In this document: in pieces, positions 1-64,000 of the stretch | Layout: the number at the start of each line of letters is the position of its first letter | How positions within the stretch are numbered: position 1 is the first letter of the stretch | Assembly (NCBI RefSeq): GCF_007474605.1 | Contig: NZ_VHKL01000004.1 | Span: 310,001-374,000 of the forward strand | DNA from: Rhodoligotrophos appendicifer | GTDB lineage: Bacteria > Pseudomonadota > Alphaproteobacteria > Rhizobiales > Im1 | Direction of reading: 5' to 3' | Length of the DNA stretch: 64,000 nucleotides | Translations under genes and position numbers: made by a program | The notes under the pieces: generated by a model | What the model saw: only the letters and a program-made list of their open reading frames with translations | Told to the model about the DNA's origin: nothing | Databases searched by the model: none

Positions 1-2
1 TG

Positions 3-908
3 CTCGATTATGCGGTGCTGGCGGAGGCGGCAGGCTTCGACTGCATCATGTCGTCTGACCACTTCCACCCTTGGAGCGAGCGCCAGGGCCAGTCCGGTTT
101 TGCCTGGTCGTGGATGGGCGCTGCAATGCAAGCCACCACGCTGCCCTTCGGACTCATCACGGCGCCGGGATATCGCTATCATCCGGCGATCGTTGCGCAG
201 GCCGCAGCAACGCTGTGCCAGATGTATGAGGATCGGCTGTGGTGGGCGCTGGGAAGCGGGCAGGCCATCAACGAAGCCATTACCGGCATGGCCTGGCCCG
301 ACAAGCAGGAGCGGAATGCCCGGCTCGGCGAATGTGTGGAGGTGATCCGCGCGCTGTTTGCCGGCGAGACCGTTACCCATCGCGGCCGGATCGACGTCGT
401 CGAGGCGAAGCTCTATTCATTGCCAAAGCGTCCACCGCTGCTTTTCGGCGGCGCCGTCACGGAAGAAACAGCTGCATGGTTGGGGCATTGGGCTGATGGG
501 CTCATCACGATACAGGCCGAAACGGACAAGCTGCGCCGCATCATCGATGCCTTTCGAAGCAATGGCGGGGACGGGAAACCCTTGTTGCTGCAGGTCGCGC
601 TCTCCTGGGGCCAGACGGATACAGAAGCAGAGGCATCGGCTCTCGACCAGTGGGGACCGCTTGCTGCAGGTGGCGAAGTCAATTGGGACCTGCGAAGGCC
701 CTCCGATTTCGATGTCGCGACCCGCTTCGTCCGGGGAGAGGATATCCGGCGGGGCGTCCTGGTCTCGTCCGATCCGCAACGTCATCAGGCGTGGCTGGCC
801 GCGTTTGTGGAGCTCGGTTTCGAGGAAATCCTGTTGCATCAGGTGGGGCGCAACCAGAAAGCCTTCATCGATCTTTTTGGAGGCCAATTGCTCCCAGAGC
901 TCCGATAA
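3..908 (+). CDS. LLM-class flavin-dependent oxidoreductase, 5' end outside window
   Basis: The reading frame is already open at the left edge, so the N terminus is missing; about 301 codons are visible. The protein is a luciferase-like monooxygenase-fold TIM barrel resembling the F420-dependent glucose-6-phosphate dehydrogenase branch: an SSDHFHPW motif near the visible start, a LITAPG strand, a LWWALGSGQAINE segment and a late RGVLVSSDP stretch. Members use FMN or F420 to oxidise or reduce small organic substrates in the cytoplasm; the substrate cannot be inferred. It is followed after 21 bases by an MBL-fold hydrolase on the same strand, so the two may be co-transcribed. Family call is firm, cofactor and substrate are not. 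Confidence 0.85.
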   Translation, partial: LDYAVLAEAAGFDCIMSSDHFHPWSERQGQSGFAWSWMGAAMQATTLPFGLITAPGYRYHPAIVAQAAATLCQMYEDRLWWALGSGQAINEAITGMAWPDKQERNARLGECVEVIRALFAGETVTHRGRIDVVEAKLYSLPKRPPLLFGGAVTEETAAWLGHWADGLITIQAETDKLRRIIDAFRSNGGDGKPLLLQVALSWGQTDTEAEASALDQWGPLAAGGEVNWDLRRPSDFDVATRFVRGEDIRRGVLVSSDPQRHQAWLAAFVELGFEEILLHQVGRNQKAFIDLFGGQLLPELR

Positions 909-929
909 CGCGCGCGAAGGCGGGCGTCC

Positions 930-1922
930 GTGAGCGAACTGGTGCACAGCCGACTGATCAACGATCCCTTTCTCGATCCCGGCCTATTCATCGATTTCCG
1001 CTTCGGTCGTCAGGCCATGCTCTTCGATCTCGGCGATATCGTTGCACTGGCGGCACGGGAGCTGCTGCGCGTGAGCCATGTGTTCGTCTCGCATCGGCAT
1101 CTTGATCATTTTTCCGGATTCGACCGGCTGCTCCGCATCAAACTCTCGCGTGCGGGAATGCTGACGCTGATCGGCCCGTCAGGACTTGCCGCAGGCGTCC
1201 ATCACAAGCTGCAGTCCTACAGCTGGAACCTGCTGGATGAGGAGGCCACGGACTTCGCCATCACCGTGCAAGAATTCGAAGATTGTCGCCTTACGACATC
1301 CACAGTGTTCTCAGCTCGACGTGCCTTCCGGCCTGTCGAGCAGGGGCCTCCTTCCCTTCCCCCAAACCGGGTCCTGACGGAGGCCGATTTTCACATTGAT
1401 GCGGCCACCCTGGATCACGGTCTTCCCTGCCTCGGTTTCGTCCTGCAGGAAAGGCTGCGCGTGAATGTCCGAAGTGATGGTTTGAGCGCCTTGAACTTGG
1501 CACCGGGAGCCTGGCTCAACGACGCCAAGACCGCCGTCCGCCAAGGAAGCCCGGATGATCTGCGAATCCCAGTTTCCGACGGCCGCACTCTGCCGCTCGG
1601 CTTCTTGAAGGCTGAAGCCTTCCGCATCGGGCGCGGCCAGCGCATCGCCTATGTCACGGACGCCTCCTACACTCCTGCCAATGTGGAGCGCATCCTGTGC
1701 CTCGCCGCAGAGGCCAACCATCTCTACATCGAAGCACATTTCCTCGAGGAGGACGCCCAGCTCGCCGCGGAGCGCAAGCACCTGACCGCGCGTCAGGCGG
1801 GCAGCCTTGCGCGGCAGGCCGGGGTCCGGCGTCTGACCGTGTTTCACCACTCCCCGCGCTATTCGGAGCGACCGGACGCCTTGCGCCTCGAAGCCGAGAG
1901 CGCGTTCAAGGGCGAGATCTGA
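930..1922 (+). CDS. MBL-fold metallo-hydrolase, RNase Z-like
   Basis: This 330-residue protein begins with GTG and carries the metallo-beta-lactamase zinc motif HxHxDH (His55, His57, Asp59, His60), followed by GFDRLLR as in the RNase Z/ElaC branch. A second metal-ligand region, ITYVTDAS-like near residue 245, and the terminal VFHHSPRYS close the fold. RNase Z family members cleave tRNA 3' trailers or hydrolyse phosphodiesters, but this sequence is divergent and could act on another ester. Its 3' end overlaps the convergent DUF3830 gene by 17 bases. The metal-dependent hydrolase call is sure; specific RNase Z activity is only possible. Confidence 0.85.
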   Translation: MSELVHSRLINDPFLDPGLFIDFRFGRQAMLFDLGDIVALAARELLRVSHVFVSHRHLDHFSGFDRLLRIKLSRAGMLTLIGPSGLAAGVHHKLQSYSWNLLDEEATDFAITVQEFEDCRLTTSTVFSARRAFRPVEQGPPSLPPNRVLTEADFHIDAATLDHGLPCLGFVLQERLRVNVRSDGLSALNLAPGAWLNDAKTAVRQGSPDDLRIPVSDGRTLPLGFLKAEAFRIGRGQRIAYVTDASYTPANVERILCLAAEANHLYIEAHFLEEDAQLAAERKHLTARQAGSLARQAGVRRLTVFHHSPRYSERPDALRLEAESAFKGEI

Positions 1923-2754
1923 TGGCCTCGTTGACTTGATTCCACGGAATCCGAAGATCGAGCCAAGCAGCGATCCGGCCTACCGACATGATCGCCTCGT
2001 CGAAGAGATCAGGGGTTGGATCGGAGTCCCGGAAGGCGACCGCAAATGTCTCCACGACATCGGCGCATTCATCGAGATGGCAGAAACCCCGCAGACGCGT
2101 CGCCGCCCTGCCGCAGGCAAGGGCTGCAGCGAAGCGTGACTGCTCGGAATGTCTGGGATCGCGCGCCTCCTGGCGGCAGCTCCAAAGCAGCTCGTGCAGA
2201 CAGCGGGCTTCCGCCTCCGCGACAAAGAGCGGCCCCGCCGGATGCATCAGAGAGCGAGAGGCCATGAGCCGATCGATGTCCGTAGGGGCGGCCTCCCAAA
2301 CCTTGCGGCGCAGGCCCGCCAACCTGCCTTCTCTCCTGACAGAGGGCGTGGCATTGCCTTCGACGAGGCGCAGCTCGCCTTCAAAGAGCTGCTGCCCATG
2401 CTTCTCGCGCAGTATCGCGCCAAGAACCTTCAGTTCGTCGAGGCCACTTTCCATGTGGCCCAATTGGGTGACGGAAGCTGTCTCCGCCTGAAGCGGCGCA
2501 AAAATCAGCTCAAGAAACTGCCGCTCGGGCCAATAGAGAAAGGCGCCCGGCGGCGCATCCATGACGCTGGAGGCGGCTTCCAGATCAGCCACGATCGGCG
2601 CATGCCAATAAATATGGCTGCCCGCTATTTTTGGCGTGTGCAACTGTACGGGCATGGGCAGCTCCCGCTCGAGCAGAGCGAGCGTTTTCGGCGCGCGAGC
2701 CCCCTCGCAAGCAATCGGAAGGCGAGTATCGCCGATGATCAATTCGAGCTTCAT
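1906..2754 (-). CDS. DUF3830-type cyclophilin-like protein with unknown C-terminal region
   Basis: I place the start at the ATG giving MKLELIIGDTRL, because it follows the upstream E2/hydrolase stop by 25 bases; a longer frame exists upstream but overlaps that gene. The N-terminal ~120 residues match the pattern I associate with DUF3830 (APKT...ALL..LP, then H...G..YW, PPGAFLYWP and a final GHM), a cyclophilin-like beta barrel often beside amidohydrolase and transporter genes. The remaining ~150 residues are helical and unrecognised, including a CRQEARDPRHSEQSRF stretch. It is the last gene of the acetoin-dehydrogenase-like operon. The domain call is moderate; the function is unknown. Confidence 0.6.
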   Translation of the reverse strand: MKLELIIGDTRLPIACEGARAPKTLALLERELPMPVQLHTPKIAGSHIYWHAPIVADLEAASSVMDAPPGAFLYWPERQFLELIFAPLQAETASVTQLGHMESGLDELKVLGAILREKHGQQLFEGELRLVEGNATPSVRREGRLAGLRRKVWEAAPTDIDRLMASRSLMHPAGPLFVAEAEARCLHELLWSCRQEARDPRHSEQSRFAAALACGRAATRLRGFCHLDECADVVETFAVAFRDSDPTPDLFDEAIMSVGRIAAWLDLRIPWNQVNEAIRSRP

Positions 2755-2779
2755 GAGTGCTTTCCTGAACAAGGGCGCA

Positions 2780-4015
2780 TCAGCCAGCCGATTGGACAAG
2801 CTCGCCCAGGAGGCGGCGAACCAGAGTGATGTCCTCAAGTTGTGGCACGTGGCCAATGCCGGCCAACCGGTGGTGAGCCACGAAGCCCGGCAATCCGTCG
2901 ATGGGAGCTGGCGGCAGCACCCTGTCGGCAAGTCCCCAGATGAGCTTCATCGGCATATTCAGCCTTGCGAGAAGGGGCAGCACATCGAACGTCTGGGTGC
3001 CGCCTGGAAAGAGACTGTCGCCCATCCGTCGTTGGGTCGCGATGAGACGGCCATCCTGCCGCTGCTCAATGGCTGCACGCACATAGCCGTCGCTGATCAA
3101 CGCCGGATCGCCCACCATATGGCGCAGCCAAGGCGCCAGCGTCTCAGCGGTCGCGGCTGAAAGGATGCCATCGAGAAACGCCCGATCGATTGAGGGGCCG
3201 AAGCCCGCGGGAGCGATCAGTGCAAGAGACCGCACGGCCACTATGCCTGATGTCGCGAGTGCGAGCGCAACCGCCCCGCCCAGCGAGTGGCCGGCCAAGT
3301 GCACCTCATCAAGGCTCCTCTCAGCCAGTCCTGCCGCCACATGCGCGACCAGATCGTCGAGAGAGTCTGCTTCCACAGCCGCACAGCGGCCGTGGCCCGC
3401 CAGGTCCAAGGCGATCAGCTCCGGTCCGGACCATCCGGAGCGGAGCGGATTCCAGCTTCGCCTGTCGGAGGCGAAGCCATGCAGGAGAACGAGAGGCACG
3501 TCGCGCTCCGTCTCGCCATGACGATGCGAGGAGGGCGATTGTATCTGTGTCGGCGCGGCTTGTGCTGCGGCTTCCACATCCCGGCGCTTGATACGGCCCG
3601 CCGGACCGCTGCCCTTTACCGTTCGCAGGTCGAGCCCGCGTGCCGCAGCCAGGCGGCGGGCAAGGGGGCTGGCCGCCACCCGTCCCTCCCTCCGATCAGG
3701 TGTTAGCTCACGTGCCGGCGCTGGTGTGGCGGGATCATCCACTGCCTCCGGCTTGGAGGGGGCCTTTGCCGCAGCGTCACCGATCCGGCCCAGTACGGAT
3801 CCCACGGCAATCTCAGTGCCTTTTTCGACAAATATCTCGGAGACGACACCGTCAATGGGTGCGAAAATCTCCGTCGCCGCTTTAGCGGTCTCGACAATGG
3901 CCACGACGTCCCCGGCCTTGACGCTATCGCCGCGGGCCACGGACCACTCGACCAGCGTTGCCGTCTCCATATATTCACCGCCGGCACCGGTCAGGATGAT
4001 GTCGGCCGCGCTCAT
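2780..4015 (-). CDS. acoC: Acetoin dehydrogenase-like E2 subunit: lipoyl, E3-binding and alpha/beta-hydrolase domains
   Basis: Three domains are visible in 411 residues: an N-terminal lipoyl domain with the modified lysine in ETAKAATE (Lys45), a peripheral E3-binding domain around residues 112-150 (ASPLARRLA...GSGPAGRIKRRDVE), and a C-terminal alpha/beta hydrolase (LLHGF, nucleophile Ser244 in GHSLGG). The usual CoA-acyltransferase domain is replaced by the hydrolase fold, the arrangement known for AcoC-type acetoin dehydrogenase E2. It overlaps the E1 beta stop by ATGA, implying translational coupling. Acetoin or another alpha-keto/hydroxyketone could be the substrate; no E3 gene lies nearby, so a chromosomal lipoamide dehydrogenase must serve. 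Confidence 0.88.
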   Translation of the reverse strand: MSAADIILTGAGGEYMETATLVEWSVARGDSVKAGDVVAIVETAKAATEIFAPIDGVVSEIFVEKGTEIAVGSVLGRIGDAAAKAPSKPEAVDDPATPAPARELTPDRREGRVAASPLARRLAAARGLDLRTVKGSGPAGRIKRRDVEAAAQAAPTQIQSPSSHRHGETERDVPLVLLHGFASDRRSWNPLRSGWSGPELIALDLAGHGRCAAVEADSLDDLVAHVAAGLAERSLDEVHLAGHSLGGAVALALATSGIVAVRSLALIAPAGFGPSIDRAFLDGILSAATAETLAPWLRHMVGDPALISDGYVRAAIEQRQDGRLIATQRRMGDSLFPGGTQTFDVLPLLARLNMPMKLIWGLADRVLPPAPIDGLPGFVAHHRLAGIGHVPQLEDITLVRRLLGELVQSAG

Positions 4016-4986
4016 GCCAAGGCCCGTTTAGCTGCGTCATAGATGGTGCCGGCATTTGGCAGGACGGCCATCTCCAGCGGTTCACTATAGGGAATGGGCA
4101 TGTCGATCGTGCCGATGCGCTCGACCGGCGCATCAAGATCATCGAAGGCACCTTCCATGATCGTGGCGCTGAGTTCGGCGGCATAACCGCAAAACCGCCA
4201 TCCCTCGTTGATGACGACCGCATGACCCGTCTTGCGGACAGAATTCAGAACGGTGTCGCGGTCCAGCGGACGCAGCGTCCGCAAGTCGACCACCTCGGCA
4301 TCGATGCCCTCGCCGGCAAGGCGGTCGGCCGCCTTCAGGGCCTCGTGCACCATACGGGACGAGGCGATGAGCGACACATGCCGACCGGCGCGCGCAATAC
4401 GTGCTTTGCCGATCTCGACGAGATGGTCCCCATCGGGAACCTCGTCACGCATGTTGTAGAGCAGCTTGTGCTCCAAGAAGACGACGGGGTGATCGTCGCG
4501 GATGGCTGCCTTCAAGAGTCCCTTGGCGTCCGCCGGCGTCGCCGGGGCGAGGAGCTTGATGCCGGGGAGATGGGCGATGAGCGCATCCAGGCTCTTCGAA
4601 TGCTGTGCTCCCGCGCCCGCGCCTCCACCCCCTTGGGTTCGCAACACGAAGGGGATCTTCACCTGGCCTGCCCAGATATACTCGTAGATGCCCGCCTGAT
4701 TGACGAGGGCATCTAGGGACAGCGGCAGGAAGTCGGCATACATGATCTCGAGGACCGGCCGCGTGCCCGACATGGCCGCAGCAATCGCCATGGCGGTCAG
4801 GGTCTGTTCGGCAATCGGCGTATCCCGAACCCGCTCAGGACCGAATTCGCCCAAGAGATCACGGGTGACCTTGAAGACGCCGCCATAGGTGGCGATGTCC
4901 TCGCCCAGGAGCCAGACGGTCGGGTCCCGCTGCATCTCTTCCCGCAGCGCCGCGTTCAGCGCCTCGGCATAGCGCATCATTGCCAT
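4012..4986 (-). CDS. acoB: 2-oxo acid / acetoin dehydrogenase E1 component, beta subunit
   Basis: This is a typical-length (324 residues) E1 beta subunit with the transketolase pyrimidine-binding domain (LGEDIATYGGVFKVT, then DTPIAEQTLTAMAIAAA) and the C-terminal transketolase domain (EVVDLRTLRPLD, TGHAVVINEG). Together with the alpha subunit it forms an alpha2beta2 thiamine-diphosphate enzyme that decarboxylates or cleaves the substrate and loads the acyl group on the E2 lipoyl arm. The ATG has GGAG seven bases upstream and overlaps the alpha-subunit stop by ten bases. Sequence alone does not separate acetoin from pyruvate or branched-chain types; the fused E2 downstream favours acetoin-like chemistry. 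Confidence 0.9.
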   Translation of the reverse strand: MAMMRYAEALNAALREEMQRDPTVWLLGEDIATYGGVFKVTRDLLGEFGPERVRDTPIAEQTLTAMAIAAAMSGTRPVLEIMYADFLPLSLDALVNQAGIYEYIWAGQVKIPFVLRTQGGGGAGAGAQHSKSLDALIAHLPGIKLLAPATPADAKGLLKAAIRDDHPVVFLEHKLLYNMRDEVPDGDHLVEIGKARIARAGRHVSLIASSRMVHEALKAADRLAGEGIDAEVVDLRTLRPLDRDTVLNSVRKTGHAVVINEGWRFCGYAAELSATIMEGAFDDLDAPVERIGTIDMPIPYSEPLEMAVLPNAGTIYDAAKRALA

Positions 4987-5957
4987 GGCCGGGCTCCGGA
5001 ATAAGGCGCACCGCTTTCGGGATAAACAAAGGATGGAAGCGGATCGGCAAGGGCCTGCTCGATCGCGGCTTCGGTCTCAGCGATGATTTCGCGGGTGAGC
5101 GCCTCCAGCTTTTCCGCCCCGAGCTCCGCTGCGAGTTCCTCACCCGTGCGCGTGATCGGATCCCGGGATCTCCAGCTCTCGAGCTCCTCCGGGACCTGAT
5201 AGCCGCCCATGTCGCTGGTCGAAAATCCTGACATCCGGTAGGTCTTGGCCTCGATGAAGCTCGGACCGCCCCCCAGTCGAGCTCGATCCACTGCCGCCGA
5301 GGTGGCCCGATAGACTGCCACGACGTCGTTTCCGTCGACAATCTCCGCCGGCATGCCATAGCCTGCTGCACGGTTGCAGAGATCCGCCGTAGAGGACTGC
5401 GCGCTGCTGTGCACGGTTAAGCCATAAAAATTGTGCTCGAGAACGTAGACCACGGGGAGCTTCCACAACACCGCGATGTTCATGGACTCGTGCCAGATGC
5501 CGGTCTGCGAGGCTCCATCGCCGAAGAAACATAGGGCGACATCGTCCCGGCCCGTGAGCTTCAGCGACGCCGCCATGCCGGTCGCTGCGGGAATGCTGGC
5601 GCCGACGATCGCATTGCCTCCAAGCACACCATGGGTCTCGTCCGCTACCAGCATGTGCCCTGCCCGCCCTTGGCAATAACCGGTTTCGCGGCCAAAGATC
5701 TCCGCGGTTACCCGACGCATATCCAGCCCCTTGCCGATATAATGGGCATGGCCCCGATGCGTGCTGGTCACGTAATCCGTGTCGCGCAGCATCGCCGTTG
5801 CGCCTATACCGACTGCCTCCTGCCCGTCACAGCGGTGAATCGGCCCTCGCGTCCGACCCGCCTTGTGCAACTCACCCAGCCGCTCCTCAAGACGGCGTGT
5901 CGCCACCATCTTGCGGTACATCTCGATCAGACGATCGATCGGCACGTCATTGCGCAT
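4977..5957 (-). CDS. acoA: 2-oxo acid / acetoin dehydrogenase E1 component, alpha subunit
   Basis: This E1 alpha subunit has about 326 residues. The thiamine-diphosphate/Mg motif is clear: FFGDGASQTGIWHES, ending in VYVLEHNFYG. It also has the IHRCDGQEAVGIGA and STHRGHAHYIGKG segments of the family. I choose the ATG preceded by GAGGGG five bases upstream; a GTG two codons earlier is possible. It follows the FAD oxidoreductase gene by 94 bases, and a GGTCGACC palindrome lies in that gap, so expression could be separately controlled. It pairs with the beta subunit encoded directly downstream. Confidence 0.9.
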   Translation of the reverse strand: MRNDVPIDRLIEMYRKMVATRRLEERLGELHKAGRTRGPIHRCDGQEAVGIGATAMLRDTDYVTSTHRGHAHYIGKGLDMRRVTAEIFGRETGYCQGRAGHMLVADETHGVLGGNAIVGASIPAATGMAASLKLTGRDDVALCFFGDGASQTGIWHESMNIAVLWKLPVVYVLEHNFYGLTVHSSAQSSTADLCNRAAGYGMPAEIVDGNDVVAVYRATSAAVDRARLGGGPSFIEAKTYRMSGFSTSDMGGYQVPEELESWRSRDPITRTGEELAAELGAEKLEALTREIIAETEAAIEQALADPLPSFVYPESGAPYSGARPWQ

Positions 5958-5971
5958 TGACACCCCTCTAC

Positions 5972-5989
5972 AGGTCGACCAAATGACCT
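5972..5989. promoter_or_regulatory. Candidate GntR-type operator upstream of E1 alpha
   Basis: The gap between the FAD oxidoreductase and E1 alpha genes contains AGGTC-N8-GACCT, built around the perfect 8-base palindrome GGTCGACC (5974-5981) followed by AAAT. This resembles the TTGGTnnACCAA sites of FCD-type GntR regulators. It sits 15-32 bases upstream of the E1 alpha ATG. The regulator is not identified, and chance occurrence is possible. Confidence 0.35.
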
Positions 5990-6051
5990 AAAAATCCTAA
6001 GTGAGCGAAACTGCATACGCAAGTGTCTTCACTTTCGTTTGTCCGTCGAAC

Positions 6052-7347
6052 TCACGCAAAGCGATCCTGCAGTCGATGCCAGGGATGAATGCGCCTGGCG
6101 AGTTGAACCGCAACGGCGTGGCTTGGAACAGGGCGCATCTGAGTGACCGGAATGGGCAGATCCGCCTCGCCGATCTCGCCGGCGAGCCAGCCGCTCAGGC
6201 GTTCACCGAGGGCGACAGCCAAGCCGACACCGCGGCCGGAATATACTCCTGCAAAGTGGATATTCGGTGCCAGCCGCATGAGACGCGGCAAGCGATCGGG
6301 GACGACTGCGAGAACGCCTTCCCAATACTCCGTCACCGTGGTCCCGGCCCCAAGCTCCGGAAAGGTGTCCTGCAGCATGCGCCTTGCCTTTGGCAGCGCA
6401 CGCTCGCGGGCTCGCGACCAGACCGTGTGGGTGCCACCGGTCACGATGCGGAAATCCACGTCGTAATGGAAGGCGCGGATGTCGCGGCGCATGTCGGACA
6501 CTGCGGGATTGTCCTTCAGGATTTGGGAACGGAGCGATGCCGGGACGGGATCGGTCGCAACCTGGTAGACCTGCACGGGGATCAAGGACTGCGCCAAGCC
6601 GGGCCAGAAGGCTCCTGTCAAGGCGTTGGTCGCGACAATCACTTGGCGCGCCGTGAGGCTGCCACCGGATGTGCGCAGCTGCCATCGTTCACCCTTGGGC
6701 TCAATGGCGATGACAGCGGAGTTCTCGAAAACAGTCGCACCCGCAGACTTGGCGATCCGGGCCAAGCCCCTCGCGAAGGCCAGGGGATTGATATGGCCGC
6801 CGCCCCGAGCGATCCATCCGCCCGTGTAGCTTCGGGTCCCGAGTCGATCGTTCATCTCCGTGCGGTCTATCCACGCGACGTCAATGCCACGGTTGCGCCA
6901 ACCCTCGTAGAATTGGCGCGCTCGCTGAAGGGTGGCCTCGGAATGGGCCGGTTGGATCCAGCCCGTCTGCACCGGGTGGCAGGCGATCGCATGGCGCCGG
7001 ATCAGTTCGAAGGACACTTCTCCGACACTCGCCACCAGCCTATTGTAATTTTCGCCGCAGGCTGGGCCATAGGCCTGGACAACGTCTTCCGCCGCGGCTT
7101 TCGAATGATGAGGCACGATCAGACCGTTATTGCGACCCGACGCGGCTCCGCCAATGTGCGCAGCTTCCAGTATCGCTACGTCCAAGCCCTTCACTGCTGC
7201 GTGATACCCCGTAGACAGTCCCGTGAAGCCTCCCCCGATCACGGCTATGTCCACGTCCCGGTGGTCCTGCAAGGCCAGGCATGATGGGTCGGGCTCCTGG
7301 GAGGTCTTCCGCCAGAGATGGGGTGTACGCGTATCGATGGGAAACAT
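6052..7347 (-). CDS. NAD(P)/FAD-dependent oxidoreductase, DadA/PuuB-like
   Basis: This is a DAO-superfamily flavoenzyme of about 431 residues from the chosen start. It has a Rossmann FAD motif VIGGGFTGLSTGYHAA, a following EAAHIGGAASGRNNG typical of gamma-glutamylputrescine oxidase and related amine or amino-acid oxidases, and a C-terminal YSGRGVGLAVALGERL. I choose the ATG reading MFPIDTR because GGAG lies six bases upstream; three earlier in-frame starts exist. It is the first gene of the acetoin-dehydrogenase-like operon and may produce the substrate for it by oxidising an amine, amino acid or hydroxy compound. Substrate is unknown. Confidence 0.8.
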   Translation of the reverse strand: MFPIDTRTPHLWRKTSQEPDPSCLALQDHRDVDIAVIGGGFTGLSTGYHAAVKGLDVAILEAAHIGGAASGRNNGLIVPHHSKAAAEDVVQAYGPACGENYNRLVASVGEVSFELIRRHAIACHPVQTGWIQPAHSEATLQRARQFYEGWRNRGIDVAWIDRTEMNDRLGTRSYTGGWIARGGGHINPLAFARGLARIAKSAGATVFENSAVIAIEPKGERWQLRTSGGSLTARQVIVATNALTGAFWPGLAQSLIPVQVYQVATDPVPASLRSQILKDNPAVSDMRRDIRAFHYDVDFRIVTGGTHTVWSRARERALPKARRMLQDTFPELGAGTTVTEYWEGVLAVVPDRLPRLMRLAPNIHFAGVYSGRGVGLAVALGERLSGWLAGEIGEADLPIPVTQMRPVPSHAVAVQLARRIHPWHRLQDRFA

Positions 7348-7500
7348 GGCAGGCTCCATGGACATCGGCGGCAACCGATGGTCCTGCGCCATTCTTTTCA
7401 TTAGAAGCAGCATGGCAAGCCCATCCCGTCACCTGCCAGGTCTTCCTGTCAATTTTTCGGCTGAGCTGGGCCAACGAAAACGACCGTAGAAGGAGTCGCC

Positions 7501-8580
7501 ATGCGTGTTCCCGTCGAAGACCTCCACCAGATCTACAAAGCCTTTGCGCGTTCGCGCGGCGCAGACGAGGCTGAGACCGCGCTGTTTGCCGACGGCCTGC
7601 TGCGCGCGGATCTCAGGGGACATCATACGCAGGGCGCCGGTCTGCTTCCGTATCTTGATGGGCTGTTCGATGAAGGGATCATGCATTTTGGCCGACCGAC
7701 TGCAATCGTACGAGAAACCTCGGCAACAGCATTGCTCGACGGCCATGGCGGTGCCGGGCATGTCGTGGCCGCTCGCGCCATGGATATCGCCATCTCCAAG
7801 GCACGAGACAGCGGCATCGGCTTCGTGACGGCCAAGCGGTCGAGCGATTGCGGCATGGCGGCAAACTACGCCCTACAGGCGCTCGACCACGGCATGATCG
7901 GCATCGCGATGAGCACCGGGCCCATCCTCGTCGCGCCCTGGGGCGGCCGCGAGGCTCAGTTCTGCACCAATCCGCTGGCCCTTGCCGTGCCCGCCGGTAC
8001 AGAGGAGCCGATCGTCATCGACATGGCCACAAGCGCCGGCTCCATGGGCGCCGTCGTGCTCGCCGCGCGGGATGGCAGAATGTTGCCGGGCCTCGATGTG
8101 GTCGATGCGGACGGCCGGTACACCAATGATCCGCTGCGCGTGATTCTCAATGTCATGGACCGGGAATCGCGCATGTCGGGTGCGTTGCTTCCCGCCGGCC
8201 CAAAGATGTTCGGCATGGTGCTGTTCGTCGAGATCCTGTCCGCCCTGCTCAGCGGTGAGCGCGACTGGGGTGACGCAACCGTCAGCGACAGTACCCGTGG
8301 ACGAGCCGCCTTCTACTCACAGACCTGCATTGCCATCGATGTCGCCTGTTTCCAGGATACCGAAACCTTCGCCGCAACGGCCGACCGCATGATCCGAACC
8401 TTGAGCAGCATGACTCCCGCCGAAGGCTTCTCCGCGGTTCGCCTGCACGGCGCCGGCGCCCGGGCCAAAGAGAGCGAGTATCGCGACAAGGGCATCCTGC
8501 TCCGCGACGAGGAATGGGAGATGATCAGAGCCCTAGTGCAGCGGCATGGACTCGACCTCAGAGACAGCGCTAATTCCTGA
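7501..8580 (+). CDS. Ldh-family (malate/L-lactate/ureidoglycolate dehydrogenase) oxidoreductase
   Basis: This 359-residue protein belongs to the NAD(P)-dependent type II malate/L-lactate dehydrogenase family (YlbC/AllD/ComC fold). It has RADLRGHHTQG near residue 35-45, GNGG-like LLDGHGGAGHV, the nucleotide-binding AMSTGPILVAPWGGREAQFCTNPLA and a VIDMATSAGSMGAV core. The start is supported by AGAAGGAGTCGCC just upstream of the ATG. Enzymes of this family reduce or oxidise 2-oxo/2-hydroxy acids. It is transcribed divergently from the FAD oxidoreductase operon across about 150 bases, so it may share its regulation and substrate pathway. The exact acid is not predictable. Confidence 0.88.
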   Translation: MRVPVEDLHQIYKAFARSRGADEAETALFADGLLRADLRGHHTQGAGLLPYLDGLFDEGIMHFGRPTAIVRETSATALLDGHGGAGHVVAARAMDIAISKARDSGIGFVTAKRSSDCGMAANYALQALDHGMIGIAMSTGPILVAPWGGREAQFCTNPLALAVPAGTEEPIVIDMATSAGSMGAVVLAARDGRMLPGLDVVDADGRYTNDPLRVILNVMDRESRMSGALLPAGPKMFGMVLFVEILSALLSGERDWGDATVSDSTRGRAAFYSQTCIAIDVACFQDTETFAATADRMIRTLSSMTPAEGFSAVRLHGAGARAKESEYRDKGILLRDEEWEMIRALVQRHGLDLRDSANS

Positions 8581-8614
8581 ACTGCAGCTGAGTGAGGACA
8601 ACCTTGATGCCGTT

Positions 8615-9913
8615 CTAAGCAACCTCCTGATCCGTCTTCGTTTCCCGAGGGGTCGGTTCCATCGTAATCAGCCGGGCACTTCGTTGGAAGGTCATGTAGT
8701 TCCACAGCCAGTTCAGGCCCACTACGGCACGGTTTCGTCCGCCCATGAGAAAGTAGACATGCACGACGCCCCAGAAGATCCAGCCGATGAAGCCGCGAAG
8801 CTCGATGTTCTTCAGCTTCACCACGGCAGCCTTGCGGCCGATGGTGGCCAGATCACCTTGATGTCGATAATGAAATGACTGCCGTCGATCGTCGCCAGCA
8901 AGCCTGCGCTTGATGACAGCGGTCACGTGCTGCCCCATCTGCTTCGCTGCCGGAGCGATGCCAGGAACCGGCTTGCCGTCCTGCTGGACAGCGGCGACAT
9001 CGCCTATGGCGAAAACATTGGGATATCCTGGGACGGAGAGGTCGGATTCGACTTTTACGCGACCCGATTTGTCACATTTGGCTCCCATTGTCCCAGCCAG
9101 GGATGACGCCCTGACACCGGCCGCCCAGACCACAGCACCCGCTCCTATATGACGGGATCCGATGCTGACGCCTGCTTCGTTGCAGTCGGAGACGGGAGCT
9201 CCCGTTATGATTTCGACGCCCATCTTTTCCAGGGAGTTCTGCGCATATCTCGACAGATCCTCGGGGTATCCCGACAAAATGCGAGGCCCCGCCTCAATGA
9301 GGATGATGCGGGATTTCTCCGGATCGACGTGACGAAAATCCCTGGGCAGGGCGTGACGTGCCAGCTCGGAAATCGCTCCTGCCATCTCCACTCCGGTAGG
9401 ACCCCCGCCGATGACCACGAAGGTCGTCAGACGACGCCTCTCATCATCGCAGGAGGTGATTTCTGCCAGCTCAAAGGAGGTGAGCAAACGGCGGCGGATC
9501 TCCGTGGCATCCTCGATATGCTTCAGCCCAGGGGCCCAGTTCGCCCAATGGTCATTGCCAAAATATGAGTGCGTAACACCCGTCGCCAGAACAAGAAAAT
9601 CGTACGGGAACTCTCTCTTCCCTGCAAAAACGCGCCCATTCTCGGCATCGATCCGCGTCGCTTCGGTCATGAGGACCGTGGTGTTCGCGGCCTTTCCCAG
9701 GAGCCCCCTGATGGGCCAAGCGATATCGGCCGGCGAAAGCGCCGCTGTCGCAACCTGGTAAAGAAGCGGCTGAAAGCAATGATGATTCTCACGATCCAGG
9801 ATCGTGAGCTCCGCCTCGCTGCGGCTGAGGCCCCTCGCCACCTCCAGCCCCCCAAAACCCGCACCGATGATCAAAACCTTAGGTCGCCTCAAGCCCGCCT
9901 CGCACCGCTGCAA
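8615..9913 (-). CDS. ndh: Type II NADH:quinone dehydrogenase (NDH-2)
   Basis: This single-subunit flavoprotein of about 432 residues has two dinucleotide motifs, IIGAGFGGLEVARGL for FAD and VVIGGGPTGVEMAGAI for NADH. It also has the NDH-2 signature HHCFQPLLYQVATAALSP and FAIGDVAAVQ. A C-terminal amphipathic/hydrophobic stretch (GFIGWIFWGVVHVYFLMGG) would attach it to the inner membrane, where it passes electrons from NADH to quinone without proton pumping. The start is uncertain: TTG at 9913 or TTG at 9892, the latter with GAGG upstream. It is divergent from arsR over 200 bases, which is probably incidental. Confidence 0.88.
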   Translation of the reverse strand: MQRCEAGLRRPKVLIIGAGFGGLEVARGLSRSEAELTILDRENHHCFQPLLYQVATAALSPADIAWPIRGLLGKAANTTVLMTEATRIDAENGRVFAGKREFPYDFLVLATGVTHSYFGNDHWANWAPGLKHIEDATEIRRRLLTSFELAEITSCDDERRRLTTFVVIGGGPTGVEMAGAISELARHALPRDFRHVDPEKSRIILIEAGPRILSGYPEDLSRYAQNSLEKMGVEIITGAPVSDCNEAGVSIGSRHIGAGAVVWAAGVRASSLAGTMGAKCDKSGRVKVESDLSVPGYPNVFAIGDVAAVQQDGKPVPGIAPAAKQMGQHVTAVIKRRLAGDDRRQSFHYRHQGDLATIGRKAAVVKLKNIELRGFIGWIFWGVVHVYFLMGGRNRAVVGLNWLWNYMTFQRSARLITMEPTPRETKTDQEVA

Positions 9914-10053
9914 AGTTTTTTTTCCACCTGGGGCAGTGATCGACCTGCCGAATGAACCAACATGTTCGGCTTGCCAACGTTCCCTGAATTTCGCTTGAAG
10001 AGATCAGGCTTGTCATGAGCATACAACCCGTGGAGGAGCACGTTCAAACCTGA

Positions 10054-10075
10054 TATTTCCATTATTTCGGAAATA
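10054..10075. promoter_or_regulatory. Candidate ArsR operator
   Basis: A perfect inverted repeat, TATTTCC-N8-GGAAATA, lies 40-61 bases upstream of the arsR ATG, as expected for autorepression by an ArsR-family dimer. The 10-mer CCATTATTTC inside it recurs at 10447-10456 between arsR and the monooxygenase gene, which suggests a second half-site. No other repeat of this strength is seen in the gap. Confidence 0.5.
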
Positions 10076-10114
10076 CGGGTTGACCGCCGCTTTCCAGTCC
10101 GGCATCATGAGATC

Positions 10115-10435
10115 ATGGACATCACAAAAGCGGCGAAGCAGCTCGAAGCTCTCGGCAGCCCTACACGACTGCAAGTCTATCGAACGCTGGTAAGGGCTGG
10201 CGACAGCGGACTGCCTGTCGGCAGCCTGCAGGAGAAACTCGGGATCGCAGCCTCAACGCTCTCGCACCATCTGCACCGTCTGATCCTCACGGGTCTGGTG
10301 ACGCAGGAACGGCAGTCGACGACGCTGATCTGCCGCGCCAACTATCCGGCCATGACGGAACTCGTCGGCTATCTTGTGGACGAATGCTGCGTCGATGCCT
10401 CCTGCGCCCTCGGCGAGGGTGAGGCAGCAGCTTAG
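10115..10435 (+). CDS. arsR: ArsR-family metalloid-responsive repressor
   Basis: This small (106 residues) winged-helix repressor has a DNA-recognition region LGIAASTLSHHLHRL (residues 42-56). A C-terminal cysteine cluster, Cys91, Cys92 and Cys97 (DECCVDASC), resembles the C-terminal As(III)-binding triad known from the Acidithiobacillus AfArsR type rather than the CVC site in the DNA-binding helix. Binding of arsenite or antimonite would release the operator. It is the first gene of an operon with a flavin monooxygenase and an MFS exporter, with a palindromic operator just upstream. Metalloid sensing is inferred from the cysteines and the neighbours. Confidence 0.85.
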   Translation: MDITKAAKQLEALGSPTRLQVYRTLVRAGDSGLPVGSLQEKLGIAASTLSHHLHRLILTGLVTQERQSTTLICRANYPAMTELVGYLVDECCVDASCALGEGEAAA

Positions 10436-10478
10436 ACTTTCTTTGACCATTATTTCTATAGTTTTGGGAGGATTGAAT

Positions 10479-11942
10479 ATGTCAGGTCGAGCCTTCGGCA
10501 GCCACCCCGTTGCAGTCATCGGAGCGGGACCCGTCGGCCTGGCTGCTGCGGCCCATCTCATCACCCGAGGGCTGCCCGTCAAAGTGTACGAAGCCGATCC
10601 TGGCATCGGCGCCAATCTGCGGGACTGGGGCCATGTCCGGCTGTTCACCCCCTGGCGCTATTGCGTCGATCCGGTCGCGGCCGAGCTTCTGGAACGTCAG
10701 GGGTGGCGCCTGCCGGATGGCGACGCCTTTCCAACGGGAGCCGAGATCGTCTCGCACTACCTCAATCCGCTCGCCGCGACGCCGGAGCTTTCTGAGGCGA
10801 TTGAGACCCGCGCTCAGGTCCTCGCCATTTCCCGTCTCGGCCTCGACAAGGTCGTCAGCCGCGGACGCGATGCAAGGCCCTTCGTCCTGTCGATCAAGAC
10901 ACCGGCAGGACCCCGCCGCGACCTCGCCCGCGCCGTCATCGACGCCTCCGGCACCTGGAGCAATCCGAACCCGCTGGGGGCCAGCGGTTTGCCCGCTGAC
11001 GGCGAGGCTGAGTTTGCGGGGCACATCGCCTATGGCATTCCCGATATCCTGGGGCAGCAGCGGAGCCTCTATGCCGGCCGTACGACCCTGGTGGTCGGTG
11101 CCGGCCACTCGGCAGCCAACTCCCTGCTCGATCTCGCGCATTTGGCATTGACGGCCCCCGGCACCGCTGCGATGTGGGCAACCCGCAGTACAAATCTCAT
11201 CCGCATCTATGGAGGCGGCGACGCAGATCAACTTCCCGCCCGCGGTGAACTGGGGAGCGACACGAGGGACCTGGTCGAAAGCGGGCGCGTCCCGCTCGTG
11301 TCCGGCTTCGCGATCCTTGCTCTGCGCGAGCAAGACGGCAGGATCATCGTCGACGGCGAAACGAGCCAAGGTGCGCGGACGGTGGGACCGGTTGACCGGA
11401 TCATCGTGGCGACAGGTCAGCGCCCTGATCTCTCCATGACGCGTGAATTGCGCCTCGACCTCGACCCTGCGCTCGAATGCACAAAAGCCTTGGGCCCGCT
11501 CATCGATCCGAACGAACATTCATGTGGCTCGGTGCCCCCGCACGGACACCGCGAGCTCGCGCATCCCGAGCCGGGTTACTACACGGTGGGGATCAAGAGC
11601 TATGGTCGTGCACCGACATTCCTCCTGTTGACCGGATATGAACAGGTTCGCTCAGTAGCAGCGGCGCTCGCCGGTGACATGGCGGCGGCTGACGATGTTC
11701 AGCTCACGCTTCCCGAGACGGGCGTCTGCACCACGATCATCCCCGCAGATGATCGGGGGACTGCCGCCTGCTGCGGTAGTCCGGAGGTCAAGGAAGAGTC
11801 GTGCTGTGCGGCTGAGGACAAGGCCATAGCCTCCGGAAAAACCGGCTTCGATCTGCACCGGTCCTCCGTTGCGACACGGGGACGGCAGGAAAGCGCTTGC
11901 TGTGCTGCCGCCATCGAGCTTCCCGTCGAGCCGGCGGAATGA
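10479..11942 (+). CDS. ArsO-like flavin-dependent monooxygenase with C-terminal cysteine pairs
   Basis: From the ATG with GGGAGG upstream the protein has 487 residues. It is a flavin-binding monooxygenase-fold enzyme: FAD motif VIGAGPVGLAAAAHL, NADP motif VVGAGHSAANSLLDLA, and the FATG-like VATGQRPDL. The last ~70 residues contain three Cys-Cys pairs (AACCGS, SCCAAE, ACCAAA), an arrangement suited to binding a soft metal or metalloid. The gene lies between arsR and an MFS transporter and overlaps the latter by ATGA, so it probably belongs to an arsenic-resistance operon, perhaps oxidising an organoarsenical or detoxifying arsenite. The substrate is inferred only from context. Confidence 0.75.
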   Translation: MSGRAFGSHPVAVIGAGPVGLAAAAHLITRGLPVKVYEADPGIGANLRDWGHVRLFTPWRYCVDPVAAELLERQGWRLPDGDAFPTGAEIVSHYLNPLAATPELSEAIETRAQVLAISRLGLDKVVSRGRDARPFVLSIKTPAGPRRDLARAVIDASGTWSNPNPLGASGLPADGEAEFAGHIAYGIPDILGQQRSLYAGRTTLVVGAGHSAANSLLDLAHLALTAPGTAAMWATRSTNLIRIYGGGDADQLPARGELGSDTRDLVESGRVPLVSGFAILALREQDGRIIVDGETSQGARTVGPVDRIIVATGQRPDLSMTRELRLDLDPALECTKALGPLIDPNEHSCGSVPPHGHRELAHPEPGYYTVGIKSYGRAPTFLLLTGYEQVRSVAAALAGDMAAADDVQLTLPETGVCTTIIPADDRGTAACCGSPEVKEESCCAAEDKAIASGKTGFDLHRSSVATRGRQESACCAAAIELPVEPAE

Positions 11943-13177
11943 TCCATCGCGTCAGATCCATCTACCTGTCGCAATCCATCGTCGTCTGGATGCTCGGCGT
12001 CACGCAGATCATCGGCTACGGCACGATCTATTACAGCTTCGCAATTCTGGCCGGCGATATCGCAGCCGACTTTCATTGGCCGATCTCATGGGTTTATGGA
12101 GCCTTTTCCATCGCGCTGCTGTGCGGCGGCCTGATCGCGCCCATCGTCGGAAAATATGTCGACAGCCACGGCGCTCCGCTTGTGATGGCGGTCGGCTCCG
12201 TCACTTCCGCGGTTGCGCTGGCCGGTACTGCATTGGCCATGGGGCCGGTGAGCTTCGTATTGTGTCTCATCGCCCTCCAGGCGTCCGCCAGCTTGGTGCT
12301 TTATGACGCGGCATTCGCCTCAATCGTGCAAATGGCGGGCACCGGTGCTCGTCGGCGCATAACGCATCTCACCCTCATCGCCGGCTTTGCCTCGACCTTG
12401 TTCTGGCCCTTCACGAGCTGGCTCCATGGAGTCGTGGATTGGCGCAGCACGCTTCTGTTGTTCGCGGCTGCAAACTTCCTGATCTGCCTCCCTCTCCATA
12501 TGCTGCTTACGGTCGCACGGACGGATCGATCGGAGACTGAGGAGACTTCTTCTGCTGAGCTCCCGGACGGCCCGCTCCTGCCCGAAGCCTCCCATCGGCA
12601 GGCTCTCATTTTGATCACTTTGGGCTTTGCGCTTGCCGGCTTTCTCCTGTCGGCAATCCTCGCGCAGATGGTCCCCATGCTGCAAGCCTTGGGGCTCGGC
12701 ACCTCGGCTTTGCTGGTCTCAACCCTGTTCGGCCCGTCACAGGTGCTGGTTCGCTTCGTCAGCATGGTCTTCGGTGTTCGACGCCACCCGCTGTCCATCA
12801 CGATCTTGGCGGTTGCGGTCCTGCCGCTGGCAGTCGCCATTCTCTTGGGGACCTCGCCCCTGATCGGGGGAGCCGTGATTTTTGCCGTTCTCCTGGGATT
12901 CGGCTCAGGCCTCAAAAGTATCGTGCAAGGAACCCTGCCGCTCGCGCTCTTCGGAAGCGCATCCTATGGCGCCCGGCTCGGCACAATGGCACTTGTCCGG
13001 CAGTTCCTTGCTGCCATCGCACCCTTTTCGTTCGCTCTCGTCAGCGAGGAAATGGGGACGGGTTCGGCCCTCATCTTCCTCATGATCTTCGCTGCACTGG
13101 GCTTGGCCGCATTCATCGAAGTCGCTCGACTTCGCAGGAGAACGATCGCCGTCGCGCTCAGCTCGCCGGCTCTATAA
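11939..13177 (+). CDS. MFS transporter of the ars operon
   Basis: The protein has 412 residues and about 12 hydrophobic segments starting with IYLSQSIVVWMLGVTQIIGYGTIYYSF, consistent with a major facilitator superfamily inner-membrane carrier. A hydrophilic central loop (TDRSETEETSSAELPDG) divides two six-helix halves. The ATG overlaps the monooxygenase stop (ATGA), so translation is coupled. By context it would export the arsenic species made by the upstream enzyme. The direction and substrate are inferred; no metal-binding motif is visible in the membrane segments. Confidence 0.82.
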   Translation: MIHRVRSIYLSQSIVVWMLGVTQIIGYGTIYYSFAILAGDIAADFHWPISWVYGAFSIALLCGGLIAPIVGKYVDSHGAPLVMAVGSVTSAVALAGTALAMGPVSFVLCLIALQASASLVLYDAAFASIVQMAGTGARRRITHLTLIAGFASTLFWPFTSWLHGVVDWRSTLLLFAAANFLICLPLHMLLTVARTDRSETEETSSAELPDGPLLPEASHRQALILITLGFALAGFLLSAILAQMVPMLQALGLGTSALLVSTLFGPSQVLVRFVSMVFGVRRHPLSITILAVAVLPLAVAILLGTSPLIGGAVIFAVLLGFGSGLKSIVQGTLPLALFGSASYGARLGTMALVRQFLAAIAPFSFALVSEEMGTGSALIFLMIFAALGLAAFIEVARLRRRTIAVALSSPAL

Positions 13178-13224
13178 GCCGACGATCAGTCCACTTGACG
13201 ATCGTTTATGCCAGACACGTGGCC

Positions 13225-13974
13225 TCAGGCCAGGACGTCTTGGACCTGCACGCGTCCACCGGCCGGAACCGCCATGCCGGGCTTCTTGACAAGCGTGCCA
13301 GCGCCAGGCTCCGTCTTGGCAAAGCGCAGCATCGTGAACAGGCCGAAGGGCTGCAGCGGGCGCTCGGCCACCAGACGCAAATCATCACAAACAAGGATGG
13401 TATCGACCGGAAACTCGGGACGCCAACCCAGGGCTTCGGCGAAACGTGCCATGCCGCGCTCGACATTGCCCCTTATGCCATGGTCCTGGCTGAAATGATT
13501 GACGATGATCACCTCGCCGCCGGGTCGACAAACGCGGGACAGCTCCCGCATCACCTTCTCCGGATTGGGCACCACCGTCATGACATACATGGCGACGACC
13601 ACGTCGAAGGTGCCACTCTCAAATTCCAGGTTGGAGGCGTCCATCTCATGGAGCCCCTCAACATTGCCGAGCCCTAGATCCTGGACACGGGAATGCGCCT
13701 TGGCGAGCATCTCCGGCGACAAGTCAATGCCCGTGACCTTGAGATCACGCTTGTAGCGAGGCAATGAAATTCCCGTGCCGACTCCGACCTCAAGAACGCG
13801 ACCTCCTCTACGGTTGATGGCGTCGACAGTCCGGGTCCGGCCGTAATCGGCAATGACTCCGAACGTTAAGTCGTAGACGGGCGCCCAGCGCGCATAGGCG
13901 CGACGAACGGCATCCTCCTTCATGTCAACGAGCTTGTTCGTGACCAAAGGTTGCTCCTTCTTTGTCCCACCCAT
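13225..13974 (-). CDS. pmtA: Phosphatidylethanolamine N-methyltransferase, Rhodobacter-type
   Basis: This class I SAM-dependent methyltransferase has the Rossmann motif VLEVGVGTGISLPRY. The surrounding signature AYARWAPVYD, the DLSPEMLAKA acidic loop, FDVVVAMYVMTVVPNP and LGWRPEFP are typical of Rhodobacter/Bradyrhizobium PmtA, which methylates phosphatidylethanolamine three times to phosphatidylcholine. The ATG at 13974 gives 249 residues; a TTG at 13947, with AAGGAG six bases upstream, is an attractive alternative start. It lies just downstream of mnmA on the same strand and ends facing the ars operon. Confidence 0.82.
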   Translation of the reverse strand: MGGTKKEQPLVTNKLVDMKEDAVRRAYARWAPVYDLTFGVIADYGRTRTVDAINRRGGRVLEVGVGTGISLPRYKRDLKVTGIDLSPEMLAKAHSRVQDLGLGNVEGLHEMDASNLEFESGTFDVVVAMYVMTVVPNPEKVMRELSRVCRPGGEVIIVNHFSQDHGIRGNVERGMARFAEALGWRPEFPVDTILVCDDLRLVAERPLQPFGLFTMLRFAKTEPGAGTLVKKPGMAVPAGGRVQVQDVLA

Positions 13975-13988
13975 GCGGACGTTCCACC

Positions 13989-15230
13989 TCACATTGACGC
14001 CGCATTGCTGCGCACGCCCGCCGTCTCCTCGGAAGACCGATGCATCGAAAACGCCCCAGAGGTCGCGTCGATCCACCCACCACCGAGAATTCTCTTACCC
14101 GAAGATGCGGCTTCGTAGAATACACAAGCCTGACCCGGGGAAACTCCGAATTCATCCTCGGCCAACAAAATCTCCGGTCGATCGCAGCTTCCGGCCAATC
14201 TCGCGGACACGGGAGGGCGCGTCGAACGCACTCGTACGTGCAAAGGCCGAGCCTCCGCCACCGCGTCTTCGAACGATTCGTCGCCTAACCAGTTCACGTC
14301 TCGCAACACCAATCGATTGCAGGCCAGCGCTTCTCTCGGCCCCACCACAACTGTCCTCGTCGTGGGCTCCATGCTTAGAACATAGAGGGGCTCAGGGCTA
14401 GAGATGTTCAGACCCCGTCTTTGTCCGATCGTATAGTTTACGATGCCATCATGGCGGCCAAGCACGCGGCCGTCCGTGTGAACAATGTCGCCGGACGCCA
14501 GTGCCTGTGGCCGCAGACGTTCGATCAACGAGACATAACGACCGTCCGGCACGAAGCAGATATCCTGGCTGTCGGGCTTTTCGGCGACGACGAGGCCGAA
14601 ATAATCAGCCAACGCACGGACACGAGGTTTCGTGAGGCCCCCTAACGGAAACCGAAGGAAATCCAGCTGCTCCTGAAGGGTCGTAAACAGGAAATAACTC
14701 TGGTCGCGGTCCGGATCAGCCGCCGTGAGCAGATCGCGATGCCCTGAAGCATCGGCGCGAGCAGCACTGGAGATGTAATGGCCCGTGGCCAGGGCCGAGG
14801 CACCAAGATCCTTGGCGAACTGCAGAAGATCACCGAACTTGACCTGCTGGTTACACCGAATACAGGGAACCGGCGTCTCACCCGCCAGATAGCTGTCGGC
14901 GAACTCCTCCATGACGCTGCCACGGAAGCGCGCCTCGTAGTCGAGCACGTAATGCGGAATGTCCAAACGACTGGCAACAGTCCGAGCATCATGGATATCG
15001 CGGCCGGCGCAGCAGGTCTTGCTCCGGCCGAGGGCTGCCCCGTGATCATAAAGCTGAAGAGTGATCCCGATCACATCGAAGCCAGCGCGCTTGGCAAGCG
15101 CAGCCACAACCGAGCTGTCCACGCCGCCGGACATCGCCACCACCACCCGCTTAGAGGGCGGATCAGCAAGGTCGAAGGCCGCGGTGCCTAGTGCCAGGAC
15201 GCGATCAATATCCATGAGAGTGGACGCCAT
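13989..15230 (-). CDS. mnmA: tRNA-specific 2-thiouridylase
   Basis: MnmA adds sulfur to uridine 34 of Lys, Glu and Gln tRNAs in the cytoplasm. The 413-residue protein has the PP-loop AMSGGVDSS, the catalytic cysteine regions [11 protein letters not shown] and DICFVPDG, the DQSYFL motif, the TIGQRRGL loop and the C-terminal barrel ending [11 protein letters not shown] choose the ATG at 15230, with AAGGA four bases upstream; a longer frame lacks such a site. It is divergent from sciP across about 340 bases. Confidence 0.93.
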
Positions 15231-15457
15231 CCCGTCCTTAAACCTTCGAAACATACCCAAAAAACGGCGCTCAGCCACCGCGTTATATGGCGTGTGTTAA
15301 CCGCAGGGCAACCTTTATCATGTCCCGCGGAATGGGCGACGGGGACTCGCACCGCCATGACGAAGCAAGCATAAGTTGGGGATTTGTTAACAAACAAAGT
15401 CATCTCCCCCCACCACGACAGTCCAATGGACCCTGTTATGGATTTGTTTGCTTGTCT

Positions 15458-15472
15458 TTAGCCATTTCTTAA
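15458..15472 (+). promoter_or_regulatory. Candidate CtrA box upstream of sciP
   Basis: The mnmA-sciP gap (15231-15570) contains TTAG-N7-TTAA, one mismatch from the CtrA consensus TTAA-N7-TTAA, about 100 bases upstream of sciP. CtrA is known to activate sciP in Caulobacter, so the location is meaningful. Another TTAAC element lies at 15297 and GTTAAC near 15387. The rest of the gap shows no gene. Confidence 0.45.
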
Positions 15473-15570
15473 ATGGGACAATCTAGGGTCTGTCTATAGC
15501 AAGCAGGCAGTCAGCTGATGTTTAGCGGATTTTTGCCTGTGATGCGGTAGTGCGAGTACGGATACTAATA

Positions 15571-15846
15571 ATGGTAAGTCATATGCGTTCACGGGTCTCA
15601 TATGTCATCGGACCCGACGGTAGTCCGCTCACGGTTGCCGACCTCCCGCCGCCGAATACTCGGCGTTGGGTGATCCGCCGAAAAGCGGAAGTCGTCGCCG
15701 CCGTTCGCGGCGGTCTGCTCAGCATCGAGGATGCCTGCAGCCGATATCGGCTTACCGTCGAGGAGTTCCTGAGCTGGCAGCGATCCATCGATCGTCATGG
15801 CCTACCAGGGCTTCGCGCGACACGCGTCCAGCACTACCGCGCCTGA
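15571..15846 (+). CDS. sciP: CtrA inhibitor SciP (DUF1153)
   Basis: This small helix-turn-helix protein contains the highly conserved SciP/DUF1153 core: YVIGPDGSPLT, LPPPNTRRWVIRRKAEVV, AVRGGLLSIEDACSRY and TVEEFLSWQ. In Caulobacter it binds CtrA at promoters and blocks activation, shaping the G1 transcription programme. The start may be 15571 or the ATG four codons later (MRSRVSYV). A CtrA-like box lies upstream, consistent with feedback. The ctrA gene itself is about 3 kb downstream. Confidence 0.92.
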   Translation: MVSHMRSRVSYVIGPDGSPLTVADLPPPNTRRWVIRRKAEVVAAVRGGLLSIEDACSRYRLTVEEFLSWQRSIDRHGLPGLRATRVQHYRA

Positions 15847-15965
15847 TCAACCCGTCTCCCAGCCAGCCTCCGATGGCGCCTACACCAATTCGATTCCGTT
15901 GCTTCGGGTCCCGTTCGCCTTCGGTGCCTCTGGTCCCGTTTCGTTTTCGGTGTTAATCGGAGCTC

Positions 15966-17705
15966 ATGAGAGCTGGGCGTTCCTCAATCCCTTCCGTGTT
16001 CGGCGCTGGTGATCCCAAGCGGCTGCAGGCCGAGCTTCAGCACGCGATATCGTTTCTGAGGGTCGGACAAGCCGACAAAGCGCTGGCCGTGACCACACGT
16101 CTCGTGAGGACGGCTCCGAAAATTGCCGACATCCAGTTCGTCCATGGGTCCGCCCTGGATGAACTCAAGCGCGGCGAAGAGGCAATCGTCGCCTATCAGA
16201 CCGCCGTTCGTCTTAATCCCAATCTTGCCCCTGCCTGGCTCAATCTCACCCTCGCACTCACTGAGTGCGGCAAGGAGCGCGCCGACGCGGCAGTCAAGTC
16301 GGGGTTGGCGGCGAGCCAATTGGCTCCCGGCCTGTGGAATACGCATTACGCGCTTGCCCGCGCCCATATGCTGAAGCAGCAGCACGCGAAGGCTGCACGC
16401 GCCCTCACCCGCGCCATCGAGATCAATCCCCGAGCAGCCGAACTGTTCTTCATCCGCGGCCGCGCCTTGACCGAGACCTCCCAGTTTCACGAGGCCATCG
16501 AAGACTACCGGAAGGCACAGACGCTCGGCTACCGGGATGCCAACCTCTTTCTGCAGTTGAGCAGTCTACTCCAGATCACGGGGGACTTCGATGCTGCCCG
16601 AGCCGTGCTGGCCGAGGGTCGACGCCACCATCCAAACGATCGCGACCTCGCCATCAACCAGGATCTGGTGAATGGCAGCGACGATGTCGGCAAATCCGTG
16701 ACGCTGATCGAGGATGCCGTGAAGACAGCCTCGATTGCAGACCTACAGAAGTCGAGCCTGCATTTTGCGGCCGCGGGCCTGCTTGCGCAGACCTCCGAGG
16801 ACGAGCGCATGTTCACCCATCTGCTGGAAGCCAATCGTCTCAGGCGGCCGTATGAAACCTATGATCGGGCCATCTCCGCCGAGAGGCTCGACCTTGTGCG
16901 GAAGACATTCACTCGCGACCTGTTCGTCGAGCGACAGGCGTTCGGCGACCCGGACAGGCGGATGATCTTCATCGTCGGAATGCCGCGATCGGGCACCACT
17001 TTGACCGAACAGATCCTGGCGAGCCATCCCTCCGTGGCCGCTGCAGGCGAGTCGGGGGCTTTCAACCATCTCCGCGTTGGCCCCGCACGGATCGCCGTCA
17101 CACCAGAGACAATGCCGGAAGTTTTATCTCTCATGGGCGCCGAGGAGACGCGTCAACTCGCCCGCACCTTTATCGATTTTCTTCCGGCAGAGGCTCGCAG
17201 CCGCTCGCGGACGACGGAAAAGACACCGATCTATTTCAAGTATCTGGGACTTCTCGCCCTGCTGTTCCCACAGGCACGCTTCATCCATTGCCGACGAGAT
17301 CCGGTCGACACCTGCCTTTCCTGCTTCCAACAGAATTTTGCGCTGAACAATGTCACCTTCAGCTTCGATCTCGAAGATCTGGCCCACGAATATCGCATCT
17401 ATCGCGGCTATATGGATCATTGGAATGACGTGCTGCCAGTGCCGCTGTTCGAGCTTCACTATGAGCGGCTGATCGCCGAACCGGAACGCTGGACACGGGA
17501 GCTTCTCACCTTCGTTGATCTCCCGTGGGACGATGCCTGCCTCGCGTTCCACGAGACCAAGCGGACGGTGGCGACGGCAAGCCTTCGACAGGTGCGACAA
17601 CCCATCTACACATCGTCCGTCGCCAAGTGGAAGCGCTATGAGCGGTATCTCTCGCCGCTTCTCAAAGGGCTCGGCCCGCTGGTTTCAGAGCCTCCACAGA
17701 CTTAG
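15966..17705 (+). CDS. Tetratricopeptide repeat sulfotransferase-family protein
   Basis: The 579-residue protein has N-terminal TPR repeats over roughly residues 20-310 (for example AIVAYQTAVRLNPNLAPAWLNL and RALTRAIEINPRAAELFFIRGRAL). A C-terminal sulfotransferase domain follows, with the 5'-phosphosulfate-binding motif IVGMPRSGTTLTEQI near residue 337 and the 3'-phosphate region HCRRDPVDTCLSCF. It would transfer sulfate from PAPS to an unknown acceptor, possibly a protein or glycan held by the TPR part. It lies between sciP and fliJ and no substrate genes are adjacent. Confidence 0.88.
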   Translation: MRAGRSSIPSVFGAGDPKRLQAELQHAISFLRVGQADKALAVTTRLVRTAPKIADIQFVHGSALDELKRGEEAIVAYQTAVRLNPNLAPAWLNLTLALTECGKERADAAVKSGLAASQLAPGLWNTHYALARAHMLKQQHAKAARALTRAIEINPRAAELFFIRGRALTETSQFHEAIEDYRKAQTLGYRDANLFLQLSSLLQITGDFDAARAVLAEGRRHHPNDRDLAINQDLVNGSDDVGKSVTLIEDAVKTASIADLQKSSLHFAAAGLLAQTSEDERMFTHLLEANRLRRPYETYDRAISAERLDLVRKTFTRDLFVERQAFGDPDRRMIFIVGMPRSGTTLTEQILASHPSVAAAGESGAFNHLRVGPARIAVTPETMPEVLSLMGAEETRQLARTFIDFLPAEARSRSRTTEKTPIYFKYLGLLALLFPQARFIHCRRDPVDTCLSCFQQNFALNNVTFSFDLEDLAHEYRIYRGYMDHWNDVLPVPLFELHYERLIAEPERWTRELLTFVDLPWDDACLAFHETKRTVATASLRQVRQPIYTSSVAKWKRYERYLSPLLKGLGPLVSEPPQT

Positions 17706-17936
17706 AAACCCTTCCAAGGTGAAGTTTGGCAAGCCTTGACCAGAAGCTCAGACGCGGGGAACCAGCACCTGCGAACAGGCGATCGATCCGCGGGCCCCGG
17801 CACTCCCGAACCGATCCGCGGACCTATCCCACCGGGAGGCTCAACCGATCACCCTGACAACGTCCACACTGCCGCGGACAGGGGCCCCGCCTCCATTGCG
17901 AGCGGCCAACGACGCCTCGGAATGGCGGCCTCGATC

Positions 17937-18326
17937 TCAGCGGCGCAGCTCCATTCGGCGGCCATCTTCGCGCTCCATGACCTGACGTCGCATGTCAGTG
18001 TCCTTCTCGACCATCAGTTCGAGTTTGCGGAGTTCTCCGAGCTCGGTGTCGAAATGCGCCCGGGCCTCCTCCAGCTGTCCCTTGAGTTCCTCAATGGACT
18101 TGGTCAGGTTCTCCCGACGCGCTACAGCGGCGCGAGCGGCGCTTGGATAGCTGAAATGATTTGGGTCGGTGACACCGGTGCGTTCTTCTTCGGCCCGGAT
18201 CTGCACCGACAGCTCGCCCTGCTTGCGATTGAAGTCGGCGATCATCGACTCCAGGTCTGCCGCCTGCATCCGCTTTTCTTCGACCCTGAACCTTTGCAGT
18301 CGTACAATACTTTCCCGTGAACGCAT
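17937..18326 (-). CDS. fliJ: Flagellar export chaperone FliJ
   Basis: From the ATG reading MRSRESIVRLQRFR the protein has 129 residues, the usual FliJ size. It is almost entirely coiled coil, with charged heptads (VEEKRMQAADLESMIADFNRK, then long E/K/R-rich helices). FliJ sits in the central channel of the flagellar type III ATPase and couples FliI to the export gate. Location divergent to ctrA matches Hyphomicrobiales gene order, where fliI-fliJ commonly neighbour ctrA; here fliI is absent downstream. An upstream in-frame start would add 20 residues and is less likely. Confidence 0.75.
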   Translation of the reverse strand: MRSRESIVRLQRFRVEEKRMQAADLESMIADFNRKQGELSVQIRAEEERTGVTDPNHFSYPSAARAAVARRENLTKSIEELKGQLEEARAHFDTELGELRKLELMVEKDTDMRRQVMEREDGRRMELRR

Positions 18327-18645
18327 CTCATACCCCGCCACATACCTGTTGGTGTGGACGATGCCGCCAGCCCCCGACGGCTCCACATCACTGTTGAAAC
18401 TTCACGTCTCCCCACCTCGACTCTTCAACAGGATTCACGAATCGCGTATGCAAAAGAGTCAGGTCGATTTCGATCTTGATCCAGCAGCGCTTAAAGCTCG
18501 GTAAATCGATGACAGATGAGGTGATCGGCGCATCGGCAACCTCGTAATTCGACTTCATGCGAAATGGCCAGTTTCTCGGAGAGCGTGATGTATTTGCGGA
18601 ATTTTTTTGGTCCCGCCCGTTCAATTCCGCCTTCGATAGATTTTG

Positions 18646-18684
18646 TTAACCACTTACCGCGTAACTTAACCATCGGCGTTAACC
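18646..18684 (+). promoter_or_regulatory. Cluster of CtrA half-sites in the ctrA promoter region
   Basis: Three copies of TTAACC occur within 40 bases at 18646, 18666 and 18679; the middle one is the full TTAACCAT. TTAACCAT is the half-site I associate with CtrA in Hyphomicrobiales. They lie about 80-115 bases upstream of the ctrA ATG in the fliJ-ctrA gap (18327-18761), which otherwise holds no gene. Autoregulation of ctrA, and perhaps joint control of fliJ, is the natural reading. Confidence 0.5.
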
Positions 18685-18761
18685 GGAAGGTCAGAAACGC
18701 TTCGGGATGAACCCGTCCCGGGGTGGCGACCCGTCTCGGGCCAGGTTGAGAGGGGAATCGG

Positions 18762-19469
18762 ATGAGAGTCCTTCTGATCGAGGACGATACTGCAACGGCG
18801 CAGAGCATCGAGCTTATGTTGAAGTCGGAAGGCTTCAACGTCTATACGACCGATCTCGGCGAAGAAGGTGTCGATCTCGGCAAATTATACGATTACGACA
18901 TTATCCTGCTGGATTTAAATCTGCCGGATATGAGCGGCTACGAAGTGCTTAAGTCACTGCGGGTCAGCCGGGTCAATACGCCCATCCTCATCCTGTCTGG
19001 CCTTGCCGGCATCGAGGATAAGGTGAAGGGACTCGGCGTCGGTGCTGACGACTATATGACCAAACCGTTCCACAAGGACGAGCTGGTCGCACGCATCCAT
19101 GCGGTCGTGCGGCGGTCTAAAGGTCACGCCCAGTCGGTCATCCAAACTGGCGATCTTCGGGTCAATCTCGACACGAAGACGGTGGAGGTGAATGGACAGC
19201 GTGTCCATCTGACCGGCAAGGAGTACCAGATGCTGGAGCTCCTGAGCCTCAGGAAGGGCACGACGCTCACCAAGGAGATGTTCCTGAATCATCTCTATGG
19301 CGGCATGGACGAGCCCGAGCTCAAAATCATCGACGTCTTCGTCTGCAAGCTGCGCAAGAAACTGGCGACGGCCACAGGCGGACGGCATCACATCGAGACG
19401 GTGTGGGGTCGCGGGTATGTTTTACGTGATCCCATTCATGAAGATCACGAGATGCGGGCCTCAGCCTGA
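18762..19469 (+). CDS. ctrA: Cell-cycle response regulator CtrA
   Basis: This 235-residue OmpR-type response regulator has a receiver domain (phospho-acceptor Asp51, acidic pair Glu7/Asp8, Lys in MTKPF). Its C-terminal winged helix has the near-invariant CtrA stretch [36 protein letters not shown] and [13 protein letters not shown]. CtrA is the master regulator of the alphaproteobacterial cell cycle, controlling division, flagellar and chemotaxis genes. The tail ends with Ala (RASA), reminiscent of the proteolysis signal of Caulobacter CtrA. It faces chpT, whose product donates phosphate to CtrA. Confidence 0.97.
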
Positions 19470-19494
19470 TCGCATCTCGCGGTCTACCCCTGAT

Positions 19495-19522
19495 AAAAAA
19501 CGGCCCGGCACAGTCCGGGCCG
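19495..19522 (-). terminator. Rho-independent terminator of chpT
   Basis: A perfect 8-base stem, CGGCCCGG / CCGGGCCG (19501-19508 and 19515-19522), encloses a six-base loop. On the minus strand it is followed by six T residues, so it terminates chpT transcription. On the plus strand there is no T run, so it would act only weakly for ctrA. Confidence 0.85.
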
Positions 19523-19530
19523 TAGCTTTC

Positions 19531-20202
19531 TCAGTCCTCGCTCTCACTGAGGTCTTCAGCGGCAGCGGGAGGAGCTGCCATCGCGCTGGCGACCGCTGTG
19601 TTTCCGTCCATGGCAAGCTTGACGACATAGCCAAGGTCTTCGGCGATGCGGACGGTGTAATAGGTTTGCACGTGCCGCGGATCCAGATCCTCGGCGAGCA
19701 ATTCACCATCAATGATCCGAGCCGTCTTCTCAGGGATCTTCGCCCCCTCCCCCGTCGCGGTCACGCTGAATTCGCCATTCTTCAGAAGAACAGCGACCTG
19801 GCCCCCTCGGGGAATCGTGGAGACAGCGATCAGTAACAGATTCAGGAGAAGCTTGACCTCGGCCTTGGGCCTCGTCTCGATTGGGGCATCCCAGCTCAGC
19901 TTGACCTTCTCATCACCGATGAACCCTCGTGCAATCTGCTCGGCCTCCGTCAGGTCAAGATAGGCACCCGCCGACCCGGAGGCGCCGAAAGCCATTCGAC
20001 AGAACTGCAGCTTCGCGCTGGCCGTCCGCGCCGAGCGGCGGATCAAGTCCAGGGCAATCTCCTTCATCGCCTCGTCGTCCTCGTCGTCGAGAACCTCCAG
20101 GCCGTTTGTAATCGCCCCTACGGGCGAAATAACATCATGACACACTCTGCTGCACAGGAGAGCGGCTAGATCCAGATCACTCAGCAATGTCGTCCGGCTC
20201 AT
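19531..20202 (-). CDS. chpT: Histidine phosphotransferase ChpT
   Basis: The 223-residue protein has the ChpT (DUF2328) pattern. An N-terminal dimerisation/HPt helix contains the phospho-histidine in CSRVCHDVISPVGAITNGLEVL. A degenerate ATPase-like domain follows, with LLLNLLLIAVSTIPRGG. ChpT relays phosphate from the CckA kinase to CtrA and CpdR. I use the ATG reading MSRTTLLSD, with AGGAG 11 bases upstream; an upstream in-frame ATG is possible. It is convergent with ctrA, a common arrangement in this order. Confidence 0.93.
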   Translation of the reverse strand: MSRTTLLSDLDLAALLCSRVCHDVISPVGAITNGLEVLDDEDDEAMKEIALDLIRRSARTASAKLQFCRMAFGASGSAGAYLDLTEAEQIARGFIGDEKVKLSWDAPIETRPKAEVKLLLNLLLIAVSTIPRGGQVAVLLKNGEFSVTATGEGAKIPEKTARIIDGELLAEDLDPRHVQTYYTVRIAEDLGYVVKLAMDGNTAVASAMAAPPAAAEDLSESED

Positions 20203-20364
20203 GAAAATCCCATCTCCTGACATCGGGAATCGACGGCATAGCAGCCTTTTCCTCTGTACACTCGGGGTCTTCGGATGCCAAGCGTGCCACCCCAACCGAG
20301 ATTCTCCTTGACCCCCTCACCTCAGCGGCAAGAAATGCGATACTCAGACGCCAAGGATCAGACC

Positions 20365-21180
20365 ATGCCGCCTCTGAAGGCCCCTCCATACCTCGCTCAG
20401 TCGGAAATCTTCCAGAGTTTCACGCCGCTGGCCTTCGAGGCCGGTCGGGCGATCATGGGGGTCTATGACCGGGGCCCTTCGGTCACGTTGAAGGCCGACG
20501 CGTCTCCCGTCACTGAAGCGGACGGGCTTGCCGAGGCCCTGATTCTCGAGGGGCTCGGCCGCTGCCTGCCCAATATCGCCGTGGTTGCCGAAGAGGCGTG
20601 CTCGTCTGGATATTTTCCGCCCACGGGGGAGCGGTTCATCCTCGTCGATCCGCTGGACGGTACCAAAGAATTCATCAGCCGCAACGGTGAGTTCACGGTG
20701 AATATCGCGCTCATCGAGGACCAGGTTCCTATCGCAGGGGTCATCTTTGCTCCGGCCATCAACCGGTTCTGCTATGGCGAACGAGGCCTTGGGGCGTGGC
20801 ATTGCAAAACTGACGCCGACAGTACGGACGTCGTTGAACTCTTACCGATGCACACACGGCCCCAGCCGGATGGAGGCCTTGTTGTCGTCGCCAGCCGCAG
20901 CCATCGTGATGCGCCCACGGATGCGTATCTCGAAACCATAGCGGTCGACACCGTGGTGTCCGCCGGCTCATCCCTCAAATTCTGCCTCATCGCCGCAGGT
21001 GAAGCGGATATCTATCCGCGGTTCGGCCGCACCATGGAATGGGACGTGGCAGCGGGTCACGCGATTCTCAACGCAGCCGGCGGCAGCATGGTCGCCATCG
21101 ACGGCTCGCCCTTTCTTTACGGCAAACGAGAGCGAAACTTTGATAATCCCGGCTTCATCGCCCGCGGGTGGAGAGAGTGA
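20365..21180 (+). CDS. cysQ: 3'(2'),5'-bisphosphate nucleotidase CysQ
   Basis: This inositol-monophosphatase-superfamily enzyme of about 271 residues has the metal-binding motif VDPLDGTKEFI and the second-metal motif EWDVAAGHAIL. The first acidic site is VVAEE. CysQ hydrolyses 3'-phosphoadenosine 5'-phosphate to AMP, removing the by-product of sulfate activation and of PAPS-dependent sulfotransferases. It therefore suits the TPR-sulfotransferase encoded 3 kb upstream, although CysQ is general. The ATG at 20365 has AAGGA seven bases upstream; an ATG at 20335 is an alternative. Start is unsure, function is solid. Confidence 0.92.
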   Translation: MPPLKAPPYLAQSEIFQSFTPLAFEAGRAIMGVYDRGPSVTLKADASPVTEADGLAEALILEGLGRCLPNIAVVAEEACSSGYFPPTGERFILVDPLDGTKEFISRNGEFTVNIALIEDQVPIAGVIFAPAINRFCYGERGLGAWHCKTDADSTDVVELLPMHTRPQPDGGLVVVASRSHRDAPTDAYLETIAVDTVVSAGSSLKFCLIAAGEADIYPRFGRTMEWDVAAGHAILNAAGGSMVAIDGSPFLYGKRERNFDNPGFIARGWRE

Positions 21181-21466
21181 GAACAGCCTTTCCAAGGCGT
21201 TAACGGTTTGGAAGGCCCCCGGCTGTAAATTATTGTCAGTGCGCGTCCCCGGCTGCTGTTCCGACGCCGATTCGTGACGATTCCAGCGTCGGATTCAGGT
21301 TTAGCCATGGGGATGACAAGCACTCGGCGGAAGCAGGCGGGGCACCGACCGTTAAAGGGCGTCAACGGAAGAGCTCGAAAGAGCATGACAGGAGCGTGGT
21401 GAGGAGGCTCGTTGCCTCCGGGGATGCCGCCAATGCGGCGGCGCAACGCCCGAGTGGAAGAATGCT

Positions 21467-22093
21467 ATGACGAAGTCGCTAATGAAGTCTGTCCGAGCCA
21501 ATAGCCTAGCCATCATTGGTGGGATCGCTGTCGGTATTGGCGCTGCCGCTCTCAGCCCAGCCCCTGCCATATCCCAGACAACGGGTGCCATTCATCAGAA
21601 CCCGGCGGGCGAGAACTATACCTCCCAAGAAATCGTCGCCGCGGGGCATGGCTTCTTCGGAACGACAACCGCGGGATTTGCGGAAGCCATCGAGCGGACC
21701 TTTTCCGACGCCGGTCAGCCAAACGCTTACATCGTCGGCCAGGAAGGTGCCGGCGCTTTCTTCGGCGGCCTCCGCTACGGTGAAGGCACCATGTATCTGA
21801 AGAATGGCGGCAGCTACAAAGTCTACTGGCAGGGCCCCTCGATCGGCTTCGACTTCGGTGGCAATGGATCGCGGGTCATGACCCTCGTGTATAATCTCAG
21901 TTCCCCGAACCAGATCTTCGAGCGCTTCATCGGTGTTGAAGGCTCGGCCTATATCGTCGGTGGGTTCGGGGTAAACTACCAACAGAACAACCAGCTGAAA
22001 CTTGCCCCTATCCGGACCGGAGTCGGGGCCCGGCTGGGGGCCAATGTCGGCTATCTGAAATACACCCCTGAGGCGACTTGGAATCCCTTTTAA
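21467..22093 (+). CDS. eipA: EipA-like periplasmic envelope protein (DUF1134)
   Basis: The 208-residue protein starts with a signal sequence (SLAIIGGIAVGIGAAALSPAPAISQ). The conserved DUF1134 body follows: AAGHGFFGTTTAGFAEAIE, a glycine-rich VGQEGAGAFFGGLRYGEG, YWQGPSIGFDFGGNGSR and GVGARLGANVGYLKYT. In Brucella the homologue EipA is a periplasmic beta-barrel protein important for envelope stress resistance and directly activated by CtrA, so its proximity to ctrA, chpT and sciP is notable. The ATG is preceded by GTGGAAGA. No clear full CtrA box is visible upstream, only a TTTAGCCAT near 21300. Confidence 0.88.
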   Translation: MTKSLMKSVRANSLAIIGGIAVGIGAAALSPAPAISQTTGAIHQNPAGENYTSQEIVAAGHGFFGTTTAGFAEAIERTFSDAGQPNAYIVGQEGAGAFFGGLRYGEGTMYLKNGGSYKVYWQGPSIGFDFGGNGSRVMTLVYNLSSPNQIFERFIGVEGSAYIVGGFGVNYQQNNQLKLAPIRTGVGARLGANVGYLKYTPEATWNPF

Positions 22094-22265
22094 GTTTCGC
22101 TACCCGCACGTTCCGTCCTACAGGCTTCAGGCTGAGACTTGCCTAGCAATGTTGACAGGTTTAATTGCTGGTATCATGACTTGCGGCAAGCTACGCAATT
22201 ATAGGTTTATTCAATCGACCGTTGCGCGGATTGCTCTACCTTCGAGAAAGAGAGCGTAGGGTCGA

Positions 22266-23366
22266 ATGGTCTATCTCGAGACGATCATGTTGATCGCTCT
22301 AGGCTTTGTCCTGGCAAGCCTGTTCGCTCTCTTTCTACTGCGAATCGTCTGGCATCACGGCGAGCGGACGGGGCGCCGTCGCGTGCAGTCCCAATTCCCC
22401 ACGACCAGCGAGGAATTGCGCGCGGACAGGGCTCGGCTGCGGGCAGAACTGGCGATGCTGGTTCGCAAAACCGAGCTCAGGATCGAAGATTTCAAACTCC
22501 AGCTGATCGAACGCGACCGCGAGATCGCCCTCACGCGGGCCAGGATGGAGGAGATCGGGCAGGAGCTGTCACAACGCGACGATCAGCTCGGGAAGCTGCG
22601 CGGAGGACGGCTGCCGCTCGAAGAGGAACTGGCCGAGCGCAGCTCTGCCCTGCAAAGCCTGCAAAGGACGGCCCGGGATTATCTCGATCAGATCCAACGC
22701 CTGACGCGGGAGGTCGAGGCGGCCCACGCCACGATCAAAGACCGCGAAAGGTTGATCTCCGACCTGAAGCGTGGATCGCCGCGTCGGAACGATGCCCCCG
22801 CTGCCCGGGGACATGCCCCGGAAATCCCCAACGCGCTGCTCGCGACAGAGGAGCACCTCCGCGAGAAAATTGCGACGATCGACGCCTTGACCCGAGACCT
22901 GTCCACTCGACGCGCGGATGCGCAGGCACTACCGATCCAAAACCCGGACGCGGGACAGGCTCACACCGAGGCCGAAAGGCGCCGTCTCGCCGGCACCCTC
23001 GATGAAGCCGAGCGCATGTCGCGGCATCTGATCCGAGGTTACGGGGAACTCCGGTCCCAAGTCGAGCAGGCTCCCCCTCCTGAAAATACCCCGCCCGTAA
23101 GCCCTGAAGAGCAACGGAGTGAAACCGAGGCCGAGCCAAATGCGGAAGACGTCGTCGCGGGCTGGGCCAAGTCTCCTCCAGAGGAAGCAGCCGATCCGGC
23201 CAGCGACAGTCGGGACACCGCGGATCCGGGGGATGAAGTCGATGCCGCCGTTCAGCCGGGCCAAAGGTCTACGCTGACCCGATTGAAGGCCAAGTCTCGT
23301 AAGCGACGCACCCCCAAGCGGGACGACGAAGACGCATCGCCTGATTCAGCCGAGCCGGCGCAATAG
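22266..23366 (+). CDS. Membrane-anchored coiled-coil protein, function unknown
   Basis: I do not recognise a named family. The 366 residues begin with one membrane helix (TIMLIALGFVLASLFALFLLRIVW). A long Arg/Glu-rich coiled coil runs to about residue 165 (RADRARLRAELAML, REIALTRARMEEIGQELSQRDDQLGKL), with further heptads to about residue 265. A Pro/Glu-rich acidic tail ends with a basic patch KAKSRKRRTPKRDDED. The topology would place the coil in the cytoplasm or periplasm as a scaffold. It lies between eipA and the ROK-like gene and reads in the same direction. Confidence 0.7.
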   Translation: MVYLETIMLIALGFVLASLFALFLLRIVWHHGERTGRRRVQSQFPTTSEELRADRARLRAELAMLVRKTELRIEDFKLQLIERDREIALTRARMEEIGQELSQRDDQLGKLRGGRLPLEEELAERSSALQSLQRTARDYLDQIQRLTREVEAAHATIKDRERLISDLKRGSPRRNDAPAARGHAPEIPNALLATEEHLREKIATIDALTRDLSTRRADAQALPIQNPDAGQAHTEAERRRLAGTLDEAERMSRHLIRGYGELRSQVEQAPPPENTPPVSPEEQRSETEAEPNAEDVVAGWAKSPPEEAADPASDSRDTADPGDEVDAAVQPGQRSTLTRLKAKSRKRRTPKRDDEDASPDSAEPAQ

Positions 23367-23444
23367 ACCGCCTTGCCGGCGTCCAGTTGCCAAGCAACTT
23401 TTCGAATGGCCGCACGTTACCCGTCACCGCGGGAGTGATCATCA

Positions 23445-24521
23445 GTGGCAAAATCAGCGCCTTCCAAGAACAGCCTGGCGACAGGAATCCACGCCGCCGT
23501 GGAGCTTCCGGCTGTTTTCGTCGACAAATACAACATCGAAACCAAGGATGACGGCGAGTTCATTGGGGACCGTGTCAGCGGACGGGCGTTCCGCAGGCTT
23601 CTGGATGAAAGAAGAAAGGCTCTCGCCAAGCACGGTCCAGATCCTCTCGGGGAGCAGTCCAGTGCCGAGGTCAGCAAAAAGAAACTCGATAAGATCCTCC
23701 TCGACGGTGATCCCAAGGCGGCAAGCGTCATCATCGGGGTTGTTGCAGATTTTGGAGAAACATTGGCCGACGTCATTCGACGTTTCCGCAAGACCAAAGA
23801 CTGGAACGACGTGTCGTCCATCACGGTGGGAGGCGGCCTTCGTCAGAGCCGCATCGGCGAACTGATCATCGGCCGCGCAGCCACGATCCTGCAGAGCGAC
23901 GGGGTTGATATCGATATGTTCCCCATCCAGCATCATCCCGACCAGGCTGGCCTGATTGGTGCGGTCCAGCTCACCCCACCCTGGATGCTGTCGGGGTTTG
24001 ACGAAATCCTTGCGGTAGACGTGGGCGGATCAAACATCCGCGCCGGGATCATCGCGCTGAATGGGAAAAAGGCCCCTGATTTTTCTGCAGCGGAGGTCAC
24101 CGAGTTCGAGCACTGGCGACACGCAGAGGACGATCCAAACAGACAGGAAGCGATCGATCGACTCGTTGATATGCTGAAAAACCTGATCCGGAAATCGAAG
24201 CGGGCCAAGCGCAAGCTCGCCCCGATGATCGGGGTCGGATGTCCCGGAGCCATCACTCCAGACGGTCAGATCCAAAAAGGAGGGCAAAACCTCCCTGGCA
24301 ACTGGGAGAGCTCCCGGTTCAATCTTCCCGACATCATAGAAGAGAAGATTCCGACCATCGGCGAGCATGAGACCTTTGTGGTCATGCACAATGACGCGGT
24401 GGTGCAGGGCCTCAGTCAAGTCCCGTTCATGCGAGACCATCGGCATTGGGCCGTGCTCACCATGGGAACCGGCCTCGGCAATGCCGTCTTCACGAACAAG
24501 GATGTCGAGAAGACAAAGTAG
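23445..24521 (+). CDS. ROK-superfamily protein with circularly permuted motif order
   Basis: The 358-residue protein carries every main ROK (sugar kinase/repressor) landmark, but in rotated order. Residues 44-49 (VSGRAF), 127-131 (TVGGG) and 166-173 (DQAGLIGA) are normally C-terminal. They precede the normally N-terminal phosphate motif VDVGGSNIR (191-199), GVGCPG (263-268), the catalytic HNDA (Asp317) and GTGLG (341-345), after which the protein ends. The zinc-binding Cys cluster of typical ROK proteins is absent. It starts with GTG. A glucokinase-like phosphotransfer is plausible because the Asp and phosphate loops remain, but the substrate is unknown. The permutation is read directly from motif order. 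Confidence 0.78.
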   Translation: MAKSAPSKNSLATGIHAAVELPAVFVDKYNIETKDDGEFIGDRVSGRAFRRLLDERRKALAKHGPDPLGEQSSAEVSKKKLDKILLDGDPKAASVIIGVVADFGETLADVIRRFRKTKDWNDVSSITVGGGLRQSRIGELIIGRAATILQSDGVDIDMFPIQHHPDQAGLIGAVQLTPPWMLSGFDEILAVDVGGSNIRAGIIALNGKKAPDFSAAEVTEFEHWRHAEDDPNRQEAIDRLVDMLKNLIRKSKRAKRKLAPMIGVGCPGAITPDGQIQKGGQNLPGNWESSRFNLPDIIEEKIPTIGEHETFVVMHNDAVVQGLSQVPFMRDHRHWAVLTMGTGLGNAVFTNKDVEKTK

Positions 24522-24618
24522 TTTCGATCCAGCCGTTCTTTTGCTCGCAGTGGAACGCGAGCCGCGCCAGTCGGTTAGGATCCGCGGCTCGCCAAATTTC
24601 CTACTGCTGAGGCAGGGA

Positions 24619-24858
24619 TCAGAGCCCAGCGCCCAGGCGGCGGCCGATTTCCCGCTCGGCATTGTCGGTCATCGTCCCGCCGTTGAGCTGCAGCATGCGT
24701 GCGATTTCGGCATCAGCTTGCCGCTGCCGCGCAACGATGATCCCGTCGATCAGGCGACGGAAGAAGCCCGCGCCGCTGGAGCGGGGTTTGTCGGCTTGGA
24801 GGGGCAGATCTGTGTAAGTTGCGGTCTTCACTGTTCTCGTCCTCATGTGGGTTGGCAT
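24619..24858 (-). CDS. Small conserved-type hypothetical protein
   Basis: The frame encodes up to 79 residues with a positively charged amphipathic core, GFFRRLIDGIIVARQRQADAEIARML, of a kind common in short Hyphomicrobiales proteins. I cannot name a family. Start choices are ATG at 24858, ATG at 24846, or GTG at 24831 with GAGGA upstream (MKTATYTDLPL). It is divergent from the DUF2934 gene over 333 bases that contain one stress-type promoter candidate and no other gene. Confidence 0.55.
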   Translation of the reverse strand: MPTHMRTRTVKTATYTDLPLQADKPRSSGAGFFRRLIDGIIVARQRQADAEIARMLQLNGGTMTDNAEREIGRRLGAGL

Positions 24859-25137
24859 TAAGCCGCCACAGGCGTTCCATTTATCGTTGGTTCCAATATA
24901 ATAATAATGTTGCGATGCAATAGACCTTAGAGCGCAATGGTGCCATGCACCAAGAACATGTCACTGTAGAAAAGTCGTTAAATTTCATCGTTTTGCATAG
25001 TTTTTCAGCGAAGTTGACGGGAGACCGCTCAGGTTTAAGGCACTCCGCTCTGATGCGGTGCACAAGTCGCATTCACATCGTTTCCAGCCGTAGCGCGCGT
25101 GCATCACTTTTCCACATGACAGAGAGCGGATTCCGTC

Positions 25138-25163
25138 GGAACATTCGGAGCATCTGACGAGTT
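25138..25163 (+). promoter_or_regulatory. Candidate EcfG-type (general stress) promoter
   Basis: GGAAC at 25138-25142 followed 17 bases later by AGTT fits the EcfG consensus GGAAC-N16/17-cGTT with one deviation at the weakly conserved first base. It ends 28 bases upstream of the DUF2934 ATG, a suitable promoter distance. EcfG controls the general stress response in Hyphomicrobiales. Confidence 0.45.
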
Positions 25164-25191
25164 TCTTGGCCAGGAGAGGAAAGGACGCTTC

Positions 25192-25476
25192 ATGGTCGAC
25201 AAAGAATCGAAGATCCGAAAGCGGGCTTACGAGCTGTGGGAGGCGGAGGGTCGACCCGACAATCGACATCATCATCATTGGGAACAGGCGACGCAGGAGC
25301 TGGAAAAGGGGCCCGTCGAGAAGGCCGGAAAAGGCTCGGCGAAGAAGGCTGATAAGCCGGTTCCTCAGGACGCTCCCGCCGCAAAGGGGAAATCCAAGGC
25401 AGAACCGACAAAGACGAGCTCCGGAAAAGCGACCGGTCGTCCTAAGGCGAAAACCAGAGGCGCAGCTTCAAAATAG
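25192..25476 (+). CDS. DUF2934 protein with histone-like basic tail
   Basis: The first ~40 residues match DUF2934 (IRKRAYELWEAEGRPDN followed by HHHHWEQATQEL), a short domain of unknown role widespread in rhizobia. The rest is a low-complexity Lys/Ala/Pro tail (KAGKGSAKKADKP, then GKATGRPKAKTRGAASK) like histone H1 or bacterial nucleoid proteins. The ATG has AGGAGAGGAAAGGA upstream. A likely EcfG promoter suggests stress induction. DNA binding is only inferred from charge. Confidence 0.8.
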   Translation: MVDKESKIRKRAYELWEAEGRPDNRHHHHWEQATQELEKGPVEKAGKGSAKKADKPVPQDAPAAKGKSKAEPTKTSSGKATGRPKAKTRGAASK

Positions 25477-25491
25477 CCAGGGAGGTCGGCG

Positions 25492-26691
25492 CTAAGGTGC
25501 CGCGCTCTTGGGCAGGGCTGCCAGAAGGGTCTGATTCCGGCCCGAGCGCTTCGCATCGTAAAGTGCGCGATCAGCCTCCAGGAGCATGGCCTCGACGTCC
25601 AAACTCCCCTCACGGGCCGCCGCGACGCCTATGCTTACGGTTGCATTGACGACGTGATCACCGACCCGCCTCGCCTTCAGCTGGAAGGCCATCCGCAGCC
25701 TCTCGGCGACGATCATGGCGTCTTTCGCCGTCGCTGATCGGAGCAGACAGACGAATTCCTCGCCCCCGAATCTGAAGACAAGGTCGTCCCGGCGGAGAAC
25801 TTCCTCAGCGGTTTGAGCAGCCATCGTGATCACTCGATCACCGACCCCGTGACCGAAGAGATCATTGATCTGCTTGAAATGATCCAGGTCTACGAGCAAC
25901 AGCGCCCAGGACGCCCGCTCGTCTTCGGGTGAGGTCTTCAAGGCTGCAACGTAACTGGTGAAACCCCGTCGGTTCTGCACACCCGTGAGGGGATCCATGA
26001 GCGCCATATGGTAATTCTGGAGTGAGGTTCGCTCGCGCGTTAATGCGATCATGAAAGCGCAGACGAGGAGGGCTTGACCGACCGCCAGAATGTTGAATCC
26101 CACCACCGTCCAGGGCTCAGCCGGCGCTGCACCGTAGGGAGCCGGAATCAGATCGGCCAGGGGAATCCGGATGAAGGCGAAGCAGGCAAATACGGCAAAG
26201 ATCCAGAACAACATGGACCGAGACGGGAGATCCTCTTCCCGGCTGCGCCAGAACTCCCATGCCGCTAGCCCGTTAAACAGGCAGACCAGGCTCGCTCGGG
26301 TCCCCGCACCGAGATTGTAGAGTTCATAGGGAGAAAAGACGAGAGCGGACAATCCCACCCATAAGGTGACCGGCAGTATGATGTAGACAACGCGTGGACT
26401 GCGCCCATACACGGCACGCACCGCCTGCCATGCAAAACCGTATGCCAGAAGGATTAAACCCGCCGCCATGCGGTAACCCCACAGGCCAGGAAAAATCGAT
26501 GGTTTGAGGAGAAGAAAGCCCCCAGCGCAGCCCAGCAAGAACGGAAGCGTGAACCAAAGAAACTTCGCTGGATATCCCTCACGAACCCAAAAGATCAGAA
26601 GCAGGACAGCAATCATCCCGAAGATCGAGGCGCTGTAGCCGATTAGGGTCGAGACGTCGATGGACACGCGTTTTTCTGTTGCCTTCTGCAA
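25492..26691 (-). CDS. Membrane-bound diguanylate cyclase (GGDEF)
   Basis: The N-terminal ~220 residues form about seven or eight membrane helices with no recognisable ligand domain. The C-terminal GGDEF domain has the active-site FRFGGEEF and, five residues before it, the RxxD product-inhibition site (RRDD). It should make cyclic di-GMP from two GTP, with feedback inhibition. No EAL domain is present. A start at MQKATEKRVSIDV is used. The gene ends 15 bases from the DUF2934 stop (convergent). The sensed signal is unknown. Confidence 0.92.
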   Translation of the reverse strand: MQKATEKRVSIDVSTLIGYSASIFGMIAVLLLIFWVREGYPAKFLWFTLPFLLGCAGGFLLLKPSIFPGLWGYRMAAGLILLAYGFAWQAVRAVYGRSPRVVYIILPVTLWVGLSALVFSPYELYNLGAGTRASLVCLFNGLAAWEFWRSREEDLPSRSMLFWIFAVFACFAFIRIPLADLIPAPYGAAPAEPWTVVGFNILAVGQALLVCAFMIALTRERTSLQNYHMALMDPLTGVQNRRGFTSYVAALKTSPEDERASWALLLVDLDHFKQINDLFGHGVGDRVITMAAQTAEEVLRRDDLVFRFGGEEFVCLLRSATAKDAMIVAERLRMAFQLKARRVGDHVVNATVSIGVAAAREGSLDVEAMLLEADRALYDAKRSGRNQTLLAALPKSAAP

Positions 26692-26900
26692 TCGTTAACA
26701 GTTTTGGTGCATGCGCCAGAAACTGAATTTTATGCGGTCGATCGTGAATGAATGCTGCAGAGTAAAATTGCAAGGGGAATCAAGACTTCAGGTGTGGAGG
26801 GAACAAACACAATCTGAGGTGTGTTCATCTTGGCGAGAGCCATCAACACTATGATGTTGAGGAGGCTTGAAGCTTGCCCCCTCCTCAGGTCTCCTCGCGC

Positions 26901-27680
26901 ATGAAAATCGCCAGCTTCAACGTCAATGGGATCAATGGTCGGTTGCCTGTCCTGATCCGCTGGCTGGAGGAGACGAAGGCCGATGTGGTGTGCCTTCAGG
27001 AGTTGAAGAGCGCCCATGAAAAATTTCCGCGACGCGAACTTGAAAGAGCCGGATACGGTGCGATCTGGCTCGGTCAAAAGAGTTGGAACGGGGTTGCTAT
27101 CCTGGCGCGTGGCGTTACGCCATTGGAGACCGGCAGAGGGCTTGGAGGAGCCGATGATGACCTTCAGAGCCGATATATCGAGGGCATCGTCAACGGAATC
27201 CTCATCGGCTGTCTCTATGTCCCCAATGGCAATCCCGCCCCCGGCCCCAAATTCGATTACAAACTGCGCTGGCTGCATCGCTTGACCCATCACGCCAACG
27301 AACTGCTGAGCCTGGACGTGCCGGTGATCCTGGCTGGGGACTACAACATCATCCCTTCCGACATCGATGTCTACAAACCCGAACGGTGGCGGGATGACGC
27401 TCTCTTTCGGATGGAGGTACGGAAGGCGTTTCACTCGCTGCTGGACCAAGGCTGGATCGATGCCCTGCGGGACCTCCATCCCGGTGAGCGCATCTATACA
27501 TTCTGGGACTATTTCAGAAATGCTTGGAGCCGTGACGCGGGCTTGCGCATCGACCACCTCCTGGTCAGTCCCCACCTCGCCGGCAACATTCTCGCCGCGG
27601 GCGTGGACCGACAGGTTCGAGGATGGGAAAAGGCGAGTGATCACGCACCCGTCTGGATCCAGCTCAGCGAAGCCGATTGA
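26901..27680 (+). CDS. xthA: Exodeoxyribonuclease III
   Basis: This 259-residue endonuclease/exonuclease/phosphatase-family enzyme starts at the ATG reading MKIASFNVNGIN. Metal and catalytic motifs are all visible: SFNVNGI (Asn), VVCLQELK (Glu), AGDYNIIPSDIDVY (Asp/Asn), RIDHLLVSP and the terminal SDHAPVWI (Asp/His). XthA cleaves abasic sites and degrades 3' ends in base-excision repair. An antisense open frame over the same bases is a shadow. Confidence 0.93.
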   Translation: MKIASFNVNGINGRLPVLIRWLEETKADVVCLQELKSAHEKFPRRELERAGYGAIWLGQKSWNGVAILARGVTPLETGRGLGGADDDLQSRYIEGIVNGILIGCLYVPNGNPAPGPKFDYKLRWLHRLTHHANELLSLDVPVILAGDYNIIPSDIDVYKPERWRDDALFRMEVRKAFHSLLDQGWIDALRDLHPGERIYTFWDYFRNAWSRDAGLRIDHLLVSPHLAGNILAAGVDRQVRGWEKASDHAPVWIQLSEAD

Positions 27681-27877
27681 GTTAGGATGCCGCACCGTCG
27701 CTTTCAATAGTGCCACGGCATGGACTTTCTGCTGTTGAGACACAAAATAGTCCTCAAGAAATTTGTTTAATAGGCGATGTGGCGGAGATCGACAGAACAG
27801 ACTATCTGATAGTGTGATTTTGCCACCATGCCTCAACTCTCGACGTAAAAGCGCTCGAGCAATGTGGATTAGCCATT

Positions 27878-28954
27878 TTGACAATCGAAATTTCTACAGG
27901 TGAGCAGGCTGCTCAGGCTCGTTCATTCGTAAAGATCTTGGCAAAATATCGTGAACCTGATCATCGCCGCAGCCTCGTCGAACTGGCCGTGACCGCCATT
28001 CCCCTCGTGGCTCTCTGGGTTTTGGCCTGGTATACGTTCGCACAGGGTTACTGGTGGACCAGTCTTCTGCTCACGGTGCCAGCCGCAGGATTTCTCGTGC
28101 GGCTGTTCATGATTCAACATGATTGCGGACATGGCGCGTTCTTTCGCCATCGGCGGGCCAATGACTGGACGGGACGGATCATCGGGGTGCTGACGATGAC
28201 CCCCTATGATTTCTGGCGCCACTCACACGCCGTTCATCATTCCACCTGCGGAAATTTGGACCAACGCGGAATCGGCGACGTCGATACGCTGACGCTCGTG
28301 GAGTATCTCGAACGATCGCGCTGGGGCCGGCTGAAATACCGCCTCTATCGACATCCGTTGATCCTTTTCGGCTTCGGGCCAGCCTATCTGTTCATCCTTC
28401 ACCACCGTCTGCCCTTCGGGTTCATGCGCAAGGGTCTCCAGCCCTGGGTCAGTACTCAGGCGACGAATGCTGCAATGGGCATCATTGCCGCCGCGCTCAT
28501 CTGGTTTATCGGGATCGAGGCTTTCCTCCTCGTCCATCTCCCCATCATGCTGCTGGCGTCATCGGCGGGGGTCTGGCTGTTCTTCGTCCAGCATCAGTTC
28601 GAAGACACGTTTTGGAGCGAGAGCAATGGTTGGACTTTCCATGAGGCCGCCCTTCATGGCTCTTCCCACTACGACCTGCCGCCGGTGCTGCGTTGGTTTA
28701 CAGCCAACATCGGCGTACACCACGTTCACCACCTGAGCAGTCGCATCCCGTTCTACCGATTGCCCAGCGTGCTTAGAGAGCATCCGGAGCTGGGTGAAAT
28801 CGGTCGGCTGTCGCTTCTTGAAAGTCTGAGATGTGTCCGCTTGGTTCTCTGGGATGAGAATCACCGTAAGCTCATCTCCTTCCGAGAGGCGAAACAACGG
28901 GAAACGGAGATCCAGAGGGACCGCTTACTCGTGCAAAACGAGGCCGCGGCCTGA
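27878..28954 (+). CDS. Fatty acid desaturase-family membrane protein
   Basis: The 358-residue integral membrane protein has the three histidine boxes of di-iron desaturases: HDCGHG, HSHAVHH and HHVHH, placed between hydrophobic pairs of helices. Such enzymes insert double bonds in acyl lipids or hydroxylate lipid substrates at the inner membrane, needing O2 and an electron donor not seen here. No ATG fits the N terminus; TTG at 27878 gives LTIEISTGEQ and is the only sensible start before the first helix. The gene is separate from xthA by 197 bases. Confidence 0.87.
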   Translation: MTIEISTGEQAAQARSFVKILAKYREPDHRRSLVELAVTAIPLVALWVLAWYTFAQGYWWTSLLLTVPAAGFLVRLFMIQHDCGHGAFFRHRRANDWTGRIIGVLTMTPYDFWRHSHAVHHSTCGNLDQRGIGDVDTLTLVEYLERSRWGRLKYRLYRHPLILFGFGPAYLFILHHRLPFGFMRKGLQPWVSTQATNAAMGIIAAALIWFIGIEAFLLVHLPIMLLASSAGVWLFFVQHQFEDTFWSESNGWTFHEAALHGSSHYDLPPVLRWFTANIGVHHVHHLSSRIPFYRLPSVLREHPELGEIGRLSLLESLRCVRLVLWDENHRKLISFREAKQRETEIQRDRLLVQNEAAA

Positions 28955-28967
28955 ATATGCCTCGACC

Positions 28968-29897
28968 CTAGGTGGATCCGGATGTTTCCGCCAACATCAC
29001 CTTCGCCAAAACGGCGAAGGCTCCATCGGGATATTGCGCCAGGTAGGCGCCGAACATCGCGGGACTACCGCTTTCCTTCACAGTGTCCCAGAAAGCCAGC
29101 TCGACGGCGACGGCATCCGTAGAGCTAATGGCCTCATCGTGCGGTTCTTCCGCGATCGCGAGCCTTGACTTCGCCAGTGCCGAAAATTCGCCTTCAGGGT
29201 ATTTTTCGAGATAGGCCTCGAATTCAGAGGGATCGGTACTTTCCTTTATCGAGTCCCAGAACGAAATCTCAAAGGCTGCATCATTGGCCGTCCGACCGTG
29301 TCCCTCGGCGGCATCCTGAGCGAGCCTGATCTCAGTTGTCGCCCCCGTGACCGGCGCATCCCGATCCGCATCGTCCAGAAGGACCCTGAAGGCCCGGATC
29401 GGCTGCTCTATGTTCTTGACCTTCTGCTCGCCCAGATCATCGAAACTGAATTGCGCATTGTGGCGAACGTGATCGCGAACGCCTCGCGAGACACAGATGC
29501 CTCCCGGCTGGGCCAGCGTTTCAAGCCGGGCGGCGACATTGACGCCGTCACCGAAAATATCGCCGTTCTTGACCATGACATCACCGACATTCAGACCGAT
29601 GCGATATCTCAGCTGACGGTGGGACGGTTCGGTGGCAAGACGATCCTCAATCGTGCCTTGAATCTTGATGGCGCAATCAAGAGCATCGATGATGCTGGTG
29701 AACTCCGCCAAAAAGCTGTCGCCCGCTGTTCCAGTGATCCGGCCATTGTGGCTCACCACCAGTTCGTCGACGATGGCCTGGTGACTGGACAGGACTTCAA
29801 GGGTTGAAACCTCGTCTTGGGACATATAGCGACTATAGCCCTCGATATCCGCCGCGAGGATGGCAACAAGCTTTCGCTCTAGGCGTGGGGCTTCCAA
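28968..29897 (-). CDS. Class III adenylate/guanylate cyclase with duplicated C-terminal motif
   Basis: Residues 8-175 are a class III nucleotidyl cyclase domain. The metal-binding aspartates are Asp17 (AADIEGYS) and Asp60 (GDSFLAEF), and the transition-state Asn120/Arg124 lie in GVNVAARLE. No sensor or membrane segment precedes it. The C terminus carries two 41-residue repeats (about 207-247 and 263-303), each of the form FWD-hydrophobic-KES..P..F.AYL..YP.G.F..LAK...LA, with about half of positions identical. Similar repeats accompany caspase-like and TPR proteins in rhizobia. Cyclic AMP synthesis is likely; the repeats are probably a binding module. Confidence 0.88.
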   Translation of the reverse strand: MEAPRLERKLVAILAADIEGYSRYMSQDEVSTLEVLSSHQAIVDELVVSHNGRITGTAGDSFLAEFTSIIDALDCAIKIQGTIEDRLATEPSHRQLRYRIGLNVGDVMVKNGDIFGDGVNVAARLETLAQPGGICVSRGVRDHVRHNAQFSFDDLGEQKVKNIEQPIRAFRVLLDDADRDAPVTGATTEIRLAQDAAEGHGRTANDAAFEISFWDSIKESTDPSEFEAYLEKYPEGEFSALAKSRLAIAEEPHDEAISSTDAVAVELAFWDTVKESGSPAMFGAYLAQYPDGAFAVLAKVMLAETSGST

Positions 29898-30034
29898 CGA
29901 TGTTCTCCGAGTGAAATTAGGGCTTCTCAGGCGATAAGCGCCCTGGCCGCATTTGGTTGCCGGAGTCCCGCCCCTGCAGGTGGAAACGCTCTAACCGTGC
30001 GCTAAATACCATATGTTCCTGGCTTCTCATCAAA

Positions 30035-30070
30035 GGAAAAGGCCCCGACGCAGTGCGCGGGGCCTTTCCT
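30035..30070 (-). terminator. Rho-independent terminator of the membrane-protein operon
   Basis: The stem AAGGCCCC / GGGGCCTT (30039-30046 and 30059-30066) with a 12-base loop is followed on the minus strand by TTTTCCTTT. It lies about 20 bases after the stop of the last gene of the four-gene operon that begins at 33289. Confidence 0.8.
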
Positions 30071-30087
30071 GTCTTACAGGAATCTTT

Positions 30088-31020
30088 TTATGTGGAGTGC
30101 TTCGCGCCCAACTCGGCGAATTCTTCACGCGCCGTGGCGGAAACATGGGCCAGCTTTTCCCTAAATCGCTTAATTGCCGCCAGCGCTGCTTCCTCGCTTA
30201 GACCTTGAGCCTGCGCTTCCCGCTTTAGATCCTCAAACGTGTCATGGGCAAGGTCCCTGGCGCTTCGCAGCTGTTCGGAGACCACACTCTGCGCTTGCGC
30301 CTTCATGGCGTCGCTTTCCTCACCCAACAGGCGGTTCTCCGTTTCCGTCGTGGGCAAGGCAGCAGCAATTCCCGCCCCGATCGCCAATCCGGCCGCGCCG
30401 ACGAGCAGTGGGTAACGCTCTAATGCATCCTTCAAGTCGTCCTGGCCCTCGGAGAGCATGTGAAGAACGCTCGTCGCCGCATTCTGGGATCGTTCACCGA
30501 TCGAATTTGCTGCGCTCGAAGCCATGGACGAGGTGCGGTGGGACATGGACGCCAGTCCCTCAGCGGCAGCGGAGAGCGTGCCCGAGACGGATGAATAGCC
30601 GCTCTCAGCAGCTTCACTCACCTTGTCCCCGAGGTAGCCTGCGCCTTCCCCAATGTTCGACCCGACAGCGCTCAACCCATCTCGAACACTCGCCGCGCCC
30701 GATGATACCGCCGATCCCACCCCGCTCATCGCTCCTCTGGAGGATCCTGAGGGCGAATAGTGGTGAACTCGTTCCTCCTCGATATGGAATCCGCGCTCCC
30801 TCTTGTGTTTCTCGCCACGGTGCTTGCGCGACTTTGAGCCTCCCAGAAGGGAAACCTTGGACCCTCCTGCAAATAGCCAAACGGCGCCCATGGCAATCAA
30901 TGCGGCAGATACGGGATTGTCCCGAACTGCTGCGACCAGAGTGTCCTGGAAACTGGCAGATGAGGTGGGCGTCCGGGGCGCCGGGAGGTAACGATCTTTG
31001 TGGCTATGTAACTCTGTCAT
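30088..31020 (-). CDS. Ser/Gly/Ala-rich membrane-associated stress-type protein
   Basis: The 310-residue protein resembles the nutrient-deprivation-induced or DUF3618-associated membrane proteins of rhizobia. Two hydrophobic stretches are seen: NPVSAALIAMGAVWLFAGG near residue 36 and LLVGAAGLAIGAGIAAALP near residue 210. Between them are amphipathic Ser/Ala/Gly repeats (SAVGSNIGEGAGYLGDKVSEAAES...). A charged helical C-terminal region with KREAQAQGLSEEAALAAIKRFREK follows. The start overlaps the holin-like gene by ATGA. It is the last gene of the operon; a strong terminator follows. Role is unknown, perhaps envelope protection under stress. Confidence 0.65.
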   Translation of the reverse strand: MTELHSHKDRYLPAPRTPTSSASFQDTLVAAVRDNPVSAALIAMGAVWLFAGGSKVSLLGGSKSRKHRGEKHKRERGFHIEEERVHHYSPSGSSRGAMSGVGSAVSSGAASVRDGLSAVGSNIGEGAGYLGDKVSEAAESGYSSVSGTLSAAAEGLASMSHRTSSMASSAANSIGERSQNAATSVLHMLSEGQDDLKDALERYPLLVGAAGLAIGAGIAAALPTTETENRLLGEESDAMKAQAQSVVSEQLRSARDLAHDTFEDLKREAQAQGLSEEAALAAIKRFREKLAHVSATAREEFAELGAKHST

Positions 31021-31412
31021 CTCACCTGTTCCTTTGCTGCAACCGCATCAAGGTGAAGTTGTTCCAAGGTCCGCTTCGGTACGAAGCTCGCCGCCTTAAT
31101 CCGATTGAGTCCGATCCACGCCAATATCGCGCTTGCAGCCATGCCTATGACCGTCGCGATCAGATTTCCCAACCACTCGTCAAGGCCAGCCTCCACTAGG
31201 GCCGCGCTGATCGTAAGAAGCAGCATGACCAAGGCAGGGATCGCAAGAACGGCGGCGGCAGCCAGGAAGCCAACGGCATTGGCTGCCTTGCTGACCTGCA
31301 GAAGCATTTCGGTTCGAGCGAGCTGGATTTCACTGCGAACAAGGTCGCCCAGCTGGCTAAAAGTATCGGAAAGAAGGTCTGTAAAAGACCGATTTTCAAC
31401 AGGCATAGCCAT
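31017..31412 (-). CDS. Phage-holin-like membrane protein (holin superfamily 3.6 type)
   Basis: The 131-residue protein has an amphipathic N-terminal helix (LLSDTFSQLGDLVRSEIQLARTEM) and two membrane helices (AVGFLAAAAVLAIPALVMLLLTIS, then LIATVIGMAASAILAWIGL). It ends with a charged tail KRTLEQLHLDAVAAKEQVR. This is the architecture of the PF07332-like family, which in rhizobia is chromosomal and not linked to lysis. The ATG at 31412 has AAGGAA upstream. It overlaps the next gene by ATGA. No phage genes are near, so lysis is unlikely. Confidence 0.75.
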   Translation of the reverse strand: MAMPVENRSFTDLLSDTFSQLGDLVRSEIQLARTEMLLQVSKAANAVGFLAAAAVLAIPALVMLLLTISAALVEAGLDEWLGNLIATVIGMAASAILAWIGLNRIKAASFVPKRTLEQLHLDAVAAKEQVR

Positions 31413-31457
31413 TGCGCATTTCCTTGAATCCAATTCCTGTCGTGGCCACGCAAAAAC

Positions 31458-32093
31458 TTACGAGGGCATGTTGGTACGACTTGGCGACGCTGGTTGCGAA
31501 CCGGGCATCGAGCTCATCCGCGTCTCTTGACCATCATAGGGACGAGCGGTGTCTTCCCGATGCCGCGGCGAGGGTGCCGACGTCTTCAAGAAGCGGACGA
31601 GGGCGAACCCGGACAGCGCCGCGATGCCCAGGAATGCCGTGGGCTGGCGCCGTGCGAAATCCTGCACCGTCTCAAACAAATCGCCGATGTTGCGATCGGC
31701 AACAGCATCCGAGACACTCTCGATGTGGTCAGCCGCGTATCTCACATAATGCGCTGCCTGCGGGATCTCGCTTTCCAGCTCTTTGGCAGCCCGGCGAACA
31801 GCTTCGGCCACGCCTCTTACCCGCTCGGCCCCAAGATTCTTTCCTTCTTCAACCGTGTTGGTTAGCTGCTCCTGGACGTTTGACATCATCTGTTTCGCCC
31901 CGGCACCGAGGCTGCCGGCCTGGGCTTTTAAATCTTCTCCCATTCCCGCGAGATCATTCTTCACATCCGAGGCCGCCTTGCGGGTCTCATTCTTCACGTC
32001 CGACGCAGCCTTGAGGGTCTCATCCTTCATGGAGGCCTCATTGGCCCCCGTCGAGGCAATCTTGCCTCCCGACTGGTTTGGCAAACTATTCAT
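31458..32093 (-). CDS. LEA-like/amphipathic helical protein with 11-residue repeats and one membrane anchor
   Basis: In 211 residues the N-terminal half is a charged, Ala-rich amphipathic helix including tandem 11-residue units KAASDVKNETR / KAASDVKNDLA, the periodicity typical of group 3 LEA proteins. A long helical region (RVRGVAEAVRRAAKELESEIPQ) follows. One hydrophobic segment (PTAFLGIAALSGFALVRFL) lies near residue 165, then a Pro/Ser-rich tail. It overlaps the DUF3618 gene stop by TCAT (ATGA on the coding strand). I infer a membrane-tethered desiccation or envelope-stress role from composition only. Confidence 0.62.
   Translation of the reverse strand: MNSLPNQSGGKIASTGANEASMKDETLKAASDVKNETRKAASDVKNDLAGMGEDLKAQAGSLGAGAKQMMSNVQEQLTNTVEEGKNLGAERVRGVAEAVRRAAKELESEIPQAAHYVRYAADHIESVSDAVADRNIGDLFETVQDFARRQPTAFLGIAALSGFALVRFLKTSAPSPRHREDTARPYDGQETRMSSMPGSQPASPSRTNMPS
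31954..32019 (-). repeat. Tandem 33-base direct repeat inside the LEA-like gene
   Basis: Two adjoining 33-base units (31954-31986 and 31987-32019) both begin TCATTCTTCAC and differ at four positions. They encode the two 11-residue KAASDVKN units. A degraded third start (TCATCCTTCAT) follows at 32020. Confidence 0.85.
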
Positions 32094-33289
32094 GAAAGCT
32101 CTCCACTTTTCCGGTTCACCTGGCCTTGGCCCTTCGAGGTCGTGCGAGGACGATCCTCTTCATCGTTTGGCTCCATCCGCTCGCCCACCTTCGCGGCCAC
32201 GGCTTTAACCTTGTCGCCCACCTTCCGGGCTTCAGCACGCGCATCATCGAGGGTGAGCCCTTCCTCCTCTGCAACGTCGAGCGTCGCATCCAGGATCCGG
32301 CCGCCGGCATCCACTGCGTCCTGGTACGTGTCGGAGGCCATATTGGTTACGGTCCGCTTCACCTTACGGCTCGCGTCCCCCAATGCCCGGGACTCGGCCC
32401 TGGTGACCGGCAGAGAGGCCGCGAGGATCGCGCCGACCGCTAAACCAAGTGTGCCAACCAGCAGCGGATGTCTTTCAAACGCGTCGCCAAGATTTGCACT
32501 TGCACGTCGCCCCGCCATCGCGACGCGTTCACGGCCATAAGCCAGCTGTTCAGCGGTCTGATGAGCCAGCGAGGAGGCCATGTCGGAAGTTTGATGAGCG
32601 AGCGAAGACGCCATGTCGGACGCCGCAGCCACGGCTGAGGACGCTCTATCCGCCGCGGATGAAGCCACACCTTTCGCAGCGTCGATCGAGCTCTGAGCCA
32701 GATCGGTTGCGTCGTCATAGGCGTGCCAAACGGCCGAAGTTCCTGTCTCTACCCGTGCAGCGACCTCGGAACGGACCGTTTCGGCCGCGCCCGCGATCCG
32801 TTGACCGGCCATGTCGGCCGCACCGGAAATCTTATCTTGCGCCGCCTCTGAGGCGTCCGACAGGCCGGATGTTATCCGCTTTTTGGCCTGATCAAGGCCC
32901 GTCCACGACCCCGTCGCTCCGGGTTGCCGCGAGCCGCTGCCCGCGCCGGCCAAGGCAATGCCGGCCCCCATCAGCAGAATTGGAATGGGTATGCTCTGCA
33001 GCAGGCGGAACGCCGGGTAGGCCAATCCGGCGCCGACAGCCAGGGCCTGAAGCGGGTTCTCCCGCGCCGCGCGCTCAATGTCCGTCAGCGCCTGCTGGCT
33101 GCGCCGGCTCACATATTCCTTCACGTCCTCCTTGATGACCTCAGGAGAAACACGGTGCTGCAAGTCGGTGGCGGTTTCGGTCACGCGGCTGCGAAGTTCA
33201 TCAACAGTTTTCGCAAGCTCCACTCGCCTATGCTCAGCCTGGCGCTCTAGGTCGTCCAAGGAAGCTTCTTGTTGGTTCATCGTCGTCAT
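32090..33289 (-). CDS. DUF3618-domain membrane protein
   Basis: From the ATG with GGGAG and seven-base spacing the protein has 399 residues. The N-terminal DUF3618 pattern is clear: LDDLERQAEHRRVELAKTVDELRSRVTETATDL followed by helical linker and AARENPLQALAVGAGLAYPAF. A second hydrophobic stretch (IPIPILLMGAGIALAGAG) follows. The middle is a long Ala/Ser amphipathic region with a perfect tandem SDMASSLAHQT. Another hydrophobic glycine-rich helix near residue 285 (LLVGTLGLAVGAILAASLP) nearly copies the segment in the fourth operon gene. It heads the operon of four membrane-related genes. Confidence 0.78.
   Translation of the reverse strand: MTTMNQQEASLDDLERQAEHRRVELAKTVDELRSRVTETATDLQHRVSPEVIKEDVKEYVSRRSQQALTDIERAARENPLQALAVGAGLAYPAFRLLQSIPIPILLMGAGIALAGAGSGSRQPGATGSWTGLDQAKKRITSGLSDASEAAQDKISGAADMAGQRIAGAAETVRSEVAARVETGTSAVWHAYDDATDLAQSSIDAAKGVASSAADRASSAVAAASDMASSLAHQTSDMASSLAHQTAEQLAYGRERVAMAGRRASANLGDAFERHPLLVGTLGLAVGAILAASLPVTRAESRALGDASRKVKRTVTNMASDTYQDAVDAGGRILDATLDVAEEEGLTLDDARAEARKVGDKVKAVAAKVGERMEPNDEEDRPRTTSKGQGQVNRKSGELS
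32556..32621 (-). repeat. Tandem 33-base direct repeat inside the DUF3618 gene
   Basis: Two adjoining 33-base units (32556-32588 and 32589-32621) encode SDMASSLAHQT twice. The nucleotide copies have diverged at a few, mostly synonymous, positions, so the peptide repeat is conserved while the DNA is not identical. Confidence 0.85.
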
Positions 33290-33499
33290 TAATAGTCTCC
33301 CAGGCAGGAGGAATTCTGCGCAAACAATGCCTCGGCTTATTAAGCGGTAAGCGCCCTTCTTTGTTCCCTTGGACTTGCGAAGTCGCCAATCTTTCCCTGA
33401 TGGTCGGGTGATTGAGGCCCTGGACCGTGCCGGCGTGCCAAAAGGGGGACCGGAGGACGTCCGACCGACTGAAGGTTCTATCGACAATCGGTTCGGCCC

Positions 33500-34162
33500 C
33501 TACGACCTCTGCCGCCTCTGCCGACGCTCGATGTGCTGCGACAAAGCGCTCAGCGGAAAGATCAGCGCGAAATATATCAGACCCACCGCGGTGTAGATTT
33601 CGAAGTATTTGTAGGTCGTCGCCGACAGCGTCATCGCCTGGTAGAAAAGTTCTCCAAGCCCGATGGCTGAAACCAGAGCCGAATTCTTGATGAGGATCGC
33701 GATGAAGCCGATGAATGTCGGCATCATTATTTTCACCACCTGCGGTGCCATCACATGGCGGATCCGCCGGTACGGACTGAGACCCAGCGCCCGAGCTGCT
33801 TCGATCTGGCCTGGCGGAAGCGCCAGAACCCCGCTCCGAAAAATCTCCGTCAGATAGGCGCCCGAGACTGCGGACAAGGCCAGTATGCCGCTTCCCAGGG
33901 GAGATAGGCGAACATCCAGGATCAGGGGCCCACAGAAATAGATCCAGAAAATCAGCACCGTTTCTGGCAGGCCGCGAAAAACGCCGACATAGATAAAGGC
34001 GAGCCAGGACAGCGGCCCCCGCTTGAGCAGTTTTCCATAGCAGCCGATGAGCCCAAGCATGATGCCGATGGCGAGCGATCCAAGTACCAGCACGATGGTC
34101 GTCCAGAGGCCATCGACCAGCAGCGGCATCGCCTCGAGAAAGAAGCGAGTGTCGAAGTTCAT
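33500..34162 (-). CDS. Polar amino acid ABC transporter permease (second)
   Basis: This 220-residue HisM/GlnP-type inner-membrane permease has five or so helices. The EAA loop that contacts the ATPase is GQIEAARALGLSPYRRIRHVMAPQ. The N-terminal stretch MPLLVDGLWTTIVLVLGSLAIG is typical of the family. The start overlaps the preceding permease by ATGA. Together they form a heterodimeric channel for the substrate-binding protein encoded at 35018-35809. No ATPase gene is adjacent: downstream lies the DUF3618 operon. Confidence 0.9.
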   Translation of the reverse strand: MNFDTRFFLEAMPLLVDGLWTTIVLVLGSLAIGIMLGLIGCYGKLLKRGPLSWLAFIYVGVFRGLPETVLIFWIYFCGPLILDVRLSPLGSGILALSAVSGAYLTEIFRSGVLALPPGQIEAARALGLSPYRRIRHVMAPQVVKIMMPTFIGFIAILIKNSALVSAIGLGELFYQAMTLSATTYKYFEIYTAVGLIYFALIFPLSALSQHIERRQRRQRS

Positions 34163-35004
34163 CGCCCGACCTCCGACTTTCCGTATAGCGCCTCGAGGCG
34201 ATAGGTGAGACTCGAGAAGATGTAACCCAGAACAAGATAGATGATCCCGACCACGGTCAGCGTCTCGATCGGCTTAAAGGTGAAGTTCGCGATCCGAACG
34301 CCCACCGTCATCAAGTCACCCACCGCAAGCAGGGCCAAAACAGCGCTGGCCTTGAAATAGCCGATCGCGATATTGGCCAGCGGCGGAATGATGATCTTGA
34401 GGGCCTGGGGCAGGACCACCTTCATCCACACGACACGCCGTGGCAGTCCAAGCGCCTTGGCCGCCTCCCATTGTCCATGGCCGATGGCCTGGATGCCCGT
34501 GCGGGCCACGTCTGCCAGATAGGCGCTCGACTGCATGGTCATGGCAATCATGCCGGACTGCAGCACCGTGGTCGAATAGCCGGTGAAGGACGGGAGTGCG
34601 TAGTGGATCCAGAACAGTTGCAGCACCAATGGCGTGTTGCGCAGGGATTCCACATAGACGAAGGCCAGCCAGCGGATGGGAGGCCAGGGGCTCTGCATCA
34701 TGGCCGCGAGCAGAAAGCCCGCAGGCAGCCCGGCCGTCATTGCGACCCCGGTCAACAGAAGCGTGATCCCCAAACCCTGCAACAGGGCCCAGCGAAACTG
34801 CCACAGAAACTCGAACTGAAGGGTCGCGACAAAGTCCCAGCGGATTGCGGTCGCCACCCAGAAGATGATGACAAGGGCAATCAGAGCCGGAACATAGTCC
34901 GTAAAGATGCGGTTGCGCCGAAACAGCGGCTTGCGCGTCGGCGAGGGTTTCACCGCCATGATCGATGTCGCCTCGCCTGCATGGTCCGCCTCATTCCAGC
35001 GCAA
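34159..35004 (-). CDS. Polar amino acid ABC transporter permease (first)
   Basis: This 281-residue permease has the HisQ/GlnP-type pattern: an N-terminal cytoplasmic extension, a first helix YVPALIALVIIFWVATAI, LLQGLGITLLLTGVAMTAGL, and the EAA loop GQWEAAKALGLPRRVVWMKVVLPQALKIIIPP. It is encoded 13 bases after the binding-protein stop and overlaps the second permease. It imports a polar amino acid or similar small acid. The pair's specificity is not visible. Linkage to the GntR regulator and hydantoinase genes suggests a cyclic imide or amino-acid derivative. Confidence 0.9.
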   Translation of the reverse strand: MRWNEADHAGEATSIMAVKPSPTRKPLFRRNRIFTDYVPALIALVIIFWVATAIRWDFVATLQFEFLWQFRWALLQGLGITLLLTGVAMTAGLPAGFLLAAMMQSPWPPIRWLAFVYVESLRNTPLVLQLFWIHYALPSFTGYSTTVLQSGMIAMTMQSSAYLADVARTGIQAIGHGQWEAAKALGLPRRVVWMKVVLPQALKIIIPPLANIAIGYFKASAVLALLAVGDLMTVGVRIANFTFKPIETLTVVGIIYLVLGYIFSSLTYRLEALYGKSEVGR

Positions 35005-35017
35005 CCGGGCGTCGCAG

Positions 35018-35809
35018 CTAGTCCTTCTTGATCCAGCGATTTTTTATTTCATCCAGCTTTCCCGTGGATTCGAGATTGCTGATCACGATGTTCACGAAGT
35101 CGCGGAAAAAATATTCCTTGGCGGGAACCGCATAGGCGAAGGGGACGAAATTCACCAGCAGGTCGGGCAGCGGTTTCACCTTGATATTTGGATTGTTCGA
35201 GATGAACTGAGCATTGCCCGCAAAGCCGCCAAATGCCGCATTGGCTCGGCCCGAAGCAACTTCGAGAATATGCGCTGCGACCTGATCGGTCACCAGGCTC
35301 TTGACCTCGGCATTCTTGAACTTTTCTTTGGCCAGCTTCTCATCGGCCGATCCCGACAACACCGTGATGATGTTCCCGGCCTTATCGATCTCCTCATAGC
35401 TGGCAATTGCTGAGTCCTCCGGCACGAACAGGGTCGAGCCGTCGCCCCCGATGGGCCGGGTGAAGGAGACATTGCTCGCGCGGCCGGTCGACGTCCACAA
35501 GGCAGCAGCGCCAAGGTCGCATTTATCGCTCTTCAGATTCTGAATGATGGTCGACCATGCGGAATCGACCCATTCGACTTTCACCTCGAGGCCTTTGGTA
35601 ATCTCCGCGACAATATCAACGTTCAGCCCCGTCCACGAGTTGTCGACAGGATTGAGAATGTTCCACGGGGTGTAGTTGATCGTACAGACCCGGAGCGTTC
35701 CACGCTCCTTGACGCGCTCGAGCAGATCGTCGTCAGCGCGGGCGGCAGAGGCAAACACCAGACTTGCAACAAGGGCGGCGAAAAGAAGCTTGAGGCTCGA
35801 CATTGACAA
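35018..35809 (-). CDS. Periplasmic amino-acid-type substrate-binding protein
   Basis: The protein has 263 residues, starts with a Sec signal peptide (LKLLFAALVASLVFASAARA) and has the SBP family 3 sequence LRVCTINYTPWNIL, GLNVDIVAEI and AALWTSTGRASNVSFTRPI. The mature lobe sequence ends with IKNRWIKKD. It captures the ligand and delivers it to the two permeases encoded downstream. Upstream (35810-35947) contains a TATCGATA palindrome shared with the GntR gene promoter. Ligand is unknown. Confidence 0.92.
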   Translation of the reverse strand: MSMSSLKLLFAALVASLVFASAARADDDLLERVKERGTLRVCTINYTPWNILNPVDNSWTGLNVDIVAEITKGLEVKVEWVDSAWSTIIQNLKSDKCDLGAAALWTSTGRASNVSFTRPIGGDGSTLFVPEDSAIASYEEIDKAGNIITVLSGSADEKLAKEKFKNAEVKSLVTDQVAAHILEVASGRANAAFGGFAGNAQFISNNPNIKVKPLPDLLVNFVPFAYAVPAKEYFFRDFVNIVISNLESTGKLDEIKNRWIKKD

Positions 35810-35916
35810 CTCCCTCTTCGGTCATGACGCCCTGCGCGGGGCGGTCAGGTTCCCTGCCGGCCTGTGGCTTCGGCCTGGGAGGTGTGAAGCTTCACATGGT
35901 CGAGAAACATATGCAA

Positions 35917-35924
35917 TATCGATA
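35917..35924. promoter_or_regulatory. TATCGATA palindrome upstream of the ABC importer
   Basis: A perfect 8-base palindrome TATCGATA sits about 110 bases upstream of the binding-protein gene and just past the 3' end of the GntR gene. The same core occurs at 36707-36714 in front of the GntR gene, so both may bind that regulator. Confidence 0.4.
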
Positions 35925-35947
35925 ATTATGCTCGCTGTGCCTCAATT

Positions 35948-36706
35948 TTAGTCACTTGTTCTGTGTGAATGCAACTTCAGCCCTGCATCACCGTCTTCTA
36001 CCAGAATCTCCAAATTGGGGTTCTTGTTGAGCCCATCCTTCACCTGGTCGACATTGACCTTCACATGTCGCCGCATGATCGGAATGGCGGCGTCTAGATC
36101 CCGATCGAGTGCAACCCGCATCAGGTCCTGGTGCATGAAGCGCAATTCGTCGGTGCTGATTTCGGTCATCAGGAACACGGAGCGATAGCGGATCAAATTC
36201 TGGTGCAGCATTTCCACGCCGCGGATCAGTTTTGAATTACCGCAGGCTGAAACGAGGACCCGGTGAAAACCGCGATGGCGCTCCTCCCACTCAAGTCGCG
36301 CCTCGTTGGTCTTGCCTGCCGGATAGGTGGCGATGGATTTCGACAGACGGTGGAAGGCAGCGACCACCTCGCTCTCCCAGGTGTCATCGCCACGCTCAAG
36401 CGACCGTCGAAACGCCTCAGCCTCGATGATCTGACGCATCTCGGTGATCTCGATCAGCTCCCGCAGCGACAAGGGCGCGACCCGGAAGCCTTTATTTTGC
36501 TCAACCGAAACCAGCCCCTCAGGAACCAGCTTCGACAGCGCCTCCCGCAGCGGCGTGGCGCCGATCTCGTATCGCGCTGCAAGGTCCCGGATCTTGAGGC
36601 GGGAATTTGGGGGCAGTTCGCCGGACCGAATGTCGTCGAGAAGCCTCTGATGGGCGATCGACTCCAGAGTTTCCGCCGCCTTGGCTCGCGTCATCCGCTT
36701 TCTCAT
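35948..36706 (-). CDS. GntR-family transcriptional regulator (FCD type)
   Basis: The 252-residue protein has an N-terminal winged helix (LLDDIRSGELPPNSRLKIRDLAARYEIGATPLREALSKL) and a C-terminal all-helical FCD ligand domain (EMRQIIEAEAFRRSLERGD...RHRGFHRVLVSACGN, with metal-ligand-type Asp/His). FCD regulators sense organic acids or amino acids and repress neighbouring catabolic operons. It is divergent from the hydantoinase pair, with ATCG-rich palindromes in between, and upstream of the ABC importer. I choose the ATG at 36706; 36694 is possible. Confidence 0.9.
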   Translation of the reverse strand: MRKRMTRAKAAETLESIAHQRLLDDIRSGELPPNSRLKIRDLAARYEIGATPLREALSKLVPEGLVSVEQNKGFRVAPLSLRELIEITEMRQIIEAEAFRRSLERGDDTWESEVVAAFHRLSKSIATYPAGKTNEARLEWEERHRGFHRVLVSACGNSKLIRGVEMLHQNLIRYRSVFLMTEISTDELRFMHQDLMRVALDRDLDAAIPIMRRHVKVNVDQVKDGLNKNPNLEILVEDGDAGLKLHSHRTSD

Positions 36707-36763
36707 TATCGATAAAGGTGGGAAATATCGTTCTTGACACCTAAAAACGATTATCCAACGATA
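36706..36763. promoter_or_regulatory. GntR/hydantoinase intergenic operator cluster
   Basis: The region holds the palindrome TTATCGATAA (36706-36715) next to the GntR start codon. Facing elements TATCGTT (36726-36732) and AACGATA (36757-36763) follow, with a further AACGAT at 36746. A TTGACA -35-like hexamer lies at 36734-36739, inside the inverted repeat. Binding by the GntR protein would block both directions. Confidence 0.5.
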
Positions 36764-36811
36764 GTGCCTAAGACTACCAGATTTTTGTTCGCCCCCTCGA
36801 GGCAAGTCCGC

Positions 36812-38911
36812 ATGTATTATCTTGGCGTCGATACCGGCGGCACATTCACCGATTTCGTTCTTTTCGACCACTCAACCGCATCCATTTCGACTTTCAAGAT
36901 CCGGTCGACACCGCATGATCCCGGAGAAGCGGTTGAACGGGGCCTCGAGCGCCTGAAGGATGAGTATGGCGTCACCGGCGAGAACCTGGCGCGTCTGATC
37001 TTCGGAACTACGGTCGCCACCAATGCCGTGCTCGAAGGACGCGGTGCGAAGACTGCGCTGGTCGCCACCCAGGGCACGCGCGACGTCCTCGAAATCCAGC
37101 GCCAATGGCGGCATCGGCTCTTCGATCTCTATCTCACGAAACCGGCGCCCCTGGCGGCCCGTCGCCATCGGGTGGAAATCGCAGAGCGAGTCACGGCCTC
37201 CGGCGACATCCATGTCGCACTGACCGATGACGCCATCGATGGGCTGGTTGATCGCTTGAGCGCCATGGCGGTGGAATCGGTGGCCGTCTCCCTGCTGTTC
37301 TCCTTCCTCCGGCCTGACCACGAACGCCGCATCGCAAAAGCGATCTCCACGCGCCTGCCCCATCTTCACGTCTCGATCTCCTCGGAGATCAGCCCTGAGT
37401 TCCGAGAGTATGAGCGCTCCGCCACGACGGTGATGAACGCCTATACAATGCCGAAGATCCATGCGCTCGCGATGCGCCTGGAGCAGGCTTTGGAGCGGTT
37501 CGGCTTCAGGGGCCAATTCGCCATCGTGCAATCCAATGGCGGCGTCATGTCCCTGGCGAAGGCGCGCAGTCATCCGGTGAACACCTTGCTGTCCGGGCCC
37601 GCCGCCGGGGTGGTCGCCGCCGCAGCCTTAGGTCGGTTGGGAGGCGTCGACACCGTCCTTGGCTTCGACGTGGGCGGCACCAGCACGGATATCGCCCTGG
37701 TCGAAGACGGCGAAGTTCGGCTCAGCGCCGAGGGCGGAATCGGTGGCTATCCCGTCAAAGTCCCCCAGGTCCGCGTGCATACGATCGGGGCTGGGGGCGG
37801 CAGCATCGCCCGCCCCGAACTCGGCCTGCTGAAGGTCGGACCCCAGAGCGCGGGGGCCATGCCCGGTCCTGTGGCCTATGGCAATGGCGGCACGGAGCCG
37901 ACCGGCACGGATGCTGCCGTCGCCTTGGGCTACATCGATCCCGCCTATTTTCTGGGCGGTGAGATGGCGCTCGACCGCGAGGCGGCGCGGCACGCGATCG
38001 CGGAGAAGGTTGCAGGCCCGCTCAAGCTTGGCATCGATGCTGCCGCCCTGGCCATCATCAAGGTCCAAGTCGCCAACATCGTGTCAGGCATCCGCAAGGT
38101 TTCGGTGGATGTCGGGAAAGATCCACGGGGGTTCGCCCTGATGCCGTTTGGCGGTGCAGGCGGCATCTATGCCGGTGCCGTCGCCGTGGAGGCCGGTATG
38201 AGCCAGATCATCTTGCCACCCCATGCCAGCGTGCTCTCGGCGCTCGGCATGCTGCTCACCGATATTCGCCATGACCGGGTGAAGACCCGCCTGATGGCCT
38301 TGGCCGAGACCGAACCGGCAACCCTCGCCTCAATCTTCGACGGTCTCAAGATCGATGCCGCTGGCGACCTCGAGCGGGATCAGATCGATGAGAGCCGCGT
38401 GGCTTACGAGTTCTCCTGCGACATGCGCTATGAGGGCCAAGCCTATGAGATCAACGTTCGCCTGCCGGTCGAGGGTGCGCAGCCCCGCATAGAGATGCCG
38501 AGCCTGCGGCAATCCTTCGATCATGAGCATGAGCGCCTCTACGGCCAGTGCTCACCTTCCGAACCGGTGGAGATCGTCAACCTGCGCCTGGGTGCCATCG
38601 GACGGGTCGAGAAGGCCAGTCTGCCTCGATTGCCTGCCTCCGATGGCCGGGCTCCTGCGCCGCGCACGAGCCGGTCCATGTTGTTCGACGAGGTCACCGG
38701 CTGGATCGACTGTCCGGTTTACGACCGTGATGGCCTGGCTCCGGGGATGCGTCTCGTCGGGCCCGCCGTGATCGAGGATCGCGGTGCCTCCATCCCCTTG
38801 CTCCCGGATCATGAGGCGACCGTCGATGACTGGGGAATCATCTTCATCGACACGAAGGCGACACAGCGCAAAAAAGTCTCCGCCAGCGATCTTGTGAAGG
38901 CCCCGTCATGA
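36812..38911 (+). CDS. hyuA: Hydantoinase/oxoprolinase family protein, HyuA-type subunit
   Basis: The 699-residue protein has the N-terminal actin-like ATP-binding motif YYLGVDTGGTFTDFVLFD, the LIFGTTVATNAVLEG loop, the second phosphate motif TVLGFDVGGTSTDIALVEDG and GAGGGSIARPE. Family members hydrolyse 5-oxoproline, N-methylhydantoin or carboxylate acetone-type compounds in an ATP-dependent way with a HyuB partner. The start at MYYLGVD is the natural N terminus. It overlaps hyuB by ATGA. The nearby GntR and amino-acid-type importer favour a cyclic amide as substrate. Confidence 0.92.
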   Translation: MYYLGVDTGGTFTDFVLFDHSTASISTFKIRSTPHDPGEAVERGLERLKDEYGVTGENLARLIFGTTVATNAVLEGRGAKTALVATQGTRDVLEIQRQWRHRLFDLYLTKPAPLAARRHRVEIAERVTASGDIHVALTDDAIDGLVDRLSAMAVESVAVSLLFSFLRPDHERRIAKAISTRLPHLHVSISSEISPEFREYERSATTVMNAYTMPKIHALAMRLEQALERFGFRGQFAIVQSNGGVMSLAKARSHPVNTLLSGPAAGVVAAAALGRLGGVDTVLGFDVGGTSTDIALVEDGEVRLSAEGGIGGYPVKVPQVRVHTIGAGGGSIARPELGLLKVGPQSAGAMPGPVAYGNGGTEPTGTDAAVALGYIDPAYFLGGEMALDREAARHAIAEKVAGPLKLGIDAAALAIIKVQVANIVSGIRKVSVDVGKDPRGFALMPFGGAGGIYAGAVAVEAGMSQIILPPHASVLSALGMLLTDIRHDRVKTRLMALAETEPATLASIFDGLKIDAAGDLERDQIDESRVAYEFSCDMRYEGQAYEINVRLPVEGAQPRIEMPSLRQSFDHEHERLYGQCSPSEPVEIVNLRLGAIGRVEKASLPRLPASDGRAPAPRTSRSMLFDEVTGWIDCPVYDRDGLAPGMRLVGPAVIEDRGASIPLLPDHEATVDDWGIIFIDTKATQRKKVSASDLVKAPS

Positions 38912-40584
38912 ACAACATCGATCCCGTCACTCTGGAGGTCGTCGGAAACTATCTCGTATCGACGGTTCGCGAAATGGGCGCAACCTTGATGCGTACCGCC
39001 TATTCGGTCATTCTACGCGAACAGATGGACTGCACCACTGCCCTGTTCGATCCGCAGGGCCAGTTGATCGCACAAGCCGATCACGTGCCTTCGCATCAGG
39101 GGACCCTTGCCTATGCCGCGCGCTACGTGGCTGCGGACTTCGAGCTCGATCCCGGCGATGTCGTTGTGCTGAACCACCCCTATCGTGGCGGCACCCACCA
39201 TCCCGACATCATGATCTTCCGGCCGGTGTTTCACGACGGGCGTTGCGTGGCCATCGCGGCAGCCTTGGGACACCATATCGATGTGGGCGGGCGATCGCCT
39301 GGCAGCGTTGCCACAGATGCTCGCGACGTCTTCGAGGAGGGACTGATCATCCCGCCTCTGAAGCTCTACAAGCGCGGCGTGCTGGTGCAGGAGGTGCTTG
39401 ACATCATCGCTGCGAACATTCGCGTGCCGCGCGAGACATTGGGTGACATCCGCGCCGAGATCGCAGCAACGACGGTTGGCGAGCGGCGCTACATCGAGCT
39501 CTGCGAACGGTACGGAGCCGACCGGCTGTCCGAAATCGTGCACGGTCTTCTCGATCACTCCGAGGCGATGGTCCGTCGCGATCTCGCAGCCTATCCGGAC
39601 GGTCAGTACAGCGCCACCGGCTATATGGACAGCGACGGCATCTCCGAGGAGCCGGTGACGATTGCCGTTACGGTCACTCTCGATCGAGGTGCGGTGACGA
39701 TCGATTTCGCCGGATCCAGCCCGCAGTTGAAGGGGCCGTTCAATGCCTCGATCTCCTCGGTCGAGGCGGCCTGCTTCTGTGCCGTCCGCTATATGGTGAA
39801 CCCGGCGATCCTCCAGAATGCGGGCTGCTACCGACCGATCAAACTCCTGTTGCCGCCGCGCTCCGTTGTCAACCCTGAGTCTCCGGCACCCTTGAGCGGT
39901 CGCTTCCATACGCTGGAACGCATCGCCGGAACGATCGTCCAGGCCTTCAACGGCGCCCGGGGCGCCGAAGCGGTCGGCAACGGCCACAATCATCTGACGA
40001 GTTTCTCCACGTCGGGCCGGATGCCGGAAGGTGACCATGCACGATCCGGAGAAACCTTCGTGCTCTTCGAGTATCACGGCGGCGGCTGGGGCGGCACGTC
40101 CCGCAGCGACGGGCTGGATGCCACATTCGGACTGATGGCCAACTCGTTCGACAATCCGATCGAGGCGATCGAATTGCGTTATCCCCTGATGATTGAACGT
40201 TACGAATTCATCCCCGACAGCGGCGGAGGCGGCGCACATCGGGGGGGAATGGGCATTCGCAAGGACATCCGCTACCTGCAAGGCAGCGGCTACTTCACCA
40301 ATCGCTCCGATGGGCAGAAATTTCCCCCGCAAGGCGTGTTGGGCGGCGGGCCAGGCCGCCCGTCGGCACATGCCCTGGTGCGCGCCAACGGCACGGTCGA
40401 GACGCTCCCTTCGAAGATCACGAATGTGACCATCTCGGCGGGGGATCTCATGGTGCTCGAGACCGCTGGCGGCGGCGGTTATGGCGATCCGCGGGCCCGG
40501 GACCGGCAACTGGTCCAGGATGATCTCCTGGACGGCAAGATCAGCGCCCACGCCGCCCGATCCCTTTACGGCCTGGAGGATTAG
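38908..40584 (+). CDS. hyuB: Hydantoinase/oxoprolinase family protein, HyuB-type subunit
   Basis: The 558-residue protein matches the HyuB domain throughout: VTLEVVGNYLVSTVREMGATLMRTAYS near the start, FDPQGQLIAQADHVPSHQGTL, GDVVVLNHPYRGGTHHPDI, and the glycine-rich C-terminal GGGWGGTSRSDG, SGGGGAHRGGMG and TAGGGGYGDPRAR. It forms the hydrolytic complex with HyuA and is translationally coupled to it. It lies before a 160-base gap with a TGCCA-TTG-TGGCA palindrome. Substrate specificity is undetermined. Confidence 0.92.
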   Translation: MNNIDPVTLEVVGNYLVSTVREMGATLMRTAYSVILREQMDCTTALFDPQGQLIAQADHVPSHQGTLAYAARYVAADFELDPGDVVVLNHPYRGGTHHPDIMIFRPVFHDGRCVAIAAALGHHIDVGGRSPGSVATDARDVFEEGLIIPPLKLYKRGVLVQEVLDIIAANIRVPRETLGDIRAEIAATTVGERRYIELCERYGADRLSEIVHGLLDHSEAMVRRDLAAYPDGQYSATGYMDSDGISEEPVTIAVTVTLDRGAVTIDFAGSSPQLKGPFNASISSVEAACFCAVRYMVNPAILQNAGCYRPIKLLLPPRSVVNPESPAPLSGRFHTLERIAGTIVQAFNGARGAEAVGNGHNHLTSFSTSGRMPEGDHARSGETFVLFEYHGGGWGGTSRSDGLDATFGLMANSFDNPIEAIELRYPLMIERYEFIPDSGGGGAHRGGMGIRKDIRYLQGSGYFTNRSDGQKFPPQGVLGGGPGRPSAHALVRANGTVETLPSKITNVTISAGDLMVLETAGGGGYGDPRARDRQLVQDDLLDGKISAHAARSLYGLED

Positions 40585-40676
40585 GCCGTCCGGCAACCGC
40601 CCTTTTCGGCATCGCCGCCGAGGCCTCGCATCAGGTGATGGGCCGGCGTTGACTCTCTTTCGATTGCTCAACAGTC

Positions 40677-40689
40677 TGCCATTGTGGCA
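40677..40689. promoter_or_regulatory. Candidate operator upstream of crotonase/monooxygenase genes
   Basis: TGCCA-TTG-TGGCA, a perfect 5-base inverted repeat, follows a TTGACT hexamer at about 40649 and lies 57 bases upstream of the short ORF that precedes the enoyl-CoA hydratase. It may be a regulator site for that unit; the regulator is not known. Confidence 0.3.
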
Positions 40690-40745
40690 AGTGTCGACGA
40701 TGCCGAGCGGTGGCGCCCGAGCCTGCGAAGAGGAGAGAACTGCAG

Positions 40746-40880
40746 TTGGAACTGATCGACCAGGGGTTATCCTATATGTCGGAGGTCAACGCCTTCGCAT
40801 CGAGCATGCCGGCATGGCTTCAGGCCATCGACAGCCAAGCGGTTGGTGGCGGATCGATCGGGGGACTGCAGCGTGATTGA
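40746..40880 (+). CDS. Candidate short ORF (44 aa) coupled to the enoyl-CoA hydratase
   Basis: A TTG preceded by AGAGGAGAGAACTGCAG opens a 44-codon frame whose product begins MELIDQGLSYMSEVNAF and ends GGLQRD. Its stop lies inside the first codons of the downstream crotonase (GTGATTGA), so translation could be coupled. I recognise no family. The strong ribosome site and overlap support translation, but its length and lack of a known homologue make it uncertain; it could be a leader peptide. Confidence 0.35.
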   Translation: MELIDQGLSYMSEVNAFASSMPAWLQAIDSQAVGGGSIGGLQRD

Positions 40881-41565
40881 GTTCGCTATTGCCGACCAGA
40901 TCGGCCGCATCGTGATCCATCGGCCGGAGGCTGCAAACGCTTTCACCGGAGCCATGGTGGACCGCCTGGCGGCTGCGATCACCGAGGCAGCCGGTTCCTG
41001 CCAGATCCTCCTGATCACGGGCCAAGGCGCGGATTTCACGCTCGGCCGTGACCGGGCGGAGCCGAAGACCGGCAGTCCGTTCGACGCCTTCTCGAAGATC
41101 GATGGCGTCAACCGCGCCCTTGCCGCCTTTCCGGGCATTTCCATCGCCGCCATTCAGGGCCGTGCCTTCGGTCTCGGCGTGGGCCTGACGATGCGCTGCG
41201 ACCTTGCCGTCGCCGATGCCAATGCGCGCTTCTGCCTCGACGAGGTGAAGCTGGGTTTTCCCCCCATGTTCATCATGGAGGAAATCTTGCAGCACTTCAC
41301 GCCCAAACGGGCGGCTGACGTCGTGTTGCTGAGCCGCGAATTCGGAGCCGACGAGGCCCTCGAGGTAGGGCTGCTCTCGCGCTGCGCCCCGGCGGGTCAG
41401 CTCGCCGCCACAGTCGAGGACATGATCGCCGAGCTGCGCCTGCGCGATGCCGGGGTGCTCCGCGCCTGCAAGTCATACATGCGGACTGTCCGAGACTTGC
41501 CGGCGGATGCACGCGCCTCCTACGCTCTGGTTGCGCAGACGCGTTTCGCCCAGGCCAATCACTGA
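40873..41565 (+). CDS. Enoyl-CoA hydratase/isomerase family protein
   Basis: This crotonase-fold protein of about 230 residues starts at the GTG overlapping a short upstream ORF; an alternative start at 40843 is ten codons earlier. The oxyanion-hole loop GRAFGLGVGLTMRCDLAVAD and the second active-site segment FCLDEVKLGFPP are visible. The position equivalent to catalytic Glu144 of rat enoyl-CoA hydratase is Gly, while Glu164 is kept (DEVKLG), so isomerase or lyase chemistry is as likely as hydration. It precedes an FAD monooxygenase by 75 bases. Confidence 0.82.
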   Translation: MIEFAIADQIGRIVIHRPEAANAFTGAMVDRLAAAITEAAGSCQILLITGQGADFTLGRDRAEPKTGSPFDAFSKIDGVNRALAAFPGISIAAIQGRAFGLGVGLTMRCDLAVADANARFCLDEVKLGFPPMFIMEEILQHFTPKRAADVVLLSREFGADEALEVGLLSRCAPAGQLAATVEDMIAELRLRDAGVLRACKSYMRTVRDLPADARASYALVAQTRFAQANH

Positions 41566-41640
41566 TCCGGTGCGCCCCCGAAGCCCATTGAGCGGCCGGT
41601 GCACGCGGACAATCAAAAAGAACCAAAGTCGAGGATCGGA

Positions 41641-42825
41641 ATGCAAAACATTCGACGTGTCTTGGTGGTCGGTGGCGGGGTCGGCGGTCTGACTGCAGCC
41701 ACAGCCCTCGCGCAGCGAGGTGTCGAGGTCATTCTGATCGAGCAGCGTCCGGCCTTCAACGTTCCCGGGATCGGTCTCGGCCAGCCGGCCAACGCGTTGC
41801 GCGTCTATGATGCACTGGGACTGCTGGATCAGGTGCTCGCGGCGGGGTTCACCTATGACCATATGTATATCTTCGATCCGAACAGGAGCTTGATCGTCGA
41901 CCACAAATTTCTCCTCGGCGACCACCGCATTCCTGCAAACTGCGCCCTGTCCCGGTCAGATCTGCACGACATCCTGCTGGGCGCGGCCGAGCGTGCCGGG
42001 GTCGAGGTCCGGCTCGGCGTGTCGACGAAGGCGCTCCATGACGAGGGAGATCGCGTCACTGTAGACTTCTCCAACGGCGAGAGTGACACATTCGATCTCG
42101 TCGTCGCCTTCGACGGGATACGGTCGACGACGCGCCAATATCTGGTCGGCACGGCCTTTGTTCCGCGTCCCTCCGGATATAGCGCCTGGCGCGTGCAGGT
42201 GCCGCGGCCGGACTATGTGCGGGGCATGGAGTTCTTGCAGGGCGTCGGCAGCAAGACCGGGGCGATGCCGCTCAATCGTCATCTCATGTATCTCTTCCAC
42301 ATTCGGCCGGAGGATCCGGAGGCTTATTTTCCGCGTGAGCAGCTTGTAGATCTGTTCAGGGAACGTTTGGCTCAGTATGGCAGCTATGTCGCCGAGATCA
42401 GCGCCTCGCTGACTGGCGACTCCGACATCGTCTACAGCCCGATCGAGCCTATGTTGCTGCCCTGGCCCTGGTTTCGGGGCCGGGTGGTGATCGGCGGGGA
42501 TGCGGCGCATACCTTTCCGCCGCATCTGACCCAGGGGGCGGCGATGGCCGCCGAGGACGGCTACATTCTCGCCAGAGAAGTCCTGGAGACCGACGTGCCG
42601 ATCGAGGCGCGTCTGATGCGCTACTCGGAACAGCGCTACGCCCGTTGCGCTTTCGTCTACAGCTTCTCGCGCGGATGGATGGAGGAAGAGCAGTCGGTCC
42701 GCACTCCCGAGCAGCTCGAAAAGGCGCGCGCCGAACTCGCGCAGAACGCGTCCACCCGCATCGGCGTGAGCGACCGGATCCTCAACAGCCGCATCCTCGA
42801 AGACAGGCCCGTCCCCCGGGTCTAG
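41641..42825 (+). CDS. FAD-dependent aromatic-type monooxygenase
   Basis: The 394-residue flavoprotein has the PHBH-type pattern: FAD motif VVGGGVGGLTAATAL, the DG motif VVAFDGIRSTTRQYL and the GD motif VVIGGDAAHTFPPHLTQGAAMAAEDGYIL. Homologues include 3-hydroxybenzoate 6-hydroxylase and related single-component hydroxylases using NAD(P)H. The ATG has GAGGATCGGA upstream. A hydroxylase in a CoA-thioester island is unexpected; it may act on a ring or on the acid before activation. The reading frame ends with ILEDRPVPRV. Confidence 0.87.
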   Translation: MQNIRRVLVVGGGVGGLTAATALAQRGVEVILIEQRPAFNVPGIGLGQPANALRVYDALGLLDQVLAAGFTYDHMYIFDPNRSLIVDHKFLLGDHRIPANCALSRSDLHDILLGAAERAGVEVRLGVSTKALHDEGDRVTVDFSNGESDTFDLVVAFDGIRSTTRQYLVGTAFVPRPSGYSAWRVQVPRPDYVRGMEFLQGVGSKTGAMPLNRHLMYLFHIRPEDPEAYFPREQLVDLFRERLAQYGSYVAEISASLTGDSDIVYSPIEPMLLPWPWFRGRVVIGGDAAHTFPPHLTQGAAMAAEDGYILAREVLETDVPIEARLMRYSEQRYARCAFVYSFSRGWMEEEQSVRTPEQLEKARAELAQNASTRIGVSDRILNSRILEDRPVPRV

Positions 42826-43324
42826 GGAACTTGGATTATTGGCGCTCCCTAGGGGAGTGGTATTATTCAGGCAATAGAACCCCTTAGCTCTATTTTTGGG
42901 AACAGACATGCTCGTTGAGACTCAACGACAATCTCATTCGCGTCCCAAACCTCGATAACCGTGGCACCTTAAAACTCCGATGTTCGCGTGACTATCGCTC
43001 CTCAATTCGAATTGCACGTGTAGGCACGTTTTCTGTCGAAAGAAAAAGCAAGGATGTGGACTTGGACTGGACTTCCATCCCCAATACTGCAGAGAGCGGT
43101 CAGTTGGTCGCAGAGGAACCGGACGCCAGCAGAACAGGGTTGCGATCAAATGACGTCGCACGGATTTTGCACCGCGGAACCTTCCCTGTGTTTATCCGGG
43201 TGGAGAGGGGCTTCGGGGGAATTACATGCGTTGGTCCCTCTGGCCAAACCGCCGCGACCAACGGAAGGTTCAAACGTTGCCGTTTTCACTACACGCAAGA
43301 GTTAGATGACAAGGGGGAGTGAGC
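42826..43324. other. About 500-base gap without a convincing gene
   Basis: This stretch is more AT-rich than its neighbours. It has a 135-codon plus frame starting at 42915, but its composition is non-coding in style and it matches nothing I know. An imperfect hairpin CTCCC-TAG-GGGAG lies near 42845. It must hold the promoter for the MaoC gene at 43325. I see no tRNA or RNA gene. Confidence 0.5.
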
Positions 43325-43813
43325 ATGTCCCTACTCCGAGAGATCGAACACTACGAAGTATTCTTCGAGACGCCAGAAATTGGAGATAAGTTCGTCACCG
43401 CCGGCCGAACCGTTACCGAGGCGGACATCGTGGCGTTTGCTGGCCTGTCAGGCGACTTCAACAGCCTCCACACTGATGCGGAATACGCCCAAGGGACGCT
43501 TCACAAGCAGCGGCTGGCTCATGGCATGTTGGTCTTGTCCATCATGTCTGGCCTGTGCACGCGCCTTCCAGTGATGAAATGCATGGAGCGGACCATTCTC
43601 GGCCTCGCCAATCTGGAATGCCGTTGGAAGCGCCCCACTTTCATCGGCGACACGCTCCATATAGTACTGGAAATCATCGACAAGAAGCCATCCCACAAAC
43701 CGGACAGGGGCACGATTGTCATGCGCCGCACCGCCGTAAACCAGCGCGATGAGACGGTGCTTGAAAGCGATTGGAGCTTGGTGATCCGGCGGCAGAATAA
43801 GGCGCAAACTTAG
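43325..43813 (+). CDS. MaoC-family hydratase
   Basis: The protein is 162 residues long from the ATG with GGGGGAG upstream. It has the hot-dog-fold hydratase 2 motif FAGLSGDFNSLHTDAEYAQ (catalytic Asp and His) followed by RLAHGMLVLSIMSGL. MaoC enzymes add water to trans-2-enoyl-CoA or mesaconyl-type thioesters. Its 3' end overlaps the IclR gene by four bases. It may act in the same pathway as the crotonase genes of the island. Confidence 0.88.
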   Translation: MSLLREIEHYEVFFETPEIGDKFVTAGRTVTEADIVAFAGLSGDFNSLHTDAEYAQGTLHKQRLAHGMLVLSIMSGLCTRLPVMKCMERTILGLANLECRWKRPTFIGDTLHIVLEIIDKKPSHKPDRGTIVMRRTAVNQRDETVLESDWSLVIRRQNKAQT

Positions 43814-44583
43814 GCCTCCAGCGCCGCCTCCCGATCGATATCCGACAGGAGGTCGAGGACCGCGCGCATCGCCGACAGATTGGCCTCGAGATGAGCTTCG
43901 ATGCGATCGAGGGGTCCAGCCACTGTCAGTGCCAGAGTTTCGCCCGTCATGGTGAGCGGCATCCCAAGGGCACCCACATCGACGACATTTTCGCCGCGCG
44001 TCGAAAAATATCCACGGCCCCGGCCTTCCTCTAGATCGGCACGCAGCGTGTCGAAATCGACTATGGTCCCGGCGGTCATGGGTCTGAGACCGATTCGACC
44101 GATCAGCTTTTCCAGTTCGACGATGCTGAGCCGGCTCAGGATCACCTTGCCGGCCGCGGATGAGTGCAACGGCTTTGCCGCACCGGGTTGCGCCGAATAG
44201 CGGATCGTATGGTGGCCCTCTACGACGTCGAGATAGATCACTTCGTCCAACTGGCGCTTGCCCAAGATGACGGTCTCGCCAGTCTGATCGCGTAGCTTTA
44301 CGAGAAGCGGCTGAATCCGTTTTAGCAGCGGGTCATGACGCGTGATCGCCTGGGCGATATCGAATAACCGCTTCGTGGGAAAGATCCACCGTCGCCGTTC
44401 GAAAAGATAGACGTAGCCTCGCGCCTGCAGCGTGCGCACGAGTGCGTGGCAGCTGGAGAGCGGGATGCCGATGCGGTCCGCAAGCTCTGTCAGGGTCAAG
44501 GGTTCGCCGGCCTGGGCAAAGGCTTCAAAGATATCCAAGGTGCGTGCCGCAGTCTTCACTGCGCTGTTTTCGCTTTCGCTCAT
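43810..44583 (-). CDS. IclR-family transcriptional regulator
   Basis: The 257-residue protein has an N-terminal winged helix (RTLDIFEAFAQAGEPLTLTELADRIGIPLSSCHALVRTLQARGYV) and the C-terminal IclR effector domain (GETVILGKR, LHSSAAGKVILSRL and ARGYFSTRGENVVDVGALGMPL-type sequence). IclR proteins bind palindromic operators and respond to organic acids. It is transcribed away from the hydratase-mutase operon starting at 44761; a 10-base inverted repeat and a 14-base palindrome lie between. It is the likely controller of the island. Confidence 0.92.
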   Translation of the reverse strand: MSESENSAVKTAARTLDIFEAFAQAGEPLTLTELADRIGIPLSSCHALVRTLQARGYVYLFERRRWIFPTKRLFDIAQAITRHDPLLKRIQPLLVKLRDQTGETVILGKRQLDEVIYLDVVEGHHTIRYSAQPGAAKPLHSSAAGKVILSRLSIVELEKLIGRIGLRPMTAGTIVDFDTLRADLEEGRGRGYFSTRGENVVDVGALGMPLTMTGETLALTVAGPLDRIEAHLEANLSAMRAVLDLLSDIDREAALEA

Positions 44584-44594
44584 CAAACTTATCT

Positions 44595-44608
44595 CCGGCT
44601 AAAGCCGG
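44595..44608. promoter_or_regulatory. CCGGCT-AA-AGCCGG palindrome in the IclR leader
   Basis: A perfect 14-base inverted repeat lies 12 bases upstream of the IclR ATG, overlapping its ribosome-binding region on the minus strand. It could be an autoregulatory operator or a hairpin that controls translation. Confidence 0.4.
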
Positions 44609-44702
44609 CGTCCCCGACCAAACCGCTCTGTCATATCGAAATGGGAGATTTCTGTCAGCATTTGCCACGTCGTTGACTTGGACAGGCTAGCATCAGTTGA
44701 CA

Positions 44703-44746
44703 TGAACTTCAGCAGAAGAAATACTCATTCGGAATTCTGAAGTTCA
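44703..44746. promoter_or_regulatory. 10-base inverted repeat in front of the hydratase-mutase operon
   Basis: TGAACTTCAG at 44703-44712 and CTGAAGTTCA at 44737-44746 are perfect reverse complements separated by 24 bases, which contain GAATTC. The right arm lies 14 bases upstream of the start at 44761. Centre spacing of about three helical turns suits a pair of IclR dimers. This is the best operator candidate for the island. Confidence 0.55.
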
Positions 44747-44760
44747 GAGGTCGAGCTTAA

Positions 44761-45564
44761 TTGGCGATTTCAGCACCTGCGGTCGACCGCTACGAGTGTT
44801 TGGCGGTTTCCACCGCCGATCAAATCCTCACGGTCTTGATCAACCGGCCCGACAAGCGCAACGCTTTGAGCCGAGCGGCCTTGGCTGAGATCGAAGTCGC
44901 CTTCTCAAGTCACCGAAACCGCCAGGATCTGCGTGCCGCGGTGATCACCGGGGCCGGCGACATAAGCTTCGCGGCCGGCGGCGACTTGAAGGACCTGGAA
45001 TCCGTGAAAACCGCGGACGAGGCGGCGGCCATGGCGCTGCGCGCCAAACATGCTCTCGATGCGATCCGCAGCTTTCCGCTTCCCACCATCGCCGCCCTCA
45101 ATGGCGATGCCCTCGGTGGCGGCGCCGAACTTGCCGTCGCTTGCGACTTCCGTATCGCCGCCGCCCATGCGCGCATCGGTTTCGTACAGGGCAGGCTCGC
45201 CATTTCCACTGCCTGGGGTGGCGCCATAGATCTGATGGAGCTTGTCGGCCGGCGCCACGCGTTAAAGCTGCTGGCGACCGCCGAGATCGTCGAACCGAGC
45301 AGGGCCCTCCAGCTTGGCCTAATCGACGAGGTCGCGGCTCCGGATCAGACCCTGAATGAAGTCGTTTCGGCCTTCATCGCCCGCTTCGACGTGCAGCGTC
45401 CACAGGTGCTCCGGGCCTTCAAAGCAGTCAATCACGCCTACGCACAGGGCGCAGGCCGCGCCGGACTCATGGAGACCGAGACCCAGAGCTTCGTACAGAC
45501 GTGGATCCATGATGATCATTGGGATGCGGCCACTCGCGTCCTAACCCGCACCAAACCATCATGA
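44761..45564 (+). CDS. Enoyl-CoA hydratase/isomerase family protein (first gene of mutase operon)
   Basis: This crotonase-fold protein of 267 residues uses TTG as the first codon; no ATG precedes the domain start. It has FAAGGDLKDL (oxyanion hole) and GDALGGGAELAVACDFRIAA. The Glu144 equivalent is present (GGGAELA), but the Glu164 position reads VQGR, lacking Glu. One catalytic base is therefore missing, favouring isomerase, decarboxylase or lyase activity. It overlaps the mutase start by ATGA. An IclR-type operator lies upstream. Confidence 0.85.
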   Translation: MAISAPAVDRYECLAVSTADQILTVLINRPDKRNALSRAALAEIEVAFSSHRNRQDLRAAVITGAGDISFAAGGDLKDLESVKTADEAAAMALRAKHALDAIRSFPLPTIAALNGDALGGGAELAVACDFRIAAAHARIGFVQGRLAISTAWGGAIDLMELVGRRHALKLLATAEIVEPSRALQLGLIDEVAAPDQTLNEVVSAFIARFDVQRPQVLRAFKAVNHAYAQGAGRAGLMETETQSFVQTWIHDDHWDAATRVLTRTKPS

Positions 45565-47168
45565 CTAACGCGCGGTCCGCTCCAAAGGCCAGACTCAGTG
45601 CGACGAGCCCCTCGGGCATTGAGATTCCCATCGTGGCCACCGCGGCCATGGCTTCCGGTGACGGCACAATGCCGGGCGAGGCCCCGTTCACCCGCGGCAT
45701 TTTCGAGGACGGCTATCGCGGCAAGCTTTGGACCATCCGGCAATATTCGGGCTTTGGGACAGCCGAGGACACGAACCAGCGCTACAAATTTCTCATCGAC
45801 GGCGGACAGACCGGCCTTTCCGTGGCCCTCGATCTACCGACCCAGTGTGGCTATGACCCCACCGACCCCATGGCGGGCCCCGAAGTCGGCAAGGTTGGCG
45901 TCTCCCTCTCTACGCTGGCCGAGGCGGAGATTTTGTTCCGCGGCATTGATGTCGGAGCGATCTCCACCTCCTTCACCATCAACGGGACGGCGGCCATCAT
46001 CTATGCGATGTACTGCGCCATTGCCGACAAGCAGGGCGTAGCCCGGGCGAAGCTCACCGGCACGATCCAGAATGACATCCTCAAGGAATATGTGGCGCGT
46101 GGCACCTGGATCTTTCCGGTCCGCCCCTCCATGCGGCTTATTGCGGATACAATCCTATTTTCCAATGAGGAGACCCCGCGGTTTAATCCGATCTCTATCG
46201 CCGGTGCCCACGTCCGCGATGCGGGCGCAACCGCCGTCGAGGAGATGGGCTATACCCTCGCCAACGGCCTCGCCTATGTGGACGAGCTTCTGCGCCGCGG
46301 CGGCGATGCCTCCAAGTTCGCCCGGCGCCTGAGCTTCTTCTTCTACGTCCACATGGACTTCTTCGAGGAAGTCTGCAAATTTCGCGCGGGTCGACGATTG
46401 TGGGCGAAACTGCTCGAAGAGCGCTTTGGCATCACCGATCCCAATGCCCGGCGCTTTCGCTTCGGCGTGGTCTGTGGCGGCTCGTCCCTGACGGCGGCTC
46501 AGCCTTACAATAACGTCGTCCGCGTCGGTACCGAGACGATGGCGGCTGTGATGGCCGGCGCGCAGTCGATTTTCACCTGCGCCTACGACGAGGCCTTCCA
46601 GATCCCGACCGAGTTCAGTGCCGAGCTCGCTTTGCGCACGCAGCAGATCATTGCCTTCGAAAGCGGCATTGCCCGCACGGTCGATCCCCTGGGGGGTAGC
46701 CATTTTGTCGAATGGCTCACCGACCGGATGGAGTCCGAGATTCGCGCTGTCATCGAAGAGATCGACGCTTATGGCGGCGTCATCCCGGCGATCGAGGACG
46801 GCATCTTGCAGATGCGCATCGCCAAGCGCGCCCATGAGCGCAAGCAGGACGTCGACGACGGCAGTACCGTGATCGTCGGCCAGAACTATTTCCGCCGGGA
46901 CAATCAGACCGATGATTTCGGCGAAGTCTTCCAGGTCGATCCCCAGGCCGCCCAAAAAGTGCGCGTGAAGTTCGAAGCCGTACTGGCCCAACGCGATGAC
47001 GCCGCCGTACAGCGCAGCCTCGCCGCCCTTGAGACGGCGGCCGCCGGCGAGGATGAAAACCTCATGCCGCGACTGATCGAGTGTTGCCATGCCTATGCGA
47101 CTGTCGGCGAAATGGTGCAGGCCTTGAAACGGTGTTGGGGCGAATTCCAGGAGCCCATGCGGCTCTAA
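45561..47168 (+). CDS. B12-dependent acyl-CoA mutase, catalytic (large) subunit
   Basis: This 535-residue TIM-barrel subunit belongs to the methylmalonyl/isobutyryl/2-hydroxyisobutyryl-CoA mutase family. The substrate-contact residues are Tyr62 (TIRQYSGFGTAEDTN), Arg192 (RPSMRLIAD) and His217 (SIAGAHVRDAG). The tyrosine/arginine pair is the methylmalonyl-CoA mutase signature (Tyr89, Arg207); isobutyryl mutases have Phe/Gln and 2-hydroxyisobutyryl mutase Ile/Gln. A carboxylated acyl-CoA is therefore the more likely substrate, though LDLPTQCGYD differs from the THRGYD of the classical enzyme. The B12 domain is on a separate subunit encoded next. Confidence 0.9.
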   Translation: MTNARSAPKARLSATSPSGIEIPIVATAAMASGDGTMPGEAPFTRGIFEDGYRGKLWTIRQYSGFGTAEDTNQRYKFLIDGGQTGLSVALDLPTQCGYDPTDPMAGPEVGKVGVSLSTLAEAEILFRGIDVGAISTSFTINGTAAIIYAMYCAIADKQGVARAKLTGTIQNDILKEYVARGTWIFPVRPSMRLIADTILFSNEETPRFNPISIAGAHVRDAGATAVEEMGYTLANGLAYVDELLRRGGDASKFARRLSFFFYVHMDFFEEVCKFRAGRRLWAKLLEERFGITDPNARRFRFGVVCGGSSLTAAQPYNNVVRVGTETMAAVMAGAQSIFTCAYDEAFQIPTEFSAELALRTQQIIAFESGIARTVDPLGGSHFVEWLTDRMESEIRAVIEEIDAYGGVIPAIEDGILQMRIAKRAHERKQDVDDGSTVIVGQNYFRRDNQTDDFGEVFQVDPQAAQKVRVKFEAVLAQRDDAAVQRSLAALETAAAGEDENLMPRLIECCHAYATVGEMVQALKRCWGEFQEPMRL

Positions 47169-47184
47169 CAAGGACTGAGGATCC

Positions 47185-47580
47185 ATGAGCCTGAGGGGAA
47201 AACGCATCCTCATCGCGAAGCCCGGCCTTGACGGTCATGACGTGGGGGCCAAGGTTATCGCACTGGCCTTGCGCGATGCGGGCGCCGATGTGATCTACAC
47301 GGGCCTGCGTAAAACCCCTGACTTCATCGCCCGTGTCGCGGTCGATGAGGACGTCGATGCCGTGGGACTCAGTCTCCTCTCGGGGAGCCATGAGGAACTG
47401 GTGCGCCAAACCGTTGATTGTCTCCGTGCGCGTCATGCCTCCGACATAAAGCTGTTCGTCGGCGGCACTATTCCGGATGCCGATCATGCCGCCCTTCGGG
47501 CGCTGGGGGTCGATGGCATTTTCACGGCCCAGATGGAACTCAAGGATGTCATCGCGATCATCGCGGGTGAGCTGGGCTAA
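47185..47580 (+). CDS. B12-binding (small) subunit of the acyl-CoA mutase
   Basis: This 131-residue stand-alone cobalamin domain has the base-off DxHxxG motif, Asp16-Gly-His18-Asp-Val-Gly21 (KPGLDGHDVGAK), GLSLLSGSH and the glycine-rich LFVGGTIPDADH. It supplies adenosylcobalamin, with His18 as lower axial ligand, to the large subunit encoded just upstream. Its stop codon overlaps the ATG of the CoA-transferase. Two-subunit mutases of this type occur in isobutyryl-, ethylmalonyl- and 2-hydroxyisobutyryl-CoA systems. Confidence 0.93.
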   Translation: MSLRGKRILIAKPGLDGHDVGAKVIALALRDAGADVIYTGLRKTPDFIARVAVDEDVDAVGLSLLSGSHEELVRQTVDCLRARHASDIKLFVGGTIPDADHAALRALGVDGIFTAQMELKDVIAIIAGELG

Positions 47581-48725
47581 TGGCGAACTCGTCGCGAGGA
47601 CCGCTCAGCGGCATCCGGGTGCTCGAGGCGACCCACATGCTTGCCGGGCCCTATTGCGGCATGCTGCTGGCCGATCTCGGCGCCGATGTCATCAAGATCG
47701 AACCACCTGGCGGTGATATCGCACGGCGGGTGGGGCCGCATTTTATCGGCCCGCATAATGTCTATTTCGCCAGCCTCAATCGCAACAAGAGGAGCGTCTG
47801 CCTTGACTTGGCCACGCCCGATGGCCAGGCGAAGCTGGGCAAGCTCGCCACGACCGCCCGGGGCCTGATTACGAATATGCGCCCGGCCGCCATCGGCAAG
47901 CTGGGGCTGACCTATGCGAGCCTGAAAGCCCATAATAGCCGCATCGCTTGCCTGGCCTTGACGGGCTACGGCCTTGAGGGCCCGGAGGCGGACATGCCCG
48001 CTTATGACTACGCGATCCAGGCCATGACCGGCGTCATGGCTCTGACCGGCGATCCGGGGGGACCGCCCACGAAGGTTGGGTACTCCGCGGTCGACAATTC
48101 GACTGGTATCATGGCGGCCTTGGCTCTGGTGTCCGCGATCCTCGAGGGCAAAGGCGGCCAGATCGAGGTCTCGCTGCATGACACTATGCTGTCGCAGCTG
48201 AACTATCTGGCCGGCGCTTATCTGAACGCCGGAGAGGTCCCAGCCCGCCAGTCCAGCGGTGCCCATCCCTATATCGTCCCAGCCCAGATCTTTCCCACCC
48301 GCGACGGTCACCTCGCGCTGTTCATCACCCATGACGAGTTCTGGCACAAATTCGCCCTCGAGCTCGAACAGCCGGCCTGGCTCACCGATCCTGACTTTGC
48401 CACTATGGCCGGACGCTCTGTCCATCGCGACCGGGTAATTGCCGGGATCGAAGCTGTGCTTCGAACAGACGACACTCAGGCCTGGGTGGACCGATTGCGG
48501 CCCTTGGGTGTCGTCATCGCCGGCGTTACGACCTTGGATAAGTCGGTCGAGACGAGACTGGTGGTTGACCGTGCAATGGTTGTAACCATTCCCGGCGGTG
48601 ACGGCGACCTGCGTGTCATCGGCTGTCCGATCAAGGGCAATGCCGAGGCGGTCGGCTATGCTCGTCCGCCGCTCCTCGGGGAGCACAATGACGAGATCTT
48701 CCGCGAGTTGGAGGCCATGGAGTGA
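47580..48725 (+). CDS. CaiB/BaiF (formyl-CoA transferase) family CoA-transferase
   Basis: This 381-residue class III CoA-transferase has GIRVLEATHMLAGPYCGMLLADLGADVIKIE near the N terminus, and the catalytic aspartate in PAYDYAIQAMTGVM (Asp143). It moves CoA between succinyl-CoA or another thioester and a carboxylate in the cytoplasm. In this operon it would activate the pathway acid or regenerate it after the mutase step. It is coupled to the mutase B12 subunit (overlapping stop/start) and followed by the mutase GTPase. Confidence 0.92.
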   Translation: MANSSRGPLSGIRVLEATHMLAGPYCGMLLADLGADVIKIEPPGGDIARRVGPHFIGPHNVYFASLNRNKRSVCLDLATPDGQAKLGKLATTARGLITNMRPAAIGKLGLTYASLKAHNSRIACLALTGYGLEGPEADMPAYDYAIQAMTGVMALTGDPGGPPTKVGYSAVDNSTGIMAALALVSAILEGKGGQIEVSLHDTMLSQLNYLAGAYLNAGEVPARQSSGAHPYIVPAQIFPTRDGHLALFITHDEFWHKFALELEQPAWLTDPDFATMAGRSVHRDRVIAGIEAVLRTDDTQAWVDRLRPLGVVIAGVTTLDKSVETRLVVDRAMVVTIPGGDGDLRVIGCPIKGNAEAVGYARPPLLGEHNDEIFRELEAME

Positions 48726-48728
48726 CTC

Positions 48729-49622
48729 ATGAATGTCGCTGAACGCCGCGCCTTCAGCCGGGCGCTCAGCGGAATCATGCGCGCCACGGTCGACGAAGTG
48801 CTGGCCCACCAGACGCGCATCCCCGCCGCCGGCCAAGCCGCCGATCGCATCGGCATCACCGGGCCGCCGGGCGCTGGCAAGAGCACCCTGATCGGCCATC
48901 TCATCCGCAACCGCCTCGCGACGATGGGCCCGACGGCACGTCTCGCGGTTATCGCCATTGATCCCACCAGCCCGATCTCCCACGGTTCGATTCTCGGCGA
49001 TCGCATCCGCATGGACACCGATCAGGACGATCCTCGCGTTTTCATCCGTTCGCTCCCCAGCAGCACGGCTCAGGATGGCCTCTCCGACAACATTTCCGAT
49101 ATCCTCGGCCTCATCGACACCTTCGGTTTCTCCGAGACGATCTTGGAGACTGTCGGTGTCGGTCAGGCCGAGCACGCGATACGCCTCCTCGTTGACACCA
49201 TGGTCCTGATCGTTCCGCCGGAGGCGGGGGATGCAGTGCAGGCCATCAAAGCGGGCATCATCGAACTGCCGGACATCTATGTGGTGAATAAGGCCGACCT
49301 GCCCGGCGCCGGCCGCGCTCTCGCTGAGATGCGCTGGCTTGCTGGGCAGCGCCCTCGCGGTGCCTGGCAGCCACCGATCCTGGCCACCAGTGATCGTCAG
49401 CCCGACAGCTGGGCTGCTTTGGGCGCAGCGATCGACAGCCATCGCGGCTGGCTTCGGGAAAATTCCGATGCCGGCGCGATCCATGCCGCTCGCCTGCACT
49501 ATCAGGTGACATCGCTGGTGCTCAGGCGCATCAAGGAGACCGCTGGCGCCCGCCCGCTTCCAGCCTCCCTCGCCCAGGGCTACGCCGACTGCATTCGCCG
49601 GCTCGCCCACGAGCTGAAGTGA
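48729..49622 (+). CDS. meaB: Mutase-associated GTPase MeaB/ArgK-type
   Basis: This 297-residue G3E GTPase has Walker A GPPGAGKSTLIGHL, DPTSPISHGSILGDRIRM, the ETVGVGQAE switch and NKAD base specificity. MeaB proteins escort and protect B12-dependent acyl-CoA mutases, gating cofactor loading and removal of damaged cobalamin. Gene order directly behind the mutase subunits supports a dedicated chaperone. It ends 31 bases before the convergent AMP-ligase gene. Confidence 0.93.
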   Translation: MNVAERRAFSRALSGIMRATVDEVLAHQTRIPAAGQAADRIGITGPPGAGKSTLIGHLIRNRLATMGPTARLAVIAIDPTSPISHGSILGDRIRMDTDQDDPRVFIRSLPSSTAQDGLSDNISDILGLIDTFGFSETILETVGVGQAEHAIRLLVDTMVLIVPPEAGDAVQAIKAGIIELPDIYVVNKADLPGAGRALAEMRWLAGQRPRGAWQPPILATSDRQPDSWAALGAAIDSHRGWLRENSDAGAIHAARLHYQVTSLVLRRIKETAGARPLPASLAQGYADCIRRLAHELK

Positions 49623-49653
49623 CGCCTGTCGGCTCGGGCTGCTTGGCTCCCTC

Positions 49654-51276
49654 TTAGCACCGCGCCTGCCCGCTCAACCGCCCCATGACCCTTTCGCGGT
49701 CCCAAGCCTGGTCGTTTGGACGTGTCTTCAGCACCGCGCGCTCCACTTCCCGCTTTGTCACCGACCGGGGAAAATCCTCCACGAACTCGATGAACCGTGG
49801 CACTTTGAACCCCGCCATTCGAGTCTGGCACCAGGCGATGATGGCCTCTGGCGCACGCGCCTCCGCCGTACCTATGATGAACGCTTTGATATCGTCTTCG
49901 CCCAGTTCGGAGGGCACGCCGATGACCACGGCTTCCTGGATACCAGGCATCTCCGCAAGGATCGCTTCGATCTCGAAGGCCGAGATATTCTCTCCGCGCC
50001 GCCGGATCCAATGCGCCTTCCGTCCGATATAGAAAAGGTTTCCATCCTCGTCGACGCGGCCCAGGTCCCCCGTCTGGAGCCACAGATTGCGGAAGCTCTC
50101 AAGGGTTTTGTCCGGACTGTTATGGTAGCGCAGCATGAACATGTGCGGATGGGTCGGCCGCAGTAGGATCTGACCCGTCTCTCCGCTTTGGACCGGCAGG
50201 TCGTCCTGGTCCCCGATTCGCAACTCTGCCCAGCCATGGGTCTTGCCGGTCGAGCCCTCCATGGGATCGTCGAGCCGATTGCTGGTGATCATCGCGCCGC
50301 CCGCCTCGGTCAGTCCGTAGATCGACACCAGCGGCACGCCGAACCTCTTTGTAAACCGTTGTGGAACCTCTGGCGGGATCTGGGCGAAGATGCCGATGGA
50401 GATCCGGACCCCGTGATCGCGGTCTCGGTCGCTCTTTGGCTGCTGGCAGAGCAATGTGAGCATGCTGCCGATCGGGTCGATAACGTTCGCCCCGGTCTCG
50501 CGCACCCGCGCCCAATAGGAGCTGACGCTGAAGCGTCGGTCAAGCACGGTCGTCATGTCGTTGACCAGCGGGCCCATCACGGCAAATTGGAGGGCGGCGG
50601 CATGGAACAGCGGCAGGGTCGTATAGTGCCGTTCTCCCGCCCTTACCCCGAAGGTCTCTCCATATCGAAGCCCTGCCAGGATGAAGCTCATATGGGAGAG
50701 CACCACTCCCTTGGGCAAGCCGGTGGTGCCGCCGGTATAGAGGATGATCGCCGCATCCTCCGCCTCCACGCCCGGCTCGGTGCCCAAGTCGGAAGACCTC
50801 GCCAGGGCCTCATAGGATTGATGCCCCGGCTGCAGCGGCCCTGTTCCCGTCACATGCACATGCACCTGCTTCAGGATCTCCGGCGATACAGCATTGAGTT
50901 TGCCGTAATTCTCTCGATCGACGATGAGCAGCTTCGCCCCCGAATCCTCAAGCGTATACGCTAGGTCGCGGCCCACCAGTCCGCCATTGATTGGCGTCCA
51001 GATGGCACCGATGCGGGCTGCGGCGAACAGGCTGATCAGCTGTTCGGGTCCGTTGAACATGAAGGTCGCGACTCTGTCGCCCTTGCCGAGTCCGGCTGAG
51101 GCGAGCCCGCCCGCCAGTCGCGCCGCCTGCTGCTCCAGGGCGCTATAGCTAATGGCCGATCCATCGATCTCGGCAAATTGTCTATTGCCGAAGCGGCAGG
51201 CCTTGTCGCGGAGCAGCTCGCTCAGGGTTCGCCAGGGAATGGTCCGCGCCCCGACCTGGGTGACAGCCGTGGTCAT
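49654..51276 (-). CDS. AMP-dependent acyl-CoA synthetase
   Basis: The 540-residue ANL-superfamily ligase has the P-loop ILYTGGTTGLPKGVVLSH, the GLTEAGGA adenylate motif, the hinge QTGDLGRVDEDGNLFYIGRKAHWIRRRGENIS and the C-terminal TKREVERAVLK. It activates a carboxylic acid to its CoA ester with ATP via an acyl-AMP. It is the last gene of the 13-gene minus run and overlaps the preceding CoA-transferase by ATGA. The acid is unknown; linkage to Liv-type import suggests it is exogenous. Confidence 0.92.
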   Translation of the reverse strand: MTTAVTQVGARTIPWRTLSELLRDKACRFGNRQFAEIDGSAISYSALEQQAARLAGGLASAGLGKGDRVATFMFNGPEQLISLFAAARIGAIWTPINGGLVGRDLAYTLEDSGAKLLIVDRENYGKLNAVSPEILKQVHVHVTGTGPLQPGHQSYEALARSSDLGTEPGVEAEDAAIILYTGGTTGLPKGVVLSHMSFILAGLRYGETFGVRAGERHYTTLPLFHAAALQFAVMGPLVNDMTTVLDRRFSVSSYWARVRETGANVIDPIGSMLTLLCQQPKSDRDRDHGVRISIGIFAQIPPEVPQRFTKRFGVPLVSIYGLTEAGGAMITSNRLDDPMEGSTGKTHGWAELRIGDQDDLPVQSGETGQILLRPTHPHMFMLRYHNSPDKTLESFRNLWLQTGDLGRVDEDGNLFYIGRKAHWIRRRGENISAFEIEAILAEMPGIQEAVVIGVPSELGEDDIKAFIIGTAEARAPEAIIAWCQTRMAGFKVPRFIEFVEDFPRSVTKREVERAVLKTRPNDQAWDRERVMGRLSGQARC

Positions 51277-52625
51277 TGTGCGGCGACCCCCGGCATCGCC
51301 GCTGCGCGGCGTAGCAGCTTGAGATCCTCCCGGGCCGACCGCTCCAGCGCATCTCGGAACTTCGGATGAGCGATGGAGATGAGAAGGAGAGCCCGCTCTT
51401 CCAGCGTCGTCCCCTTCAGATTGACGATCCCGAATTCGGTCGCCACATATTGGATGTCGTTGCGACTGATGGTGACCGCGCTTCCCATTGGGAGCATCGG
51501 TACGATCCGCGACACGCTCCCCCCTTTGCCGGTGGCGCTGAGCGTAATGACGGCCCGTCCCTCCTCCGCCAGTGCGGCGCCGTAATGGAAGCTCCATTGC
51601 CCTCCCACGCCGCTATAATGTTGGTGCCCGATGGTCTCCGAAGCACATTGGCCCGATAGGTCGATCTGAATCGTGGCATTGACCGAGAAAGGCCGATGGT
51701 TGCGCGCGATAACCCGCGGGTCGGCCACATAGGCGATGTCATGCATCTCGGCGGCCGGATTGTCGTCGATAAAGCTGTAGATGCGCTCCGATCCCACCAC
51801 CAGAGAGAAGGTGAACATGTTCCGGTGGATCGTCTTGCGCGAATTGGTGATGACGCCCGCATCGTAAAGATCGGCCATGGAATCAAACATGGCCTCCGAA
51901 TGCACGCCGAGATCCTTCTTACCGGCCTCCTTGAGCAGCTTCAGCATGGTTTCGGGGATCTGCCCGACCCCTGCCTGCAGCGTGGCGCCATCGAGCACCA
52001 CGCCGGCCACATGCTGGGCGATCGCCTTTTCTTCTGACGTTGGAACCATGCCCGCCAGGGAGATGGTCGAGAGTGGATAATTCGCCTCGAACAGTGCCTC
52101 GACCTTGCTGATATGAACTTGGCAGGGGCCAAGTACTCTTGGTTGATGGGAATTGACCTCCAGCACGAGCCTCCGCGCTTTGGAAACGAACCCCATGACC
52201 CATCCTCCGAAGGCCCCCAGGCTGAAGAAGCCGTGTCGGTCCATGGAGCTGGCTGGCACCACCAGCAGGTCGATCTCATAGGGAAAGAACCGGGCGCTGT
52301 CCGACGGATGGTTGGGCCTGTAGGTCGCTCTCCCCGCCCGCACGGCCTCGATCACCGGCTTGTCGAAGGTGAACTCGGACACATGGAAGATGTGGCCCTC
52401 ATTTGCTTCCGCAGTCAACTCGGGCTCCAGCGGCAGAGTTTCGCGCCGCATCGGATGGCACAGCCGCACATTTTGGTAGCGCGTGGCATTCTGCGCGAGG
52501 AGTTGCAGGAAGCGGTTCGGCAGACCCGGTCCGCCGTTGGTCAGCACCGTCTCCCCATCGCTGATCAGATCGAGGATCTGGCTCTCTGATCTCCGTTTTG
52601 CAGCATAGGCGGCGTTGTAATTCAT
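51273..52625 (-). CDS. Acetyl-CoA hydrolase/4-hydroxybutyrate CoA-transferase family protein
   Basis: This 450-residue class I CoA-transferase has LQAGVGQIPETMLKLL in the middle and the C-terminal signature TEFGIVNLKGTTLEERA, followed by SIAHPKFRD. The DGETVLTNGGPGLPN near the start is the family's first glycine-rich loop. It exchanges CoA between thioesters via a glutamyl-CoA intermediate. Location between the importer and a ligase gene suggests it recycles CoA of the released short-chain acid. Confidence 0.92.
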   Translation of the reverse strand: MNYNAAYAAKRRSESQILDLISDGETVLTNGGPGLPNRFLQLLAQNATRYQNVRLCHPMRRETLPLEPELTAEANEGHIFHVSEFTFDKPVIEAVRAGRATYRPNHPSDSARFFPYEIDLLVVPASSMDRHGFFSLGAFGGWVMGFVSKARRLVLEVNSHQPRVLGPCQVHISKVEALFEANYPLSTISLAGMVPTSEEKAIAQHVAGVVLDGATLQAGVGQIPETMLKLLKEAGKKDLGVHSEAMFDSMADLYDAGVITNSRKTIHRNMFTFSLVVGSERIYSFIDDNPAAEMHDIAYVADPRVIARNHRPFSVNATIQIDLSGQCASETIGHQHYSGVGGQWSFHYGAALAEEGRAVITLSATGKGGSVSRIVPMLPMGSAVTISRNDIQYVATEFGIVNLKGTTLEERALLLISIAHPKFRDALERSAREDLKLLRRAAAMPGVAAQ

Positions 52626-52653
52626 CGCACTGTCTCCTTACGCCGGGATGCGT

Positions 52654-53361
<708 letters not shown>

Positions 53362-54132
53362 TCAGTCCCCCTCGCCGATATAGGCTGCGATGACCCGAGG
53401 GTCCGCTTGCACCTCCGCCGGCGTGCCCGAAGCGATCGTGCGGCCGAGATCGAGCACCGTCACCGCATCCGCGACGCCCGCCAGAAACTCGAGATGATGA
53501 GTGATGACGATGATGGTGAGCGCAGCCTCGGCTCGCAGGGCGAGCAGTCGATCGCGCAAGGTATTCATCTCCCCGGCATTGAGCCCGGCGGTTGGCTCGT
53601 CCAGCAACAGGAGTTTCGGCTCCACCGCCATGGCGCGCGCCAGTTCCACCGCTTTGCGCATGCCATAGGACAGGCTGGAGACCTCCTGGTCGGCGATTTC
53701 GACAAGCCCTGTCCGCTGCAGGGCCTCCTCCGCCCGCACCCGCATTTCCCTCTCGAACCGATTCCGGCGCCCGAGCAGGACCAACTCGTCCATGAGCCGG
53801 CAGGGATGGACCGAATGAAGCCCTGCCATGACGTTGTCCCGCACCGTCAGCCCGCCAATCAGACCGAAATTCTGGAAGGTGCGGGCGATCCCGAGGTGAG
53901 CGATATTTTCCGGGTGGACCTTCAGGACATTCTGTGTCCCAAACCGGATGGCGCCGGATTGTGGCTCCACGATCCGGCTTATGCAGTTCAGCAACGTCGT
54001 CTTGCCTGCCCCGTTTGGCCCAATCAAGCCGTGCACTGCGCCTTGTCGGACCCCGAAGGTTACGTCCTGCAGCGCCACCACGCCGCCAAAGCGCAGGGAT
54101 ATGCCTTCGACCTCCAGGGCAATGCCGGTCAT
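53362..54132 (-). CDS. livG: Branched-chain-type ABC transporter ATPase LivG
   Basis: This 256-residue ATPase has GPNGAGKTTLLNCISRIVEPQ, the LivG-type RTFQNFGLIGGLTVRDNVM, signature LSYGMRKAVELARAM, Walker B LLLLDEPTAGLN and the H-loop ITHHLEF. The ATG overlaps the livM stop by four bases. A longer frame upstream is antisense-free but lies inside livM and is not used. Confidence 0.93.
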   Translation of the reverse strand: MTGIALEVEGISLRFGGVVALQDVTFGVRQGAVHGLIGPNGAGKTTLLNCISRIVEPQSGAIRFGTQNVLKVHPENIAHLGIARTFQNFGLIGGLTVRDNVMAGLHSVHPCRLMDELVLLGRRNRFEREMRVRAEEALQRTGLVEIADQEVSSLSYGMRKAVELARAMAVEPKLLLLDEPTAGLNAGEMNTLRDRLLALRAEAALTIIVITHHLEFLAGVADAVTVLDLGRTIASGTPAEVQADPRVIAAYIGEGD

Positions 54133-55082
54133 GAGGCGGCCCCTGGCTGAGTCTTGCCGCGTTGACGCTGGGCCAGTGTCTTGAAGATCCCCACCAGTCC
54201 GCCCGGAAACAGGGTCACCGATAGGCAGAACAGGATTGCATAGACGATCTGGCTCACATGCTGCAGCGATTGGGTCAGTTCCGGCACCAGCACGATGAAC
54301 ATGGCGCCGAACAGCGGCCCGATCAACGTGCCCGCCCCGCCAATGATCACCGCGGCGAATATATTCACCGACAGCTCCGGCGAGAAGCTTTCCGGCCCGA
54401 CATAGCTGGTGAGGACCGCCAACAGACTTCCCGAGACGGCGGCGTAGACTGCACTGAGCACGAAGGCCAGCACCTTGTATTTCAGCAGGCTCATGCCGAG
54501 GCTCTGTGCCACGAGCTCGCTCGACCCGATGGTCCTCAGCGCGCGCCCCGTCTTCCCTGTCGAGAGGCTGAGGAAACCCAGCAGGCCGGCGATCGCGATG
54601 GCCAGGATGAGGTAGTAGAGTCCCTTGCCGTTCCACAGGCCGGCGATGGCCACTTCCGGCATGAACATCCCTTGGGGGCCTCCGGTATAATTGGACGCCT
54701 TCACCAGGTTGAACATGAGGAAGCCGAACGAGAACGTGACGATGGCCAGGGCGAAGCCGGAAAGCCGCAGCGACGGCAGGCCGATGATCGCTCCGATCAA
54801 TGCCGCCATGGCAACCGACAAGAGGACGGCCGGCAGGAATGGCCAGTCCCAGTTGATCATCGCCACCGCCGTGCCATAGGCCCCCACCAGCATGAAGGCG
54901 CCATGGCCGAAGGAATAGATGGAGCCGAGCCCCATGGGGATATTGAGCCCGATCGCCGAGATCGAGATCACCATCCACATGGACACGACATAGATCCAAT
55001 AGGCGTCGAGCCCGAAGGGTGCCAACACGAGGACTGCAAGCGCGGCGGCGGCAATGAGAAGAGGCGTGCGGTTCGTGGTCAT
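54129..55082 (-). CDS. livM: Branched-chain-type ABC transporter permease LivM
   Basis: This 317-residue inner-membrane permease has about nine helices, the LivM pattern GLGSIYSFGHGAFMLVGAY and ALRTIGSSELVAQSLGM, and the IIGGAGTLIGPLFGAMF loop. It pairs with LivH. The start at MTTNRTPLL follows livH by four bases. The C-terminal tail is short and polar. Confidence 0.92.
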   Translation of the reverse strand: MTTNRTPLLIAAAALAVLVLAPFGLDAYWIYVVSMWMVISISAIGLNIPMGLGSIYSFGHGAFMLVGAYGTAVAMINWDWPFLPAVLLSVAMAALIGAIIGLPSLRLSGFALAIVTFSFGFLMFNLVKASNYTGGPQGMFMPEVAIAGLWNGKGLYYLILAIAIAGLLGFLSLSTGKTGRALRTIGSSELVAQSLGMSLLKYKVLAFVLSAVYAAVSGSLLAVLTSYVGPESFSPELSVNIFAAVIIGGAGTLIGPLFGAMFIVLVPELTQSLQHVSQIVYAILFCLSVTLFPGGLVGIFKTLAQRQRGKTQPGAAS

Positions 55083-55086
55083 CCCA

Positions 55087-55971
55087 TTACACCCGCAGTC
55101 GCTGCTTGCTGCCGAACAGGCCCGCGGGCCTGATCAGCAGCACAAGCAGCAGGATCATGAAGGTGAATGGCTCGCGCATATGGATCGAGATCGCGACCGC
55201 GGCGAAGGCCTCCGCCACGCCGAGGATGAAGCCGCCCACGATGGCACCCGGAAAGCTGTAGAGCCCGCCCATGATTGCCGCAGTGAAAGCCTTGAACAGA
55301 TAGGGCCGCATCATCCCCGTCTCTAGGAATGAGATCGGCGCGATCAGCATGCCCGCTACGGCGCCCATGATGCCCGCTAGGATCCAGACCGACATCATGA
55401 TCACCTGGACGTTGACTCCCAGGAGCGAGGCGACCTCGGGGTTCATCGCCGAGGCCCGCATCGCCAGCCCCAGCTGAGTATAGCGGAACAGGGCCAGGAA
55501 GCCGGCTGCCGCCACGGCCATCACCGCGAGTGTGCCGATCTGGTCGTAGCTGATGGAGAAGCCCCCAATGGTGACCGTACCCTGCTGGAACAGGCTGGGG
55601 ATTCGGTAAGGCTCCTGGGCGCCCCACAGGAACACCACCACCGCGTAGATCAGGGTGTAAAGTCCGAGAGTGCGCACCGTGAGGTTTAAGTGGTTGGCGG
55701 CTGGTCGCGGTCGCAGCAGCACGAAGTAAACTATCGCGCCGAGCCCACCCGATAGCGCGATGGTCGCCAGCCATGCCGCCCACAGTGGGATGTCTAACGG
55801 CAGGAAGAACATGAGCAGCATGAACACGCTGAATGTGCCCATGTCCCCCTGCGCAAAATTGGCGACCGCGGTGGTGCGGAAGATGAGGACGATCGCCAGG
55901 GCCAGCAACGCGTAGATGCCGCCGTTCAAGATGCCCGTCGCCATCGTCGAGCCGATCAGGGAGGTGCTCAT
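55087..55971 (-). CDS. livH: Branched-chain-type ABC transporter permease LivH
   Basis: This 294-residue permease has TGILNGGIYALLALAIVLIFRTTAVANFAQGDMG, the FRYTQLGLAMRASAMNPEVASLLGVNV EAA-like loop and AAIMGGLYSFPGAIVGGFILG. The sequence is typical LivH throughout. It lies 20 bases behind the binding-protein gene. Confidence 0.93.
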   Translation of the reverse strand: MSTSLIGSTMATGILNGGIYALLALAIVLIFRTTAVANFAQGDMGTFSVFMLLMFFLPLDIPLWAAWLATIALSGGLGAIVYFVLLRPRPAANHLNLTVRTLGLYTLIYAVVVFLWGAQEPYRIPSLFQQGTVTIGGFSISYDQIGTLAVMAVAAAGFLALFRYTQLGLAMRASAMNPEVASLLGVNVQVIMMSVWILAGIMGAVAGMLIAPISFLETGMMRPYLFKAFTAAIMGGLYSFPGAIVGGFILGVAEAFAAVAISIHMREPFTFMILLLVLLIRPAGLFGSKQRLRV

Positions 55972-55991
55972 GCTCGCTCCGTCCGGTCAGG

Positions 55992-57155
55992 TCACTTCGG
56001 GATCGGCAGCGAATCTCCGACCTTGAATGCGCCGCCTTCGACGCTGAAGACGTAAAGTGCACCCAGCCCCATGCGCTGCTCGGGCGAGAAGGCGATTTTG
56101 CCGGCAATGCCCGGATCGAAGCCGTCGAGCCCATCAAAGGCCGCCAGTAGGCTGGCTCGGGTAAGATCCGTTCCCGCCCTTTTGAGTCCCTCGGCCATGA
56201 CCTTGGCCGTGAGGCAGCCGAACATGGTATAGTGCGATGGCGGCACGGATTTGTCGAATTCAGTGAGCGCATCGACGCAGTCCTTGGCCTCGGGCGCATT
56301 TGGCGGCAGCACCACACCTGGGGCCATGAGGATGCCATCGACGCCGTTACCGACGGCCCGCAGAAAGGCCTCGTCCGTCAGCGTGGAGACGCCGGTGATC
56401 GCCTTGGGCTTCCAGTTCTGCCGCTGCATCTCGATCACGAAGCGGGCAGCACCCGGCGAGCTGTCGTTGAGTACAACCAGATCCACATTGGCGTCCTTGG
56501 CCTGCAGGGCAAAGGCGCCGCGCTCGGGCGAGGAGACCTCCATCAGCGCGTCCACGACGACCTTGACCCCGGCCTTGGCGAGAATGTCGTTCATCGTCTT
56601 CTGGACATCCTCATGCCCAGCGATGTTGAAAGTGAAGAGAGCGGCCGTCTTCGGTTTGGCCTGCTCGATGACATAGGGCAGCAGCACCGAGAGCTGCGTC
56701 GGATAGAGCGGCAGCAGGGCCAGCACATTCGGCTTTGGCGGCTCCACGATGCGCTGCAGCCCGGCATAAGGGAACAGATACGGGACCTCCGTCTTCTCCA
56801 GGGCAGCCAGCGCTGCTGCCGCTGTCGCCGTGCCGCAGCCGCCGAGGACGGCGAAGACCTTGTCCTGCTGCAGCAGCCGCCGGACATTGCCCGTGGCTCG
56901 TTGGGCTGAATAGCCGTCATCCAGCAAATCGTATTGGATTTTGCGACCCACGACGCCGCCGGCGGCATTGATCTTGGCGATATAGGACTGGGCACCTGCG
57001 GCGACACCTGAACAGGGTGCTGCCACGGGGCCCGTCGTGGCATTGGTCGCACCGAGCAGGACAGTGTCGCTGGTGACGCCATCCTCGGCATGAACTGACG
57101 TGGCGATCAAAGTCAGAGCCGCTGTCACGGCTGAAATCAAGTATCGTCTAAGCAT
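55992..57155 (-). CDS. livK: Branched-chain-type periplasmic binding protein
   Basis: The 387-residue protein starts with a Sec signal peptide (YLISAVTAALTLIATSVHA). It has the Leu/Ile/Val-binding-protein pattern: VLLGATNATTGPVAAPCSGVAAGAQSYIAKIN, then GRKIQYDLLDDGYSAQRATGNVRRLL and VFAVLGGCGTATAAA. Two extra cysteines in the first lobe are unusual. Such proteins often bind aromatic or branched organic acids rather than amino acids in catabolic operons. A 69-base gap separates it from the SDR gene and may hold an internal promoter. Confidence 0.9.
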   Translation of the reverse strand: MLRRYLISAVTAALTLIATSVHAEDGVTSDTVLLGATNATTGPVAAPCSGVAAGAQSYIAKINAAGGVVGRKIQYDLLDDGYSAQRATGNVRRLLQQDKVFAVLGGCGTATAAAALAALEKTEVPYLFPYAGLQRIVEPPKPNVLALLPLYPTQLSVLLPYVIEQAKPKTAALFTFNIAGHEDVQKTMNDILAKAGVKVVVDALMEVSSPERGAFALQAKDANVDLVVLNDSSPGAARFVIEMQRQNWKPKAITGVSTLTDEAFLRAVGNGVDGILMAPGVVLPPNAPEAKDCVDALTEFDKSVPPSHYTMFGCLTAKVMAEGLKRAGTDLTRASLLAAFDGLDGFDPGIAGKIAFSPEQRMGLGALYVFSVEGGAFKVGDSLPIPK

Positions 57156-57224
57156 TTTCCATCCCCAATGACTGCGCCCTGTTGGTCTTCTGCCTGTGTC
57201 GGGCGATGTGTTGTGACTGCAGTT

Positions 57225-57977
57225 CTAGTTCGAGTAGCGCCCTCCGGTGACGTGTACGACCTCGCCGGTAATCCACGAGGCTCTGTCTGATGCGAGGAAC
57301 AACACCGCGTCCGCGATGTCTTCCTCTCGGCCGAGCCGCGGGATCGGCGTGTTTTCGATCGTCTTGGCCTTGATCTTCTCGTAGTGCGGCAACGCACGCA
57401 CGAGGGGTGTTTCGATGAAGCCCGGGGCCACGCAGTTGACGGTAATATTGAAACGTCCCTGCTCGCGCGCCTGGGAGCCGGTGAAGCCGATCAGTCCGGC
57501 CTTCGCGGCGGAGTAATTGGCCTGCCCTGGATTGCCGTGATGTGCTCTTGAGGCGATGTTGACGATGCGCCCCGACCGGCGTTCCGCCATGATCGGCATT
57601 ACCGCCTTGGTGCACAGGAAGGTGCCTTTGAGCGTCACGTCCACGACGGCGTCCCAGGCCTCCTCGGTCATCTTGATCAGCAGCGAATCCTTCACCACCC
57701 CGGCATTGTTCACCAGCACGTCGATCTGGCCGAAGGTCTCCATCGTGCGGTCCACCAGATGGGCGACGCTGTCGGCTCGGACGATGTCCGTTTCCACGGC
57801 GATCGCCTGCCCGCCTTTGTCGCGCAGCGTCTGCGCGGTCGCCTCTGCCGCCTCCGCATTGATGTCGCAGATCACCACGCGCGCGCCCTCGGCTGCGAAT
57901 TCAGCGGCAATCACGGCACCGATGCCCCGCGCCGATCCCGTGACGATGACGACCTTGTCCGTAAGGCCCAGATTCAT
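57225..57977 (-). CDS. Short-chain dehydrogenase/reductase, FabG-like
   Basis: This 250-residue classical SDR has TGSARGIG cofactor motif, NNAGV, and the catalytic Ser-x12-Tyr-x3-Lys (IASRAHHGNPGQANYSAAK). The start at MNLGLTDKV has GGGAG six bases upstream. It probably oxidises or reduces a hydroxyacyl-CoA or ketoacyl-CoA in the island pathway. A D at the end of beta strand 2 (VVICDINAE) points to NAD preference. Confidence 0.92.
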   Translation of the reverse strand: MNLGLTDKVVIVTGSARGIGAVIAAEFAAEGARVVICDINAEAAEATAQTLRDKGGQAIAVETDIVRADSVAHLVDRTMETFGQIDVLVNNAGVVKDSLLIKMTEEAWDAVVDVTLKGTFLCTKAVMPIMAERRSGRIVNIASRAHHGNPGQANYSAAKAGLIGFTGSQAREQGRFNITVNCVAPGFIETPLVRALPHYEKIKAKTIENTPIPRLGREEDIADAVLFLASDRASWITGEVVHVTGGRYSN

Positions 57978-57978
57978 T

Positions 57979-58755
57979 CTAAGCTCCCGTGTCGGCGACA
58001 TCGCCGGCGTGGTGAACATGTTCCTCCGCCAGCTCCCAAATGAACCGCGCCGCGGGGCTCTCGCGCTCTTCCTTGATGTGTCCCACCAGTCCGGCCGCGC
58101 GGCTGATCACAGCGATTCCCCGGATGATATCGACGGGGATCTCCATGTCCGACAGGATCGCACCAATCGCACCCGTTACATTGATGGTGATATGCCGCCC
58201 CGCGGCCTCGTCCACCGTCTTCCCCAGGATCATGAGCGCATCCACATGTCGCCCCGCCAGCCCGTGTTCGCGTGCGACTGCAAGGATCACCGGTGTGCGC
58301 GGATCATCCGGCCTGTGGAGATGATGGCCGAAGCCGGGCAGCAGCCGCTTCTCCTGCCGGTAGCGCATCACCGTCTCCCGCGCCTGCTCCTCGAGCGAAC
58401 CCTTTCCCGCGACGAGAGCCTGCAGCAGCCGCGCGGAATCCTCGATGGTCCCGATAAACTGGCTCCCCACCGCCAGCAGCCCGGCCGCCACGGCCGCCTG
58501 CGGTGCCTCGGGCGAAGATAGCGCGATCATCCGCGTGGTGATGGCGCTCGGTGTCAATCCATGCTCCATGAGTGTCACCAGGATCGCATCCAGCATGGCA
58601 GTCTCGGCGACCCGCGGCCTCCGGTCCATGAGATGGAAGAAGATCATCTCTGTGAAGCTAATCTTACCGATCAGATCTTTGCATAGGTCCACATTGTGCA
58701 CGAACACTTGGTCATTTGTATATCGGCAGAGCTTGGTTGTCGGTGTTTTGCTCAT
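57979..58755 (-). CDS. Citrate-synthase-fold protein (citryl-CoA-lyase-like) lacking the catalytic Asp
   Basis: The 258-residue protein aligns with the C-terminal half of citrate synthase and with citryl-CoA lyase. The two histidines are kept, His65 (LMEHGLTPSA) and His144 (PGFGHHLHRPDDPR). The expected Asp of the NVDG motif is Thr194 (INVTGAIGA). It would perform or reverse a Claisen/aldol condensation on a CoA thioester, but without the Asp its base chemistry must differ. It is encoded between a crotonase and an SDR. I do not recognise a named subfamily. Confidence 0.8.
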   Translation of the reverse strand: MSKTPTTKLCRYTNDQVFVHNVDLCKDLIGKISFTEMIFFHLMDRRPRVAETAMLDAILVTLMEHGLTPSAITTRMIALSSPEAPQAAVAAGLLAVGSQFIGTIEDSARLLQALVAGKGSLEEQARETVMRYRQEKRLLPGFGHHLHRPDDPRTPVILAVAREHGLAGRHVDALMILGKTVDEAAGRHITINVTGAIGAILSDMEIPVDIIRGIAVISRAAGLVGHIKEERESPAARFIWELAEEHVHHAGDVADTGA

Positions 58756-58763
58756 CTGTCGGG

Positions 58764-59528
58764 TTACGCCTTCGCTGCAGGGTTGGCCAGAGCTTGGAGG
58801 CTCGCGCGGGTCTCCGAAAGCTGGACGAGGCAGCTCAGCGCATGCTCCTCCGCCTCCCGGGCCGCCTCAGGCCCATCCGCTATCGATCTGATCACTGCTT
58901 TCGCCGCCGTCACCGCCGGCACGGACAACCGCGAGACGCGGCTGGCCATCTGCTGCGCCCGCTCTGCGATCTCTGCGGCCGGGACCACCCAATCTACCAG
59001 TCCCAGCCGCAACGCTTCATCAGCCTTCACCACCTCGCCGGTCACCAGCAGCCGCCGCGACAGCTGGGTGCTGGTCGTCGCCACCAGCCGCTGGATCGTC
59101 GACCCCGCTGGCAGCACGCCGAAACGCGCCTCGGGCACGCCCATGACGCAGCGATCTGAAGCAATGCGCAGATCGCAGGCGAGCGCCAGACCCACCCCCG
59201 CCCCCAGCACGGCGCCGTCGATCTCAGCCAGCACCGTAGGCCCACATTGATCCAGTCTCTCGAACAAGCCGGTCCAGGCTCGGCTGTCCTTCACGATCTC
59301 TGACGGTCCGTTCTCCGGAGCGATCCAGGCCTTGAGACGGGCGGCGTCGGCACCCGCGCAGAAGCTTCGGGCTCCAGATCTCAGATGCAGTACCGCCGCG
59401 CCCTTGGCCTCCGCCTCGGCGATTGCGTCATGCAGGCCCGACACCATCTCATCGTCCAGGGTCGCATCGGGTTCGCCGTCCCAGCGTGCCGTCAGAACCT
59501 TACTGAAGAATGCGGTCTCGACCTTCAT
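58764..59528 (-). CDS. Enoyl-CoA hydratase/isomerase family protein
   Basis: This 254-residue crotonase has SFCAGADAARLKAW (oxyanion hole), DGAVLGAGVGLALACDLRIA and MGVPEARFGVLPAGSTIQRL. The Glu144 position is Gly while Glu164 is retained. It is the third crotonase of the island. The start ATG is eight bases before the previous stop on the minus strand. Lyase, isomerase or hydratase activity is possible. Confidence 0.88.
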   Translation of the reverse strand: MKVETAFFSKVLTARWDGEPDATLDDEMVSGLHDAIAEAEAKGAAVLHLRSGARSFCAGADAARLKAWIAPENGPSEIVKDSRAWTGLFERLDQCGPTVLAEIDGAVLGAGVGLALACDLRIASDRCVMGVPEARFGVLPAGSTIQRLVATTSTQLSRRLLVTGEVVKADEALRLGLVDWVVPAAEIAERAQQMASRVSRLSVPAVTAAKAVIRSIADGPEAAREAEEHALSCLVQLSETRASLQALANPAAKA

Positions 59529-59534
59529 CTGCCG

Positions 59535-59957
59535 TCACTCCCGCCGCTTGTAGCGTGGCACCAGCATGCCGTTACCGCAGCGCTCCCAGAGGAGGCTGAG
59601 CGGCATTCCGATCCTCAGATCCTCGGGCGCCACATCGACAACATTGCTGATCACACGCACATCATCGAAGGACGGATATCGCACGATGGCGATGTTGTAA
59701 GGCAGCGCCGGCCCGATCGCCGGATGGGCGCCGTGATGCACCACTGTGAAGCTGAAGAGTTCACCCTCGTCCGCGGCTTCTGTCCATTGAAACTTGAAGG
59801 ATTTGCACTTCGGACAAACCGGCCGCGGCGGATGGCGGAAATGGCCGCACGCGGTACAGTGCTGAAAGCATAGCCGTCGCTCCTGGCACGCGGCCCAGAA
59901 GCCCTCATCGTCAAAGAGCGGCTCGGGTCCAGGGATCTCGGCAGGAAGATAGGACAT
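59535..59957 (-). CDS. Zn-ribbon OB-fold protein (DUF35/ChsH2-like)
   Basis: The 139-residue protein has a rubredoxin-like zinc ribbon CTAC...CPKC (Cys34, Cys37, Cys48, Cys51). An OB-fold half follows (GELFSFTVVHH, YNIAIVRYPS, IGMPLSLLWERCGNGMLVPRYK). DUF35 partners associate with thiolase-like proteins; in steroid degradation such pairs act as retro-aldolases. It is encoded four bases downstream of a thiolase-like gene, so a complex is likely. Confidence 0.92.
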   Translation of the reverse strand: MSYLPAEIPGPEPLFDDEGFWAACQERRLCFQHCTACGHFRHPPRPVCPKCKSFKFQWTEAADEGELFSFTVVHHGAHPAIGPALPYNIAIVRYPSFDDVRVISNVVDVAPEDLRIGMPLSLLWERCGNGMLVPRYKRRE

Positions 59958-59961
59958 CAAC

Positions 59962-61134
59962 TCAGGCCCCCAATATAGCAGCGCTTGAGGGCGGCCCGGC
60001 AAGGCCTCCCGTCACCAGGCACAGTTCCGCGTCCCGCACCTGCGACGTCGATGTCCCTCGGATCTGTCGTGCACCTTCCAGGATCAGGTTCATGCCGTGG
60101 ATATAGGCCTCTGATAAATGGCCGCCCGAGGTATTGATTGGCAGCCTTCCGTTCGGCCAGCGGATGCATCCATCCGCCAGGAAGCCGCCCGCCTCGCCGC
60201 GGCCGCAAAAGCCGTAATTCTCGAGGCTCATCATCACCAGCCCGGAGAAGTGATCGTAGATTTGCGCCACATCGATATCGGTCGCAGTGACACCGGCTCC
60301 CTCATAGACCTGCCGTGCCACCATGGTGCCGTTGCCTGTGCCATACTCCTCCACCGGCATGTTGTGGGTGCCGAGAGCGCCCGTCCCCCAGCCGGCATTG
60401 GTGCCCTGGGCGGCCGACAGGATGCGGACCGGCTTCTGCCTGAGGTCGCGGGCCCGCTCCAGGCTGGTCACGATCACGGCACAGGCGCCGTCATTTTCCT
60501 GACAGCAATCATAGAGGCGAAGCGGACTGGCGATCATCCGCGAGGCCAAATAATCCTCGAGGGTCATCGGTTTCTTGCCCATGACCGCCCGTGGATTGCG
60601 TGTCGCGTTGTCCCGGCCACTGAGAGCGATTTCCGCCATTTCCTCCGGCTTGATGCCGAAATCATGCATATAGCGCTGAACGAGCGGCGCGATCATGTTG
60701 GGCGGCGAGAACATGCCGAAGGGTGCCAGGAAGTTGTTGCCGGGGCGCGCCGCGTTGAACTGGCCGTAGCGACGCTGCTGGCCCTGACACAGCCCGCGGA
60801 ACACAGCGACAACGTCGGCCGCGCCGGATTCGATCGCCGTCTTTGCGTGCAGCAGCGCGCCGCACGAGCCGGTGCCGCCGCCGCCCCACACCAGCGAGGC
60901 ATAGCGCAGCTTGGGCAGGCCGAGATTGTCCTGCATATAGGACGGCTCGTTCCGGTCACCGGCATAGGAGCAGAGCCCGTCGATCTCGTCTATCGCCAGG
61001 CCCGCGTCCGCCGCCGCTGTCGCGAGCGCGGCGCAGGTGAGCTGTAATTCGCTCTGGTCAGCGAAGCCGCCCCAGCGTCGATATTCAGTCTCGCCGACGC
61101 CAACGATGCACGCCTGTTGCGTGGGCGTTGTCAC
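59962..61134 (-). CDS. Thiolase-family (lipid-transfer/Ltp2-like) protein
   Basis: From the GTG overlapping the SMP-30 stop (GTGA) the protein has 390 residues. The thiolase fold is clear: CIVGVGETEY, WGGGGTGSCGALLHAKTAI, VAQIYDHFSGLVMMSLE and NTSGGHLSEAYIHGMN. The canonical GHP histidine is replaced by AYIH, with a Tyr at the position used by Ltp2-type aldolases. It is paired with a DUF35 gene, so carbon-carbon cleavage by retro-aldol chemistry is more likely than thiolysis. Substrate unknown. Confidence 0.88.
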   Translation of the reverse strand: MTTPTQQACIVGVGETEYRRWGGFADQSELQLTCAALATAAADAGLAIDEIDGLCSYAGDRNEPSYMQDNLGLPKLRYASLVWGGGGTGSCGALLHAKTAIESGAADVVAVFRGLCQGQQRRYGQFNAARPGNNFLAPFGMFSPPNMIAPLVQRYMHDFGIKPEEMAEIALSGRDNATRNPRAVMGKKPMTLEDYLASRMIASPLRLYDCCQENDGACAVIVTSLERARDLRQKPVRILSAAQGTNAGWGTGALGTHNMPVEEYGTGNGTMVARQVYEGAGVTATDIDVAQIYDHFSGLVMMSLENYGFCGRGEAGGFLADGCIRWPNGRLPINTSGGHLSEAYIHGMNLILEGARQIRGTSTSQVRDAELCLVTGGLAGPPSSAAILGA

Positions 61135-62075
61135 GAAGCGGCCCCCTCTGGCCTTCTGTTCAGCCAATGCAGGGGCAGCCCCGGCCGGGGCCAATCCATG
61201 GCGACCAGCTTCCCGGCCGAGGACAGAGTGATGTAAGCGGTGCGCAGATCCTCGCCGCCGAAGCAGATGTTGGTCGGGAAAATATCAGGCATGGCATGGC
61301 GCTCGATCACCTCGCCTTTGGGCGTCATCACCGTGATGCCGCTATGGGGGAGATCGGCGACACAAATATTCCCCTCGGCGTCGATCGCCAGGGAATCGAA
61401 GATCGAATAGGTGGACACGCCGCCGACAAAATGACCCCGTTCCCAGGGCACCGGCCCCTTGACGCGGCGGATCTGTCCCGGCCCCGTCAACTCGAACGCC
61501 CACATCCGCCCACTAGGCGACTCCGCCACATAGAGCGTCTGGTCGTCCGGCGAGAGGCCGATTCCATTGGCACCCTCCACGGGGAAGATCACCTGCTTGA
61601 TGAAGGATCCGTCGACATGGGCGTAGAACACCGCTCCTCGGTCCCGCGATCGCGCATAGACCTTGCCGGGATCGGTGAAATAGAAGCCCCCATACTGGTC
61701 GAAGACGATGTCGTTGGGCCCGCGGAGGGGCTGATCCCCACACTGGCGATAGAGCACCTCATGGGCGCCGGTCTTAAGGTCCACCACGTCGATCCAGCCG
61801 CCGGCATAGTCCTCGGGCGCCAAGCCGGGCAAGGTGAGATCCCCCACTTGATGAAAGCTGAAGCCGCCGTTGTTGCAGACATAGCAGCGTCCATCCGGCC
61901 CGATCGCTGCGCCATTGGGCCCGCCGCCGAGCTCAGCTACGACCTCCTGGCGGCCATCCGCAGTAATGCGCTTGAGCGTCTTGCCCTGGATCTCCACCAC
62001 TAGAAACGACCCATCGGGCATGGCGATGGGCCCTTCGGGAAAACGCAATCCGCTCGCCACCTCCCGCAAGTCCAT
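61131..62075 (-). CDS. SMP-30/gluconolactonase/LRE-family protein
   Basis: This beta-propeller hydrolase of about 314 residues has LRFPEGPIAMPDGSFLVVE near the start (metal-ligand Glu), GGPNGAAIGPDGRCYVCNN, GANGIGLSPDDQTLYVAESPS (Asn/Asp ligands) and SLAIDAEGNICVADL. These enzymes open lactones with Ca2+ or Zn2+. The ATG at 62075 has GGGAGG upstream; an ATG four codons earlier is also open. It is the first gene of the long minus-strand run, facing a regulatory gap with nested inverted repeats. Confidence 0.9.
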   Translation of the reverse strand: MDLREVASGLRFPEGPIAMPDGSFLVVEIQGKTLKRITADGRQEVVAELGGGPNGAAIGPDGRCYVCNNGGFSFHQVGDLTLPGLAPEDYAGGWIDVVDLKTGAHEVLYRQCGDQPLRGPNDIVFDQYGGFYFTDPGKVYARSRDRGAVFYAHVDGSFIKQVIFPVEGANGIGLSPDDQTLYVAESPSGRMWAFELTGPGQIRRVKGPVPWERGHFVGGVSTYSIFDSLAIDAEGNICVADLPHSGITVMTPKGEVIERHAMPDIFPTNICFGGEDLRTAYITLSSAGKLVAMDWPRPGLPLHWLNRRPEGAAS

Positions 62076-62108
62076 GAGGCCTCCCATTGCTCATCCAGGG
62101 AGTTCATG

Positions 62109-62144
62109 CTTCCACATTCTGTAGAATGTTTCAACTGGTGGAAG
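62109..62144. promoter_or_regulatory. Nested inverted repeats in the divergent promoter region
   Basis: ACATTC-TGTA-GAATGT (62114-62129) is a perfect 6-base inverted repeat. Around it CTTCCAC (62109-62115) and GTGGAAG (62138-62144) form another. They lie between the 13-gene minus run and the plus-strand binding-protein gene. TTGACA at 62187-62192 could be the -35 element of the latter (TTCAAT 17 bases on). Confidence 0.45.
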
Positions 62145-62278
62145 TGTATTCACGAGGCCGGAAATGTGGCCTCCGTCCACCTTTCGTTGACACCTCCATA
62201 AAACTGCACTTCAATATACGGAAGGATCTTTCTACGACATGAATTCGGCGAGGCAACGCCGGCCAAGGGAGGAAAGAT

Positions 62279-63322
62279 ATGAACCTGTTTCGGACCCGCG
62301 TGATCGCGGCGCTGGTGGGATTGACCCTGTCGCTGGTCATGGCACCCAAGGCGGACGCCGCCGACCCGGCATTAATCGAGGCCGCGAAGAAGGAAGGTGA
62401 ACTCACAGTCTATGGGTGCGATCCAGGGCAGACGCCGGTCTACATCGAGGCCTTCAAGAAGCTCTATCCAGAGATCAACGTCACTTCTTATTTGGCCGGT
62501 TGCTGGCAGATCTACAATCGTCACGTTACGGAGCGCGGGGCCGGCAAGCAGGTTGCGGATGTCTTCTTCTCACTTGAGGATGTCTTGACCCGCATGCAGT
62601 CTGAGCAGTTGCTGACGCCCTACAAATCGCCCGAACTCGCTAACTTCCCAGCAATGGCGGCGCCGGAGGGAAAAAACTACTCACTCGTCAAAGTTCTGAT
62701 TCTCGGCATGGCTGCCAACAAGGATTTCGTGAAGGACATGCCGTTGCCCCGCGACTGGTTTGACTTTGCCAGTCCGAAGCCGGAATGGCGGGACATGATC
62801 ACTTTCTACGATCCGCGCACCTCCTCCGCCGCTTTCTCGCTTCTTGCTCTTCTTTATCAGAACTTTGGCGAGGAGAAGACTGCAGCGATCTACCAGGGCT
62901 TGGTGAAGTCTGGCGCGGAGCTTGCGCCGACCACCCCGGCCGGCATGTCTAAACTCCTGTCCGGCGAAAAGCCGCTGATGTTCTATATCGTCAACAACCA
63001 CTATAGCGGTGCGGTCGCCAAGGGTGCCCCCATCGAATTTATTGTTCCAAAGTCTGGCACCGTCGCTCTGCCGTTCGCAGTCTCCGTCCTTGATGGTGCC
63101 CCGCACTCCGCAGCAGCCAAGCTTTTTGCTGACTTCATGCTCAATGAGGTGCAGGTCATAGTACAGAAGGCTAACGAGTATGCCCTGAAGAACGGCTCTC
63201 AACCGCCCCAGGGCATGCCGGCCCTTGACAGTGTCAAGCTGCTGCCCCTTGACGTCGGTAAGGCACTCGCCGATCAGGAGCAGTTGATCGCCTGGTGGCA
63301 GAAGACCACCGGCATTCGTTGA
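62279..63322 (+). CDS. Extracellular solute-binding protein of an iron/polyamine-type ABC importer
   Basis: The 347-residue protein has a signal peptide (VIAALVGLTLSLVMAPKADA). The mature lobes resemble FbpA-like or PotD-like binding proteins: AAKKEGELTVYGCDPGQ, YPEINVTSYLAGCW, ADVFFSLEDVLTRM, and a late SVLDGAPHSAAAKLFADFMLNE. The ATG follows AGGGAGG. It is divergent from the SMP-30 operon. The ligand is unknown; iron, a thiamine-like compound or an organic acid is possible. The ATPase follows; permeases lie beyond the window. Confidence 0.88.
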   Translation: MNLFRTRVIAALVGLTLSLVMAPKADAADPALIEAAKKEGELTVYGCDPGQTPVYIEAFKKLYPEINVTSYLAGCWQIYNRHVTERGAGKQVADVFFSLEDVLTRMQSEQLLTPYKSPELANFPAMAAPEGKNYSLVKVLILGMAANKDFVKDMPLPRDWFDFASPKPEWRDMITFYDPRTSSAAFSLLALLYQNFGEEKTAAIYQGLVKSGAELAPTTPAGMSKLLSGEKPLMFYIVNNHYSGAVAKGAPIEFIVPKSGTVALPFAVSVLDGAPHSAAAKLFADFMLNEVQVIVQKANEYALKNGSQPPQGMPALDSVKLLPLDVGKALADQEQLIAWWQKTTGIR

Positions 63323-63332
63323 ACGCCAGCTC

Positions 63333-64000
63333 ATGTCCTTGAGTGTCGAGGCGCTCGACAAGTCCTACGGTGCCCACAAGGTCCTTAAATCTGTCACCGA
63401 GACCTTTGCGGAGTGCGAGATTTCGGTGCTGTTGGGGCCGAGCGGATGCGGCAAGACAACCACCTTACGCTGTATCGCCGGCCTCGAACGACCTTCCGCC
63501 GGCCAGATCCGAATTGACGGTCGCCTCGTCTACCGGGCAACCCCCCCGGTTTGGGTGCCAGTGGAACAGAGGCGGATCTCCATGGTCTTCCAGTCCTACG
63601 CGATCTGGCCCCACATGACAGTCTTCGAGAATGTCAGCCTGCCGCTGAAGGCGGCCGGGCAGTCGCGCGAAAAGATCATGGCGGCAGTTCAGACGACACT
63701 CCAGCAGGTCAATCTGGATGCCTTTGCCGACCGCAGCGCCACTCAGCTCTCCGGTGGCCAGCAGCAACGCGTCGCCCTTGCCCGCGCCATTGTATCCGAG
63801 TCACCTGTGATCCTGATGGATGAGCCCTTAAGCAACCTCGATGCGAAGTTGCGCGTTACCATGCGAGGTGAGATTCGTGCCCTTCAGCGGCGGCTTGGGC
63901 GCACGATCCTGTTCGTGACCCATGACCAGGAGGAGGCCATGTCTCTCGGAGACACGGTCTATCTCTTCCGCGAAGGCCAGGTCATCCAGAAGGGCCCGCC
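63333..64000 (+). CDS. ABC transporter ATPase of the FbpC/PotA type, 3' end outside window
   Basis: The frame starts ten bases after the binding-protein stop and stays open to the right edge, so the C terminus is missing. The 222 visible codons include Walker [20 protein letters not shown]-loop [18 protein letters not shown], signature [15 protein letters not shown], Walker [17 protein letters not shown] and the H-loop [10 protein letters not shown]. It energises the importer whose binding protein is encoded just upstream. The sequence resembles FbpC/PotA ATPases. Confidence 0.92.

What the first reader, a model, noticed from the sequence alone, without database searches (positions are those of the whole stretch)
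23445..24521. ROK-like kinase protein with circularly permuted domain order
Motifs that are C-terminal in normal ROK sugar kinases (VSGRAF at 44-49, TVGGG at 127-131, DQAGLIGA at 166-173) come first. The N-terminal motifs (VDVGGSNIR 191-199, GVGCPG 263-268, HNDA with Asp317, GTGLG 341-345) come last, and the protein ends right after GTGLG. The break point falls exactly between GTGxG and the usual zinc region, which is missing. This is what a circular permutation would give. I know no described permuted ROK enzyme, though I cannot search.
Basis: partly seen in the sequence, partly recalled or inferred. Interest (0 to 1): 0.75.

Follow-up and report, generated by a model that had tools for sequence, protein, structure and literature searches.

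The report
Circularly permuted ROK-type sugar kinase family
This gene encodes a sugar-kinase-like enzyme whose two halves are joined in the opposite order from ordinary relatives, and the same reshuffled protein is kept intact in many proteobacteria, so it is a real and apparently undescribed protein family rather than a broken gene.

Summary
Window 23445-24521 (+, GTG start, 358 aa) encodes a circularly permuted ROK kinase. Residues 189-353 match Pfam ROK positions 2-143; residues 44-177 match positions 179-291. A family profile matches ordinary ROK proteins in two pieces in swapped order, and rotating it at residue 185 merges them into one end-to-end alignment (score 61 to 90; shuffled controls lower). 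AlphaFold2 gives one confident fold (pLDDT 90.9, pTM 0.89). Its second half aligns with the ROK N-terminal lobe (Z 14.7), and its first half, predicted alone, with the ROK C-terminal lobe (Z 9.2). Full-length relatives in the same order occur in 56 of 397 genomes of the order, in other proteobacteria, and on about 200 rhizobial plasmids, labelled 'ROK family protein' or 'glucokinase'. They form one clade. Asp317 and the ATP-binding motifs are invariant; the sugar-binding ExGH motif and zinc-binding cysteines are gone. Best reading: an active ATP-dependent sugar kinase whose original ends are joined by a short linker, with new ends after the GTGxG hairpin. The substrate is unknown; co-occurrence does not support a simple glucokinase replacement. 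I found no published description of a permuted ROK in the open-access papers searched.

The parts
23445..24521 (+). whole gene of the circularly permuted ROK protein, 358 aa, GTG start, TAG stop
23431..23435 (+). GGGAG, possible ribosome-binding site
   Evidence: sequence
23481..23996 (+). residues 13-184: the part that is C-terminal in ordinary ROK kinases (second lobe plus closing helix)
23565..23591 (+). residues 41-49 GDRVSGRAF; Gly41, Asp42 and Phe49 invariant; lies where ordinary ROKs have (C)LExxxSG
23820..23837 (+). residues 126-131 ITVGGG, the C-terminal glycine motif of ROK kinases
23934..23963 (+). residues 164-173 HPDQAGLIGA, the last conserved ROK motif
23964..24005 (+). residues 174-187: short join between the original C- and N-termini
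24018..24035 (+). residues 192-197 DVGGSN, phosphate-1 motif
24231..24248 (+). residues 263-268 GVGCPG
24285..24305 (+). residues 281-287 QNLPGNW, almost fully invariant, probable sugar-binding loop
   Evidence: conservation; function inferred
24387..24395 (+). residues 315-317 HND; Asp317 is the predicted catalytic base
   Evidence: role from PMC5458393
24465..24482 (+). residues 341-346 GTGLGN, phosphate-2 motif; the chain ends 12 residues after it

Best explanation
The gene encodes an intact ROK-type sugar kinase that was circularly permuted, probably once and long ago. The old C-terminal helix now runs through a short linker into the old first beta-strand. The new ends lie in the C-terminal lobe, just after the GTGxG hairpin, where ordinary ROKs carry the ExGH and zinc-binding stretch, which was lost or replaced. 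The chain folds into the usual two-lobed ROK shape. ATP would bind through DxGGS and GTGxG, and Asp317 would act as base to move the gamma-phosphate to a sugar hydroxyl, with the sugar held by Asn316, the QNLPGNW loop and probably Asp42. Shown here: the permuted order, the predicted fold, the conservation and the single clade. Inferred: catalysis, and the roles of individual residues. Unknown: the substrate.
For: Pfam order 179-291 then 2-143. Profile comparison: native order gives two separate matches (score 61 and 44.5); rotation at 185 gives one 290-column match (score 90, E 7e-12). A rotation scan peaks at cuts 141-185, the only cuts that raise the score above 75; rotating with a shuffled first half reaches at most 68. 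Full model pLDDT 90.9, pTM 0.89. Second half aligns to the ROK N-lobe, Z 14.7 over 147 residues, and to polyphosphate/ATP glucomannokinase 1woq, Z 11.9. First half aligns to the ROK C-lobe, Z 9.2. The closing helix is ordered only in the full-length model and is below pLDDT 50 in the fragment, as expected if it packs on the other lobe. Invariant catalytic and ATP motifs in 34 relatives, the others 45-65% identical to this one. Permuted rows form one clade, support 99/98. In F. nucleatum NanK both chain ends lie in the same domain, residues 1-118 and 272-291 (PMC5458393), so a short join is feasible.
Against: No assay, and no order-independent superposition. ExGH, the motif that normally grips the sugar, is missing. 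The first-half similarity is weak for single sequences (E 0.04 in Pfam) and strong only with profiles and structure. Residues 13-75 have little sequence similarity to ordinary ROKs.
Confidence: 0.75

Rival explanations
1. Permuted ROK fold that no longer catalyses: a sugar- or nucleotide-sensing protein or regulator, as some ROK proteins are.
For: ExGH and the zinc site are absent. No conserved metabolic gene neighbourhood. No complementarity with PF02685 glucokinase.
Against: DxGGS/T, GxGxPG, Asn-Asp317 and GTGxGN are conserved or invariant across 45-65% identity. No DNA-binding domain was found. Loss of the catalytic Asp was seen only in a visibly decayed copy.
Confidence: 0.2
2. Permuted glucokinase specifically: the cell's glucose-phosphorylating enzyme in lineages without Glk.
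For: Best-scoring families are glucokinase-like (TIGR00744, NF045942). Some genomes, such as G193, G215 and G235, have it but no PF02685 match, and no ordinary full-length ROK was found in them.
Against: Across the order, 37 of 56 carriers also have PF02685 against 227 of 341 other genomes, i.e. no association (tallied). All family scores are far below the curated cut-offs. The Glu and His of ExGH are lost.
Confidence: 0.2
3. Not a permutation: an unrelated N-terminal domain fused to a truncated ROK N-lobe.
For: Single-sequence Pfam similarity of the first half is weak, and residues 13-75 align poorly with ordinary ROKs by sequence.
Against: Rotated profile aligns end to end. The first half alone finds ROK C-lobes as its top 15 structural rows. 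Independent PF00480 hit at 179-292 in a congener.
Confidence: 0.02
4. Assembly error or rearranged pseudogene.
For: Weak: the order is unusual, and a decayed partial copy exists in one other genome.
Against: Same order, full length and open frame in dozens of independent genomes and about 200 plasmids.
Confidence: 0.01

Closest known systems
ROK family sugar kinases with zinc (PF00480; fructokinase, NagK and glucokinase types)
   Same: Same predicted two-lobed fold; DxGGT, GxGxPG, catalytic Asp, GTGxG and C-terminal GGG motifs
   Different: Order of halves is swapped; ExGH and CxCGxxGC stretch absent; new termini inside the C-terminal lobe
Zinc-less ROK kinases (polyphosphate/ATP glucomannokinase 1woq, NF045942-like proteins, F. 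nucleatum NanK 5nck)
   Same: No zinc cysteines; shared NDAxVQGL and GTGxGxA motifs with the NF045942-like group; the second half scores best against that group (97.6 against 63.7)
   Different: These keep normal order and an ExxH/ExGH motif; the tree does not nest the permuted clade inside them, though long branches make that unsure
Hexokinase/Glk (PF00349, PF02685)
   Same: Same ASKHA superfamily and phosphate motifs
   Different: Below cut-off by sequence; normal order; a separate PF02685 glucokinase gene exists in the same genome
Other natural circular permutations (for example saposin-like plant proteases, cpGTPases; from memory)
   Same: Same kind of event: old ends joined, new ends opened, fold kept
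   Different: I know of none in ROK or other sugar kinases, and found none in the papers searched

Membership tests
ROK family kinase (signature motifs as listed in PMC5458393) | DxGxT nucleotide-binding motif, in the N-terminal region | tested here: inconclusive
   Motif present as DVGGS/DIGGT and invariant at D, G, G, but at residue 192, in the second half of the chain
ROK family kinase (signature motifs as listed in PMC5458393) | Strictly conserved catalytic aspartate | tested here: met
   Asn316-Asp317 invariant in 34 relatives
ROK family kinase (signature motifs as listed in PMC5458393) | ExGH sugar-binding motif | tested here: not met
   Absent in the rotated alignment; the position reads HGAxxLPSV
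ROK family kinase (signature motifs as listed in PMC5458393) | CxCGxxGCx(E/D) zinc motif | tested here: not met
   No such cysteines; some accepted ROK kinases also lack it
ROK family kinase | Pfam PF00480 above gathering score | tested here: met
   36.7 bits against 22.9, in two stretches in swapped order
ROK family kinase | Linear order N-lobe then C-lobe | tested here: not met
   Order is reversed
ROK family kinase | ATP-dependent phosphorylation of a sugar | not testable with these tools
   Needs an assay
Polyphosphate glucokinase (NF045942) | Score above curated cut-off 250 | tested here: not met
   24 bits
Glk glucokinase (PF02685) | Score above curated cut-off 22.1 | tested here: not met
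   11.1 bits

The most novel reading that the evidence does not exclude
A distinct kinase family in which circular permutation removed the sugar-gripping ExGH/zinc segment and opened the chain near the active site, giving a new substrate specificity or control not seen in ordinary ROK kinases.
Probability: 0.4. Interest if true: 0.75.

Novelty: new variant of a known kind. Interest (0 to 1): 0.62.

Why it matters
Stable natural circular permutations in enzymes are uncommon, and none appears described for ROK kinases. Here a whole family in many proteobacteria, including model rhizobia such as Sinorhizobium meliloti and Rhizobium leguminosarum, is labelled only 'ROK family protein' or 'glucokinase', so neither the permutation nor the loss of the sugar-binding motif is visible in annotation. 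It gives a natural test of how a two-lobed kinase tolerates moved ends, and a family whose substrate can be found by ordinary assay.

Tried and rejected
Phage records gave no match. Gene neighbourhood was clustered in 85 loci, with no neighbour conserved across the family; the frequent neighbours in the Bradyrhizobium loci include obg- and proA/proB-like genes (my reading of the translations) and reflect relatedness. A trehalose link through adjacent otsB holds only in Rhizobium, Shinella and one other locus. Replacement of Glk was tested and not supported. The viral structure library gave only generic Hsp70/RNase H-like hits. Two papers holding both 'circular permutation' and ROK or kinase-classification terms do not describe a permuted ROK. 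The tree could not place the permuted clade firmly against the zinc-less group because long branches meet. The first-half profile found no significant match in the small zinc-less group, which has a much shorter C-terminal part.

Full report
What was checked. The ORF at 23445-24521 on the plus strand encodes 358 aa from a GTG with a plausible GGGAG upstream. Pfam ROK matches residues 189-353 to profile positions 2-143 (whole protein E 4.5e-9). The first half alone matches 44-177 to positions 179-291 (E 0.047), and in 8 of 33 relatives the first half alone matches ROK at E 0.1 or better, best E 4e-4. A PF00480 search of genomes independently hit a congener's first half at 179-292, E 1.7e-4. The lost interval, positions 144-178, is where ordinary ROK proteins carry ExGH and the zinc cysteines.

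It is a circular permutation and not chance. I compared a profile of 34 relatives with a profile of 29 ordinary ROK proteins. In native order the profile matches in two pieces, 189-351 to 39-177 (score 61) and 76-179 to 238-334 (score 44.5), in swapped order. Rotated at residue 185 it gives a single 290-column alignment from 39 to 334, score 90, E 7e-12. A scan of rotation points every 20 residues peaks at 141-181 and reaches full coverage only at 181-185. Sixty column shuffles of the first half reached at most 24 against 44 observed, and rotation with a shuffled first half reached at most 68 against 90. A joint alignment of the un-permuted sequences with zinc and zinc-less ROKs lines up the motifs in order.

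Structure. AlphaFold2 without templates gives pLDDT 90.9 and pTM 0.89 for the whole chain, so the two halves are placed confidently against each other. The second half aligns to the N-terminal part of ROK kinases: human ManNAc kinase 405-554, Z 14.7, rmsd 1.9, 147 residues; polyphosphate/ATP glucomannokinase 1woq, Z 11.9. Residues 13-184 predicted alone (pLDDT 75) align to the C-terminal part of ROK kinases: 3r8e 119-289, Z 9.2, 141 residues, rmsd 3.5; the first 15 rows are all ROK proteins. Foldseek ranks 3r8e first for that half, with a weak E of 0.011. The last helix of the first half is disordered in the fragment and confident in the full chain, as expected if it packs on the other lobe, which is how ordinary ROK proteins are built: in F. 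nucleatum NanK the N-terminal domain is residues 1-118 plus 272-291 (PMC5458393). I could not run an order-independent superposition because coordinates are not exposed.

Distribution. Full-length homologues in the same order occur in 56 of 397 genomes of the order (59 with any match, three of them fragments), in 22 of 398 genomes drawn from the phylum, in 206 plasmid records mostly of Rhizobium and Sinorhizobium, 200 of them with at least 80% coverage, and in gammaproteobacterial and other contigs (some of these are metagenome bins whose names may be wrong). The aligned relatives are 45-65% identical to this protein and of similar length. In a tree of the shared N-lobe region the permuted proteins are one side of a strongly supported branch (99/98) with a long stem, consistent with one old origin; its placement relative to zinc-less ROKs is unsure. 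One genome holds a decayed copy that has also lost the catalytic Asp.

Function. Invariant residues include D192, G194, G195, N197, P267, G268, Q281-G285, W287, H315-D317 and T339, G341-N346, which covers the ATP motifs and the catalytic base. Two of the four ROK signature motifs listed in PMC5458393, ExGH and the zinc motif, are absent. Asp42 sits near where ordinary ROKs have the Glu after the cysteines and may replace it (inference). I therefore expect an active ATP-dependent kinase with altered sugar recognition. A simple glucokinase replacement is not supported: 37 of 56 carriers and 227 of 341 other genomes have PF02685 (my tally), and the window's own genome has both PF02685 and an ordinary ROK. 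Gene neighbours are not conserved family-wide, so the substrate is open.

Novelty. Searches of the open-access library for permuted ROK or sugar kinases found no description. Most subscription papers and all preprints are not covered, so 'undescribed' is provisional. Databases already hold these proteins under the names ROK family protein or glucokinase, so the family is known as sequence but apparently not as a permutation. I file it as a new variant of a known kind.

Noticed in passing
L130:1198-2013 (own genome, G000:C9): A second zinc-less ROK-like protein in normal order, resembling polyphosphate glucokinase (115 bits against a cut-off of 250); the neighbouring ORFs look like a phosphogluconolactonase and a gluconate kinase by eye.
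   Followed up: partly
window 25192-25476: A DUF2934 protein lies about 0.7 kb downstream; a DUF2934 gene also lies just downstream of the permuted ROK in a congener (L182), on a Bradyrhizobium plasmid (L132) and in L109.
   Followed up: partly
window 22266-23366: A membrane-anchored coiled-coil protein (by eye) 79 bases upstream with no Pfam match, conserved in the two congeners in the same place.
   Followed up: partly
L133:7090-7848, L135:7065-7877, L066: A trehalose-phosphatase-like (OtsB/HAD) gene is divergently adjacent to the permuted ROK in Rhizobium, Shinella and one Rhizobiales MAG.
   Followed up: partly
L178 (G229:C1:8500-13500), 2559-2846: A decayed copy of the permuted gene in which the catalytic HND reads HNA while GTGLGN is kept.
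   Followed up: partly
window 21467-22093: EipA envelope integrity protein gene (PF06577), next to an inositol monophosphatase-family gene at 20275-21180.
   Followed up: no

Follow-up and report, generated by a model that had tools for sequence, protein, structure and literature searches.

The operon described here, from the alphaproteobacterium Rhodoligotrophos appendicifer, is a variant of the ndi-holin-DUF3618 trio in which the DUF3618/zipper gene has been doubled; the gene group as a whole is widespread, already named, and functionally unexplained, and the present copy, with one gene duplicated, is its rarer form. The motif upstream of its first gene argues strongly that the operon is under EcfG general stress control.

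Operon organization and domain architecture

The operon lies in a 64,000-nucleotide stretch of the genome (hereafter the window) and comprises four genes, g1 to g4, all on the minus strand from 33289 to 30088, as an earlier note on this DNA had claimed and the list of open reading frames confirms (Table 1). The ATGA overlaps that it had reported at two of the three junctions are those of g1/g2 (32090-32093) and g3/g4 (31017-31020), with 45 nt separating g2 and g3. The strong terminator proposed for the end of the operon is likewise supported by a terminator-like hairpin after g4 (-27 kcal/mol), with an equally stable fold in none of 200 shuffles; this hairpin is absent from the output of a consensus terminator scanner, probably because of the scanner's loop or tail limits.

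Hydrophobic segments occur in all four proteins (19-residue windows with mean hydropathy of 1.61-2.66), and each protein has one or two that look membrane-spanning. We infer that g1, g2, and g4 are membrane-anchored helical proteins, and their membrane topology with it. The protein g1 combines a DUF3618-like N-terminus, a hydrophobic segment, an amphipathic 3-11 region, a glycine-zipper segment with an LPxTxxE motif, and a C-terminal amphipathic helix, the hydrophobic stretches covering residues 96-114 and 277-295; its DUF3618-like segment falls slightly short of the Pfam cut-off (E = 6.3e-5, 23.6 bits, cut-off 24.9) and scores 34 bits against the family's own DUF3618 profile. In g4, an N-terminal hydrophobic segment is followed by an amphipathic 3-11 region, a glycine-zipper segment, and a C-terminal helix. 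The g2 protein is an amphipathic 3-11 helix protein with a conserved C-terminal anchor (DFARRQPTAFLG...GFALVRFLK). Structure prediction, suggested earlier as a means of recognizing membrane-parallel helices, does return helices, and these only, for g4 and g2, but with low confidence (mean pLDDT of 48.0 and 47.5 in the respective AlphaFold models), which leaves the topology without structural support; a search of g1 against solved structures gave no match at E up to 0.01.

Table 1. Features of the four-gene operon, listed from the promoter-like site to the terminator (positions in the window)
Feature	Coordinates	Strand	Basis
EcfG/RpoE2-type promoter-like site, GGAAC-N19-TT, start 78 nt 5' of the g1 ATG	33342..33367	-	motif scan
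g1, 399 aa	32090..33289	-	ORF, Pfam, family profile, hydropathy
DUF3618-like segment of g1, residues 10-36	33182..33262	-	Pfam
Tandem 33-base duplication in g1, SDMASSLAHQT twice, residues 224-245	32555..32620	-	residue shuffles
Glycine-zipper segment of g1 (ERHPLLVGTLGLAVGAILAASLPVTRAESRALG)	32375..32476	-	alignment, hydropathy
g2, 211 aa	31458..32093	-	Pfam, profile, relatives' annotation, alignment
Tandem 33-base duplication in g2, KAASDVKNETR/KAASDVKNDLA, residues 28-49	31947..32012	-	Tandem Repeats Finder, residue shuffles
Membrane anchor near the g2 C-terminus, residues 146-169	31587..31658	-	hydropathy, alignment
g3, 131 aa from ATG, two hydrophobic (transmembrane) segments	31017..31412	-	PF07332
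g4, 310 aa	30088..31020	-	Pfam, profile, tree, alignment
Hydrophobic segment near the g4 N-terminus (NPVSAALIAMGAVWLFAGG region)	30844..30918	-	profile, hydropathy
Glycine-zipper segment of g4 (ERYPLLVGAAGLAIGAGIAAALPTTETENRLLG)	30319..30420	-	alignment, hydropathy
Terminator hairpin 3' of g4, GGAAAGGCCCCG...CGGGGCCUUUUCC	about 30034..30070	-	folding energy, z -4.76

Genomic linkage and origin of the four-gene form

Across 297 genomes, a locus was counted as linked if a PF07332 gene scoring at least 40 bits lay no more than 3.5 kb away; the input was 61 such PF07332 matches, taken from those listed, and all 58 g2 and 47 DUF3618 matches. All 45 zipper-gene loci (after merging multiple matches of one locus), 45 of the 47 DUF3618 matches, and 54 of the 58 g2 matches lie near a PF07332 gene. 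The 45 operons compared below come from genomes already matching g4 or DUF3618, a sample conditioned on having the module; one of them (L084) begins where its contig does and has probably lost its true g2 from the record. Profiles likewise place the g2, PF07332, and DUF3618/zipper genes of the window next to each other on one strand. The four-gene form accounts for 6/45 operons, which constitute a single clade in the trees, so that this form probably arose once via duplication of the DUF3618/zipper gene. The g4 protein is a paralog of g1 lacking DUF3618, and the nearly identical hydrophobic segment noticed earlier in the two proteins (PLLVG..GLA.GA.LA/AALP) was recovered; as the sole query against the genome collection, g4 found no relative. 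The linkage and the trees agree with the earlier view of an envelope module whose genes stay linked and which originated by duplication; the conserved unit, though, consists of three genes and not four.

On S. meliloti pSymB, the three-gene form lies near 232.5-235.5 kb of NC_003078. Among the closest known counterparts is the rhizobial trio annotated as "Nutrient deprivation-induced protein - phage holin family protein - DUF3618" (S. meliloti pSymB, Rhizobium sp. C104), which has the same families in the same order and shares the upstream EcfG-type site; in the window, by contrast, the DUF3618/zipper gene is duplicated, with the copy bearing DUF3618 placed first and the copy without it last. 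A paralogous operon in the same genome (G000:C9:253230-255240, L011) also has g2, PF07332, and DUF3618/zipper genes and the promoter motif, but it is a three-gene version whose PF07332 protein falls outside the four-gene clade. The same four-gene arrangement, from the same clade, is found in Aestuariivirga litoralis (L094, on a contig shared with L052) and an uncultured alphaproteobacterium (L095), whose proteins differ in being 28-42 percent identical and in lacking tandem 11-mer duplications at the corresponding places.

A conserved EcfG-type site upstream of the operon

The EcfG motif of R. etli is described as GGAAC-N16-CGTT; the site upstream of g1 has CGCTT in place of CGTT, and hence matches the GGAAC-N16/17-CGTT promoter in a relaxed form only. 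In this relaxed form (GGAAC-N18/19-TT, sought within 400 nt 5' of the first gene's conserved domain), it precedes the first gene, at a conserved position, in 43 of the 45 operons of the host's order, which represent 14/15 families, these operons being related by descent and not independent samples for such counts. When matches are tallied by spacing, 32 fall at 18 and 22 at 19, as against 0-2 at spacings of 12-17 and 20-21 and 1-8 at 22-25. Across the 45 operons, 29 permuted -35 boxes gave a mean of 1.9 and a maximum of 14, the reverse strand gave 6/45, and the region upstream of g3 gave 1/45; the background is 0.08 per 700 nt. By itself the motif is not rare in the window (12 found vs. 9.3 expected). 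A GGAAC-N18-TT also occurs at 31065-31041, just 5' of g4, possibly by chance. A consensus scan of the operon region found no sigma-70 promoters.

Beyond the host's order, the analysis covered 40 regions, namely 28 loci from other orders of the Alphaproteobacteria (part of the alphaproteobacterial matches listed) and 12 from outside the class: the motif is present at 18 of the former and missing from 10, and it is present at 1/12 of the latter, with the linked genes kept in 11/12. No clear replacement motif emerged upstream of the non-alphaproteobacterial operons (5/11 at best, with a shuffled maximum of 3-4). EcfG itself has been described as exclusive to Alphaproteobacteria (PMC3892343). Among named relatives, the site lies 74 (S. 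meliloti pSymB), 69 (Rhizobium sp. C104), and 53 nt (Mesorhizobium) upstream, and the host genome encodes phyR, nepR, and an ECF sigma factor side by side in a phyR-nepR-ecfG locus. We take the S. meliloti gene ndiA to be a homolog of g2, whose relatives carry the annotation "nutrient deprivation-induced protein". A report on S. meliloti gives ndiA as RpoE2-dependent (PMC2651895). The titles, abstract beginnings, and top part of the larger result lists covered by a literature search did not describe these genes as a module under EcfG.

Glycine-zipper segments and the YqjD family

The E. coli yqjCDEK operon resembles the present one in pairing a tail-anchored glycine-zipper protein with a PF07332 protein (YqjE, 75.8 bits) under a stress sigma factor, and hhalign matches the zipper profile to the C-terminal end of YqjD/ElaB/YgaM over 39 columns (90 percent, vs. 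1.1 percent for a g3 control). It differs in having a DUF883 N-terminal domain and YqjK, neither found here, and in its use of RpoS rather than EcfG. As yqjC/D/E are reported to be RpoS-induced and YqjD to bind ribosomes (PMC10746276), the tail-anchored proteins might bind, store, or silence ribosomes at the membrane in stationary phase. We consider this unlikely: the DUF883 N-terminal domain (PF05957) is absent from the Pfam matches of g1-g4, and DUF883_C is nowhere above threshold in the genome (12.8 bits for g1 vs. a cut-off of 27). Moreover, YqjD has 101 residues, as against 211-399 in g1, g2, and g4.

Tandem units and a family-wide 11/3 periodicity

The 33-base duplications coding for 11-residue units, which had been claimed for two of the proteins, are real: shuffling the residues 200 times never gave repeats as good, either for g1 or for g2, while the best repeats of g3 and g4 do not exceed chance (equalled in 43/200 and 98/200 shuffles). 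The g1 units are identical at 28/33 bases, with all five differences at third positions, and the g2 units at 24/33; Tandem Repeats Finder reports the g2 array alone. In alignments, the g1 duplication is missing from the nearest relatives and that of g2 is a gap there. The 33-base tandem copies are thus confined to the present lineage, and the underlying 11/3-residue amphipathic period is family-wide. The amphipathic regions of g1, g2, and g4 peak at 3.65-3.66 residues, matched by 0/500 shuffles in each case, and 39/45 g2 proteins and 45/51 zipper proteins beat all 200 shuffles (six in each set do not, and 15 of the 45 g2 peaks fall outside 3.60-3.70), as compared to 6/120 control frames, including non-genes, that beat 100 shuffles.

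This period, together with the tandem 11-mers, underlay the earlier reading of the proteins as LEA group 3-like desiccation protectants, for which the weak Pfam matches of the operon proteins to apolipophorin-type models might also speak. As a family assignment we reject it, and as a functional reading we hold it to be very improbable. The Pfam scan, which extended to E = 1, gave no LEA_4 match in g1-g4, and this, along with the one or two strongly hydrophobic, apparently transmembrane segments in each protein, makes soluble, hydrophilic protectants unlikely; the tandem units lack conservation in relatives, and an 11/3 period is equally typical of membrane-binding helices of the synuclein and apolipoprotein type. 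A genome-wide LEA_4 search matched no control genome and, being uninformative, was not used as evidence. A desiccation-specific role, also proposed earlier, fits less well than the conserved general-stress promoter, though the operon could respond to drying and osmotic stress among other inducers. The 11-residue amphipathic period is held in common with Perilipin 4, alpha-synuclein, and the apolipoproteins, with no claim of homology. To our knowledge, these lack a transmembrane anchor of the kind in g1, g2, and g4. For apolipoproteins and alpha-synuclein, folding of 3-11 helices on lipid is described as established (PMC5889406).

The PF07332 protein

In the earlier note, g3 was counted among the amphipathic repeat proteins; it is instead a two-helix protein of the PF07332 family (Phage_holin_3_6/Holin-X; E = 3.6e-22, 79 bits, cut-off 28.4), with matches to solved structures at E of 0.26 and 0.88 at best. 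Its search against PHROG gave no match at E up to 0.01, and that of g2 a weak tape-measure match and nothing more; a phage origin of the operon was rejected on these results. That g3 permeabilizes the membrane to slow growth or cause lysis, with the remaining proteins restraining it, is suggested by the family name and by the growth arrest reported upon YqjE overproduction, but we give this little credence given the missing PHROG match, the lack of an obvious lysis gene among the adjoining ORFs (judged by eye), the conservation of the gene set together with a host stress promoter, and the reported lack of growth inhibition by overproduced PA3041.

A proposed role at the inner membrane under stress

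We propose, as somewhat the likelier account, that the operon is an effector module of the general stress response (PhyR-NepR-EcfG) that coats and stabilizes the inner membrane via anchored 3-11 helices. Under stress, EcfG would transcribe all four genes from the GGAAC-N19-TT site. The short glycine-rich hydrophobic segments of g1, g2, and g4 would then anchor these proteins in the inner membrane, with their long 3-11 amphipathic helices resting along its surface. The two-helix g3 is probably their integral partner and might gather them into a complex, and the four proteins may jointly coat and stiffen or stabilize the membrane in starvation and other stresses. The four-gene form would go back to a single duplication of the zipper gene in the common three-gene arrangement (g2, g3, and a DUF3618/zipper gene), the first copy retaining DUF3618 and the last copy losing it.

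The module is best read as functionally parallel to yqjDEK and to P. aeruginosa PA3040-3042. The latter, an envelope-stress operon, likewise has a YqjE-like protein, beside a DUF883 protein; it differs in its AlgU control and in that PA3042 has no recognized domain, and DUF3618 and g2 are not reported in the part of that literature considered here. More tentatively, and with rather less confidence, these modules may be a Pseudomonadota-wide, stress-induced, membrane-anchored bacterial counterpart of the synuclein/perilipin-type coats, wired to the stress sigma factor of each lineage, with the four-gene form as a specialized second copy. If so, glycine-zipper-anchored 3-11 helices and a PF07332 scaffold would make up the module, with EcfG as the sigma factor here, RpoS for yqjDE, and AlgU for PA3040-3042. 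The promoter-like site is conserved over much of the class, whereas outside it the genes persist and the site does not. Together, the conserved site and the 11/3 period would give genes now labeled "hypothetical", "holin", or "nutrient deprivation-induced" a concrete, testable job, namely coating of the membrane surface under stress, and, as the host genome carries both copies, the three-gene version can be compared with the four-gene one.

A linked gene set with a common three-gene core

The four ORFs and terminator of the minus-strand operon described in the earlier note were recovered in place, as were its two ATGA overlaps, the remaining junction (g2/g3) being a 45-nt gap, and both of its 33-base tandem duplications. 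The third gene product (g3) belongs to PF07332 (79 bits; cut-off 28.4), a family that also includes E. coli YqjE (75.8 bits), while the first (g1) has a DUF3618-like start that scores 23.6 bits, just below the Pfam cut-off of 24.9, and is picked up by a profile built from relatives. Neither g2 nor the last gene product (g4) matches a curated family above its cut-off. The proteins g1 and g4 retrieve each other in searches because of a common glycine-zipper segment (hereafter zipper; consensus QPLxxGAxGLAxGAxxGAxLPxTxxEdxxxG). In six loci (L074, L075, L080, L081, L082, L087) the DUF3618/hydrophobic and amphipathic/zipper parts are two separate reading frames, pointing to shuffling of these modules among genes. 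In named rhizobia, genes annotated as 'nutrient deprivation-induced protein' (g2), 'phage holin family protein' (g3) and DUF3618 adjoin in the same order. This three-gene core is widespread and already carries annotation names, and in that sense the set is ordinary; the four-gene form is a variant.

Among 297 genomes of the order, relatives of g4, g2 and DUF3618 occur in 42, 49 and 42, respectively, and PF07332 in 148, many of these matches being weak. With linkage defined as the presence within 3.5 kb of a PF07332 gene scoring 40 bits or more, the set travels together, as the earlier note had supposed: all 45 zipper loci (45/45), 45 of 47 DUF3618 matches and 54 of 58 g2 matches are linked. 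Conversely, 56 PF07332 genes score 50 bits or more; 52 of these have g2 nearby, and 47 have both g2 and a match to either DUF3618 or zipper nearby. The g2 profile found relatives in 28/367 class-sample and 54/378 phylum-sample genomes; in 40 regions taken from these matches, PF07332 is linked to g2 in 25 of the 28 alphaproteobacterial and 11 of the 12 other regions. Linked g2, PF07332 and zipper genes are present in loci L131-L141, outside Alphaproteobacteria.

An EcfG-type promoter-like site

We inspected 45 homologous operons of the order from 15 families, drawn from genomes already matching g4 or DUF3618. A GGAAC-N18/19-TT site occurs at most 400 nt from the conserved domain of the first gene in 43 of them (14/15 families). 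Spacings of 18 and 19 account for 32 and 22 sites; the counts for 12-17 and 20-21 are 0-2, and those for 22-25 are 1-8. As controls, 29 permuted boxes gave a mean of 1.9 (the top two counts, 14 and 8, came from permutations overlapping the true box), the reverse strand 6, the region upstream of g3 1/45, and the remainder of the loci 0.08 per 700 nt. The site recurs in 18/28 loci from other alphaproteobacterial orders and 1/12 outside the class; among the eleven loci L131-L141 it is found in one only, and no common replacement promoter was detected upstream of them. EcfG-type motifs reported elsewhere are GGAAC-N16-CGTT in R. etli (PMC3892343) and GGAAC-N17-20-GTT in Sphingomonas (PMC6599016). 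The window genome encodes PhyR, NepR and an ECF sigma factor in adjoining genes. S. meliloti ndiA is presumably a g2 homolog, judging solely from the common product name. That gene is named among those described as RpoE2-dependent (PMC2651895).

Features in and around the operon in the window
Feature	Position	Strand	Remarks
EcfG-type site GGAACAAAGAAGGGCGCTTACCGCTT	33367-33342	- (operon coding strand)	starts 78 nt 5' of g1 ATG
GGAAC-N18-TT site	31041-31065	-	within g3 end, ~21 nt before g4 start
Class III adenylate/guanylate cyclase gene	28968-29897	-	PF00211; two similar repeats in C-terminal half, SFWDSIKESTDPSEFEAYLEKYPEGEFSALAK / AFWDTVKESGSPAMFGAYLAQYPDGAFAVLAK
Exonuclease III-like ORF	26874-27680		name assigned by eye
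GGAAC-N19-TT site	26800-26825	+	~50-75 nt before exonuclease III-like ORF

The site ahead of g4 could be an internal promoter or a chance occurrence. The position of the one preceding the exonuclease III-like ORF suggests that this DNA-repair gene may also be EcfG-controlled.

The 11-residue period

Hydrophobicity Fourier peaks of the amphipathic parts lie at 3.66 (g1), 3.65 (g2) and 3.65 (g4) residues per turn, about 11/3, with 0/500 shuffles as strong. Across the family, 39/45 g2 and 45/51 zipper proteins outscore every one of 200 shuffles, and 30/45 and 46/51 peak within 3.60-3.70; of 120 control reading frames, not all of them genes, 13 peak in this range and 6 beat all 100 shuffles. Such 11-mer repeats are described as 3-11 helices, which in apolipoproteins and alpha-synuclein depend on lipid contact to fold (PMC5889406). 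The weak Pfam matches to apolipoprotein-type models reflect this same periodicity and should not be read as a sign of common ancestry. The best 11-residue repeats of g1 (11/11 identities) and g2 (10/11) are matched by 0/200 residue shuffles, a test that gave nothing comparable in g3 and g4. Since all 5 base differences between the g1 copies fall at third codon positions, the peptide was kept as the DNA drifted. The tandem 11-mers lack counterparts in the two nearest relatives.

Origin of the four-gene form

The order DUF3618/zipper gene-g2-PF07332-zipper gene is seen in 6/45 operons: that of the window, a pair from one family (Aestuariivirga litoralis and an uncultured alphaproteobacterium) and three from another. 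Their PF07332 proteins form one group (support 99/97; 98 percent of bootstrap trees), and their twelve zipper segments cluster at 91/83, below the tool's star threshold. In the zipper tree the six first copies form one group (97/83) and five of the six last copies another (98/89), with g4, the window's last copy, weakly placed beside the first copies (81/47). Together, these trees suggest, as the simplest history, that the form arose by a single duplication, the last copy then losing DUF3618, with g4 not firmly placed. The window genome has an additional three-gene operon on a different contig, and searches of its two congeners gave the three-gene form only.

Functional parallels

The nearest functional parallels are yqjCDEK and PA3040-3042. 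E. coli yqjC, yqjD and yqjE are RpoS-induced; YqjD is tail-anchored and ribosome-binding, and YqjE is described as of unknown function (PMC10746276). P. aeruginosa PA3040-3042 is AlgU-controlled and induced by envelope stress, PA3042 being the source of biofilm and tobramycin phenotypes in one isolate (PMC11302039). Against the C-terminal anchor of YqjD/ElaB/YgaM, the zipper profile gave 90 percent in a purely pairwise hhalign comparison and g2 42.6 percent, with the controls (g3, an N-terminal segment, DUF3618) at 1.1-4.4 percent. A Pfam search did not find the DUF883 N-terminal domain in g1-g4, and we accordingly do not assign the operon to DUF883. The operon may nonetheless work like yqjDE, as a stress-sigma-driven pair of an anchored helix and a PF07332 protein.

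Among the papers listed in the literature searches, we saw no description of a class-wide EcfG-type site or a family-wide 3-11 period. Taken as a whole, we lean slightly toward a model in which EcfG-induced, membrane-anchored 3-11 helices and their probable PF07332 partner would coat the inner membrane under stress; within it, the regulation is more secure than the function.
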